Origin: a virus
IMG/VR virus record: IMGVR_UViG_3300045921_000114
Location: 1-33,987 of that record
DNA length: 33,987 bases
Strand: one strand, 5' to 3'
Part shown: in pieces, positions 1-33,987 of the stretch
Position numbering within the stretch: position 1 is the stretch's first letter
Layout of the letters: each line of letters opens with the position of its first letter
Translations under genes and position numbers: made by a program
The notes under the pieces: model-generated
What the model was told of the DNA's origin: nothing
Seen by the model: the letters and a program-made list of their open reading frames with translations, nothing else
The model's database searches: none

Positions 1-177
1 GCCCGAATAAGGCGCGAGAATGTCTGCAATTGCGCGCACATGCAAAGCGGTATCGTAAGCAGAATCGGCAATGTCCCTTAGCTTGCCGACAGATTCAGCA
101 TCCTGCTGGCTTAGTTTTTTCTCGTAAGCCCCTACGGTTACATTCATTTCCGGCTTTCCTGCGGCCGCTTTGGAAAG
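1..177. repeat. Left copy of the terminal overlap
   Basis: This segment recurs at 33811-33987. Bases 51-177 are identical to the far end, exactly 127 bases, a common short-read assembly k-mer length. Within bases 1-50 the copies differ only at 28, 40 and 50. It is therefore most simply an assembly overlap of a circular or circularly permuted genome of about 33,810 bp. The three substitutions fall in codons of the same gene (one silent; Asn/Thr and Gln/His replacements), which suggests co-existing variants in the sample rather than sequencing noise. A true terminal repeat of the virion DNA is less likely. Confidence 0.9.
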
Positions 178-1233
178 CATGTAGTCTTGATAAGCTTTGT
201 TAGGTACGATTGCCCCTCCCTCGCCGAGGTTGAACGGTTGATTCGGGTTCGGTATGGCACCAATAAAGCTAATGCCGCCTTCCGGATCGGCGGTAAAGAC
301 TTGCCCACCAGACTCGCGGATTTTGAGCTTTTCCCTCTTAAGCTCGCGTTCTTCGTCGCGTTTTTCTTTATCCAGCGCCCGCAGTTCCGCATCGCGTTCT
401 TGTTCGCGCCTTAGAAGTTCCTCGTACCGAGCCCCGATAAGCGGGTTCTCAGAAAGGAGTTGTCCGACACTCAACCCGTTTTGACGAGCAGCAATGTTGA
501 CGCGCTGCAAGAACTCTTTTGAGGACATCTCCTGCGGAAGCTTAGGCGCGACGATGCCCGCAGCTTCCGGAGCTTCCGGAGCTACTCCAACATCCGGAAT
601 CGCAAGCGTCATGCTCTCAATAGGTACAAGGTAGTCTCGTCCGTAGAGGTTCATGACGACGCTTGGATTGGGCGCCTGTAAATGTGGCGGCAGATCTTCT
701 GGAGTCGAGCCGTCCTCGTTTAGCGGGAATGCGCCTTTCGGGATGCCTTGAGTCCGGAACAGCGGATCGCCAGTAAACGCTTGAGGAAGCTCTTTCTCCG
801 GAAGCGGCCGCACCTCCGGCATGTCGATCGCTTCGTCTTTTGGCATTGCTTGCGGCATTGTGATGCCACCCGGCTTTTGAGGCATCGTGATGCCACTCTG
901 CTCTTGCGGCATCGTGATGCCACCCGGCTGCGGGTTCGGATCGAAGATATAGCTATATGCTTTGTCGAAGCGACCGCGCAGAGCATTGGCAAGCTGCATT
1001 TGCCTTTCGTCGGCCTTGTCAATGCCGCGTGAGCCTACGTAGGCTTGCAGTATCTTCGCAATCCCTTGAAACGGGCTTGTGGGTGCGATGAATCGCCCGC
1101 TAGGCGCAGACTCTATGGGAGCCAGAGACTGCGCTTGCAGCATCTCTGCCATCTTGCGCGCGCGCTCGATGCGCGCGTTTTGGATTTGGTCTTCCGGAAG
1201 ATTGAACGATCCAGTGCGAGGGCGCAGGTCCAT
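1..1233 (-). CDS. Ejection/internal virion protein, N-terminal 411 codons (continues at 33810)
   Basis: The ATG at 1233 opens a frame that runs uninterrupted to base 1 and, once the circle is closed, on to a stop at 33349, giving about 564 aa. The product is hydrophilic, rich in Gln, Glu, Arg and Pro. Three 9-residue repeats containing GITMPQ lie at about residues 105-129, and a highly charged helical stretch (Glu/Arg/Lys-rich) lies near residues 300-345. No enzyme motif is seen. It sits between two other large virion proteins (1237-2037 and 31322-33349) in the place where podoviruses encode ejection or internal core proteins delivered with the DNA. The role is inferred from position and composition only. 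Confidence 0.75.
   Translation of the reverse strand, partial: MDLRPRTGSFNLPEDQIQNARIERARKMAEMLQAQSLAPIESAPSGRFIAPTSPFQGIAKILQAYVGSRGIDKADERQMQLANALRGRFDKAYSYIFDPNPQPGGITMPQEQSGITMPQKPGGITMPQAMPKDEAIDMPEVRPLPEKELPQAFTGDPLFRTQGIPKGAFPLNEDGSTPEDLPPHLQAPNPSVVMNLYGRDYLVPIESMTLAIPDVGVAPEAPEAAGIVAPKLPQEMSSKEFLQRVNIAARQNGLSVGQLLSENPLIGARYEELLRREQERDAELRALDKEKRDEERELKREKLKIRESGGQVFTADPEGGISFIGAIPNPNQPFNLGEGGAIVPNKAYQDYMLSKAAAGKPEMNVTVGAYEKKLSQQDAESVGKLRDIADSAYDTALHVRAIADILAPYSG
851..931. repeat. Three tandem 27-bp units inside the ejection-protein gene
   Basis: The units are 851-877, 878-904 and 905-931. Each encodes nine residues with the core GITMPQ on the minus strand. The outer units are nearly identical and the middle one differs at several bases. 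Because 27 bp is nine codons, copy number can change without breaking the frame. It is probably a flexible linker that grew by slippage. Confidence 0.9.
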
Positions 1234-1236
1234 GTT

Positions 1237-2037
1237 TTACCTCTTTGCGTAACCCAAGGCGCCGGCCGCACCGATGCCGAACAGCCCGGACATCATGTTG
1301 TTATACGTTCCCATGCGCTGGTTAAACAAGTCGCCTTGCCACTGGCCTGCGGCTTGGTTTGCCGCGAACAAGGGGGCCGCTTGTACCGGCGCGCCCTGGA
1401 AGGCTTGGAATTGCGGGAGGGTCACTTGGGAGCCAGACCGCAACGCGTTGAGTTCATTTAGCGGTTGATTGCGGATGGCAAGAGACTGTTGCATCAACTG
1501 CGGTTGCAGGTTGATGGCGTTCAGAATCGCTTGAGACTCGGCATCGTTCCGACCCATCTGGAAGTTTCTTAGAGCGTTGACGTAAGCCTCCGAGGAGCGA
1601 TCCTTGATGCCCTGGTTAGAAAGTTGTGTCTCAAGTTGGGCTTGACGCTCGTTCCAGACAGGATTGAGCCGCGCCATCTGAGCATTGAAAGCCGCATCTT
1701 GAAGCTGGTTGATGTCGTTGAACTCCATCGGGGCTCGGAAAGCATCTCCTACCCGGTACAAGCCGGCCTCAGCTACATTCCCAAGTTCTCCGATAATGCG
1801 GTTCTCCTGCTCCTGGCGAGCCTCGCCAAGAGGAGTAAGCTGATCCACAACGCGAGGAACGAGCGGGTCTCCTGTGCCCGCTGCATCGCCGTACAGAACT
1901 TGCCTGGACCCCAGGGCATTAGAAAACCAGGGATTAGAAAGCTTTGCCGTTGCAATGGCAGCTTCTTTGTTAGCAGCCCCTTGGGCCTGTGCGGCGCCTA
2001 CGTAATCAGGAGCGGGCGGTGCGGACGGTTTTCCCAT
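1237..2037 (-). CDS. Virion protein of the podovirus ejection cluster
   Basis: A protein of 266 aa with a Pro/Ala-rich start (MGKPSAPPAPDYVGAAQAQG), a long predicted helical, Gln/Asn-rich middle and a small Gly/Ala-rich hydrophobic C-terminus (about residues 245-262). The N-terminal pattern is one I recognise from uncharacterised proteins next to ejection-protein genes in many podoviruses. The ATG at 2037 follows a GGGGA ribosome-binding site. Its stop lies 3 bases before the ATG of the next ejection protein at 1233. It overlaps the end of the upstream GNAT gene by 32 bases. The C-terminal hydrophobic stretch could help a DNA-delivery conduit contact the membrane, but that is inference. Confidence 0.75.
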   Translation of the reverse strand: MGKPSAPPAPDYVGAAQAQGAANKEAAIATAKLSNPWFSNALGSRQVLYGDAAGTGDPLVPRVVDQLTPLGEARQEQENRIIGELGNVAEAGLYRVGDAFRAPMEFNDINQLQDAAFNAQMARLNPVWNERQAQLETQLSNQGIKDRSSEAYVNALRNFQMGRNDAESQAILNAINLQPQLMQQSLAIRNQPLNELNALRSGSQVTLPQFQAFQGAPVQAAPLFAANQAAGQWQGDLFNQRMGTYNNMMSGLFGIGAAGALGYAKR

Positions 2038-2437
2038 ATCGATTTTCCCCGATGAATCTGCAATCTTCCCTGCGCATGATGTAAATCAACAAGTCTCCAT
2101 CCGGGCAACCATTGGGGATCCTCGAGTGGAGATTAAAGCCTAGATGCTCGTCGAACCTCTTCGCCTTTTCGTTCGAGTCCGGAACCAGCCCTATAATGAG
2201 ATTGCATCCGAGCTGCACAAACGGGTACTCGAAACACAGGCACAGGAACTCGCGGGTAATCCTGCCTGTGATGGCAACGTGCATGTAGATAGATGCGCCG
2301 TTGCAGTAGTCGTACAAGACTCCGGCAACTAGTTTCCCGTCACGCTCTAGCCCGATGCATTGCGAGCCAGTACGGTATTCCCCGCCGCCGTGCTCTTTTA
2401 TCCATAGTCCCACACGGTCATTGTCAAGGACAATCAC
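2006..2437 (-). CDS. GNAT-like acetyltransferase-fold protein of the virion cluster
   Basis: A protein of 143 aa with the strand-helix order of small GNAT proteins: substrate-side strands (CIGLERDGKLVAGVLYDY), a helix after ITGRITREFL, then a final motif near NEKAKRFDEHLGFNLHSRIP, like the 'A..LYE.LGF' end of GNATs. The classical Q/RxxGxG/A acetyl-CoA loop is replaced by a non-canonical segment, so catalysis is doubtful. Proteins of this type are common in podovirus morphogenesis clusters, with unproven function. The start is GTG 2437, overlapping the tail gene stop as GTGA, a sign of translational coupling. Acetyltransferase activity should be taken as unproven. Confidence 0.65.
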   Translation of the reverse strand: MIVLDNDRVGLWIKEHGGGEYRTGSQCIGLERDGKLVAGVLYDYCNGASIYMHVAITGRITREFLCLCFEYPFVQLGCNLIIGLVPDSNEKAKRFDEHLGFNLHSRIPNGCPDGDLLIYIMRREDCRFIGENRYGKTVRTARS

Positions 2438-3987
2438 AGCACGCCGCCGCGCTCGTACACGAAATCAGTAGATGCCCAAGCAAGATCGAAATTTTTCCCA
2501 TCGTATTTCATTCTCAACGCAGCGCAGAACCCTACCCCTCGAACACCTTGCCACAATGCTTGCAGGTCTCCACCTCCACCCCAGGCATCTGCATCCCATA
2601 TTGCAGTGTCCCAAACGCCACCAGAAGGCGCGACTGCGCTGATTGTGCTTGCAGGTTCCGCGTCACGGAAATCAAAATTAAGCCCTAGGGACAAAGGCGG
2701 GAGTCCGTTAGACGTGATAAGCGGGCGAATCAGTTTGAAGTGCTTTTGAGCTTTTGCGCCGAAGTAGTTAAATGCGGTCTTTGCATCCGCAGTGATGTTA
2801 ACGCCACTGTCTGCGTTGCCATACCACGCACGAACTACCTTGCCATTAGTGCCGAAATAAAGCACGTTGTTGTGTAGCTCGAAACACGCCGCATTCCACC
2901 CGTTGAACTCTGCCCATGCCCGAGTGATGGTATTCATAACGTATTGAACGGACGTATTACCAGACGTGGGCACGTTCAACAAAAGCATATTCTGGTCTGG
3001 GTATAGCGCAAGCTGCCAACCAAAGTTGGACGCATAGTCCCGGACGGATGCCGTGATCGCAGAACGGATTTTGTCCGTTGCCGCCACGGAGGGGTCAGTG
3101 CCTGCGGTCTGTAGTGCCCTAGACATGGGAAGGACGCCGTCCCGGCAGATCACCATCAGATCGCCGGCATATTTCATCAGACACCGCCGGCCGACCGGTT
3201 GACTGATCTCCCACCGCCCGACGAGCGCCCAAGTGTTTGCGCTCGCCGGGTCTGTGCCACGGTACACCAGCACCTCGCCCTCGCTGGTGACAAATACTTG
3301 GTAGTCGTCTACTCCGTCTCCGCCGTCGATAGTCCACGTGCCCCCGGCCATCAAATAGCCGCCACGCCGGCAAACTGTAGACAAGTCAAACGATGCCGCA
3401 GCACCGCCTAAAGCATCCACAGGCAGATACCAAGCCTTTAGGGTGAATCGCTCCACGAACCATATCCGGTTTTTATGCACCCAGATATGCACGAGGTTCG
3501 TCGTTGTGACTCCTGTAATCGCAGGAGTTGAAACCGCGTCAACCTCCGTCCACGTCGTGCCGTCATAGAGCCGGGGCTTGTCCGCACCGTTGACAAGATA
3601 CAGAAACGATCCGCCGGCGGTCGTGACGTTGATATACTGCCAGCGGTTGCTAGTAATCGTTCCGGCAGTCTCTGCGGCCCCTACAGTGCCTGAGAATGTG
3701 ACGTTGTAGATCTGGTTATTGGCGCAGGCAAACAACCTTTGCGTGCCGCTAGGCGTGTTGTAGGACATAAGCGTTTCAACCTTGCCCGTCATGCCTGTAG
3801 CCCAATCGCTAGAGCCCGCCCTTACCACAACATCCATAGGGCGTGGCCACCAGTTGCGCAAATAAACCGCATCCGTCGGCCGCATGTCTGCAATCGAATC
3901 CCTGGCGTTCCAACCCCCGATAGGCGCCGGAACGGTCTCAACCCTCGAGACGGCCTGCCTTTTGGGCTTAGGAGTGCGCACCAGCAT
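2434..3987 (-). CDS. Tail nozzle (tubular protein B-like) candidate
   Basis: A protein of 517 aa, almost entirely beta-rich, with many short strands separated by Gly/Asp turns (for example YLVNGADKPRLYDGTTWTEV and VLYFGTNGKVVRAWYGN), suggesting a propeller-like body. The N-terminal segment GGWNARDSIADMRPTDAVYLRNWWPR is typical of podovirus tail-tube and nozzle proteins that follow the adaptor gene. Start ATG 3987 overlaps the adaptor stop (TAATG), so the two are probably translated together. In the virion it would cap the portal-adaptor channel at the tail tip. A T7 gp12-type or P22 gp10-type role rests on gene order and fold impression, not on a search. Confidence 0.7.
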   Translation of the reverse strand: MLVRTPKPKRQAVSRVETVPAPIGGWNARDSIADMRPTDAVYLRNWWPRPMDVVVRAGSSDWATGMTGKVETLMSYNTPSGTQRLFACANNQIYNVTFSGTVGAAETAGTITSNRWQYINVTTAGGSFLYLVNGADKPRLYDGTTWTEVDAVSTPAITGVTTTNLVHIWVHKNRIWFVERFTLKAWYLPVDALGGAAASFDLSTVCRRGGYLMAGGTWTIDGGDGVDDYQVFVTSEGEVLVYRGTDPASANTWALVGRWEISQPVGRRCLMKYAGDLMVICRDGVLPMSRALQTAGTDPSVAATDKIRSAITASVRDYASNFGWQLALYPDQNMLLLNVPTSGNTSVQYVMNTITRAWAEFNGWNAACFELHNNVLYFGTNGKVVRAWYGNADSGVNITADAKTAFNYFGAKAQKHFKLIRPLITSNGLPPLSLGLNFDFRDAEPASTISAVAPSGGVWDTAIWDADAWGGGGDLQALWQGVRGVGFCAALRMKYDGKNFDLAWASTDFVYERGGVL

Positions 3988-4685
3988 TACCAGTTACCAT
4001 CCGGGACGTTGAACATATTGACCAACGGCGACACGTGGCTAGGCGCAAGGTTGAGCGTAGGTGCGCCTTGGTCGGCAGATTTCAGCCGCTCTAGTTGTTC
4101 TACGAATTCTTGTTGTGCAATGGAACTATCTAGACCCTTAGCGGCAAGATACTTCGCCTTTACGCCCGTCACCGCAAGGCGATCGTCGTAAACGATGGTA
4201 TCTAGGTCATTCGAAAAGCGCTTTTTGTACGTCACGCCATCCGGATCGAGAATCCAAGCGTTGGAGACGTACTCGAACGAGACATTAGAGCCTGTTACAT
4301 TCGTCGGGTAGATCTGCACCTTGTTCCCAAACAGCCGGAAACGGAAGCGTGGGACTGCCGCAATGTTCTGGCCTGTGAGCCATGCCCAATTCTGGGAAGT
4401 CTCTGGACCAATACCCGGCCACCTCGAGGTGGTATCCCAAGCGGTATCGTTTACCAGTCTGGCAAAGTCAGACGGCAGGGGATAGTCAACTGCTCCAGTC
4501 GTAACGATGGTATGCAGTTTTTTGAGCTTGCGCCATTCGTAATCAAGCATCAGTTCGTGACCGAGTGCTTGCAAAAGCGCTTGGATTTGCCGCACGTCCT
4601 GATCCTGCGAAGAAAACACAAGGCCGGGACGGTTGAGTGCTAGCTCGTCGCAAACGTCTTGCACGATCTGGAGCAGTGTTGCCAT
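3987..4685 (-). CDS. Head-tail adaptor (tubular protein A-like)
   Basis: A protein of 232 aa. The N-terminal helical half starts MATLLQIVQDVCDELALNRP and contains a QDVRQIQALLQALGHELM helix and the WRKLKK segment. It is followed by YPLPSDFARLVNDTAWD and a beta-rich FRLFGNKVQIYP region. This layout is characteristic of the podovirus adaptor or gatekeeper family that binds the portal. It lies directly before the nozzle gene, as expected for a portal-adaptor-nozzle stack. ATG 4685 lies immediately next to the stop of the preceding gene at 4686. Confidence 0.75.
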   Translation of the reverse strand: MATLLQIVQDVCDELALNRPGLVFSSQDQDVRQIQALLQALGHELMLDYEWRKLKKLHTIVTTGAVDYPLPSDFARLVNDTAWDTTSRWPGIGPETSQNWAWLTGQNIAAVPRFRFRLFGNKVQIYPTNVTGSNVSFEYVSNAWILDPDGVTYKKRFSNDLDTIVYDDRLAVTGVKAKYLAAKGLDSSIAQQEFVEQLERLKSADQGAPTLNLAPSHVSPLVNMFNVPDGNW

Positions 4686-5258
4686 TTAGGCGGCTTCCTC
4701 TTTCCTCGGCCTTCCGGGGCCGCGTTTCTCTTGGGCGATGCCCTCGAGCTGCTTTTTAAGGGCTTCGATCTCTGCTTTTTGCCGTTCCAGTTCTGCGGCC
4801 TGTTGTTGCACTAGGGCTCCGTCATTAGCCGAGGCTAGCCATGCCTGCGCCTTCGCGCGCAGCCCAAAGCCGCCCATGCCGATTTTCTGAAGCTGGGTAT
4901 CCGAAGCGTTGGCCAATTGCTCCACGGTGTGAAAACCCATGGCCTTCAGTTCCTGGGCTTGGCTAGCGCCAATGCTTGCCCATTCCTGCACCGGAGTGCC
5001 TTCTACGCTTTGTTGTTCTTGTGCCTGGAAAGCTAGCCACTGACGCGGGAATCGAGCTTTGTCCTGCTCCCACATGGGACGCTCGACAATGTTTAGCGAG
5101 TCGCCGGGAGCTTGTATCCGAATGTATACACAGTCCTTGTAGATCGGCCGGCCTTGCTTTTCGCTTTCGAACGTTTGTTCTTGCGGCCGAGTGAAAAACT
5201 GCACGAACAGAGTTTGGTCCGCTTGTTGAGTGAGCGGGTCGTTGATGATGTTATCCAT
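4686..5258 (-). CDS. Minor virion protein with helix-hairpin-helix-like segment, coiled coil and AT-hook-like tail
   Basis: A protein of 190 aa from ATG 5258. An upstream in-frame start is possible but would read through the terminator hairpin, so I reject it. Residues 1-90 contain a compact beta region (YKDCVYIRIQAPGDSLNIVE) of unknown function. Residues about 105-150 look like a helix-hairpin-helix unit (ASQAQELKAMGFHTVEQLAN then QKIGMGGFGLRAKAQAWL). Residues 150-178 form a Gln/Glu/Lys coiled coil, and the C-terminus RGPGRPRKEE resembles an AT-hook. Together these suggest contact with packaged DNA. The gene sits between capsid cement and tail adaptor, beyond a strong terminator, so its expression should be lower than that of the capsid genes. 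Confidence 0.75.
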   Translation of the reverse strand: MDNIINDPLTQQADQTLFVQFFTRPQEQTFESEKQGRPIYKDCVYIRIQAPGDSLNIVERPMWEQDKARFPRQWLAFQAQEQQSVEGTPVQEWASIGASQAQELKAMGFHTVEQLANASDTQLQKIGMGGFGLRAKAQAWLASANDGALVQQQAAELERQKAEIEALKKQLEGIAQEKRGPGRPRKEEAA

Positions 5259-5281
5259 GTACACCCTTTGAGAGAGTATAG

Positions 5282-5305
5282 AAAAAGGGGGGGCCGAAGC
5301 CCCCC
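5282..5305 (-). terminator. Intrinsic terminator with UUCG tetraloop behind the capsid genes
   Basis: On the minus strand the RNA would form GGGGGGC-UUCG-GCCCCCC followed by C and UUUUU. The stem is seven G:C pairs with the exceptionally stable UUCG loop. It lies 6 bases after the cement-protein gene and 23 bases before the next start codon, so it would limit transcription of tail genes relative to capsid genes unless polymerase is modified to ignore terminators. T7 places its single strong terminator in the same place, behind the capsid gene. Confidence 0.9.
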
Positions 5306-5311
5306 TGTGTG

Positions 5312-5800
5312 TTACAGCGTCACAGAAATGAACGGCCAAGACATCCAGCCAGCCGCGTTGCCTGCCGCGCCGCCCTGTGTGACATCCAGCGCCATGCTGG
5401 CAATTTGCCTAGAACCGGCGGTGCCGGCGGCGTCCAACTGACCGGCCGTGGTAGTCGTGTTGAGGCGAGTGTAAGCAGCCGTAGAAGCGGCAACGCGAAT
5501 CGTGCCAGCGCCATACACCTGCACCCAGCCGCAGCTATTAGCCGGAATTGCAGCACGCGCAACACCAACAGACTTGCTGAAACCCGTTCCCGGCGCAGCC
5601 GCAGACGTGGTCACCATGTCAGCAACGAACGAGGACCCATCGATAACGGCGACGTATCCGTCACCTGTGATGCCGCCAGTACCTGCGCGGACGTACATAT
5701 AGACCTTCGTCCCCTCGCTCGTAGAGTTCGCACCAAGCGAACCCAAAAGATGCTTAGGATTCGAGTCAACATCAGTGGGATCGATACCAGTGATATACAT
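5312..5800 (-). CDS. Capsid cement/decoration protein candidate
   Basis: A protein of 162 aa, rich in Gly, Ala, Thr and Ser with predicted beta structure and almost no charged residues in its second half, as in capsid-stabilising proteins. It follows the major capsid gene by 12 bases and has one of the strongest ribosome-binding sites of the operon (AAGGAG, 8 bases before ATG 5800), consistent with a product needed in many copies. BPP-1-like phages encode a cement protein beside the capsid gene. The assignment rests on position, composition and expression signals. Confidence 0.75.
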   Translation of the reverse strand: MYITGIDPTDVDSNPKHLLGSLGANSTSEGTKVYMYVRAGTGGITGDGYVAVIDGSSFVADMVTTSAAAPGTGFSKSVGVARAAIPANSCGWVQVYGAGTIRVAASTAAYTRLNTTTTAGQLDAAGTAGSRQIASMALDVTQGGAAGNAAGWMSWPFISVTL

Positions 5801-5812
5801 ATCTTTAACTCC

Positions 5813-6811
5813 TTAGGTGTTATCCATCCGCACTTGCAGGCGCGGGCTGGAGCACGTTACGTTGCCGGCCCAGCCGATAAGCTTGACCACGGCATCCTGG
5901 TTGATGGATTGACGCTCGCCGCCAATCGGGACGAAGTTACGCTCACGGTGCGGGCGCAGGAACAGGTACTTGGTGTTAATCAGGAACGCCGTAGTGCTCG
6001 GCGCATTGCCAGAAACGCCACCGTCGAGCACGACATCCGCAGCAACGCCGCCGCCGTAATACTTCAGCGAGGCAAAGCCGAGGGCGCCGTTACGCTCATC
6101 CGTCACGCGTTGGATAGCTTGCATGCTGGAGACAAAAAAGCTCCACATGACGTTATCCATGACGATCAGGTCAGGCGAATCTGCATTGCGCACCGCCAGC
6201 GCCGTTGAGCGGTTCAGGTAATTCTGGATGTTCGTAGCCGAGACCGCCGCACCGCCGTTAGTGGTGCACTTGAACAGTTGCGATCTCCAGAAAGACCACG
6301 TCGCGCGGTTGATGCCGCCATACGTCCCGGTCGAAGGGTCAGCAGGCACGGCAATGCCCAGGCCATCCAGGTTCTTGCCGCCGTTGCCGGTGCCGTCACC
6401 ATAAATGTCCGTAGAGATGCGGTTGAGAAGTTGCCCTTCCGCGACCTTGAGCCGCCCCTCCATCAGGTCGATGATGGCTTCCCGAGAGTTGTTTTGCAGC
6501 ATCTCGAGACCAGACATCGTGACTGCCGAGGCGTATTGCTTGATGTTGAACTGTGCAGCCGAGATCGGGGAATTCGGCATGACGTTGATCACCTCGTAAC
6601 CGGAGTACGAGTTGACATTAGACGTCGTCGAATCGTGGTACATGATCTCCTCGAGGATCACCGACCCCCCCGAGAAAGGCCGCACGTTGCCACGCTGCCT
6701 GAGACGCGCCAGGAGCGCATTGTTGTTGGTCAAATTATCTGCGAGTTCTCCACTGCGAGACTCAATAGTCGTCGCAAGGATATCGCTATACGAGCTGTTA
6801 GCGAATGCCAT
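5813..6811 (-). CDS. Major capsid protein (HK97-fold type)
   Basis: A protein of 332 aa. Recognisable features are the N-terminal helix MAFANSSYSDILATTIESRSGELADNL (no long scaffold-like arm), a region around SGGSVILEEIMYHDS resembling the E-loop area, the helix GLEMLQNNSREAIIDLMEGRLKVAEGQLLNRIS that corresponds to the long spine helix, and the C-terminal FLINTKYLFLRPHRERNF segment common in podovirus capsid proteins of about this length. A separate scaffold gene lies immediately upstream and a cement gene downstream. ATG 6811 follows an AAGGATAAAAC leader. The name is well supported; detailed sub-family (BPP-1 type) is my impression. Confidence 0.9.
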   Translation of the reverse strand: MAFANSSYSDILATTIESRSGELADNLTNNNALLARLRQRGNVRPFSGGSVILEEIMYHDSTTSNVNSYSGYEVINVMPNSPISAAQFNIKQYASAVTMSGLEMLQNNSREAIIDLMEGRLKVAEGQLLNRISTDIYGDGTGNGGKNLDGLGIAVPADPSTGTYGGINRATWSFWRSQLFKCTTNGGAAVSATNIQNYLNRSTALAVRNADSPDLIVMDNVMWSFFVSSMQAIQRVTDERNGALGFASLKYYGGGVAADVVLDGGVSGNAPSTTAFLINTKYLFLRPHRERNFVPIGGERQSINQDAVVKLIGWAGNVTCSSPRLQVRMDNT

Positions 6812-6821
6812 GTTTTATCCT

Positions 6822-7784
6822 TTATCTAAAGCGGTTAAACGCTTCTTCAAGCGCTCCGCGAATGTCTTTAGCGGAGCCAGTTGTGCTTGTCACCGGACTG
6901 CCGCGCACTTGTACTGCGGCCGCCCGCGCTTGATTAGCTGCGGCTGCGGCTTCTTGTTTCCGACGTTGCTCTTCCGCTTGGCGTTGTGATTCTTGCCAGC
7001 GCTGGAACGTCTCGTCGTTCAGCCGAATAGCCTTTTGATAGGCATCCTCTAGCGTTGTTGCTTTGCCGCTTTGAAGCAGCAATGCCATGTCTTCGCGTAC
7101 CGTTTCAAAATCCTCGTGCTGTTGAGCGAAGCGAGAAATTTCGTCCAGATACGCTGCGTCTTGCGATCGCTCCCACTGAGCGGCTTGCGCCTTAAGCCTC
7201 GCAATCTCCTGTTGGAGGTACGAGACCGTCGGGTCCATTTGAGGCGGACTCCGTACGTCATCGAGACTCACGCCGTACTGTTGCGCAAGCTGAGCAAATA
7301 GCTGCGCCTTCGTGGCGGGGTCAGAGGTTCTGAGCCGGTAATCGGCATTTAGGAGAGCTTGGAATGCCTGCACCGGCGTCACTCCAAGCTGCTGCATGAT
7401 CGGTTCGTAAGGCTTGGCAACCCGTTCGTACTCGTCGGCAATCTTCGCCCTCTGGGAGTACGAAACGATCCCGCGTTCTGCTTCTTCTTCGCGCTGCTTG
7501 ATGTACTTGCGGACTTCCGGATCAAGCCTGGAGTAGTGCTCGCGGTATTCCTTGCGCCAGGACTTGGGCGCTTCGTCTACTTCCGGCGCTTCCTGCTTTG
7601 GAGCTTCCTGCTTGGAAGCCTGCTGCTCTGCCTTGGGCGCAAAGCGGCCTAGATCATCTCTACTGCGTGCTTCAGGCTCCTGTTGCGCAGTTTCCCGCGC
7701 TTGCTCCGCTACGGTCTCTTGTACAGGTTCTGCTTGCTCGTGCTGCTCAAAAGCGGCCTTGAGGGCTTCGCTAATTTCAGGCAT
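6822..7784 (-). CDS. Capsid scaffold protein
   Basis: A protein of 320 aa, strongly acidic and Gln/Glu/Ala-rich. The N-terminus is disordered with repeated KQEAP (residues about 55-70), the middle is helical, a KQREEEAERG coiled segment is followed by a YEPIMQQLGVTPVQAFQALLNAD module, and the C-terminus is basic (RGALEEAFNRFR). This is the standard composition of podovirus scaffold proteins, whose basic C-terminal helix contacts the capsid shell. It is encoded just before the major capsid gene. No protease signature is visible. It should be present in procapsids and lost on DNA packaging. Confidence 0.85.
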   Translation of the reverse strand: MPEISEALKAAFEQHEQAEPVQETVAEQARETAQQEPEARSRDDLGRFAPKAEQQASKQEAPKQEAPEVDEAPKSWRKEYREHYSRLDPEVRKYIKQREEEAERGIVSYSQRAKIADEYERVAKPYEPIMQQLGVTPVQAFQALLNADYRLRTSDPATKAQLFAQLAQQYGVSLDDVRSPPQMDPTVSYLQQEIARLKAQAAQWERSQDAAYLDEISRFAQQHEDFETVREDMALLLQSGKATTLEDAYQKAIRLNDETFQRWQESQRQAEEQRRKQEAAAAANQARAAAVQVRGSPVTSTTGSAKDIRGALEEAFNRFR

Positions 7785-7817
7785 GTGGCACCAATCTAGT
7801 TGCGCTCTACTTGGGGC

Positions 7818-8105
7818 TTAGAGCATTCCCTTTCGCGCCAGCGTTTCACGCAAAGCGCGTTTCCAATCTACCTTTGGTTCGGTCTTGTAGGGCTTCATCG
7901 CCTCGTTTCCGACCTCGACAAGCCCATGTGCTTTCAGATGTTCTCTGTGCTGTCGCCGACCCATGATCTGTTCCCCCGTGACCATGGATTGATAAGGGGC
8001 AATATCCGGAATGATGTTGTGCGCAGCAGTGGCAGGGCGCTGCGGAACGTAATCGGGAGCGACTTCCACTAGATCAAGTCCGATTTGCACGAAACGTTTT
8101 CTCAT
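7818..8105 (-). CDS. Small conserved-type phage protein, function unknown
   Basis: A protein of 95 aa with a beta-like N-terminus (MRKRFVQIGLDLVEVAPDYVP), a middle mentioning MGRRQHREHLKAHGLVEVGNE and a basic C-terminal helix DWKRALRETLARKG. Proteins with this 'HREHLKxHGxxEVG' segment occur beside scaffold genes in many podoviruses, but no function is known to me. Start ATG 8105 overlaps the LamG gene stop as ATGA. It may assist capsid assembly by position. Confidence 0.7.
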   Translation of the reverse strand: MRKRFVQIGLDLVEVAPDYVPQRPATAAHNIIPDIAPYQSMVTGEQIMGRRQHREHLKAHGLVEVGNEAMKPYKTEPKVDWKRALRETLARKGML

Positions 8106-9382
8106 GCGTCCAAGAGCAGAATTTTTAGTCTTCGAGTGCGCCGCTTGCGCTGCTTTACCTGTTCTAGCAAAAGTTCAAGCTGCGCGATCTTTTGTGCGTT
8201 TTGTTCCAGAAGGTCCATATCAACCGTGTCAGCCGTTTTGTAGGGCTGCACGATCTTCCTGACCTCTGCCGCTACAGGCCCTGCAATGTCCTTTGTAGGC
8301 GTCTCTAGGGCATCGTAAGCGGCCTCGATAAGCTGTTTAAGCTCATCTTTCTTCCGCTTTCGGGGAAGCTCGAAGCCCCCATAAACGCCAACAGGACGGG
8401 TATCTGTAGATGCACCCGTTACGGTAAACGTAAGACTGCTAGACCCGGCAGCGGCTGCGGTGAAAAGCGCAACACCTGCAGCAGATGCGCTAAACGTCAA
8501 GCTAGACGTGCCTGCGCCAGCCTCTACGCCACCGGAGGTTGATCCGACACCGGAGGCCGCAAAGGTGACAGAACTTGAACCAGCCGCCGCCGCCGTAGAC
8601 TCTCCGACACCGGAAGCTGTAAATGTCAGGCTGCTCGAGCCTGCGCCTTGTTGAACCCCGCCGCCCGCCGAAGGCACAACCCACAGGCGACGGCGGATCG
8701 GCCTGAAGATTGACCAATACTCATCGTAGAGCGCCGCGACTTCTTCGTCAGAAAACGTCCGGCGCCAGCCTGCGGTGAATTGCGTGTCGCAGGAGTTGGC
8801 CGTTCCAGCATCTGACCCGATAAACAACGAGCCCGCGCCCTCGGAGGAGGTCTGGGAGGTTGCAGCAGAGCCGGTAAAGACGCCGTTGGTGTAGATGCGG
8901 ATCGTCGTGCCGTCATACGTACCGACTATGAAATCGCTGCGCGTGATAGACGGCGCAAGACTACTAACTGCAAACGTTGCCGCGCCGGACATATCCAAAT
9001 TTATCCGCCAGTTTGTAGAGTTCGGGCGGATTTGGATAAACGCGTTATTACTGCCCCACCTAACAGGACCGCTAACAGCCAGCGTTCTAGGTGTGATAAG
9101 CCCCGCTATGGTGCAGTTTGTCGGCGGGTCATTGATCGACAATGCCCAGTAGTTATTTGCCGTATGACTCGGATGGCCGCGAAGACCTATGCCGCCAGAA
9201 CCGAACGCGACTTCTTGACTAACCGTGTTGACGCGGCCCAACAGACGGCCGGCAACAACGTCCGTCGCCTGATGCCCAGAGATGGCAAAGGCAATGTCCT
9301 TGGTCCAGTAACTGGCCTCGTTGAGTTGTACAGCACCAGAGGGCTGCCGCGCCCTGCGCTCGTGCTGCAAAAGAATCGACAT
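8102..9382 (-). CDS. LamG-domain virion protein with AGSSSLTF repeats (head fibre or decoration candidate)
   Basis: A protein of 426 aa in three parts. Residues about 20-225 are a concanavalin/LamG-type beta sandwich (FIVGTYDGTTIRIYTNGVFTG, then SLFIGSDAG and the closing FSDEEVAALYDEYW). Residues about 240-330 carry four degenerate copies of a 14-residue AGSSSLTFTASGVG unit. The C-terminal 95 residues are basic and helical (ELPRKRKKDELKQLIEAAYDAL, then a Lys/Arg-rich coiled coil). LamG modules bind glycans or surfaces, and here the domain probably projects from the head by a repeat stalk anchored by the C-terminal coil. Start ATG 9382 overlaps the upstream stop (TAATG). Position between portal and scaffold supports a head rather than tail location. 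Confidence 0.8.
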   Translation of the reverse strand: MSILLQHERRARQPSGAVQLNEASYWTKDIAFAISGHQATDVVAGRLLGRVNTVSQEVAFGSGGIGLRGHPSHTANNYWALSINDPPTNCTIAGLITPRTLAVSGPVRWGSNNAFIQIRPNSTNWRINLDMSGAATFAVSSLAPSITRSDFIVGTYDGTTIRIYTNGVFTGSAATSQTSSEGAGSLFIGSDAGTANSCDTQFTAGWRRTFSDEEVAALYDEYWSIFRPIRRRLWVVPSAGGGVQQGAGSSSLTFTASGVGESTAAAAGSSSVTFAASGVGSTSGGVEAGAGTSSLTFSASAAGVALFTAAAAGSSSLTFTVTGASTDTRPVGVYGGFELPRKRKKDELKQLIEAAYDALETPTKDIAGPVAAEVRKIVQPYKTADTVDMDLLEQNAQKIAQLELLLEQVKQRKRRTRRLKILLLDA

Positions 9383-9834
9383 TACGCAGAGGCTCCAGTC
9401 ACCTCGGAGTAATAGACAGAGTGACCGCTAGATGCAAGCACGCCGCCGGTCTCGTTCTTCACGATGATTCTCGTATGCTGCGGGAGCACACCACCGAACG
9501 CGGACGCAAGGGAAAAGATTTTCGTATGCGCGTTTGTGTCCCGGCAAGGCACAACACCAACAAACGTCAAATCAGGCTCATTCGTGGTGGTGCTGCCACT
9601 CTCTGGACCGGTCTCGAAATTTGTGCCATCTAAAGACCCCTTGGCAAACACTACGCACCGCTGGTTGCCGGTAGACGTGTCTGCGTCTACCGTAACCTCG
9701 AGCAGCACATCTAGCGGATTGTTGGTCGTATGGTTGATCGTTCCGCAGCTTACATAGTTGTTAGACGCAAGCGAGTTAAGCGCGGTTGTAGTGAGCGCAG
9801 TCCGCGTGCCGACTACAGAAGTGATCGTGGCCAT
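9382..9834 (-). CDS. Beta-rich minor virion protein
   Basis: A protein of 150 aa from ATG 9834; an earlier in-frame start would overlap the upstream gene by 180 bases and is rejected. It consists mainly of short strands with Thr/Ser/Asn (TVDADTSTGNQRCVVFAKGSL; the end RIIVKNETGGVLASSGHSVYYSEVTG). This resembles small immunoglobulin-like or jelly-roll decoration proteins, though I recognise no named family. The genes on both sides are start-stop overlapping, so it belongs to a tightly coupled set of minor structural genes. Confidence 0.75.
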   Translation of the reverse strand: MATITSVVGTRTALTTTALNSLASNNYVSCGTINHTTNNPLDVLLEVTVDADTSTGNQRCVVFAKGSLDGTNFETGPESGSTTTNEPDLTFVGVVPCRDTNAHTKIFSLASAFGGVLPQHTRIIVKNETGGVLASSGHSVYYSEVTGASA

Positions 9835-10319
9835 TATGCGTTCAGTGCCCTGGTAACGTCGTAATCGCTTACTTGCCCCTCCCACACGAGAGTGGCGGGC
9901 GCTTGCGCCGTGCCTGTCCCTGTTGCGTACACCGCTTCCGCTCGAGTTGCCGGGCGCTTGCAGTGGACGTACACAGCAGCACGCACAGCCATATCGGCAG
10001 AGGTGCCTTTCCACACGGCTTCGATGCCGGCGCGGATGTTGGCATTCGACGGATTAAAGCTCTTGTTTTGGTTGTTAAACATCCACTCCCAGATCCGCGC
10101 TGCCCCGACGCTCAGATTATCAACGCGAGTCCAGTCGAATCCGTTCGTCATGATTTCGTCTTGCGTGACGCTCGTTCGCCAGACGATCACGTTCGAGGGT
10201 CCGTTGAGCCACTCGGCCATAAGGCCAGTAGACCCGGCATTACGCCAAGCAACGAATTGCGGATCAGTCTCCGCCTCGATGGCGGTTTTGAGCCGGGGAA
10301 GTTGCGAGTCAAGCAGCAT
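9834..10319 (-). CDS. Conserved-type phage structural-cluster protein
   Basis: A protein of 161 aa. The segments VWRTSVTQDEI, NLSVGAARIWEWMFN, NIRAGIEAVWKGT and a final RPATRAEAVYATGTGTAQAPATLVWEG are shared, in my recollection, with a widespread but uncharacterised tailed-phage family encoded among head and tail genes. No catalytic motif is visible. The ATG at 10319 lies one base after the stop of a 38-codon membrane-peptide gene. A head-completion or minor virion role is a guess by location. Confidence 0.75.
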   Translation of the reverse strand: MLLDSQLPRLKTAIEAETDPQFVAWRNAGSTGLMAEWLNGPSNVIVWRTSVTQDEIMTNGFDWTRVDNLSVGAARIWEWMFNNQNKSFNPSNANIRAGIEAVWKGTSADMAVRAAVYVHCKRPATRAEAVYATGTGTAQAPATLVWEGQVSDYDVTRALNA

Positions 10320-10320
10320 T

Positions 10321-10437
10321 TTATTTTCTCCAGGCGTCCCACAGGACGACGCAGATCAGTACAAGGCACGCTGACGTGCCCCACGTTAGAAACAGGTTCC
10401 AGAACTCAGTGACGATGGCTTCCGGGTTGCTAATCAT
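10321..10437 (-). CDS. 38-aa single-pass membrane protein
   Basis: ATG 10437 to TAA 10321 encodes 38 residues. A short polar N-terminus (MISNPEAIVTEFW) is followed by one strong hydrophobic segment (LFLTWGTSACLVLICVVLW) and a basic end (DAWRK). It fits exactly the gap between the genes at 10457-10801 and 9834-10319, with one base to the next start, so translation coupling is likely. The reading frame shows no other use. The function is unknown; possibilities are a membrane anchor or small lysis-timing protein. Confidence 0.6.
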   Translation of the reverse strand: MISNPEAIVTEFWNLFLTWGTSACLVLICVVLWDAWRK

Positions 10438-10456
10438 CGTCCCGTTACGGCTCGAA

Positions 10457-10801
10457 TCACATACCAAACCGAGAGGATGCATTCCCAGACTGTGGCCAAC
10501 GCTCGCGGAATTGCTCGCCCCATTTGCGTTTCCTCACAAGGTTGAATTGCAGCCGGCGCCGATCGCCGCGAGTCTGGCGTACCCGACCATCGTGGAAGGC
10601 AAGCTCCAAGATCGCCCGCCACCACGGCAACCCCGGACGAGCGCGCATTGGCACGCGCTCCGAGATCGGCAGGTCGAGCAAGCTCTGGGCATGCTGGAAG
10701 CGCCAGCACCACGGGTAGTGAATGCTCGGGCTGGCGATAATGTACCCGCCCTGCCGGCGCATCTTGCCCAGCGCGTAGATTAGGCAATTGCTCTTGCCCA
10801 T
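10457..10801 (-). CDS. Small basic phage protein (KSNCLIYAL family type)
   Basis: A protein of 114 aa, Arg/Trp-rich. The opening MGKSNCLIYALGKMRRQGGYIIA matches a pattern I know from many uncharacterised phage proteins. ATG 10801 is the only possible start because an in-frame TAA lies just upstream at 10811-10813. The C-terminal half (GDRRRLQFNLVRKRKWGEQF) is strongly basic, suggesting nucleic-acid or membrane-surface contact. A second frame over the same bases gives no sensible protein. The function is not known. Confidence 0.65.
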   Translation of the reverse strand: MGKSNCLIYALGKMRRQGGYIIASPSIHYPWCWRFQHAQSLLDLPISERVPMRARPGLPWWRAILELAFHDGRVRQTRGDRRRLQFNLVRKRKWGEQFRERWPQSGNASSRFGM

Positions 10802-10810
10802 CTCCCATGC

Positions 10811-11248
10811 TTAGTCGCAAGTGATTTGCGTGCTAGTCGTGAGGCGAGGCGTAACACCGGTTGAAATGCTGATGTTGGGCGTAATCGGGCCCTTGAACAG
10901 CAGTTTCCCCGCACCGGACGATGCAGTCCCGACGCCGAAATGCGTTGCCGTCTCCGTGCCGCCAGTTGCCGCAGGAAAGTCAACGTTCGCAGCCAGAACG
11001 ACACTAGACCCGCTGACCGTAAACCCAGAACCAGATCGCGCAACAGCCTGTCGGGCGTAGCTTGTGTAAGCGCATTCGTTCGTGTTCTGCGATCCGCCTT
11101 CGCCGGGGTCTGCAGTGTGCAAGCTAAGAAACAGAGAGCCTGCCGTAACAGATCCGCGCAGACCAGTGGCATCGCCAATGTTGGCCGCGTCCGTGTTGTT
11201 AAAGATCAGCAGGAGCAGATCGTTTTCAAAGACATTACTCGCGCTCAT
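10811..11248 (-). CDS. Phage virion-associated protein of the SLHTADPGEGGSQ type
   Basis: A protein of 145 aa. The conserved core is FENDLLLLIFNNTDAANIGD, then LFLSLHTADPGEGG with NECAYTSYARQAVAR, followed by alternating beta strands. This family is frequent next to portal genes in phages of Proteobacteria and is often labelled tail-fibre or hypothetical; its role is unproven. Start ATG 11248 overlaps the portal stop (ATGA). Probably a minor structural or head-surface protein. Confidence 0.75.
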   Translation of the reverse strand: MSASNVFENDLLLLIFNNTDAANIGDATGLRGSVTAGSLFLSLHTADPGEGGSQNTNECAYTSYARQAVARSGSGFTVSGSSVVLAANVDFPAATGGTETATHFGVGTASSGAGKLLFKGPITPNISISTGVTPRLTTSTQITCD

Positions 11249-13497
11249 AGTGCACCCATTCCGATGATTTCGCCTTGTTCGTCAACTTCAAGAGCGCGTT
11301 GACCGACGCCCTCGTATTCAATCCCAATCGGATTACCCATCTCATCCACCACGATCTTGCGTTTTGCGCGCATGAGTTTTTGTAGGTCATCAACCAAACC
11401 GTTTAGCGCCTCTATCGCGCCTTTGGCACCAGTGATGGCTGGCATGATTGTCTGCTCAACATCGGGCTTGCGGTCGTTGAGCAGCCCCTCCCTGCGCAGT
11501 TCTACGTCGGCAGCAAGCTTCGCTTTCTCGATGGCCTGTTCGCTTTCCAGCGTCGCAATGTCGCGCGCGTGCTCGTGCATCATCCTGCCGCGCTCCATCT
11601 CAATTTGAGCTTGCATCTTCTCGCGCTCGAGCTGGATTTGCGCCGCCGCCTGCTCCCGCTTGAGGGCGATCTCGGCTTCCATCTTCGCCTTTTGGAGTTC
11701 GAAGTCTTGAACGGCTTTTGTTTGCTCTATCTGCGCGCGCTGCTGCTCCTTCGCCATCTCCGCTTGCATCTTCTGCTGCTCTATGGCAACGGCTGGGTCT
11801 TGTTGCGGCGGCCTGGGTTGAGACAGTTGCGCCATGGCAGCGTCAAAAGAACCCTCGATCTGCCGGCCGACCTTGAAGCCACGGACTCCGAACATCAGCA
11901 TCTCACCAAGCAAGGGCATGAGTTCCGGCGCTGCTTGTGCGGCCGCGACCGCCTTCTCCAGGAATGCCCCGCTGGCCGCGAGAAACTCAATCCGGGCCTG
12001 CTTTTCTGCTTCCTCGTCGATCTCCGTTAGCGAGTCCGCCGTGATCTCAATCCGGAAATTGCGCATAGCGTCAGTCTTTAGAAGCTGAATCGCCTGCATG
12101 ACAATCTCTGGGTTTTGCGCTTCCGGCAATTGTTCCGCCCCGCCCATTTTTATGATGGTCTCGGGCTGAAAGTGCTTGCAAATTACCTGTGCCTTGATAA
12201 AGAGCACGTCCCTAGCAAAGCGCGCAACTTCCTCTTGCATCCTCCGGAGGCGCAGGTTTGCGTATCTGCCTTTGATCTGCTGCGCCGTGGCCGTCTCAGA
12301 GGGTGAGCTATGCCCCCGCAGGATGTCAGAGATGCCGGTTAGCTCGTAGATCTGGGATTTGATCTGGTCTCGAGCTTGGTAGCAAAGCGCCAGAGTCTTC
12401 GCGACTTGGTCGATAGGCAGGAAATCAACAGAACCTTTAAGGCCGCCTTTTTCGCCAAACGCCGCCCAAGAGTCCACGGGGATCATTTGCCCTTGAGACC
12501 CGCTATCCAGCAGCCTGCGCAGCGCAGGAGCGGATGCATCATACACGCCCACGACACGCAGCGCCTTTACCAGGCCGTCTATGCGATCGCAGACCAAGTC
12601 CAATTCGTCCGCTTGGTCCTGGTAGACCACAAAATCCGGGATGGGAACCAGATCATCCGTAGTTAGCGCGGCAAACAACGGCCTAGGGCACGGGTAGAAG
12701 TCTTTGAGCTTTAGAGGATCATCCCGGACATCTAGAGGTGTGGAGCGCCCTTTAGACAACCAGATGACGCGCATGCTTTCGCGGTCCCAAATCTCGTAAA
12801 CCGTTGCCTTCGCGCGCTGCCTATCTGCCCCTGCCCTGAGCTCCTTGTCGGTCAGATCTGCGGCTTTTTGATCAAGCGGAGTTCCTAGGGCGATTTCCTC
12901 CCCGAATCGCTCGATCAGTTGATCTCGAGTCATGTAGACCTTGCGCCACACTGCCCTTACTTCCTCCCAGGTCCGAGCGCAGGTATGGCCAAAGTCGCAC
13001 CAGTGTACGTAATCCACCGGTGCGCACTCGTAGGCGATTACTTCTTCTGAGTTGTTTTTTGCATCTTCCGTTACCTGCACCCCAGGCTCTGCGGCTTGGA
13101 AGTGCGGCTCGTAGCGCACCCAACAAACGCCGCGTCCAGGCAGGAAACGATCGCGCACCGCATTGGTAATGCCTGACCGGTAGTCATCATATTGCTGAAT
13201 TTCGTACTCGAGACACCGCTCCATGATAAGCGCAGCGACGCGCCCGACAGGGTCTCGATCCTTAAATCGACGGCTTACTTCTGGTTGGGGCAGGCGCGAG
13301 AATACAGCAGGGGTAAGCGTCTCGACGTTTGCCCACAGGATGTTCATGCGCGAACTCATGCCATCCCGCGCTTTGCGCTCGTCCCGATAGCGGTCTACGA
13401 TCTTTTTGCCGCGCGTCACCCATTTTTCATAAGTGCGTTCGTACGCCTCTATCTCGCGCTTCCAAAGCGCTTGCAGGTCCGCGAGTTCTTGGTCCAT
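11245..13497 (-). CDS. Portal protein
   Basis: A protein of 750 aa, in the size range of P22-type portals. Characteristic segments are the N-terminal helix LWKREIEAYERTYEKWVTRGKKIVDRYRDE with MNILWANVETLTPAVFSRLPQPEVSRRF, the clip/stem area around PIDQVAKTLALCYQARDQIKSQIYELTGISDILRG (the wing-to-stem signature of podovirus portals), and a long Gln/Glu/Lys coiled-coil barrel at about residues 565-690. It forms the dodecameric DNA channel at one capsid vertex and docks the terminase and the tail adaptor. It lies directly after large terminase, as usual. ATG 13497 is the first start after the 73-base gap. Confidence 0.92.
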   Translation of the reverse strand: MDQELADLQALWKREIEAYERTYEKWVTRGKKIVDRYRDERKARDGMSSRMNILWANVETLTPAVFSRLPQPEVSRRFKDRDPVGRVAALIMERCLEYEIQQYDDYRSGITNAVRDRFLPGRGVCWVRYEPHFQAAEPGVQVTEDAKNNSEEVIAYECAPVDYVHWCDFGHTCARTWEEVRAVWRKVYMTRDQLIERFGEEIALGTPLDQKAADLTDKELRAGADRQRAKATVYEIWDRESMRVIWLSKGRSTPLDVRDDPLKLKDFYPCPRPLFAALTTDDLVPIPDFVVYQDQADELDLVCDRIDGLVKALRVVGVYDASAPALRRLLDSGSQGQMIPVDSWAAFGEKGGLKGSVDFLPIDQVAKTLALCYQARDQIKSQIYELTGISDILRGHSSPSETATAQQIKGRYANLRLRRMQEEVARFARDVLFIKAQVICKHFQPETIIKMGGAEQLPEAQNPEIVMQAIQLLKTDAMRNFRIEITADSLTEIDEEAEKQARIEFLAASGAFLEKAVAAAQAAPELMPLLGEMLMFGVRGFKVGRQIEGSFDAAMAQLSQPRPPQQDPAVAIEQQKMQAEMAKEQQRAQIEQTKAVQDFELQKAKMEAEIALKREQAAAQIQLEREKMQAQIEMERGRMMHEHARDIATLESEQAIEKAKLAADVELRREGLLNDRKPDVEQTIMPAITGAKGAIEALNGLVDDLQKLMRAKRKIVVDEMGNPIGIEYEGVGQRALEVDEQGEIIGMGAL

Positions 13498-13570
13498 GTT
13501 TTAGCGAGATGTAAACGTTATGCTGTGCGGCAGATAAGCCCCAATCGGCACAAGCTCAGTGATGTTTGGA

Positions 13571-14881
13571 TCAAATCCTCTGCCTTCCTTTACTTTGCGA
13601 TTCGTTCCAAAGCTCTTCTAGAGACAAGTCCGACCAAAATTGTGCTTTTGGCGGCTTTTCTTCTGCCCGCTCTTCTCGCCACGCGATCGCCATCATGCGA
13701 AAAGCGTCGGCATAGTGACTTGTCCAATCGTGCCGCGGGCGCTCGCGAAAAACCTTGCGGTCTTCATTGTATTCTCGCTGGTACTGCCTGAGCGCCTCGA
13801 GGCCGTCCTCGCACGAGTAATCAAACCAGGTGCGCGGGAACATCGCGCGGGCCGCTTGTATGCCGTCTTGCAGGCTTAGGTCGGGCACAATTGCGGTCTT
13901 TCTGAGCCGCGCATGCACCATCTCTTGGATGCTCTTACCGCCGCTGGCAAGTGTCTTGGCCTTTGCATCATGCGGCAGCCAATGTCCGCCGTACCGGTAG
14001 GGCTTGCTCTCGATGATGTCTAGGTAATGGTTCAAATCCTTGCCGGATGCCGCATAGCATTCGAGAACATGTATCTCTCCGCCGACTACCTGATACCACC
14101 AGATCGCCGTGTCGTCCGTGTAGCCTAAGTCCCAGGCCGTGTAGACCGGCACGGCGTCATCATAGGGAACTTGTGTAATTCGCCCCTCGTCGGCTGCCTG
14201 CCGCATCTCCTGGCCATAGTAGGCACCCGGCAACGCGGCCTCGAACGAACATTCGAGCTCCTGCTCAATCTGATCATTGGTCATGGACTGCCGCATGCTG
14301 GCGATTTCGTCTGGCAGCAGGATGCCAGACTGCGACGCACGCAGCTCGAGGGCGAACCACGTAGGATCACGCTGCGCCAGCCTCCAGGTATCGTAAAAGG
14401 CATTGTGCCCCTTAGGGGTACCGATTACCGTTGCCCATCCTTGCCGGTCAGCAAGCGCAGGCCGGATGACCGCGCCCCAAACAGAAGGCTTCCAGTCTCC
14501 AAATTCGTCGACCACCAGACCGTCGAAGAACAGCCCTCGCAGAGCGTCCGAATTGTCCGCACCAAACACTCGGATGCGTGAGCCGTTTATAAGCTCCACC
14601 CAAAGTTCCGAGGCGTTCTTCTCCCGTCGTATAGGCTCGCTGTAATGCAGCAGGTAGTCCCACGCTACTGCTTTGGCCTGTGTCAAAAACGGCGCGACGT
14701 AAGCGTATCGCCCGGCGGTCTTGCCGTCCACAATCGCCCGCCGGATCAGGTCATTTATGCAAGCTACAGTTTTGCCGGCACGACGATGCGCCACGATGCA
14801 CGCCCATCGCTCTGTGCGGGCGTGGAAAGGCACAAATGCATGCCGGGGAGAATAAGGGATTACGTATTCTCTGACCGCCAC
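13571..14881 (-). CDS. terL: Terminase large subunit
   Basis: A protein of 436 aa. The Walker A motif is AHRRAGKT at residues 31-38 and the Walker B region LVVDEFGD at about 122-129, with a coupling TPKGH segment at about 155-159. The C-terminal RNase H-like nuclease half starts with YTAWDLGYTDDTAIWW (D251 as a metal ligand) and has a later DWTSHYADAFRMMA acidic segment. It is the motor that cuts and packages DNA through the portal. The start is GTG 14881, overlapping the small-subunit gene by 22 bases. Length is slightly below 450 aa, normal for this branch. Confidence 0.93.
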   Translation of the reverse strand: MAVREYVIPYSPRHAFVPFHARTERWACIVAHRRAGKTVACINDLIRRAIVDGKTAGRYAYVAPFLTQAKAVAWDYLLHYSEPIRREKNASELWVELINGSRIRVFGADNSDALRGLFFDGLVVDEFGDWKPSVWGAVIRPALADRQGWATVIGTPKGHNAFYDTWRLAQRDPTWFALELRASQSGILLPDEIASMRQSMTNDQIEQELECSFEAALPGAYYGQEMRQAADEGRITQVPYDDAVPVYTAWDLGYTDDTAIWWYQVVGGEIHVLECYAASGKDLNHYLDIIESKPYRYGGHWLPHDAKAKTLASGGKSIQEMVHARLRKTAIVPDLSLQDGIQAARAMFPRTWFDYSCEDGLEALRQYQREYNEDRKVFRERPRHDWTSHYADAFRMMAIAWREERAEEKPPKAQFWSDLSLEELWNESQSKGRQRI

Positions 14882-15132
14882 CTGATCACAGCCTCGATAG
14901 GCCCGCCGTCCTCGCCCGTAAGCTCTTGGGCCGACAGATCAGGCAATGCCTTCTTCAGCAGGATCTCAGCTGCCCGGACCTGTGTCTGCGACAGATCTTT
15001 TTCCCCTTCTACATGCGCCATCAGCCTGTTGATGATCCGGCTAACGACGATCTTCGCCCTTATGTCGTCCTGGTGGCGCCGGCGCATCCTCATCCCGGCC
15101 ACACCTTTTTCTTTACTCATCTTTTTTTCCAC
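14860..15132 (-). CDS. terS: Terminase small subunit candidate
   Basis: A protein of 90 aa, helical and basic in the first third (GMRMRRRHQDDIRAKIVVSRIINRLMAHVEGEKDLSQTQVRAAEILLKKALPDLS). The QTQVRAAEILLKKALPDL segment is typical of small DNA-binding terminase subunits of podoviruses. A GGAGG ribosome-binding site at 15142-15146 is placed 9 bases before GTG 15132, which decides this start over the ATG at 15120. The GTG shares one base with the preceding TAG stop. It would recognise the packaging site, which may lie in or near this gene. Confidence 0.8.
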   Translation of the reverse strand: MEKKMSKEKGVAGMRMRRRHQDDIRAKIVVSRIINRLMAHVEGEKDLSQTQVRAAEILLKKALPDLSAQELTGEDGGPIEAVIRWRSENT

Positions 15133-15326
15133 TAAACGAGACCTCCGATAGCGGTTTTGAGATCATTCTTCGCGTTCTCTAGGTCCAAGAGGGCTTGCCT
15201 GCGCAGCGTCATTAGCTCGGCAATACGGGCTTGCGTCTTGATGAGTTCGGCTTGCAGCGCATCCGTTCGGGTCTTGGACTCTTGCATTACTTGAGCAGCC
15301 CTAATAACGGCTTGGACATTGTCCAT
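15132..15326 (-). CDS. Small coiled-coil protein, first gene of the late operon
   Basis: A protein of 64 aa from ATG 15326, preceded by GAGG 9 bases upstream. An alternative upstream in-frame ATG would run back through the terminator hairpin, so it is rejected. The sequence is one amphipathic helix (MQESKTRTDALQAELIKTQARIAELM...DLENAKNDLKTAIGG) with heptad spacing of Leu/Ile. It precedes the terminase genes and may belong to the packaging machinery, but no family is recognised. Confidence 0.7.
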   Translation of the reverse strand: MDNVQAVIRAAQVMQESKTRTDALQAELIKTQARIAELMTLRRQALLDLENAKNDLKTAIGGLV

Positions 15327-15348
15327 CTTTGTTCGCCTCTGCTGGAAT

Positions 15349-15374
15349 AAAAAAATCCCGCGGTTAGGCGGGAT
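15349..15374 (-). terminator. Leader terminator ahead of the late operon
   Basis: On the minus strand the RNA would form AUCCCGC-CUAACC-GCGGGAU followed by an uninterrupted run of U (plus-strand A run 15349-15355). The 7-bp stem is G:C-rich with a 6-base loop. It lies about 85-110 bases downstream of the predicted late start and 23 bases before the ATG of the first late gene. A terminator in this place would block late transcription unless RNA polymerase is made resistant, as lambda tR' does before Q acts. Confidence 0.88.
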
Positions 15375-15465
15375 CAAACGGGATACCGGTGGGAGGTTTG
15401 CCGGGAGCGATTCTTTTTGTGCGCTCGGTGCGGGGAGAGAGGGGCGCACCATCCCGTGCCTTGTC

Positions 15466-15493
15466 AATATACGCCGTTTTTCGGCAATGTCAA
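15466..15493 (-). promoter_or_regulatory. Late promoter, sigma70 type
   Basis: On the minus strand a perfect TTGACA (15488-15493) is followed after 16 bases by TATATT (15466-15471; five of six match TATAAT). The spacer contains GCCG-AAAAA-CGGC, a small dyad. A second TTGACA overlaps the -10 (15462-15467), and a TACGC half-site (15470-15474, plus strand) overlaps it as well. The transcription start would be near 15459, leading into the leader terminator and the late genes. Function is inferred from sequence only. Confidence 0.8.
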
Positions 15494-15942
15494 CACTTTA
15501 GCGTCGGCCAGTATCCTAAGGGGCGCCGCGGCGCTTGCCGAGCATCGCGCCCGCTTCGCCCTCGAGGACGCGCTCGACACGGCCGACTTCGGCAACTGCG
15601 GGCGGCTTCGTGGTCCGCACGCTTTCGATCGGCCGAATGCTCGAGGGAGCCGCCGGCTGGACGATCGCCCGGGCCGTGGAGCAGTCCTGGCCTTTCCCGA
15701 CATGGCTGCAGGACGCCCTAAGACGCTCTACAGCGAACGCAAGCGCGCCGGCAAGGGGGTAGTAGCCACCGGGCCACAAAAACGCCCCAGCGGGCTTATA
15801 TGCACGTTACGTGGGCCTGATCTGGGCAAGGGACGCGACATCCGCGCTGACAGTTGGGGGCAGGCAGGGCAGCACGGCGTGGGCATGGTTTCGGTAGTCG
15901 CGCTGGCACGATGCGCATCTGAAAAAAATCTCATCGGGGGTA
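15494..15942. other. G+C-rich divergent spacer without a convincing gene
   Basis: About 450 bases separate the minus-strand late promoter from the plus-strand early promoter. Open frames exist on both strands (for example minus 15516-15779 from TTG and plus 15535-15762 from TTG), but none has a ribosome-binding site, sensible composition or recognisable protein features. A weak minus-strand hairpin with a T run (GCCC-GCTG-GGGC then GTTTTT) lies near 15781-15799. The segment looks richer in G+C than the flanking genes. It could hold a packaging site, a small RNA or a gene remnant. Confidence 0.5.
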
Positions 15943-15975
15943 TTGACAGATACGCGCAGTGAGCGTATTGTACGC
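15943..15975 (+). promoter_or_regulatory. Early promoter with overlapping TACGC operator half-sites
   Basis: TTGACA (15943-15948) and TATTGT (15966-15971) are 17 bases apart, giving a good sigma70 promoter with start near 15978. The half-sites TACGC (15951-15955), GCGTA (15963-15967) and TACGC (15971-15975) form two overlapping inverted repeats, ATACGC-N7-GCGTAT and GCGTA-TTG-TACGC, covering spacer and -10. A bound protein would block polymerase. The first early gene starts at 16034. Confidence 0.75.
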
Positions 15976-16033
15976 ACATGGTTAGCACATCGCTGGCCTG
16001 CGCGCCTCGGCGATCAGGGGCAGGGAGAGTGAC

Positions 16034-16276
16034 ATGAGCAAATGTGACTATTTGTACCTCTACCTCATTACGGATGGACAGATCACGTATGTGTGGCCCC
16101 ACACAGAGTGGGATGGGGAGCGGTCGATCCTTGTGGCGGCCACCTCGGAGGAGTCCGCCCTTAAGGTCGCCGAAGCGTACGACAAAGGCTTGGTCCAGGC
16201 AGGCGATCTCGCATGGGGCGGGACGACGATCAGAGCCGTAGCGATGCGTGATCCAGACACAGGCGAGTATCTTTGA
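16034..16276 (+). CDS. Small early protein, function unknown
   Basis: A protein of 80 aa (MSKCDYLYLYLITDGQITYVW... GTTIRAVAMRDPDTGEYL), acidic, with predicted beta strands followed by one helix (SEESALKVAEAYDKGL). ATG 16034 is preceded by GGGAGAGTGAC, the same 11-base leader as the next gene, suggesting a recent duplication of translation signals. As the first gene after the early promoter it is likely expressed strongly at once after infection, the usual place for host-takeover or anti-defence proteins. No family recognised. Confidence 0.75.
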   Translation: MSKCDYLYLYLITDGQITYVWPHTEWDGERSILVAATSEESALKVAEAYDKGLVQAGDLAWGGTTIRAVAMRDPDTGEYL

Positions 16277-16299
16277 CACATCACTAACGGGAGAGTGAC

Positions 16300-16635
16300 A
16301 TGACGCGCTACATCATCATGTGCAGCTACACTGGTTACATTGTGGGCGACACCTCAGCCTACGCTGAGGGATTGCAGATCTCCAGTCCGGTGGACGCGGT
16401 CCGGCTGCTGGATTTGCTCCTCGGTGACGAGGCCATAGAGTACGTCGAGTACGGCCCCAGGGAGGCCGTCCCGGGCATCCGCCGCGGCTACTATGTCTAC
16501 AGCGCGAGTGATGACATTAAGGTCCCGGTCATCACAGATGGCGCGGATGACGAGCAGATCGACCTCGTCGACCGCAAAGCCAAGCTCGTGGCCTTTGTCC
16601 AGCGCAACCACGACCATGGCTGGGACTACTCCTAA
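16300..16635 (+). CDS. Small early protein, function unknown
   Basis: A protein of 111 aa, strongly acidic (many Asp/Glu) and Tyr-rich (YIIMCSYTGYIVGDTSAYAEGL, VEYGPREAVPGIRRGYYVYSASDD). It starts with ATG 16300 behind GGGAGAGTGAC and ends inside the XRE gene (20-base overlap). Highly acidic small early proteins in phages sometimes mimic DNA, but nothing here proves that. It probably shares the 15943 promoter. Confidence 0.75.
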   Translation: MTRYIIMCSYTGYIVGDTSAYAEGLQISSPVDAVRLLDLLLGDEAIEYVEYGPREAVPGIRRGYYVYSASDDIKVPVITDGADDEQIDLVDRKAKLVAFVQRNHDHGWDYS

Positions 16636-16858
16636 TCACAAGCAAGCCGCCAGGCCCCACACAGGGCCGGCGGCCTACCCCACGCCGGCCGACATAAGGG
16701 ATCGTCGTCTAGCATCAGGCCTGACGCAAAGCCAGGCCGCCGCGCTAGTACATGCATCCCTCAGAGCATGGCAGCAGTGGGAGGCTGGAGACCGCCGCAT
16801 GCACCCCGGCCTGTGGGAGCTCTTTTGCCGCAAAATCAATAACCTGCGGCCGAAATAG
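16616..16858 (+). CDS. XRE/Cro-type helix-turn-helix regulator
   Basis: A protein of 80 aa. After a Pro/Ala-rich tail of 25 residues, residues about 26-60 read IRDRRLASGLTQSQAAALVHASLRAWQQWEAG, the classical Cro/XRE pattern (LTQSQAAALV is helix 2 and HASLRAWQQWEAGDR the recognition helix and following turn). It is a small, probably dimeric DNA-binding protein. The start at ATG 16616 overlaps the preceding gene; a longer frame is shadow sequence. The dyads just downstream (16905-16919, 16953-16970) and the TACGC half-sites upstream are candidate binding sites. No partner repressor on the opposite strand is seen, so it is more Cro- than CI-like. Confidence 0.8.
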   Translation: MAGTTPNHKQAARPHTGPAAYPTPADIRDRRLASGLTQSQAAALVHASLRAWQQWEAGDRRMHPGLWELFCRKINNLRPK

Positions 16859-16904
16859 CCACACCTTTGTTTTTGCGCATCTTTTTTTTGATGATTGTGG
16901 TGCC

Positions 16905-16919
16905 CTCCATAATATGGAG
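16905..16919. promoter_or_regulatory. Perfect dyad CTCCATA-A-TATGGAG
   Basis: Seven-base arms around one base, 15 bp in all, 46 bases after the XRE gene. Size and symmetry suit a dimeric helix-turn-helix protein. Weak -35/-10-like elements (TTGATG 16888-16893, TAATAT 16910-16915) overlap it. Confidence 0.65.
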
Positions 16920-16952
16920 ACCATATGCGCGCAATTTTCGTGCCAAAGCAAC

Positions 16953-16970
16953 CAAAATTGCCCAATTTTG
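16953..16970. promoter_or_regulatory. Perfect dyad CAAAATTG-CC-CAATTTTG
   Basis: Eight-base arms separated by two bases, within the A+T-rich stretch and 30 bases before the iteron array. A further CAATTTT half-site is at 16932-16938. It may be an operator or part of an origin; no T run follows, so a terminator is unlikely. Confidence 0.65.
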
Positions 16971-17000
16971 CTTATTCCACGTTTTTGAGCAAAGGATGGG

Positions 17001-17067
17001 CTAGGTAACTAGGTAACTAGGTAACTAGGTAACTAGGTAACTACAGTAACTACAGTAACTACAGTAG
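17001..17067. repeat. Iteron-like array: 5 x CTAGGTAA then 3 x CTACAGTAA/G
   Basis: Bases 17001-17040 are five exact 8-bp units CTAGGTAA. Bases 17041-17067 are three 9-bp units, two CTACAGTAA and one CTACAGTAG. The change of unit keeps the CTA...GTAA core. Because neither the period nor the stop codons allow translation, the array is non-coding. Such arrays bind replication initiators in plasmids and phages. A simple slippage repeat is the alternative. Confidence 0.9.
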
Positions 17068-17339
17068 TTAAAGGATACCTGCTCGATGGTGAACGGACCT
17101 AGCCTAGCCCTAGACCTAACTAGGTTCCTTCACCCATGCTCGACGGAGCCACGAGACCCGGTAGCCTTATCGTCCCTGGGGTGCTGCCTTCGCCGCCCCG
17201 CGCGCTGTTTCAGGACTCCCCACAGTAGCGCTGTACATCAGCACGCACGCTGCCGTCTTTTTAACCGACCATGCGAGCTAGCACCAGAATAGCAAATCTC
17301 GCAAAGCATGTAAAGGCCTTTGAATGCAGTCCATACGGA

Positions 17340-17381
17340 GGTGACAATTTGCGGCGTCACATAGTGACGTTTTGCGTCACC
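17340..17381. promoter_or_regulatory. Cluster of GTGAC(G)/CGTCAC half-sites
   Basis: GGTGAC at 17340-17345, CGTCAC at 17355-17360, GTGACG at 17364-17369 and CGTCAC at 17375-17380. The middle pair forms CGTCAC-ATA-GTGACG. The cluster lies 40-80 bases upstream of the sigma54-like element, the distance at which activator sites are common. Confidence 0.65.
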
Positions 17382-17420
17382 TTTTGGTCGAGATAGGGGG
17401 TGTTTAGTGGGTTATCTCGC

Positions 17421-17436
17421 TGGCACAGGTGTTGCA
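17421..17436 (+). promoter_or_regulatory. Sigma54 (RpoN) promoter candidate
   Basis: TGGCACAGGTGTTGCA fits the -24/-12 consensus TGGCACRNNNNTTGCW at every defined position; the GG and GC are 10 bases apart as required. At equal base frequencies about 0.02 exact matches are expected in both strands of a sequence this long. It points at the gene starting at 17491, with a start near 17447. A 10-bp inverted repeat (TTTTGGTCGA 17382-17391, TCGACCAAAA 17468-17477) flanks it. Confidence 0.65.
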
Positions 17437-17449
17437 TGTATTTAGGCAT

Positions 17450-17465
17450 GCAGCAATATTGCTGC
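17450..17465. promoter_or_regulatory. 16-bp perfect palindrome GCAGCAATATTGCTGC
   Basis: Fully symmetrical without spacer, at about +4 to +19 of the predicted sigma54 start and 26 bases before the next ATG. An overlapping dyad TGCATG-N8-CATGCA (17433-17452) touches the -12 element. Most likely an operator. Confidence 0.7.
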
Positions 17466-17490
17466 GGTCGACCAAAAAAGAGCAGCGACC

Positions 17491-17691
17491 ATGGATGAAC
17501 TTGACAAGTACGTTGCATATTACCGAAGCGATTCCGGCGTCGTCGAGCGCCTGGGGTCGGTTGTTGAGTTGGGTTGCATGCCGCCAGAGATGTACGAGTA
17601 CAAAGAAGCGCTTGTTGGTTGGCCGGAAGAGGAAGTTTCCTGGTTTCACAAGTACGGCGAGTCTTTCGGGATTGCTAAGTTGGTTGATTAA
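17491..17691 (+). CDS. Small acidic early protein
   Basis: A protein of 66 aa (MDELDKYVAYYRSDSGVVERLGSVVELGCMPPEMYEYKEALVGWPEEEVSWFHKYGESFGIAKLVD), rich in Glu, Tyr and Trp, without signal or membrane segment. It is the first gene after the control region and would be read from the sigma54-like promoter. The ribosome-binding site is weak (AAGAG about 12 bases upstream). No family recognised. Confidence 0.7.
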   Translation: MDELDKYVAYYRSDSGVVERLGSVVELGCMPPEMYEYKEALVGWPEEEVSWFHKYGESFGIAKLVD

Positions 17692-17716
17692 CCGTTTCTA
17701 GCAGTGGAGCTAAGCT

Positions 17717-18010
17717 TTGGATAACTTCGAGAGAGCAGAGGAGGCGCGCTGGGACGCCGCCGAGGAATGGCACCAACGGGCGCGCGATATTGCAAGTGAC
17801 CTTATCCTCGAGAGACTTGCAAAAGGCGATTCCGAGGCTCTCGAATGGGTCATCGATCGCATGGTCGATAACAACGTGGTTGAGAAGTTCCTTATCGGAT
17901 ATCCGGTCAGTCGGTTTGACGCAATAGACGAGTTTTGTTCGGATATTGTGAAGGTGCTTGACGAGTACCGGGACTGGTTAATTGACAATGACCTGATAAG
18001 GGTCGATTGA
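17717..18010 (+). CDS. Small acidic helical early protein
   Basis: A protein of 97 aa, strongly acidic and helical (ERAEEARWDAAEEWHQRARDIASDLI; LEWVIDRMVDNNVVEKFL; KVLDEYRDWLIDNDLI). The start is TTG 17717 with GGAG 7 bases upstream; no ATG or GTG fits. It precedes the ERF gene by 9 bases and may act with it, for instance as a small exonuclease or annealase partner, but no motif supports a named role. Confidence 0.7.
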   Translation: MDNFERAEEARWDAAEEWHQRARDIASDLILERLAKGDSEALEWVIDRMVDNNVVEKFLIGYPVSRFDAIDEFCSDIVKVLDEYRDWLIDNDLIRVD

Positions 18011-18019
18011 TGGGAAACG

Positions 18020-18664
18020 ATGATGGAGGAGTGCGGTGGTGGGCAGAGCTTGGCTGCGCTGTTTGCTGGTCTAGCGAAGGCGCAGGCAAAGATCGGTACG
18101 GCTTTGAAGGACAAGAAAAATCCTTACTTCGGATCGACTTATGCCGATCTTGCGGCAGTCTGGGAAGCTTGCCGGCAAGCGCTGACAGAGCAGGGGATCG
18201 CAGTCATTCAAGCGCCAATCCATTCTGAAGATGGGCGCTTGCACCTGGAAACCACGCTTTGCCACGAGTCCGGGGCGCATTGGTCGCGTATTGCTTCTAT
18301 TCCTGTGGCCAAGCAAGACGCGCACGGTTACGGATCAGCTATTACCTACCTGCGCCGGTACGCTTTGGCGGCCGTCGTAGGGGTTGTGGCTGAGGAAGAC
18401 GACGACGGCAATGCGGCCGTGCAAGTCAAGACCAAGGACGTGCGGCCTACATCTGGCGCTCAGAAGGCGCTATCTGTAGACCAGCGCGCCAAGATCGATG
18501 ATCTTGCGCAGCTTGTGACCAACGTCATCGCCGAGGACGGGCCAAAGTCTGCGGCGCTGGAAATCGAAGCGGCTGGCCTTGATAACGACGAGAAAATTTA
18601 CCTGTGGTCGAAGCTCGATAGCAAGACTCGGGCTGCGATCAAGTCGATCAAGGAGGGAACATGA
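18020..18664 (+). CDS. erf: ERF-family single-strand annealing protein
   Basis: A protein of 214 aa. The family signature is clear: SLAALFAGLAKAQAKIGTALKDKKNPYFGSTYADLAAVWEACRQALTEQGIAVIQ, followed by the DAHGYGSAITYLRRYALAAVVGVVAEEDDDGNAA segment, the ERF core ending at about residue 140. ERF proteins form rings that anneal complementary single strands in RecA-independent phage recombination and genome circularisation. The C-terminal third is a helical linker. Its stop overlaps the next start (ATGA). The start at 18020 or 18023 cannot be separated. A protein with an SSB-like tail (20363-20620) is a likely partner. Confidence 0.9.
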   Translation: MMEECGGGQSLAALFAGLAKAQAKIGTALKDKKNPYFGSTYADLAAVWEACRQALTEQGIAVIQAPIHSEDGRLHLETTLCHESGAHWSRIASIPVAKQDAHGYGSAITYLRRYALAAVVGVVAEEDDDGNAAVQVKTKDVRPTSGAQKALSVDQRAKIDDLAQLVTNVIAEDGPKSAALEIEAAGLDNDEKIYLWSKLDSKTRAAIKSIKEGT

Positions 18665-18852
18665 ACTGGCGCTATTGGCTACACCGCAGGCGCGCAGAAT
18701 GCTCGCTCCTCGAGCTTGACGCCCGCCGCCGGATCATGAGCCCAAGGCCCAAGACTGATCGCGTAGAGTGGGCGATGTTGGCAATCTGCATAATTGGCAT
18801 CATCCTTGCTCAAGTAGTGGCATGGATGAGGGCCGGAGGCATCGGAGTGTAA
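18661..18852 (+). CDS. Small membrane protein behind ERF
   Basis: A protein of 63 aa. A basic N-terminal half (MNWRYWLHRRRAECSLLELDARRRIMSPRPK) precedes one transmembrane helix (WAMLAICIIGIILAQVVAWM, about residues 37-56). Start and ERF stop overlap as ATGA. By the positive-inside rule the N-terminus should face the cytoplasm. Function unknown; phages often place small membrane proteins of the superinfection-exclusion kind among early genes. Confidence 0.75.
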   Translation: MNWRYWLHRRRAECSLLELDARRRIMSPRPKTDRVEWAMLAICIIGIILAQVVAWMRAGGIGV

Positions 18853-18904
18853 GGGCAGCAGGCATAAGCGCAGAGTGTGGCTGCTGTCCACGCCGCAGGG
18901 CGTC

Positions 18905-19063
18905 ATGGACCCAACCTGCGCAGTGTGCGATCGTCCGGATCCCTCCTCCCCCGCTGTAGACGAGGCGCGCACCGAGCGCCCCTGCGAGAGTGGGGCACCA
19001 CTAACCTTAGACGCGCGTTTTCCAACAACGAATTGTGGAGGGTGTAGTTATGATCCTTGGTAA
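18905..19063 (+). CDS. Small protein with two CxxC motifs
   Basis: A protein of 52 aa with C5-x2-C8, C27 and C44-x2-C47 (CAVC and CGGC), which could bind one zinc ion. ATG 18905 follows AGGG. The end overlaps the next gene by 14 bases. Composition of the middle (EARTERPCESGAP) is not very gene-like, so confidence is modest. A GTG start at 18875 is also possible. Confidence 0.5.
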   Translation: MDPTCAVCDRPDPSSPAVDEARTERPCESGAPLTLDARFPTTNCGGCSYDPW

Positions 19064-19598
19064 TGTCGTTTTGCCAAAGACGAAGTATCCGGCTGACATT
19101 GTCAAGGCAAGCCGCTGCAAAGACATCCACGTAGATCGTTGGGATCTTCCAGAGTGGGTAAATGGGGCAACCCCGAAAGGTGTAAACCCTCCAGTGTGGG
19201 TCACATGCCTGCACGCATGGCCTCATGAGGATAAGGACCTTCCATATGCTGACTCGCACCTGTTCTTGACAATCGCGCTTCGTACGCGCCACAAAATCGG
19301 AGACATGAAGTGCTCTCAGCAAGACGTCGAACCCGGGGATGTGTTCATTATTGACCCCCTTGTTGTCCATTGGCTGGGGCCAAGATGGGACAACAAGAAT
19401 GCTGGGTTTATCTCGGCGCAGTGGGAAATCCCACGCCGCAGGGCCACGGCATGCGTGCGGCACATCATGCGCGCGCTCGGTGGTCAGTGGCGCAGCAAAG
19501 TGCATATCGACAAGAGATACAGGAGGTTTGTGCCATGCCCGATCAAACACACTGGGAAGAATGCTGGCGCGAGCATCACGAGTGCGCCATCAAGATGA
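19050..19598 (+). CDS. Early protein with possible cupin-like barrel
   Basis: A protein of 182 aa from ATG 19050, chosen because GGAGGG lies 7-12 bases upstream; an in-frame GTG at 19035 would use no such site. The middle region (HLFLTIALRTRHKIGDM, then QQDVEPGDVFIIDPLVVHWLGPRWD, then FISAQWEIPRR) shows beta strands and the 'xxPGDxxxxxxxxxHW' pattern of a double-stranded beta-helix. Metal ligands are incomplete, so enzyme function is not claimed. The last 21 codons overlap the next gene. Confidence 0.75.
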   Translation: MILGNVVLPKTKYPADIVKASRCKDIHVDRWDLPEWVNGATPKGVNPPVWVTCLHAWPHEDKDLPYADSHLFLTIALRTRHKIGDMKCSQQDVEPGDVFIIDPLVVHWLGPRWDNKNAGFISAQWEIPRRRATACVRHIMRALGGQWRSKVHIDKRYRRFVPCPIKHTGKNAGASITSAPSR

Positions 19599-19894
19599 TT
19601 GAAGACCTTGCGCGGTGGAAACGCGTTCTTGAAACTGAGGCTTTCAACACGTGGTGCTTGACCGAGGATAATAAGAATGACCCTCTGCAAATGATTATCG
19701 ACATCGCCACGACACACGTAGCGTGGACATTAGACCCCGCCATTTCACCCAACGCCAGAGCTCTTATTGAGCGTGGCCGGCAAGAGTCGCAGGCACGCAT
19801 TGCGGAGCTCGAGGCGAAGCTCGCGGCTTACGAACGCGCTGATGCTGCAATGTCGCAAGCCATGAATGAAGGGGACGGAGTGTACAGGCCATGA
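19535..19894 (+). CDS. Helical early protein, function unknown
   Basis: A protein of 119 aa. An ideal AGGAGG at 19521-19526, 8 bases before ATG 19535, fixes this start although it lies inside the preceding gene; the longer frame from 19370 is shadow sequence. The N-terminus (THWEECWREHHECAIKMIEDLARWKRVL) has His/Cys residues and the C-terminus (SQARIAELEAKLAAYERADAAM) is a coiled coil. No family recognised. The stop overlaps a possible 12-codon frame. Confidence 0.75.
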   Translation: MPDQTHWEECWREHHECAIKMIEDLARWKRVLETEAFNTWCLTEDNKNDPLQMIIDIATTHVAWTLDPAISPNARALIERGRQESQARIAELEAKLAAYERADAAMSQAMNEGDGVYRP

Positions 19895-19915
19895 TATACA
19901 GGCAGGAGACGAACC

Positions 19916-20161
19916 TTGAAGACGGTTAAGCTAGACAAACACGAGCGCATAATAGCCGTTGTGCCTGAGTTCTGCGCCGGACCTGGATGGGTGAACGCTC
20001 CAGCGTTTGTATACATCGAGCATAAAGTAACCAAACAGCTTCGGATTGAGTGCATTCAACCGAAAGAACGGAGCCCTGATTTGCACACGTTGTTTGCGCC
20101 CGGCGCCGCAATGTGCGCGGCATTAATTGATGCCGTGCCTGTTGAGGAGACAGGCACATGA
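19916..20161 (+). CDS. Small early protein, function unknown
   Basis: A protein of 81 aa starting with TTG 19916, placed 7 bases after AGGAGA. Sequence KTVKLDKHERIIAVVPEFCAGPGWVNAPAFVYIE looks like a compact beta sheet, followed by a helix. Stop and next start overlap (ATGA). No recognised motif; codon use resembles the surrounding genes. Confidence 0.7.
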   Translation: MKTVKLDKHERIIAVVPEFCAGPGWVNAPAFVYIEHKVTKQLRIECIQPKERSPDLHTLFAPGAAMCAALIDAVPVEETGT

Positions 20162-20439
20162 CCTACAGCATTTTTTGCTGCCCCAAGTGCAAAGGCCCGG
20201 CTCGCGTATGCCATACCTACAAGACATACCGCAGGCTGTTGTGTTTGGGCGAGTGCGGCCGGGTCAGCGTGCCGCGCCCTCCGCTGTCCAACCTCACGGG
20301 AGCGTCTAAGAAGACGCATCCGTGGCGCAAATATCCAGCGTTGACCAAGCGAAGGAGTAACGATGCCTTACGAGATGAAAGAAGGTACTGGGGCGTTGTT
20401 CCGGAACGACAAGGAAAAGGAAAACCAACCGGACTATAA
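20158..20439 (+). CDS. Zinc-ribbon-like early protein
   Basis: A protein of 93 aa with C8-x2-C11 (CPKC) and C29-x3-C33 (CLGEC), separated by about 17 residues, as in zinc ribbons; the remainder is very basic (KRRSNDALRDERRYWGVVPERQGKGK). Start coupled to the upstream stop by ATGA. The last 77 bases overlap the next gene in another frame, unusually long, so the native protein may end earlier in relatives. A nucleic-acid-binding role is likely but unproven. Confidence 0.65.
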   Translation: MTYSIFCCPKCKGPARVCHTYKTYRRLLCLGECGRVSVPRPPLSNLTGASKKTHPWRKYPALTKRRSNDALRDERRYWGVVPERQGKGKPTGL

Positions 20440-20620
20440 AGGGGATGCAAAGATCGGCGGCGAGGAATACAGAATCGCCGGATGGATCAGGGAGGGGAAG
20501 CGCGGGAAGTTTTTGAGCTTGCAGATTGAAAGCAAGCTGCCGGTGAAAGTTAACGCGCCGAAACAGGTTAAACAACAGGAAGTGGTATTTGATGACCTCG
20601 AGGACGACGTGCCGTTTTGA
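20363..20620 (+). CDS. Small ssDNA-binding-type protein with SSB-like acidic tip
   Basis: A protein of 85 aa. AGGAG 7 bases before ATG 20363. The beta-rich body (GTGALFRNDKEKENQPDYKGDAKIGGEEYRIAGWIREGKRGKFLSLQIESK) resembles the DUF736-type small proteins found near phage recombination genes. It ends in VVFDDLEDDVPF, close to the DDDIPF tip of bacterial SSB, which docks partner enzymes. It is half the usual SSB length and lacks a full OB-fold pattern that I can confirm. With ERF upstream, a role in protecting or presenting single strands for annealing is likely. Confidence 0.75.
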   Translation: MPYEMKEGTGALFRNDKEKENQPDYKGDAKIGGEEYRIAGWIREGKRGKFLSLQIESKLPVKVNAPKQVKQQEVVFDDLEDDVPF

Positions 20621-20777
20621 TCACTCGGAATACACTTCGGTCCTACCGAACCAGGTAAACAAGCTCGCGGCTTGTTTGGCAAACAAGCGGTACGACGAAG
20701 CCGAGAAGATTGCTGAGGCTATCGCAGACGCGATGATGCACGTTAGGACGTGGATTTTGTGGGAGACGCTGAAATGA
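20592..20777 (+). CDS. Small helical early protein
   Basis: A protein of 61 aa from ATG 20592; a TTG one codon earlier is the alternative. The body is helical (NQVNKLAACLANKRYDEAEKIAEAIADAMMHVRTWILWETLK). It overlaps the SSB-like gene by 29 bases, and its stop overlaps the next start (ATGA). No recognised family. Confidence 0.65.
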   Translation: MTSRTTCRFDHSEYTSVLPNQVNKLAACLANKRYDEAEKIAEAIADAMMHVRTWILWETLK

Positions 20778-20863
20778 CCGGAGAAGATATTGTTTTTGCG
20801 GTGTTCTTGGCTTTTGCTGCCAGTTTGGGACTGGTTGCGCTGGTCGAGGTATTCTGCGCATGA
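20774..20863 (+). CDS. 29-aa membrane peptide
   Basis: ATG 20774 to TGA 20863, MTGEDIVFAVFLAFAASLGL followed by VALVEVFCA: almost wholly hydrophobic, one transmembrane helix. It is held between two ATGA start-stop overlaps (20774-20777 and 20860-20863), which makes translation very likely. Function unknown; inhibitor-type small membrane peptides of phages are the nearest analogy. Confidence 0.7.
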   Translation: MTGEDIVFAVFLAFAASLGLVALVEVFCA

Positions 20864-21348
20864 TCCAAGCCGCGGAACTTCTCTGCCGGCCGGCATTAGA
20901 GCAATGGCGGCCGATAGAGACTTCCACAGAGAAAGCCTGCCTTTCCTGCGGTAAGTTTCTTCCGCTTTCGGAGTTTTACTCCTGGCACAGGAAGCGGAAG
21001 GATGGCACGGTTGTTGCTTACAGCTCCTACTGCAAGACGTGCGACGATAGACGTCGTAATGAGCAGAAAAAGAGGAAAAGGATGGAAAGGACGATAGAAA
21101 TGGAGAGAGAGCTAAACGGACTGAAGATCAAGGTGGCCAGCCTTGAGCGGACCGGTTATTTCTTGCGCTACCTCGTGCTGCAGGGGATCAACGCGGCGCG
21201 GGATGGGAAGACCCAACAATGGGCCAAGATGGCTCGAGAGTCTCTAGACGATCTAGACGGTGAGCTAGGGCTCTGGAGAGACGATGAGCCGGTACGAGGG
21301 GCACCATGGCCGACGAGGAACAGGTTTTCGCCTACTGGCAAGAGGTGA
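20860..21348 (+). CDS. CxxC zinc-finger protein with basic coiled coil
   Basis: A protein of 162 aa. C27-x2-C30 (ACLSCGKFLPLSEFY) and C58-x2-C61 (YCKTCDDRRR) form a zinc finger of the 'CxxCGxxKPLSEFY' type that is frequent in phage nucleases and uncharacterised proteins. A very basic helix with heptads follows (residues 64-100). No HNH catalytic pair is visible. The last 43 bases overlap the replication-organiser gene, so the two are probably co-translated. A DNA-binding role next to replication functions is inferred. Confidence 0.75.
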   Translation: MIQAAELLCRPALEQWRPIETSTEKACLSCGKFLPLSEFYSWHRKRKDGTVVAYSSYCKTCDDRRRNEQKKRKRMERTIEMERELNGLKIKVASLERTGYFLRYLVLQGINAARDGKTQQWAKMARESLDDLDGELGLWRDDEPVRGAPWPTRNRFSPTGKR

Positions 21349-21686
21349 TGCAAAAACCTCGCGCCAGGATGGACGAAGCGCGACGCAAGGCCATCCGAGG
21401 CAGGCTTCGGGATGGCTACAGCGTGCAAGACCTGCAAGACGCTATCCGAGGTTGTCGTTTCTCCCGGTTTCACATGGGGGAAAACGACCGCAGAAAGGTC
21501 TATAACGACGTGTCCTTGATTTGCCGGGATGCGGCCCATGTGGATCAGTTTATCGAGATCCTCGAGGCTCACGAGGCCCGTAGACGCGCGGAGAACGAAC
21601 GGGCTTTACCGAGTCCGTCCGAGGTCCGGGTGGTCGCCCCGGAAAGGCTTCAAGAACTCAGGCGGGCGCTCAAGAAGCGAACATGA
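21306..21686 (+). CDS. Replication-organiser C-terminal domain (helicase-loader type)
   Basis: A protein of 126 aa. Residues about 5-85 (VFAYWQEVMQKPRARMDEARRKAIRGRLRDGYSVQDLQDAIRGCRFSRFHMGENDRRKVYNDVSLICRDAAHVDQFIEI) match the C-terminal domain of phage replication initiators, which contacts host helicase. In most phages this domain follows an N-terminal winged helix; here it stands alone, and the preceding gene may supply DNA binding. ATG 21306 follows GAGGGG. It is my strongest candidate for recruiting host replisome proteins to the origin. Confidence 0.7.
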   Translation: MADEEQVFAYWQEVMQKPRARMDEARRKAIRGRLRDGYSVQDLQDAIRGCRFSRFHMGENDRRKVYNDVSLICRDAAHVDQFIEILEAHEARRRAENERALPSPSEVRVVAPERLQELRRALKKRT

Positions 21687-21727
21687 TTCGTGAGACGCAC
21701 GACTAAACCCAAGGTAGCGCACGTACT

Positions 21728-21916
21728 GTGGAAACTGTAGACACCTACAGCGAGCTATGGCGGCGGGAGTGCGAGGCGCGTTACTGGCTGTCTTTACCCG
21801 GGAAACAAAGGGTAGAGTCCCTATACAGGATCGCGGAGAAACGGGGAGAGAAAGCCGCAAAGATACTGGCCGACGATATGAGGGCGATAAGAGAAGGAAA
21901 GCCCCTTGCACCGTAA
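21728..21916 (+). CDS. Small helical phage protein
   Basis: A protein of 62 aa starting with GTG 21728; an in-frame TAA at 21704 excludes earlier starts. The pattern SELWRRECEARYWLSLPGKQRVESLYRIAEKRGEKAAKILADDM is common in small phage proteins beside replication genes, of unknown function. AAGGT lies 12 bases upstream, rather far. Highly charged and helical. Confidence 0.65.
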   Translation: METVDTYSELWRRECEARYWLSLPGKQRVESLYRIAEKRGEKAAKILADDMRAIREGKPLAP

Positions 21917-21949
21917 CCTATTGAAACTAATCGAACAAGGAATTCTTGT

Positions 21950-22153
21950 ATGATCTACGGAACAAGGAGCAAGTTTTCCGAATATGTAGACGGAGGCGGC
22001 AAGCTACTTGTGCAGCTTACAGAAGATCAAAGCCGTAAGCTTATGACGAGTTATCCTATGAACACTACGCTCGTCCTAATGTCTTCCGACGAGTTTGAGG
22101 CGATACGGGAAAAGCTCGAGGTAGTCCATGACGCCGACACAAAGGAGCCTTGA
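21950..22153 (+). CDS. Small early protein, function unknown
   Basis: A protein of 67 aa with an AAGGAA site 8 bases before ATG 21950. Sequence GKLLVQLTEDQSRKLMTSYPMNTTLVLMSSDEFEAIREKLEVVHD is alternating strand and helix, perhaps a small alpha-beta fold. The last 26 bases overlap the PD-(D/E)XK-like gene. No recognised family. Confidence 0.65.
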   Translation: MIYGTRSKFSEYVDGGGKLLVQLTEDQSRKLMTSYPMNTTLVLMSSDEFEAIREKLEVVHDADTKEP

Positions 22154-22436
22154 GCTACTGCGGGACGAAGGCTATCTAGCCGCAGTAGTCGAGCGCTGGA
22201 ATCCGCACGCCAAGATCCGGCAAGACTTGTTTGGGATTATCGATATTCTGGCGGTCAGGGAAGACGAAACCTTGGCGGTGCAAACAACTAGCTATAGCAA
22301 CGTCTCGGCGAGGGTGAAAAAAATATCAGAGTCCGATGCGCTGGCGGCAATCCGGGAGGCCGGTTGGCGTATCGAGGTACACGGCTGGCACAAGCAGCAC
22401 AACCGCTGGAAAGTGAGGCGCGTAAATGTATCGTGA
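22128..22436 (+). CDS. PD-(D/E)XK nuclease-like small protein (resolvase candidate)
   Basis: A protein of 102 aa. The sequence RSLELLRDEGYLAAVVERWNP is followed by DLFGIIDILAVREDETLAVQTTSYSNVSARVKKI and AIREAGWRIEVHGWHK. The order E...D-x(n)-(E/Q)xT with a final strand and helix is like small Holliday-junction resolvase or VRR-type folds: D38 or D43 and Q51 would stand for the usual D and E. The last catalytic Lys/Glu is replaced by Gln-Thr-Thr, so activity is uncertain. GAGGT precedes ATG 22128. A structure-specific DNA function near recombination genes is plausible. Confidence 0.65.
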   Translation: MTPTQRSLELLRDEGYLAAVVERWNPHAKIRQDLFGIIDILAVREDETLAVQTTSYSNVSARVKKISESDALAAIREAGWRIEVHGWHKQHNRWKVRRVNVS

Positions 22437-22656
22437 TCGAGTAGGGCAGATCATCAAAGAGGGGGCAACCGTGCAAACACCCGCCGGCATGTTGGGCAAA
22501 GTCAGGAGCTTTAACAGCGACGGCCGAGCAAATATCGTTTACGAGCGGACGCCAAAATGGCAGCCGAAGAGAAACGAAAAAGAAAAAAGCAGCTTGCAGA
22601 GCCTGACCGGCGCGAAAGAGATTATTTTGAAGGCAGAGCTGTTGCGCGTAGTGTGA
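22426..22656 (+). CDS. Small basic beta-barrel-like protein
   Basis: A protein of 76 aa (YRDRVGQIIKEGATVQTPAGMLGKVRSFNSDGRANIVYERTPKWQPKRNEKEK) with a short SH3-like barrel pattern (KEGATVQTPAGMLGKVRSF...ANIVYE) and a Lys-rich end. ATG 22426 lies in the end of the previous gene. It runs into the Q-like gene (GTGA overlap at 22653-22656). An RNA or DNA contact role is possible, not shown. Confidence 0.6.
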   Translation: MYRDRVGQIIKEGATVQTPAGMLGKVRSFNSDGRANIVYERTPKWQPKRNEKEKSSLQSLTGAKEIILKAELLRVV

Positions 22657-23159
22657 ATCCCGAAAAACTCGCCCTTATGCAATCCCGCGCTGGGAGCCTG
22701 ACTCCAAGAGTAGACGGCGATCCTATCAGGCACATGACCGCATCAGACATAGCGGCCGCATGCGGGCGGATCAAGTCTCCCTTGGGCGCAGACTTGCTCC
22801 GCGCCAAGTACTGTGCCGACGCAGAGGCTTTGAGAAGGGCTATAAAGCGGCTTGCCGTCCGGGCTCGAGTAATCCACAAGGCCGACGACGCAACGGCCTT
22901 CCGAACGGCGCATGAGGCTATGAGGGCCTTCCTGATTCCGCCTCTATGCCCGACGTGTAAAGGCAGGGCGACCGTGCAGGCCGAGGATCTGGTGATTGTA
23001 TGCCCAGACTGTAACGGCGAAGGCTACATGCCGTCCGGCAAGCTCAACCAGATGACAGCCGACATGCTCGACTGGATCTACAGCGTCGAGGATGTAGCAA
23101 TACAACACCTAGCAGCGGCAGCCAGATCTTGCGCCAGGTCTCCGACCAAAGGCCGATGA
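22653..23159 (+). CDS. Q-type antiterminator candidate (zinc-binding)
   Basis: A protein of 168 aa from GTG 22653, which overlaps the preceding stop as GTGA; a longer frame from 22557 would overlap 100 bases and is less likely. Two CxxC motifs, CPTC (99-102) and CPDC (117-120), with the CxxCxGxG pattern in the second, resemble the zinc loop of lambda-type Q. The N-terminal HMTASDIAAACG segment recalls the 'TDVMAAMG' stretch of lambda Q. Last gene of the early operon, as Q is in lambda. The leader terminator at 15349-15374 is a fitting target. Similarity is short, so the name stays tentative; a plain zinc protein is the alternative. Confidence 0.5.
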   Translation: MNPEKLALMQSRAGSLTPRVDGDPIRHMTASDIAAACGRIKSPLGADLLRAKYCADAEALRRAIKRLAVRARVIHKADDATAFRTAHEAMRAFLIPPLCPTCKGRATVQAEDLVIVCPDCNGEGYMPSGKLNQMTADMLDWIYSVEDVAIQHLAAAARSCARSPTKGR

Positions 23160-23174
23160 ACTCGTCGCGCATGG

Positions 23175-24356
23175 CTACAACTCGCCTCGGAAGGCACGGT
23201 GCTGCAGGGAGGCGAAGAGGGCATCGAGCGCGCGGAGGCCTACGTCGCCTCTGCCCTTAAGCTTATCGATGAGACCAACGACCTTAGCAAAGCGCTGCTT
23301 CGTCGATTCCTCTGGGGCAATGAACCGAAGCGACCTCACCTGCTCAGCATTCAGGTGGGGTTGGGCCGCACGGCGCGTTAGTGGTTCAAGGTGAGACTTC
23401 CCATGAGGCGAGTTGATGAGGAAGTTGTAGAAGACCGCATTCACCCACGACAGCTCTACGATAAGGTCGAATGCTGCATAGGCGCCGTCGTACTCTGAGG
23501 GTACGATGGCGCAGTCTCCGGTATTCACTCCACTCCGCACGATGATTAGGTTGCCGGCTTGGACGCGACATTTCTCTATTCGAGCAGCTTCATCTGGTGA
23601 GATGCGTTTCAAACCCTTTGCGGTGATCGTTCCCGCCTTGATGTTCGTCGCCCTGATAAACGGCAGGCCTTCGTCCACGTAAGGAGGGGGTGAACCAGTT
23701 CCGTATCGAACAGACGTGATCTGGTCCTCGAAACGCCCGATCGGCCACCCCTTCGGATTCGTGGCGGGGTCGCCGAACATGTCGAGGAAGATGGATTGGG
23801 TGAGGGTGTCGAGCTGGGCGAGGGCGGCGCGGCGCTTGGCCCGCAGCGCGTCCACCTTGTCCAGGATCTCCGCAATCCGCCGCTGCTCGGGGAGGGGTGG
23901 CAGCGGGAACCGCAGTGACAGCAGCGCATCTCGACCAACGGTCGCCTGGTTCACCCACTGCCGGCACATCCCTTTGAATCGGCCGTGCTTGAATTGAAGG
24001 TTCAGCCAACGTGTCAAATAGCGCCCATCGATCTCGCCATCACGCGGGCGAAGACGCAAGAAGTGGTTACTGAAGACGGCCGGCTCTTCGAGGCCGGGAA
24101 AAAACGCTGTCTTCCCAACGAGGTCCGGGCTGTTCGTCGCGTTGAATAGAACGTCACCGGGCTGCACTAGGAAGCGATCGATGTTTCGGTAGTCCCGCGG
24201 TACGCGCCGCCGCTTGCTGAGATCGAGCTGGCCCTCGGTCGTGATGTTGTTCATCCGAAACTGGAACACGCCATCATCGACGTCTTCGCCGCAAGCAAAC
24301 CCCGAAGTGGCGTCAGCCAGGACGTCGCCAAGCTCAGTCTCCGGCCAAGCGCTCAT
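23175..24356 (-). CDS. hsdS: Type I restriction-modification specificity subunit HsdS
   Basis: A protein of 393 aa from ATG 24356, overlapping the hsdM stop as ATGA; the long upstream extension of this frame is shadow sequence with Arg/Gly-rich nonsense. Two target-recognition domains (about 1-150 and 200-345) are separated by the conserved helix region PLPPLPEQRRIAEILDKVDALRAKRRAALAQLDTLTQSIFLDMFGDPATNPKGWP, and the C-terminal repeat ends LFASLQHRAFRGEL. Full length with both domains, so it should give one asymmetric DNA target. It directs HsdM to its sites. Convergent with the early operon, 15 bases away. Confidence 0.92.
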   Translation of the reverse strand: MSAWPETELGDVLADATSGFACGEDVDDGVFQFRMNNITTEGQLDLSKRRRVPRDYRNIDRFLVQPGDVLFNATNSPDLVGKTAFFPGLEEPAVFSNHFLRLRPRDGEIDGRYLTRWLNLQFKHGRFKGMCRQWVNQATVGRDALLSLRFPLPPLPEQRRIAEILDKVDALRAKRRAALAQLDTLTQSIFLDMFGDPATNPKGWPIGRFEDQITSVRYGTGSPPPYVDEGLPFIRATNIKAGTITAKGLKRISPDEAARIEKCRVQAGNLIIVRSGVNTGDCAIVPSEYDGAYAAFDLIVELSWVNAVFYNFLINSPHGKSHLEPLTRRAAQPHLNAEQVRSLRFIAPEESTKQRFAKVVGLIDKLKGRGDVGLRALDALFASLQHRAFRGEL

Positions 24357-25906
24357 CCCAGCATCCCCTCCAACTCCTTCATCCCCCGCTGGATTTCCTC
24401 CTCCAACTTCGCCAGCTCCGCGAGGATCTCCTTCGGTGCGCGGTGCTCCACCGCCTCGTGCACCACCTCCTTGTAGCGGTTGAGCGAGAGGTCGTAGCCC
24501 TGCGCGGCGATGTCGGCCTTGGGCACGCAGAAGCTCTGCGCGGTGCGCGGGCGTTCGCGCTCGGCGCCCGCGCGCTGCGTCCAGCGCGCCAGCAGGTCGG
24601 GCAAATTGTTCTTCGCGTGTTCGTCCTCGCTCAGCGGGGCGCGCGGCACCGGGCCGAGCTTGTCCTCCGGCAGCAGCGGCGTGCGCTTGTCGTCCAGGCT
24701 CCAGCCGTCGGCCGCGACGTCGTAGAACCACACCTGGTCGGTGCCGCCGGAGTTGGTCTTGGTGAAGAGCAGGATCGCGGTGGAGACGCCCGCGTAGGGC
24801 CGGAACACGCCGCCGGGCAGCTTGACCACGGCGTCGAGCTTGTGTTCTTCCACCAGCATGCGGCGCAGTTGTTTGTGCGCGGTGCTGGAGCCGAACAGCA
24901 CGCCGTCGGGCACGATCACCGCGGCGCGGCCGCCGGCTTTGAGCAGGCGCAGGAACAGCGCCAGGAACAGCAGCTCGGTCTTCTTGGTCTTGACGATCTG
25001 CAGCAGGTCCTTGGCGGTGTTCTCGTAGTCCAGGCTGCCAGCGAAAGGCGGATTGGCCAGCACCAGCGTGTACTTCTCTTCCTCGCCCGCGTGGTCCTGC
25101 GCCAAGGAGTCGCGGTAGTGGATGTCGGGGTTCTCCACGCCGTGCAGCAGCATGTTCATGCTGCCGATGCGCAGCATGGTATGGTCGAAGTCGAAGCCGT
25201 GAAACATCCGGTGGTGGAAGTGCTCGCGCAGCTTCGCGTCGTGCAGGAGGTTCTGGTGGCGATCGCGCAGGTACTCGCCGGCGGCGACGAGAAAGCCCGC
25301 GGTGCCGCAGGCTGGTTCGCAGATTACGTCGTTGGGCTGCGGAGCGGTCAGCTCCACCATCAGCCGGATAATGTGGCGCGGGGTGCGGAACTGGCCGTTC
25401 TGCCCGGCGCTGGCGATCTTGTCGAGCATGTACTCGTAAACGTCGCCTTTGATGTCCCGGTCTTCCATCGGCACCGCGTCGAGCAGGTCCACCACCTTGG
25501 CCAGCAGCGCCGGCGCGGGGATGGTGAAGCGCGCGTCCTTCATGTGGTGCGCGTAGGTGGAGTCGTCGCCGCCGTGGTGACGGGCCAGCTCGTTGCGCAG
25601 GAAGGGGAAGACATGCTCGCCGATCACGGCGTACATGTCGCCGGGAGCGAAGTGCTTGAAGCGCGACCAGCGCATGTCCTCGTAGGGACGGCCCTTGGGG
25701 TCGTTGCCCTCGGGGAAGACGCGGCGCTCCATCGGCCGCTTGAGCCGGGCGGCCTTGTTCTCCTCCAGCGTGTGCAGGTCGTCCAGCCGGCGCAGGAAGA
25801 GCAGGTAAGTGATCTGCTCGACCACCTCCAGCGGGTTAGAGATGCCGCCGTACAAGAAAGAGTTCCAGATGCGGTTAATTTGGTTCTTGATGGCGCCGGT
25901 GATCAT
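24353..25906 (-). CDS. hsdM: Type I methyltransferase subunit HsdM
   Basis: A protein of 517 aa from ATG 25906; upstream codons of this frame add a Cys-rich 25-residue piece unlike the family and are left out. The N-terminal helical domain (IKNQINRIWNSFLYGGISNPLEVVEQITYLLFLRRLDD) is followed by the S-adenosylmethionine motif CEPACGTAGF (about 196-205) and the catalytic NPPF (285-288), as in N6-adenine methyltransferases. Normal family length. It pairs with the adjacent HsdS to methylate DNA. No HsdR is encoded anywhere in this genome. The gene looks G+C-richer and more biased in codon third positions than its neighbours, which suggests recent acquisition. Confidence 0.93.
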   Translation of the reverse strand: MITGAIKNQINRIWNSFLYGGISNPLEVVEQITYLLFLRRLDDLHTLEENKAARLKRPMERRVFPEGNDPKGRPYEDMRWSRFKHFAPGDMYAVIGEHVFPFLRNELARHHGGDDSTYAHHMKDARFTIPAPALLAKVVDLLDAVPMEDRDIKGDVYEYMLDKIASAGQNGQFRTPRHIIRLMVELTAPQPNDVICEPACGTAGFLVAAGEYLRDRHQNLLHDAKLREHFHHRMFHGFDFDHTMLRIGSMNMLLHGVENPDIHYRDSLAQDHAGEEEKYTLVLANPPFAGSLDYENTAKDLLQIVKTKKTELLFLALFLRLLKAGGRAAVIVPDGVLFGSSTAHKQLRRMLVEEHKLDAVVKLPGGVFRPYAGVSTAILLFTKTNSGGTDQVWFYDVAADGWSLDDKRTPLLPEDKLGPVPRAPLSEDEHAKNNLPDLLARWTQRAGAERERPRTAQSFCVPKADIAAQGYDLSLNRYKEVVHEAVEHRAPKEILAELAKLEEEIQRGMKELEGMLG

Positions 25907-26068
25907 GAGGTCAGGCCCCCAGGTCTTGTCATTAAAGCACTTGCCGCCACGGCACGGACAGCACGTCCGGCGTGACCACACTCGACCGTGCGCCCAGTGT
26001 GCAGCAGCAGCCCGGCGCGCCCCTGCGCAATGAGATTAGCGGTCGGCCACAGCCACTAGAAAAGGCTC

Positions 26069-26281
26069 TTAGGTCTTTTTAAGGCTAGCCACCGCCAAGA
26101 GGGCCGCAGCGCGGGCTTTCATCTGCTCCCCGTCAATGGCAGCCCATTCCTCGGGGGTGATATCGCGGCCCTCAATCTGAGCGCGCTGGATGACGTTAGA
26201 GACGGCCTGCGCCTGCGCCATCAGGTGGCTAGCTGCCTGTACGAGATCCGTCAACAGAGATACGGCGGTAACCGCGTTCAT
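26069..26281 (-). CDS. Small helical late protein behind the lysis genes
   Basis: A protein of 70 aa (MNAVTAVSLLTDLVQAASHLMAQAQAVSNVIQRAQIEGRDITPEEWAAIDGEQMKARAAALLAVASLKKT), an amphipathic two-helix design. Start coupled to the lipoprotein stop by ATGA. Similar small proteins follow spanin or holin genes in many phages, without known function. It is the last gene before hsdM on this strand, with no clear terminator after it. Confidence 0.7.
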   Translation of the reverse strand: MNAVTAVSLLTDLVQAASHLMAQAQAVSNVIQRAQIEGRDITPEEWAAIDGEQMKARAAALLAVASLKKT

Positions 26282-26613
26282 TTTTGCTCCTTAAGATAGG
26301 CCTCGAGCGACACCAAAAGCGCGCTGGCCGTCGAGAGATAACTTTGTGCGTCTACAGGCTTGCCGGTGGCCAGCATCGCTCTAGCGCCCTTAAGAGCGGC
26401 CGCAGCGGCATCCAGATCTGCGATCGCCTTAGAGCCTGCTTCGAACGTGATCCGTTTGCGGGTAGCAAGATCGGCAACTGTCTTGTATCCGGCCGTCACC
26501 TGAGCCTCGGCATAGGCAATGCGCTGGTCAAGTGTCTCGGGCTTGACCATGGTAGCGCATGCCGTCAAAAGAGCGACAAACAGCGCAAGGATTGCAACGT
26601 TAAGCTTATGCAT
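26278..26613 (-). CDS. Lipoprotein of the lysis cassette (outer-membrane spanin candidate)
   Basis: A protein of 111 aa. The signal MHKLNVAILALFVALLTAC has a lipobox ending in Cys19 (LTAC), so the mature protein would be anchored to a membrane. The remainder is helical (TLDQRIAYAEAQVTAGYKTVADLATRKRITFEAGSKAIADLDAAAAALKGARAML). Length and location after endolysin and holin suggest a spanin or another envelope-disrupting lipoprotein; no partner i-spanin is evident. Overlaps the holin gene by 8 bases. Confidence 0.75.
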   Translation of the reverse strand: MHKLNVAILALFVALLTACATMVKPETLDQRIAYAEAQVTAGYKTVADLATRKRITFEAGSKAIADLDAAAAALKGARAMLATGKPVDAQSYLSTASALLVSLEAYLKEQK

Positions 26614-26824
26614 CTTCTTTCCCCTTCAGTAGTTCGGTTTTGCGGGCCGATCCTTCGGACGAGCCAAGCCAGTAACCCCAGACTGCGGCAAAAGCAGCGA
26701 TGAGGGCGCCGATCTCTAGCTCCGCATCCTGCCCCATCTCGAGCTTGTAAGCGGTGGCGGCAAAGAACGCCACAAGAATCATTATAGAAATGATGATTTT
26801 TGCAAACTGTGTGCCTGAGTCCAT
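26606..26824 (-). CDS. Holin candidate
   Basis: A protein of 72 aa from ATG 26824, which has AAGGATC at the right distance. Two hydrophobic helices (FAKIIISIMILVAFFAATAYKL and IGALIAAFAAVWGYWLG) are joined by an acidic loop (EMGQDAELE), and the C-terminus is charged (KTELLKGKEDA). Two-helix, small and next to endolysin: the pattern of class II holins. A TTG start at 26890 in the same frame overlaps the endolysin stop and would add 22 residues, possibly a second start as in holin-antiholin pairs. Confidence 0.75.
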   Translation of the reverse strand: MDSGTQFAKIIISIMILVAFFAATAYKLEMGQDAELEIGALIAAFAAVWGYWLGSSEGSARKTELLKGKEDA

Positions 26825-26886
26825 ACCGATGATCCTTAGGGTGGCCAGATCAGATCCATGAAAATCCAACATCAGGTGACGGAATT

Positions 26887-27336
26887 TCAACCACCGAGAC
26901 CGGTGCGATAGACGACGCGGCCGCCGTCTCTCGTGGCGGTCAGCACTTGACGCCTCGGCTTATCGATCCTGACGCCAAGATGCACCCATGACCCGAACTC
27001 TAGTATTAGTTGGTCGAATGGGAGATCGCTTTGCGCTATTGCCTGCGCTACCATCTGCGCATGGCCGAAGCGCGGAACGATAAGATCGGCAGCCAATCCC
27101 CGCATGTGGGCGCTGCCATCAGATCCGCCGACACGTGCATTGACCACAGGGCTGCGGTAGCCTGAGGTAATGATCACTGGATTGTTGCCGCAGATAGCAC
27201 GCACACGCTCGAGGTGAGCGCACAGGAAAACCAGACGATAGAGCGTGTCCTCTGTCGGCGTGTTATCCAAACCGTTGCGGGCCGCAGTTTGGGAAGCGGT
27301 CAGTTCCTCAAGCGTGAAGTTCTTCGACAGGTTCAT
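26887..27336 (-). CDS. Endolysin, peptidase M15A family
   Basis: A protein of 149 aa. The family motifs are SGYR (58-61), SAHMRGLAADL (75-85; H77 and D84 as zinc ligands) and WVHLGV (117-122; H119 as third ligand). M15A phage enzymes are cell-wall peptidases, often L-Ala-D-Glu or D-Ala-D-Ala cleaving. It has no signal peptide, so release needs the holin. ATG 27336 follows GGAG. Single-domain architecture suits a Gram-negative host. Confidence 0.92.
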   Translation of the reverse strand: MNLSKNFTLEELTASQTAARNGLDNTPTEDTLYRLVFLCAHLERVRAICGNNPVIITSGYRSPVVNARVGGSDGSAHMRGLAADLIVPRFGHAQMVAQAIAQSDLPFDQLILEFGSWVHLGVRIDKPRRQVLTATRDGGRVVYRTGLGG

Positions 27337-27353
27337 AGTGTCTCCGCAAGGAA

Positions 27354-27375
27354 ACCTGCGACTTCAGTCGCGGGT
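27354..27375. other. Intergenic RNA hairpin between phosphoesterase and endolysin genes
   Basis: ACCTGCGAC-TTCA-GTCGCGGGT: nine pairs (one G-U type) with a four-base loop. On the minus strand only TTT followed by CC comes after the stem, so termination would be weak. It may stabilise or delimit the lysis mRNA. Confidence 0.6.
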
Positions 27376-27378
27376 GGT

Positions 27379-28341
27379 TTACACGTTGATTAGCTCTCCT
27401 CGGAAATCCACCAGCCCATCTTCGACGACGCAAACAATCTCTGGCCACAACAGACGCCCGCCCTTGAATGTCAGCACCACAAAGCCGGAACGCCAGTTGA
27501 CCGGATTGGTCTCGGTGTAGTCCTTGAATTGCGCCCCGTACGCGTCGGCGAGAGTGCCGGTATCTACGCCCCAGCGCGTGCCGTTGTAATCCGAAAACGG
27601 CGTGACCCGCAGGCTATGCAAGTGACCCGTTACCATCGTCTTTCCCGCCCACATAGCGTTGTTGTGGGTCGCGTGAATGCCGTTTTTGAATCTGTGTTTT
27701 ACGACAGTATGACCGTTAACCCAAAACGCCCAGCATGGCTTCCACTCTTGGAAGCGCTCTTTCAAATGGAACCCCTCGACGCCTTCATATTCCGGGACCG
27801 CGGCGGCAAGTCGCGTCTCGAATCTTGCGTCATGATTCCCAAGCGTCCAGATATGTGCGGCCTTAGGACTTGCCGCGTGGATCTCGGCTAGCCTGTCTGT
27901 GCAGACTTTGAGTTCCTGGAGAACCGTCGGGCGATTGTCCCAGCCTATCCTCGCCCACCTCGAGACCGTCGCGCCGTCGAAGATGTCACCGTTTAGGACG
28001 ACTGCTAGCGGTTTGAGCCGCTTGCAGAAGTGGACGAATGCCCTGTGCGCTGTTGTCGGATCTCCCGGCCAGTAATGGGCATCAGAACCTATTAAGACCA
28101 CCCCGTCCTCAATCTCCATGCTCAACTTTGCTGGAGATTCTATCTCGGGCTCCGCGTACCTCTGCCCGTATCTTGGCGATCGCGGGTCTTCAGACTCGAA
28201 AACGTATCCTTGACCCTCTAACCGGATAAGCCGCGAATGGATCGCCCTAGCGGATATACCGGTCACTTTGCTTATCTTTGTCGCAGATTTGTATTTCTGC
28301 CACAGTCCTATAAGCTCATCATCGGTGCATGTAGGTTTCAT
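27379..28341 (-). CDS. Metallophosphoesterase with N-terminal winged-helix-like segment
   Basis: A protein of 320 aa. Residues 1-45 (DDELIGLWQKYKSATKISKVTGISARAIHSRLIRLEGQGY) look like a helix-turn-helix. Then come all calcineurin-type motifs: SDAH (86-89), NGDIFD (117-122), LGNHD (167-171), a His in NGHTVVKH (about 211-216) and TGHLHS (238-243). It would hydrolyse phosphomonoesters or phosphodiesters with two metals; substrate unknown. Phages carry such enzymes for DNA or nucleotide processing. The fusion with a DNA-binding-like domain is notable. Coupled with the upstream gene by ATGA. Confidence 0.88.
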   Translation of the reverse strand: MKPTCTDDELIGLWQKYKSATKISKVTGISARAIHSRLIRLEGQGYVFESEDPRSPRYGQRYAEPEIESPAKLSMEIEDGVVLIGSDAHYWPGDPTTAHRAFVHFCKRLKPLAVVLNGDIFDGATVSRWARIGWDNRPTVLQELKVCTDRLAEIHAASPKAAHIWTLGNHDARFETRLAAAVPEYEGVEGFHLKERFQEWKPCWAFWVNGHTVVKHRFKNGIHATHNNAMWAGKTMVTGHLHSLRVTPFSDYNGTRWGVDTGTLADAYGAQFKDYTETNPVNWRSGFVVLTFKGGRLLWPEIVCVVEDGLVDFRGELINV

Positions 28342-28559
28342 GCGTCGCAGCGGCGGCGAAATTCACCGCACCATTCTGTTTCGGGGATCGAGGGCCAGAA
28401 ATAGATGTAGTTGTCCTCATCGTCCCGAATGACTTTCGGCGGGTATCTGCGACACTCACCTATCTGAGCCATCGTTGCCGCTCGCGTCTCTTTTCCGTGG
28501 TCATGAAAATAGACGCAAGCCTTGCATATCTGCGGGTCAGATTGCTTTTTTCGTGGCAT
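28338..28559 (-). CDS. Small four-cysteine protein
   Basis: A protein of 73 aa with C12-x2-C15, C36 and C64, and the pattern CKACVYF...GECRRYPP...FWPSIPETEWCGEF, known to me from small uncharacterised proteins of phages and bacteria that may bind zinc or an iron-sulfur centre. Start ATG 28559 overlaps the upstream stop (TAATG). Function not known. Confidence 0.75.
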   Translation of the reverse strand: MPRKKQSDPQICKACVYFHDHGKETRAATMAQIGECRRYPPKVIRDDEDNYIYFWPSIPETEWCGEFRRRCDA

Positions 28560-29017
28560 TATTCAAAGCAGCGCAGTTGCTGAAGCGCCATGCGCGGGCC
28601 GAGGGTCTGCTGTCCTGCGCGCTCTAGAGCGTAGATCTGGATACGATACGCTTCATGCTCGCGTCGCATCCATTCTGTGCAGTCTGTCGCAGCTCCACCT
28701 TTAGACCATTGGACATAGTGAACAAACTCGTGCAGCAGAACGGAGCTATCCAGCGCATTGGAAAAGTCTAGCTGGCGATCCAGCCAGATGATCCCATTCC
28801 CGTCCGTAACCCCTCGGACGTTGCACGGTTCCGGAACGCCGATAATCTCGCATAGCTTGCTTCTCGAGGCTAGGCGCACCGTCGGGGCTTTCTCCGGGAC
28901 ATAGCCAGTATGCCCGACAGCCAGCATGTACAGGCTCGCCGACTGGTCCCGCTGAAGTTCAGCAGACAGCGCAGCAACTACTACGACAGATAGCAATGCT
29001 AGAGCAATTGCGCGCAT
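28559..29017 (-). CDS. Secreted zinc-protease-like protein (HExxH zincin)
   Basis: A protein of 152 aa. A hydrophobic signal (MRAIALALLSVVVVAALSA) predicts export or membrane anchoring. HEFVH at residues 96-100, preceded by SSVLL and followed by YVQW, is the gluzincin-type helix; E122 in the EHEAYRIQ helix is a candidate third ligand. Four cysteines (56, 65, 113, 150) could form two disulfides in the periplasm. GGAGG 5 bases before ATG 29017 predicts good expression. A periplasmic role in lysis or exclusion is inference. Confidence 0.8.
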   Translation of the reverse strand: MRAIALALLSVVVVAALSAELQRDQSASLYMLAVGHTGYVPEKAPTVRLASRSKLCEIIGVPEPCNVRGVTDGNGIIWLDRQLDFSNALDSSVLLHEFVHYVQWSKGGAATDCTEWMRREHEAYRIQIYALERAGQQTLGPRMALQQLRCFE

Positions 29018-29026
29018 ATTCCCTCC

Positions 29027-29539
29027 CTACTTGAACACTCTCTCCAAGACGCCGGCCACGATGATGGCCACTGCAGACAAAACGGCGGCAATCATAGGCC
29101 AGTTTTGTCTAAGGTAATCGATCATCCTCACCCGATGGTAAACAGGCATGGCAATAGCGGAGGTTGCTGGGAAATGAGGTGTAATCTGAGACAAAAACAT
29201 TGCAAACGTGCCGTCATCCAGCGCGATCCTAGAGACACGTAGCTGCACCCATCTGACCGTGTTGGTTTTTGTGATGTACCGCTTGACCATGTCGTAAGCA
29301 TCAACCTTGTCAGCTGCGAGATCGTTTGCCATGGCCTCGTCGGCGGTAATGTCTTCCGGGTGAGTGATATCCTTCCATGTCTTGGTTTTTAGCTCCGCTT
29401 CCGCATACTCGACGATTCTGCAAAAAGCCGGATTGCCAGACAGGAATCGCCCTTCGTCGTCCAAGACTGCTAGTCCGGCTACAGAATGCTTCCAAAGCTC
29501 TTGCCAGAGCTTATCTGGAGGAATAAGAGCGAGTTTCAC
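29027..29539 (-). CDS. PAS-domain protein with C-terminal membrane anchor
   Basis: A protein of 170 aa. Residues about 15-122 form a PAS domain: AVLDDEGRFLSGNPAFCRIVEYAEAELKTKTWKDITHPED is the S-box, followed by VKRYITKTNTVRWVQLRVSRIALDDGTFAMFLSQITP. A transmembrane helix follows at about 148-166 (PMIAAVLSAVAIIVAGVL). No kinase or cyclase domain is attached. Start GTG 29539 overlaps the tail-fibre stop (GTGA). PAS proteins of this kind are rare in phages; it may sense or scaffold at the inner membrane during late infection. Confidence 0.85.
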   Translation of the reverse strand: MKLALIPPDKLWQELWKHSVAGLAVLDDEGRFLSGNPAFCRIVEYAEAELKTKTWKDITHPEDITADEAMANDLAADKVDAYDMVKRYITKTNTVRWVQLRVSRIALDDGTFAMFLSQITPHFPATSAIAMPVYHRVRMIDYLRQNWPMIAAVLSAVAIIVAGVLERVFK

Positions 29540-31242
29540 GTTAACTCCCAGCGGCGTATAACGACACCGGGAGGGGCAATTGCGTCTAGTTGATCGCCGA
29601 GCCGAATATGCTTAAGCAACTGCGAAATATCTTCGCCGGCAAGCAAGAGGTTGTGCAGAAGTTCTGCTTTGTCCCCTACCGGATCAAGCAACACTGCTTC
29701 CTGTGTAGCAGGATCTATGTCAGGGAACGGATGCGGGAAGATCGGCATGTCGGCTTGCTTCAGTGCTTGGGTAATTTCCACCGCCTGCGCTTGGATGTTT
29801 ACCGCAGAAGTTCCCTCCTCGAGCGCTTTACGCAAAGCAGCGCGCACTCCTGAGCGATCAATCTTGTATTTCCGCCCGGTTGCGTCTATGTAGTCCGGGC
29901 GGATATCCGTCGGCCCGTTGTTTGCCCAGGGCGGATCTTCGGCGACGTAAGACCCGATGATTTTCCCGGAGCCTTTATCCACAAGGGCAAAAACGAAAAC
30001 CGGGATGTCGCCGTTGCCAAGGTCATATGGCGGCGAGGACTGCACATAGCGCTGGTAGGCCGTCAGAGTTCTACCTTCCGTGCCACTCCAGTTATGAGTC
30101 GCGTGGATGTACGCGGCCGCCGAGATGTTGCCATTAAGGTTGTTTCTCACATCCACGGATACCGTGTAAGTGTGATTGCTGCCAATGGTCATCGTAAACC
30201 CCAGCCGCGGCCAGAATCCGTATTCTCCGCCAGGCAGCGTGCGGGAGCCTTGCGTACCTGTCCACGAGACCGACCCATCCGTTGTTTTGAGGTGAGACTG
30301 CGCCACACCTCCAGCAGAGATGATTGCAGCCAGGATGTCTGCCCCGCTCATGGGTAAGGACGTGACCGGAGCCGCCGGGTTCATCAACTGAAACTTGTCA
30401 AGCGTTTGGTCGTACCGGACGTGCATGTGAAACCCGGCGCCCGGAATGTCTCCTGCCAGAAGCGGCAGATTGTTGCCCTTTACAATCGTTTTTGCCGGCA
30501 ATCCATCTACGGAAAGCGTAGGCGTCGCCGTCGTGTTCGCAGCGCTTGCCCGAACGAACAATTCCATGTGATTCACAAGGGCCGTGACCGTGGGCGTGTA
30601 CGCGACCGTGATCGCATCTGCAGTGCCGCCGGCTGAGGCTGCTCTACGGGTTACAGAGACCGCATGCACAAACTCTGTAGATGCAACACGCGTTGTGTTG
30701 GTGCTGGTCGCCGCCGTTGGCGTAGTAGACACGCGTGGCGTCACTAGCTGAAATTGCGTGCCGTCGTAAGTGACCGTTACGACTTGTCCGCTCAAGATAT
30801 CGCCAGCAACAAGCGCCGTCGTGCCTTCCTTTGTCACAGACTTAACCCCGAGCCCGCTTACGTTAAGCGTAACGGCACCGGTATTGGTCGCGGCCGCAAT
30901 AAACCGGAAGGTTTGCCCCGCTGCATACGCCGTTGGCGTAGGGGTGGCGGAAGCAGTGATAGTGTCAGTACCGGAAACGGAAGTGAGCCACTGTATACTT
31001 CCTTGCGCCTGATCCGCCCTTGCGTAGTCCGTCGCTGCGGATGCCGTGGCCACGTTCGTGTGCTTGTAGCCACCCATGGGGAGGTTAGCAGTAGGTGTAG
31101 ACTGTCCATCCCTGGCGATAGACTGCGTAAGCGCCGCGGCGATGTCTCCCATCTCGGTGTTAACCGTAGATGCCGAAATGGTCGTACCCGAGACATACGG
31201 GATCACAGCGCGGTTATAGGTACCTGATCCGTCTCTAGCCAT
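29536..31242 (-). CDS. Tail fibre / receptor-binding protein
   Basis: A protein of 568 aa. The N-terminus (YNRAVIPYVSGTTISASTVNTEMGDIAAALTQSIARDGQSTPTANLPMGGYKHTNVATASAATDYARADQ) is the usual attachment region of podovirus fibres, with the 'LPMGGYKHTNV' strand pattern. The middle consists of repeated Gly/Thr-rich beta segments (TFRFIAAATNTGAVTLNVSGLG; ANTTATPTLSVDGLPAKTI), and the C-terminal part is charged and helical. No variable repeat or reverse transcriptase is present, so this is not a diversifying fibre. AGGA 9 bases before ATG 31242. Confidence 0.88.
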   Translation of the reverse strand: MARDGSGTYNRAVIPYVSGTTISASTVNTEMGDIAAALTQSIARDGQSTPTANLPMGGYKHTNVATASAATDYARADQAQGSIQWLTSVSGTDTITASATPTPTAYAAGQTFRFIAAATNTGAVTLNVSGLGVKSVTKEGTTALVAGDILSGQVVTVTYDGTQFQLVTPRVSTTPTAATSTNTTRVASTEFVHAVSVTRRAASAGGTADAITVAYTPTVTALVNHMELFVRASAANTTATPTLSVDGLPAKTIVKGNNLPLLAGDIPGAGFHMHVRYDQTLDKFQLMNPAAPVTSLPMSGADILAAIISAGGVAQSHLKTTDGSVSWTGTQGSRTLPGGEYGFWPRLGFTMTIGSNHTYTVSVDVRNNLNGNISAAAYIHATHNWSGTEGRTLTAYQRYVQSSPPYDLGNGDIPVFVFALVDKGSGKIIGSYVAEDPPWANNGPTDIRPDYIDATGRKYKIDRSGVRAALRKALEEGTSAVNIQAQAVEITQALKQADMPIFPHPFPDIDPATQEAVLLDPVGDKAELLHNLLLAGEDISQLLKHIRLGDQLDAIAPPGVVIRRWELT

Positions 31243-31264
31243 CTATTTTTCCTAAGGAGTCTTT

Positions 31265-31444
31265 ATGGAGCCGTGGATGCACAGTGTTGCAATGGGCGTT
31301 GGAGTCTTGATCTACGCCGTATTAATCGAATCTTGGCGTGACCGCAGCAGCGGTGACGGCGGGCGGATAGGCAAGATTCCTGGCGAGACGGGCCGCCGCT
31401 GGGGATACCGCCTGGGCAGGCTTTGCGGGCACCTGCGCCGCTAG
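31265..31444 (+). CDS. Possible antisense 59-aa membrane protein
   Basis: ATG 31265, with AAGGAG 5 bases upstream, encodes 59 residues: one hydrophobic helix (SVAMGVGVLIYAVLIESW) and a very basic tail (RDRSSGDGGRIGKIPGETGRR...). The first 57 bases are in the gap between two late genes; the rest is antisense to the end of the 31322-33349 gene. The AAGGAG belongs to a palindrome TCCTAAGGA that also serves the fibre gene on the other strand, so it may be chance. Confidence 0.3.
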   Translation: MEPWMHSVAMGVGVLIYAVLIESWRDRSSGDGGRIGKIPGETGRRWGYRLGRLCGHLRR

Positions 31445-33349
31445 GGCTTTGTCTACTGCGCGATCGCGGATTATCGAAGATGCCATTCCTTTACCACCAG
31501 AAACAGCAGCCTTTTTGACCGGTCCGAGGAATCGGCTTAGAAAGTTAGCTACTGCTGCCCCGGTGTTGCTGTAGTTGACTGCGGCATCCTCTGGAGCACT
31601 CCGGATGTAAGCGCCAACTCTAGCGATTCTGGAAAGCTCGTCAGCCCCTTCAGCACCGAAGATTGCTTGCAGTTTTTCCGGGCCGAGTTTCTTAAGCGCG
31701 GATTGGAACCTTGACGGAGTAAAGATCGCATCGCCCGCTGCGTTTTGGCCAAATGCGGCGGTTTGCAAGTATTCGGCAACTTGGGCGGATACCTGTTTTC
31801 CTTGCTCTGGCCCAAGAATCTTCATCAAGCGACGCGTATCGTCTACTCCCCCGGAAATCACGTAACGGTCTACAAACTTCTCCGGCGCAATCTTGCCCTC
31901 CACTGCGTCTTTTAAAGCAGGAATTGCATCTTGCAAGTTAAACCGTTTACGGGCTGCAACTCGAGCAGTGTCAAAAGCGGCTTTAGCCGCAACGCCGGCT
32001 TCCCCTTCAATAGGCGCATCATTTAGCGCAGTCCTGATTACGCCAATCGCTTTCGCGCCAGCAGGTTTCGAGCTGCGTTGTGCGTCCGACAAAACGCTAT
32101 CAATCTGTGTCAGCGTGTTGACGTTCAGCGGCACCTTTCCAGAACTGATATCATTCAAAAGCCCGCGCACTTCTTCCGGGAGGAAGCGCCCTTGTTGTCC
32201 TTTATCTAGCGCGTCGTTAGCAGCACGCGAGAACTTGGCAACATCCACGCTAGCGTAACGCCCTGCGGAATCTCTGGCAGACTGATACAGGTTATTTATC
32301 CTGGCTTTCAGTGCGTTATCGATCTCGGATAGCTTTGCGATGCCTTGTGTTCCGGCCTCGTATGGCGTCTTAGCCCCTTCCGCCCTGCGTTGCAGGAGTT
32401 CTGCAAGCTTGCGGTTCTGCTCGCTGAACCTGGCCTGAAGCGGATCGCCTACGCCCTCAATCCCTCGGAGGTTGCGCTCCCGTGCAAACTGCACCGGGTT
32501 ACGCGTGATCTGTCCTAGAGTCGGTTGAATGCCGAGCTTCTCGAACTCCATAGTTCTCAAGGCTGCTGCCATGTCAAGTTGCTTGCCGCGATTGAGAGCT
32601 TCCGCCGCCTGGGCTTGTAGCTGCGCCATAGCCTCCGGCGAGAGGTTGTCAACGTCGATGCCTTCTTTCAGCATTTGAGCCTTGAGGCTGGGATCTTGAA
32701 GTAGCTTAGCGAAACGCGGGCCAACGTCTTTGCCTTTGTCCATAAGGCCAACAACCTTGCCAGCCGCCCAATTGGTTATGGGCGCAGCAATAGCGCCAGT
32801 AGCCGCGCCCATGCCTGCCTGCTCTGCTTTCCCTAGCCAGTAATCCCTTTCGGGATCCGGACCAGGAGTAAGCAGTCCAATGCCAGCGCCAACCGCGGCG
32901 CCACGCATAGCGGCTTGCGGCATAGACATGCCCAGCCTGATGGGAGCAGTCTCGGCGACTGCGGCATTGACAGGGCTCAGCACATTGCCAGCAATGCGCG
33001 CAACGTCCACCCCTTCCGACCCCGTCGCCTTCCTGGCCGCTTGATACTCCTGTTCAGCACGTTGATTCATCCCAGCGACGCGCTGCGCCTCAGAACCGAA
33101 GAACTTCGAAACAGGATTAGAAGCGAGTCCGAAAAAACCCGTGCTCGCCTCGAGCGCTTTTGGAAGAAGGACCGCGCCGGCGTCGATAGGATCGCGCATG
33201 CCTTGCACGATACGCATCGGGACAGATGCCTGAATCTTTTGCCGGGTGGTTGCTGGAAGGCGCGCCAAGATCTCTTCTTGTGAGGCATCGTCCGGGGCTT
33301 CTACCTCGTATTTTCCCCCGTCTGGACCAATAACGCGATACCTTGCCAT
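31322..33349 (-). CDS. Large ejection/internal virion protein
   Basis: A protein of 675 aa from ATG 33349, which shares one base with the previous stop (TGATG); a TTG one codon earlier is possible. A short N-terminal part (MARYRVIGPDGGKYEVEAPDDASQEEILARLP) is of a type common in podovirus internal proteins. Gly/Ala-rich hydrophobic segments near residues 145-200 (AAMRGAAVGAGIGLL; AGMGAATGAIAAPI) may cross a membrane, and the rest is Ala/Lys-rich helix. No transglycosylase motif is seen. Its size and position beside two other virion proteins point to a DNA-delivery protein. Confidence 0.8.
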   Translation of the reverse strand: MARYRVIGPDGGKYEVEAPDDASQEEILARLPATTRQKIQASVPMRIVQGMRDPIDAGAVLLPKALEASTGFFGLASNPVSKFFGSEAQRVAGMNQRAEQEYQAARKATGSEGVDVARIAGNVLSPVNAAVAETAPIRLGMSMPQAAMRGAAVGAGIGLLTPGPDPERDYWLGKAEQAGMGAATGAIAAPITNWAAGKVVGLMDKGKDVGPRFAKLLQDPSLKAQMLKEGIDVDNLSPEAMAQLQAQAAEALNRGKQLDMAAALRTMEFEKLGIQPTLGQITRNPVQFARERNLRGIEGVGDPLQARFSEQNRKLAELLQRRAEGAKTPYEAGTQGIAKLSEIDNALKARINNLYQSARDSAGRYASVDVAKFSRAANDALDKGQQGRFLPEEVRGLLNDISSGKVPLNVNTLTQIDSVLSDAQRSSKPAGAKAIGVIRTALNDAPIEGEAGVAAKAAFDTARVAARKRFNLQDAIPALKDAVEGKIAPEKFVDRYVISGGVDDTRRLMKILGPEQGKQVSAQVAEYLQTAAFGQNAAGDAIFTPSRFQSALKKLGPEKLQAIFGAEGADELSRIARVGAYIRSAPEDAAVNYSNTGAAVANFLSRFLGPVKKAAVSGGKGMASSIIRDRAVDKALAAQVPAKPAQAVSPAAARLARNLAYPPAVTAAAVTPRFD

Positions 33350-33987
33350 CAATCAATCCTTTCAATGCGCCAACCAGACTGCTGCGGGTCTTGTTGAATC
33401 GGCTGAGGCTTTCCATTTTTGAAGTTTTCCAGCGCTTTGCGTTCTTCCTTGGTGAGGAAGGTGTCGCCGAAACGCTCTCTCATAAGCTCGTTTAGCTTTT
33501 GGCTGGAGAATTGACCAGAACGAACAAGCTGGTCTTTCATGTCGGCCCTGAAAGCCGCTCGTTCTGCCATTCTCTCTGCCAGTTTGACCATAAGCTCCCG
33601 GCCTTCCCTGCGATTTATAAGACTTGGAAGCGCGCTTAGATAAGTCCTCATCTCAAAGTCTGATGTCGCGCCAGAGCCCGCCACGCGCATGGTGGGCGCA
33701 AGCCTGGCCCGGATGCTTTCCGCAACTGCGTTTGCATCCGCCATACGAGCGAGATCCGTTCCTTCTGGCATGTATTGCCCGAGAGTCGCTTTGAACTGAT
33801 CCAATCGCCCGCCCGAATAAGGCGCGAGAATGTCTGCGATTGCGCGCACCTGCAAAGCGTTATCGTAAGCAGAATCGGCAATGTCCCTTAGCTTGCCGAC
33901 AGATTCAGCATCCTGCTGGCTTAGTTTTTTCTCGTAAGCCCCTACGGTTACATTCATTTCCGGCTTTCCTGCGGCCGCTTTGGAAAG
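33349..33987 (-). CDS. Ejection/internal virion protein, C-terminal part (continues from 1-1233)
   Basis: The frame is open to the right end and, on the circle, joins the N-terminal part at 1-1233 (33811-33987 duplicates 1-177). This portion holds VGAYEKKLSQQDAESVGKLRDIADSAY, a long Leu/Ala/Arg helix region, MRTYLSALPSLINRREGRELMVKLAERMAERAAFRADM and the end QDPQQSGWRIERID. An apparent start at 33957 is an internal Met. Coil-forming and without enzyme motifs. Confidence 0.75.
   Translation of the reverse strand, partial: LSKAAAGKPEMNVTVGAYEKKLSQQDAESVGKLRDIADSAYDNALQVRAIADILAPYSGGRLDQFKATLGQYMPEGTDLARMADANAVAESIRARLAPTMRVAGSGATSDFEMRTYLSALPSLINRREGRELMVKLAERMAERAAFRADMKDQLVRSGQFSSQKLNELMRERFGDTFLTKEERKALENFKNGKPQPIQQDPQQSGWRIERID
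33811..33987. repeat. Right copy of the terminal overlap
   Basis: Same segment as 1-177, identical over the last 127 bases, with substitutions at positions corresponding to 28 (G for A), 40 (C for A) and 50 (T for G). Features in this copy duplicate those at the left end and should be counted once. Confidence 0.9.

What the first reader, a model, noticed from the sequence alone, without database searches (positions are those of the whole stretch)
17001..17067. Two-unit iteron array as replication-origin candidate
Five exact 8-bp units turn into three 9-bp units sharing CTA...GTAA, next to A+T-rich DNA and dyads, in the only large gap of the early region. Replication-organiser and ERF genes are in the same operon.
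Basis: partly seen in the sequence, partly recalled or inferred. Interest (0 to 1): 0.6.

Follow-up and report, generated by a model that had tools for sequence, protein, structure and literature searches.

The report
Phage RNA gene beside repeat array

Summary
The array is confirmed: 5x CTAGGTAA, 2x CTACAGTAA, 1x CTACAGTAG (17001-17067), far beyond chance. It is not free-standing. On the opposite strand lies a structured RNA of Rfam family RF02932 (17156-17279, 85 bits). Relatives show the RNA running on to 17088, with a promoter-like site starting it at ~17279. The RNA recurs in >100 viral contigs, often beside initiator, primase or helicase genes, and is followed by A+T-rich DNA. The array is not conserved, but its core TAGTTA is the most over-represented hexamer in the same 3' flank of 41 relatives (12 loci against 3.4), and L240, L330 and L014 carry other short arrays there. 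The origin reading stays possible but unproven: GC skew does not discriminate, the initiator homologue lacks its N-terminal half, and one phage with the RNA has iteron-like repeats inside its initiator gene 4 kb away. Unexpected: across the RNA superfamily, the 8 nt after GGCTCC[G/A] recur 1 nt after the terminal CACC (44 of 59 distinct words match at 7-8 positions; 1.3 when swapped), identity stopping sharply at nt 9, with no complement in cis.

The parts
17001..17040 (.). five exact 8-bp units CTAGGTAA (minus strand, the RNA's sense: TTACCTAG, core TAGTTAC)
17041..17067 (.). three 9-bp units CTACAGTAA, CTACAGTAA, CTACAGTAG
17088..17279 (-). structured non-coding RNA gene; Rfam RF02932 (Betaproteobacteria-1) covers 17156-17279 at 85.3 bits; relatives extend it to the terminal CACC at 17091-17088
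17286..17314 (-). sigma-70-like promoter, TTTACA - 17 nt - TATTCT with TG before the second hexamer; its predicted start coincides with model position 1 of RF02932 (a consensus match only)
   Evidence: site; RNA start
17088..17150 (-).
17136..17143 (-). X: the variable 8-nt word after GGCTCCG (TCGAGCAT)
17079..17086 (-). X': second copy of the word (TCGAGCAG, 7/8) one nucleotide after the terminal CACC, about 11 nt before the array in RNA direction
16859..17000 (.). A+T-rich stretch 3' of RNA and array; an A+T-rich 3' flank is general in relatives
16616..16858 (+). small HTH_31 (XRE-like) protein gene, convergent with the RNA
18020..18664 (+). ERF single-strand annealing protein
20363..20620 (+). 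single-strand DNA-binding-like protein
21306..21686 (+). homologue of only the C-terminal part of O-like replication initiators (phrog_16167 positions 187-272 of 315)

Best explanation
WHAT (shown, about 0.95): the array is the repeat-expanded 3' flank of a minus-strand gene for a roughly 200-nt structured phage RNA, a member of a superfamily of which Rfam RF02932 covers only part. HOW (inferred): the locus works in the phage's replication module as a transcript-assisted origin or replication-control site. A promoter at 17286-17314 makes the RNA; its 5' hairpin loop appears to pair with GGCUCCG and with the terminal CACC (RNAalifold prediction), leaving the two identical 8-nt words X and X' to emerge at the two junctions. 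Transcription runs on into the array and the A+T-rich DNA, which would act as the unwinding stretch, and X or X' would hold the RNA on the template strand (R-loop) for priming or strand opening. The array amplifies a TAGTTA motif already common at this place in relatives and would tune unwinding or protein binding. The RNA's identity, position, conservation, A+T-rich 3' flank and X = X' are shown; transcription, R-loop, priming and the array's role are not.
For: RF02932 hit at 85.3 bits, E 1.4e-14, with compensatory changes in helices. The same RNA occurs in >100 viral contigs; pattern scans gave 69 and at least 120 stretches. Among the 70 proteins nearest the RNA at 44 non-redundant phage loci, replication initiation proteins (7), primase/helicase (3), DnaB (3), primase (2), ERF (2) and RNase H (1) appear; no initiator, primase or DnaB family is in the top list for 51 distant genes. 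In cultured Paracoccus phage Shpa the RNA directly follows the primase-like gene. Viral 3' flanks are A+T-rich, -7.6 +/- 1.0 points of G+C at +250. TAGTTA lies in the 3' flank of 12 of 41 relatives against 3.4 in shuffles, 0 of 500 shuffles reaching 12, while its reverse complement is in only 3. X = X'. [quoted passage not shown]
Against: GC-skew minima lie at the RNA in only a few of 14 relatives and track coding strand. In phage G074 an iteron-like array lies inside an O-like initiator gene 4 kb from its RNA, so its origin is probably not at the RNA. In most relatives the RNA is followed, median 88 nt, by a same-strand gene of varied function, which also fits an early-region regulatory RNA; intergenic A+T richness is ordinary. 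Genomic copies of the RNA exist in Paraburkholderia and relatives. No expression or replication data exist for any of these phages here.
Confidence: 0.35

Rival explanations
1. The locus is an early-region small RNA gene acting in trans (or as a leader), not an origin. A conserved scaffold presents two identical 8-nt antisense seeds (X and X') that bind a target RNA or DNA; seeds evolve with the target. The array is merely its 3' tail and separates the RNA from the convergent HTH gene.
For: Neighbouring genes are varied (VWA protein, primase, RNase H, HNH, unknown). Dispersed genomic copies keep promoter-proximal DNA, RNA and X' while flanks differ. X varies while the scaffold is fixed (59 distinct words in 85 loci), and no complement in cis was found. 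GC skew does not point to the RNA.
Against: No target identified; the clustering with initiator, primase and helicase genes and the A+T-rich 3' flank are not explained except by early-region location.
Confidence: 0.3
2. Classical iteron origin: a phage initiator binds the 8/9-bp units and melts the A+T-rich stretch, as lambda O does at ori-lambda.
For: Exact tandem units next to A+T-rich DNA, ERF and SSB-like genes, and an initiator homologue that lacks the region which in relatives carries in-gene repeats, so the origin could lie elsewhere.
Against: The initiator homologue lacks the N-terminal half; 8-bp spacing does not keep units on one face of the helix; the array is missing from nearly all relatives with the RNA; a three-unit pattern was not found in other viral contigs.
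Confidence: 0.12
3. The units are operators: the small HTH protein 16616-16858, or another repressor, binds them to control the convergent or divergent transcription in this gap.
For: An HTH_31 gene is adjacent; partially palindromic cores; a separate cluster of GTCAC dyads at 17354-17380 shows the gap carries regulatory-looking sites.
Against: Nearly perfect head-to-tail 8-mers are unusual for XRE operators; no conservation with the gene was seen; the GTCAC dyads are better operator candidates.
Confidence: 0.08
4. The array is a by-product of replication slippage or copying from the RNA's hairpin arm, with no function.
For: Copies are nearly identical (recent); the hairpin's 5' arm contains the array motif ACCTAGTTA (sequence); most relatives lack an array.
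Against: The TAGTTA core is over-represented at this place in relatives without arrays, and independent arrays occur there in L240/L330 and L014.
Confidence: 0.15

Closest known systems
Rfam RF02932, Betaproteobacteria-1 RNA
   Same: The window RNA matches the whole 120-nt model above the gathering score.
   Different: The model covers only the 5' part of one subtype. The full RNA runs about 70 nt further to CACC and X', and alpha-type RNAs from other phages score below the threshold. No paper on its function was found in the held library.
Phage lambda ori (O-protein iterons plus A+T-rich tract inside gene O)
   Same: Tandem direct repeats next to A+T-rich DNA; an initiator homologue is in the genome (compare PMC7466680).
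   Different: Here the units are 8-9 bp, lie outside the initiator gene and beside an RNA gene, and the initiator homologue lacks its N-terminal half.
T4 oriF/oriG and ColE1-type transcript-primed origins
   Same: Order promoter, transcript, A+T-rich downstream DNA (PMC3016281).
   Different: R-loop and priming are untested here; the RNA is a conserved folded scaffold with a duplicated 8-nt word.
IS110-type bridge RNA (recalled from general knowledge)
   Same: A fixed scaffold carrying short variable words, one of them matching sequence at the end of the RNA gene.
   Different: No IS110-type recombinase appears among the families listed for neighbouring genes; the two words are identical in sense.

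Membership tests
Rfam RF02932 (Betaproteobacteria-1 RNA) | covariance-model score above the gathering cut-off | tested here: met
   85.3 bits against 49.4, model positions 1-120
Rfam RF02932 (Betaproteobacteria-1 RNA) | expressed as a discrete RNA | not testable with these tools
   only a promoter-like site at the matching position
iteron-type replication origin | tandem direct repeats next to A+T-rich DNA | tested here: met
iteron-type replication origin | cognate initiator with a DNA-binding domain | tested here: not met
   the only initiator homologue found covers the C-terminal part alone; another unrecognised binder cannot be excluded
iteron-type replication origin | repeats conserved in related replicons | tested here: not met
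   array absent in nearly all relatives that keep the RNA; only TAGTTA enrichment and unrelated arrays in L014, L240, L330
iteron-type replication origin | DNA synthesis starts there | not testable with these tools
   GC skew is confounded by gene direction
transcript-primed (R-loop) origin | promoter, transcript, downstream A+T-rich unwinding element | tested here: inconclusive
   sequence order is right, but promoter and transcript are predictions only
transcript-primed (R-loop) origin | RNA 3' ends extended into DNA | not testable with these tools
   needs experiments
IS110 bridge RNA | adjacent IS110-type recombinase gene | tested here: not met
   not among the 25 Pfam families shown (of 33) for 70 neighbouring proteins

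The most novel reading that the evidence does not exclude
A widespread, undescribed class of self-addressed phage RNA: a conserved, probably pseudoknotted scaffold (GGUCGG..ACGGCAGC, UACUGUGGG, GGCUCC, CACC) that carries one freely variable 8-nt word twice, 47-99 nt apart, so that each phage's RNA recognises its own locus (or one chosen target) by RNA-DNA or RNA-RNA pairing, for instance to place an R-loop for replication initiation or to tie two genome copies together. The window's array would then be a lineage-specific unwinding or processing element just beyond the second word.
Probability: 0.2. Interest if true: 0.9.

Novelty: new variant of a known kind. Interest (0 to 1): 0.62.

Why it matters
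Read as an iteron array the finding is one more unproven origin candidate. Read in context it points to an RNA gene kept by many phages, mostly invisible to the current Rfam model, in or near replication modules, with a duplicated variable 8-nt word whose two copies stay identical while differing between phages. No alignment of the known 120-nt family would show that rule, and it can be tested by changing one copy. If the word is a guide, it would be a new RNA-directed mechanism in phages; if not, the rule still constrains any model of what RF02932 RNAs do.

Tried and rejected
Exact three-unit pattern in viral contigs: none. blastn of the region or of RNAs against cultured phages: nothing except Paracoccus phage Shpa; plasmids: none. 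GC skew as an origin test: window minimum near 15.0-15.5 kb with a near-equal value at 17 kb, following the strand switch; not informative in relatives. A general rule that arrays follow the RNA: only a mild excess of short tandem repeats in 3' flanks, 32/80 against 11.8 in shuffles, but 5' flanks also show 26/77 against 14.3. A cis partner pairing with X: rejected, pairing no better than with swapped words. A tRNA or tmRNA explanation of the terminal CCA: no ARAGORN hit. Stable fold of RNA plus array: z only -1.2. Structure models of the 126-aa and 66-aa proteins had low confidence and were not interpreted; a fold search was not collected for that reason. Close relatives with the same 3' end motif: none. 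A further occurrence of X in the window (+1506 in RNA direction) is at chance level.

Full report
The window is a virus record of 33,987 bases. Minus-strand late genes (portal, terminase, capsid) lie on the left and a plus-strand early operon on the right. The portal protein's nearest cultured relatives are below 40% identical, so this is a poorly sampled phage lineage.

Observation. The array is exactly as described apart from its last unit (CTACAGTAG). TRF score 90; no shuffle of the window reached it (maximum 64 in 100 shuffles), and no exact four-fold tandem of 7-9-mers occurs in 1.125 Mb of related phage DNA. The G+C of the adjacent 16850-16999 stretch is low.

What was missed. Rfam finds RF02932, Betaproteobacteria-1 RNA, at 17156-17279 on the minus strand (85.3 bits, gathering 49.4). 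A promoter-like site (TTTACA-17-TATTCT, TG before the second hexamer) ends at 17286, which puts the start at model position 1; it is a consensus match, and 0.7 such sites are expected by chance in the stretch scanned. Relatives in viral and bacterial contigs (pattern scans) show that the RNA continues past the model: alignments extend it to an invariant GGCTCCG, a hairpin with a conserved GGCUAGGU strand, and a terminal CACC at 17091-17088. RNAalifold supports several helices with changes on both sides and predicts pairing of the 5' loop with GGCUCCG and with the terminal CACC (the last two rest on nearly invariant bases, hence complementarity without covariation).

Distribution. Rfam recognises only the beta-type RNA, but the same motifs (GGTCGG..ACGGCAGC, TACTGTGGG, GGCTCC, CACC) occur in viral contigs and in genomes of alpha- and betaproteobacteria and in metagenome-assembled Acidobacteria and Bacteroidetes (some single hits to the pattern may be chance). 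At 44 non-redundant phage loci the nearest genes include replication initiators, primase/helicases, DnaB, primases, ERF and RNase H, unlike genes further away; in Paracoccus phage Shpa the RNA follows the primase-like gene. Most beta-type loci have a same-strand gene of varied function a median 88 nt downstream. The window does not: a convergent HTH gene lies there.

The array in comparison. No relative has this array. Yet TAGTTA, the core of the unit in RNA sense, which I had taken from the window and a first small set, turned out to be the most over-represented hexamer in the 130-nt 3' flank of 41 non-redundant beta-type relatives: 12 loci against 3.4 expected, 0 of 500 shuffles, and only 3 loci for the reverse complement. 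A few of these loci were already in the first set (L086, L108, L122) and some of the signal is shared ancestry. Different short arrays occur at the same place in L240 and L330 (17-mer x3) and L014 (13-mer x4.5). The 3' flank is A+T-rich in phages generally. This suggests the array is an amplification within a 3' flank that already has a role, rather than an independent element.

Origin or not. For: replication neighbourhood, A+T-rich flank, and a truncated initiator that lacks the part which in related O-like genes carries in-gene repeats. Against: GC skew and phage G074, where an iteron-like array lies inside an O-like initiator gene 4 kb from the RNA. I rate an origin or replication-control role and a trans-acting early RNA as about equally likely.

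An unexpected rule. In each RNA the 8 nt after GGCTCC[G/A] (X) recur one nucleotide after the terminal CACC (X'). With the CACC chosen without looking at X, per-position identity in 85 loci is 0.89, 0.87, 0.84, 0.91, 0.93, 0.95, 0.93, 0.74 for nt 1-8 and drops to 0.38 and 0.32 at nt 9 and 10. Among 59 loci with distinct X, 44 match at 7 or 8 positions; words swapped between loci give a mean of 1.3 and a maximum of 6 in 1000 trials. The words vary widely (AAAAGCTA, TCCAGCAT, TTGAGCTT, ACGAGCAT; window TCGAGCAT/TCGAGCAG), though with mild base preferences at each position (at most 0.63 bit). No complement of X was found at any fixed place or better than chance in cis. In Paraburkholderia-type genomic copies X' is kept while the DNA beyond differs, so X' belongs to the RNA unit. 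A few RNAs lack a clear X' or end differently. Identity maintained while sequence drifts is what is expected if both words pair with the same complementary strand: the DNA of the locus itself, or a target in trans. Which of these is not shown.

Literature. No paper on RF02932 was found in the held library; the lambda and T4 comparisons come from PMC7466680 and PMC3016281. The IS110 bridge RNA and ColE1 comparisons are from general knowledge and are only analogies.

Noticed in passing
window 17136-17143 and 17079-17086 (minus strand); 85 related loci: The RNA carries one variable 8-nt word twice (after GGCTCC[G/A] and 1 nt after the terminal CACC); identity ends sharply at nt 9 and no cis complement was found.
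   Followed up: yes
window 17354-17380: GTCAC dyads (GGCGTCACATAGTGACGTTTTGCGTCACC) upstream of the early operon, likely repressor operators or a terminator-like hairpin.
   Followed up: no
window 23175-25981; also L153, L176, L181: A type I restriction-modification methylase and specificity pair lies in the window; HsdM genes also sit near the RNA in three bacterial loci.
   Followed up: no
L150, L158 and similar bacterial loci: Bacterial copies of the RNA often lie a few hundred bases downstream of a phage-type integrase gene, suggesting prophages or integrative elements.
   Followed up: partly
L152, L154, L155, L161, L166/L187, L174: Multicopy RNA genes in Paraburkholderia and Caballeronia; some are truncated, two at the same base (after GGCGAAGTTA).
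   Followed up: partly
L195 8076-8147 (phage record G074): An 11-bp x 6.4 array lies inside an O-like initiator gene, resembling a lambda-type origin.
   Followed up: partly
L014, between the RNA and the primase gene: A 13-bp x 4.5 repeat array (AGTAGATTGAGAC) lies 3' of the RNA.
   Followed up: partly
window 849-929: A 27-bp x 3 tandem repeat, period a multiple of three, probably within a coding region.
   Followed up: no
L082 1144-1211: Rfam type II hammerhead ribozyme (57 bits) in a viral contig that also carries the RNA.
   Followed up: no

Follow-up and report, generated by a model that had tools for sequence, protein, structure and literature searches.

The late genes of many phages are under the control of Q-like antiterminators, a group in which members not covered by the classical Pfam families are readily left without a name. 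The authors of one AlpA study expected that further Q-like antiterminators would be found by means of structure (PMC9371919). The question raised by the present locus is whether the last early gene of an uncultivated podovirus encodes such a protein and whether the terminated leader in front of the late genes is its target. The answer favored here, with a probability of about 0.8, is that the ORF at 22653-23159 encodes a divergent lambda-Q-like processive antiterminator, the last product of the rightward early operon. Homology, predicted fold, gene position, and a leader that combines a promoter with a terminator support this reading.

The Last Early Gene and Its Setting

The window, which is the whole stretch of 33,987 nt analyzed here and constitutes the virus record, has two ends (1-177 and 33811-33987) that overlap with 174 of 177 bases identical, so that the map closes at about 33.8 kb and the leftward late operon can be traced across the ends. 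No end repeat is recorded for the virus record despite this overlap, which falls in a single late ORF, open on both sides. Three tandem 27-nt repeats (849-929) are found in the late ORF at the left end. The genes that define the early and late blocks are as follows.

22653-23159, + strand: putative Q-like antiterminator gene (168 aa, GTG start, CxxC-x14-CxxC)
22426-22656, + strand: upstream early ORF, its TGA overlapping the GTG start of the Q-like gene
18020-18664, rightward: early gene for an ERF-type annealing protein
21306-21686, rightward: early gene, replication protein O-like piece
13571-14881, - strand: large terminase gene, which matches phage terminases by tblastn and marks the late operon downstream of the leader
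26887-27336, leftward: late gene for an endolysin
23175-25981, - strand: HsdM and HsdS genes (type I restriction-modification), separating the Q-like gene from the end of the late block

The portal and major head protein genes also belong to the leftward late block. The ORF at 22653-23159 exists as an open frame and is, as the original prediction held, the final early gene on the + strand, with the HsdS and HsdM genes beyond it converging on it from the - strand. A promoter-like site directed toward the early genes (TTGACA-N17-TATTGT, 15943-15971, + strand) lies back to back with the presumed late promoter and is likely to be the early promoter.

The Q-like ORF is nested in a longer frame that begins with an ATG at 22557. 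From 22653 on, the third codon position has a GC content of 0.66, and in 22557-22652 it has 0.34; four neighboring early ORFs have 0.64-0.68. Because the GTG at 22653 overlaps the upstream TGA, and because coding-like composition is present only from this position, it is preferred over the ATG as the start; the overlap further suggests that the two ORFs are translationally coupled. The 168-aa protein contains both of the CxxC pairs that had been described for it (C99xxC102-x14-C117xxC120), a motif from which a zinc segment is predicted.

Homology to Lambda Q

The 168-aa protein matches PHROG_127, the lambda Q family, at E = 6.4e-6 in two stretches that are in the correct order, and the longer reading from ATG 22557 does so at E = 3.3e-5; lambda Q itself, as a control, scores E = 7.6e-83. 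The model TIGR02642 is matched at E = 1.9e-5, close to the value with which lambda Q matches the same model (1.4e-5). Neither PF03589, on which lambda Q scores 193 bits, nor PF06530, the phage 21 Q family, gave a row for the window protein at E <= 5, such that the profile search proposed earlier supports membership in a Q family through PHROG_127 and not through the Pfam models. The evidence from this single sequence is modest but consistent. Six-frame searches with PHROG_127 at loose thresholds also find matches in 13/14 and 11/14 control genomes, and evidence beyond PHROG_127 was therefore needed.

The nearest annotated relative is the "antitermination protein" UOF80927.1 of podovirus MW202713. 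A tblastn search of phages, in which it was the one match at E <= 0.01, aligned 52% of the query with it at 32% identity (E = 7e-3), and phmmer recovered it from 9,805 ORFs at 2.9e-8. Neither the single protein nor a four-row alignment identified close relatives in viral contigs or bacterial genomes, and open-licence papers contained no account of the window protein that could be found. An alignment-based scan supplied two relatives (L133 and L134). When the zinc segment was searched for as a DNA pattern, at least 120 stretches matched, so that the relatives used here are a sample. Twelve pattern-derived ORFs were picked by their score on the four-row model and by eye (L222, L201, L228, L254, L279, L255, L204, L206, L270, L277, L246, and L198), while L242 (partial), L135/L241, L193, L294, L203, and other weaker rows were omitted. 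Three of the twelve (L279, L206, and L270) match PHROG_127 at 1e-22 to 1e-26 and share the N-domain pattern of the window protein, and they thus bridge the window protein to lambda Q. Aligned with these relatives, the window protein retains the N-domain pattern together with all four cysteines.

Gene position can be compared in two cases. The gene of relative L134 is found between recombination-type genes and terminase, the usual place of Q, and directly before the terminase genes, and the MW202713 Q gene comes after lambda-like early genes. Phages chosen for other related genes yielded no further matches: a 15-row profile, built from 15 relatives, found nothing in 50 records that carry a related terminase or ERF gene, which counts against the favored reading; PF06530 had no match in 39 records of related phages; and PHROG_127 had none in 48 records with related ERF genes, a search that also missed MW202713, which is known to hold a relative. 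Two candidates were treated separately. The "anti-TRAP" protein of Xanthomonas PhiXhv-2 was set aside, as its gene is directly before the large terminase gene, where the small subunit is expected. Vibrio phage douglas VPAG_00015 has the Q position and the motif, yet reached only E = 10 in tblastn and was used in one alignment only. The pattern search also returned a recurrent small phage zinc protein (in the range L181-L300, e.g., L271, L282, and L298) with the arrangement CxxC ... FYELVCTDCNGSGW, which accounts by eye for about 28 of the 102 listed pattern ORFs and is apparently not Q.

Profiles made the relationship to lambda Q considerably clearer. A PDB search with the single window protein found nothing above chance. 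With the 15-row profile, the top-ranking of the 177,635 distinct PDB sequences was lambda Q (7ubm/7ubn; E = 1.1e-6), followed by the lambda Q entries 4mo1 and 7ubj; AlpA chains were absent at E <= 1. In a full-length profile-profile comparison, nine lambda Q relatives were matched at E = 9.4e-14, with an alignment that covers most of lambda Q. The likeness to lambda Q that had been claimed is thereby substantiated, although its restriction to a short N-terminal stretch is not, and the idea of a divergent Q family survives as that of a distant lambda Q homologue, by sequence and fold, rather than as an unrelated new family.

These comparisons also bear on a simpler explanation, in which the protein is a small zinc-ribbon protein of an ordinary kind (DnaJ-like, anti-TRAP-like, or nuclease-related), similar to Q in nothing but its cysteines. 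Weak Pfam matches below the cut-offs, to DnaJ_CXXCXGXG and Anti-TRAP, would fit this explanation. The cysteine-free N-domain alone, however, still aligns with the lambda Q relatives (profile-profile E = 1.4e-5, with 0/200 column shuffles as good), and the structural match described below takes in the N-domain and the C-terminal helix, making a mere zinc-ribbon protein very improbable. When only the seven closest sequences are used, the match of the cysteine-free part is weak (E = 0.008, 1/200 shuffles as good).

Predicted Structure

The AlphaFold2 model of the window protein is confident for residues 30-95 and poor for the zinc segment (mean pLDDT 71). Foldseek alone listed no Q among the best 50 matches of this model. 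A second-look alignment with VIA, which took in 253 of the top Foldseek chains, placed lambda Q first (7ubm, Z 9.5, 3.3 A over 99 residues; 7ubn, Z 9.2, 4.0 A over 116 residues) and AlpA next (7xya, Z 8.1 over 108 residues; 7xyb, Z 6.9), with all other chains at or below 4.0. The model of the L134 relative (pLDDT 85) has lambda Q as its top Foldseek match (E = 1.8e-3, probability 1.00), and the first eight rows of its VIA table are all lambda Q or AlpA, with Z from 12.3 to 6.3 and the next row at 4.6. A Foldseek viral library contributed two matches near E = 6e-3, one to an uncharacterized protein and one to an unnamed entry. A structure that resembles no Q protein had been put forward as grounds for abandoning the prediction; the predicted structure is not of this kind, as lambda Q and AlpA provide the four best VIA matches of the window model. 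Of the two Q proteins that had been proposed for comparison, lambda Q is matched and phage 21 Q is absent from the VIA tables of both models, an absence that excludes nothing.

The part of the protein that follows the last zinc cysteine is unusual. It is 48 residues long and the shortest among 23 aligned proteins, the 22 others having 49-74, and the model has a single continuous helix (133-162), with no clear helix-turn-helix, where the L134 model has a helix-turn-helix. The alignments disagree on the C-terminal gap of the window protein: by one of them, the first helix of the helix-turn-helix would be missing, and a different reading could leave a short helix-turn-helix in place. Together with the low confidence of the modeled zinc segment, the short tail and the single helix might indicate that the protein is a degenerate or repurposed descendant of a lambda-like Q, which no longer binds a Q-binding element and leaves the late genes to be switched on in some other way, for example through a different early protein or because the leader terminator is naturally read through. 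The window protein nevertheless keeps the N-domain pattern as well as each of the four cysteines, its frame is open with coding-like GC3, and a leader that needs an antiterminator is present in the genome, such that decay or repurposing appears unlikely. A variant of the functional lambda-Q-like antiterminator is conceivable though doubtful, in which the protein has lost the first helix of the DNA-binding helix-turn-helix and acts in trans, its gene being at the distal end of an early operon that is inverted. It would load on the paused polymerase mainly via the zinc segment and a sigma factor that the overlapping -35-like TTGACA retains, instead of via a classical Q-binding element.

The Terminated Late Leader

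The proposed target is a leader directly upstream of the terminase genes, with a second terminator located farther along the late operon.

15466-15493, - strand: presumed late promoter, TTGACA-N16-TATATT (11/12 consensus bases)
15462-15467, - strand: second TTGACA, which overlaps the -10 at the position occupied in lambda pR' by the -35-like element
15473-15485, - strand: candidate Q-binding element within the spacer of the promoter, a GCCG-AAAAA-CGGC repeat
15354-15375, - strand: leader terminator hairpin followed by a T tract (8-bp stem, -12.4 kcal/mol)
5288-5305, - strand: terminator inside the late operon, GGGGGGCTTCGGCCCCCC CTTTTT (seven G-C pairs, TTCG loop, -15.3 kcal/mol)

The leader T tract ends about 112 nt past the inferred transcription start, and beyond the terminator a start codon at 15326 begins the ORFs that lead into terminase. 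The two terminators are the best combinations of hairpin and T tract on the late strand, in agreement with the earlier claims of a terminated late leader in the same genome and of a strong terminator within the late operon. A scan of the whole window on both strands for a promoter with a terminator 20-250 nt downstream finds the 15493-15354 leader as its only module, and across ten Markov sequences of the size of the window there was a single module, whose promoter did not reach 11/12. The scan is insensitive, as it misses the leader of lambda itself and is positive in 3/16 Q-containing stretches.

The second TTGACA resembles the arrangement in the lambda record (L132), where TAAATT overlaps TTGACT. 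TTGACA occurs 19 times in the window, both strands included, so that one would lie by chance within about ten positions of any chosen site with a probability of roughly 0.3%. Loading of lambda Q requires the -35-like element, and other lambdoid late promoters are described as being without one (PMC6606751). The GCCG/CGGC repeat is weakly suggested by its sequence to be a Q-binding element and is only a candidate, because an all-GC 4-bp repeat arises in 2.5% of random 16-mers. Among the hexamers after the start, inspection by eye revealed no clear -10-like pause element, the nearest being the weak GATGGT at 15453-15448.

The design recurs elsewhere. Contigs L005 and L006, with terminases 79% identical, have a TTGACA-containing terminated leader before the terminase genes, which suggests that the terminated leader is conserved in the terminase-related group. 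In L005, an ORF in the Q position (1390-1719, + strand), after a RusA-like gene and before the terminated leader, matches only PHROG_79 (Q-like; E = 0.065), and the candidate Q of L005 and L006 is possibly a different, barely recognizable protein, perhaps a Q of another type. Just past the Q-like gene in L255, L204, and L270, palindromes around GTGACA or TTGATG are accompanied by a strong terminator within about 100 nt; these stretches are probably the late leaders of their clade, with the Q site included.

Presumed Action at a Distance

The Q-like gene (+ strand) and the leader (- strand) are 7 kb apart on opposite strands, with the early block directed away from the late block, and the gene is therefore not directly upstream of the late promoter as would be expected of a Q gene. 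The protein must, as a consequence, act in trans. In both MW202713 and L134, the late genes are downstream of Q on the same strand, unlike in the window, and the three Q-containing stretches that were positive in the scan (L255, L204, and L277) have their promoter-terminator module within 900 nt after Q, where the window has none. This difference could be taken to mean that a functional lambda-Q-like antiterminator is made whose target is elsewhere, at an unrecognized site or within the early operon, instead of at the 15.5-kb leader. Set against this are the lack of a second module in the scan of the window, the position of the leader immediately before the terminase genes with its TTGACA overlapping as in lambda pR', and the closure of the map by the 177-nt end overlap, which together leave a different target quite improbable.

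The favored reading thus remains that of an antiterminator for the 15.5-kb leader. The protein, made last from the rightward early operon, would act in trans at this leader through DNA binding at the promoter, pausing, and binding to the polymerase, by analogy with lambda Q, 21Q, and AlpA, after which RNA polymerase would read through the leader terminator into the late genes. An uncultivated podovirus is in this way tied to lambda Q through a chain of intermediates, and its protein and leader form a pair open to joint testing. Should a reduced C-terminus and a remote promoter prove compatible with activity, they would help to define the parts of lambda Q that loading requires.

Comparison with Known Systems

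Most likely, the window protein belongs to an already known type of Q, with a very divergent sequence and a gene unusually far from its presumed promoter. With lambda Q it shares profile-level homology over most of its length, the CxxC pairs, the best structural match, the status of last early gene, and a terminated leader behind a late promoter with an overlapping -35-like element. It differs in being below detection by PF03589, in having 48 residues after the last zinc cysteine as compared to 60 in lambda Q, and in the location of its gene away from the late promoter. Relative to the window protein, the MW202713 Q has a longer C-terminal part and a lambda-like gene order.

AlpA of Pseudomonas aeruginosa (7xya and 7xyb) is the second-best fold match, with a Z score near that of lambda Q. 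It works at a promoter with a downstream terminator (PMC7969949) and is described as being without the lambda Q zinc finger (PMC9371919); unlike the phage Q proteins, AlpA governs a bacterial lysis programme. Phage 21 Q (PF06530) and GafZ of Caulobacter do the same job in print at the same kind of leader, GafZ being likened here from descriptions, and the window protein has no match to PF06530. GafZ is reported to have a palindrome between the -35 and -10 (PMC11150451). As these systems are described, Q, AlpA, and GafZ all use an element that lies between the -35 and -10 of a promoter with a downstream terminator, and 21Q, AlpA, and lambda Q narrow the RNA exit channel (PMC6606751, PMC9371919, PMC7171158, PMC7969949, PMC11150451).
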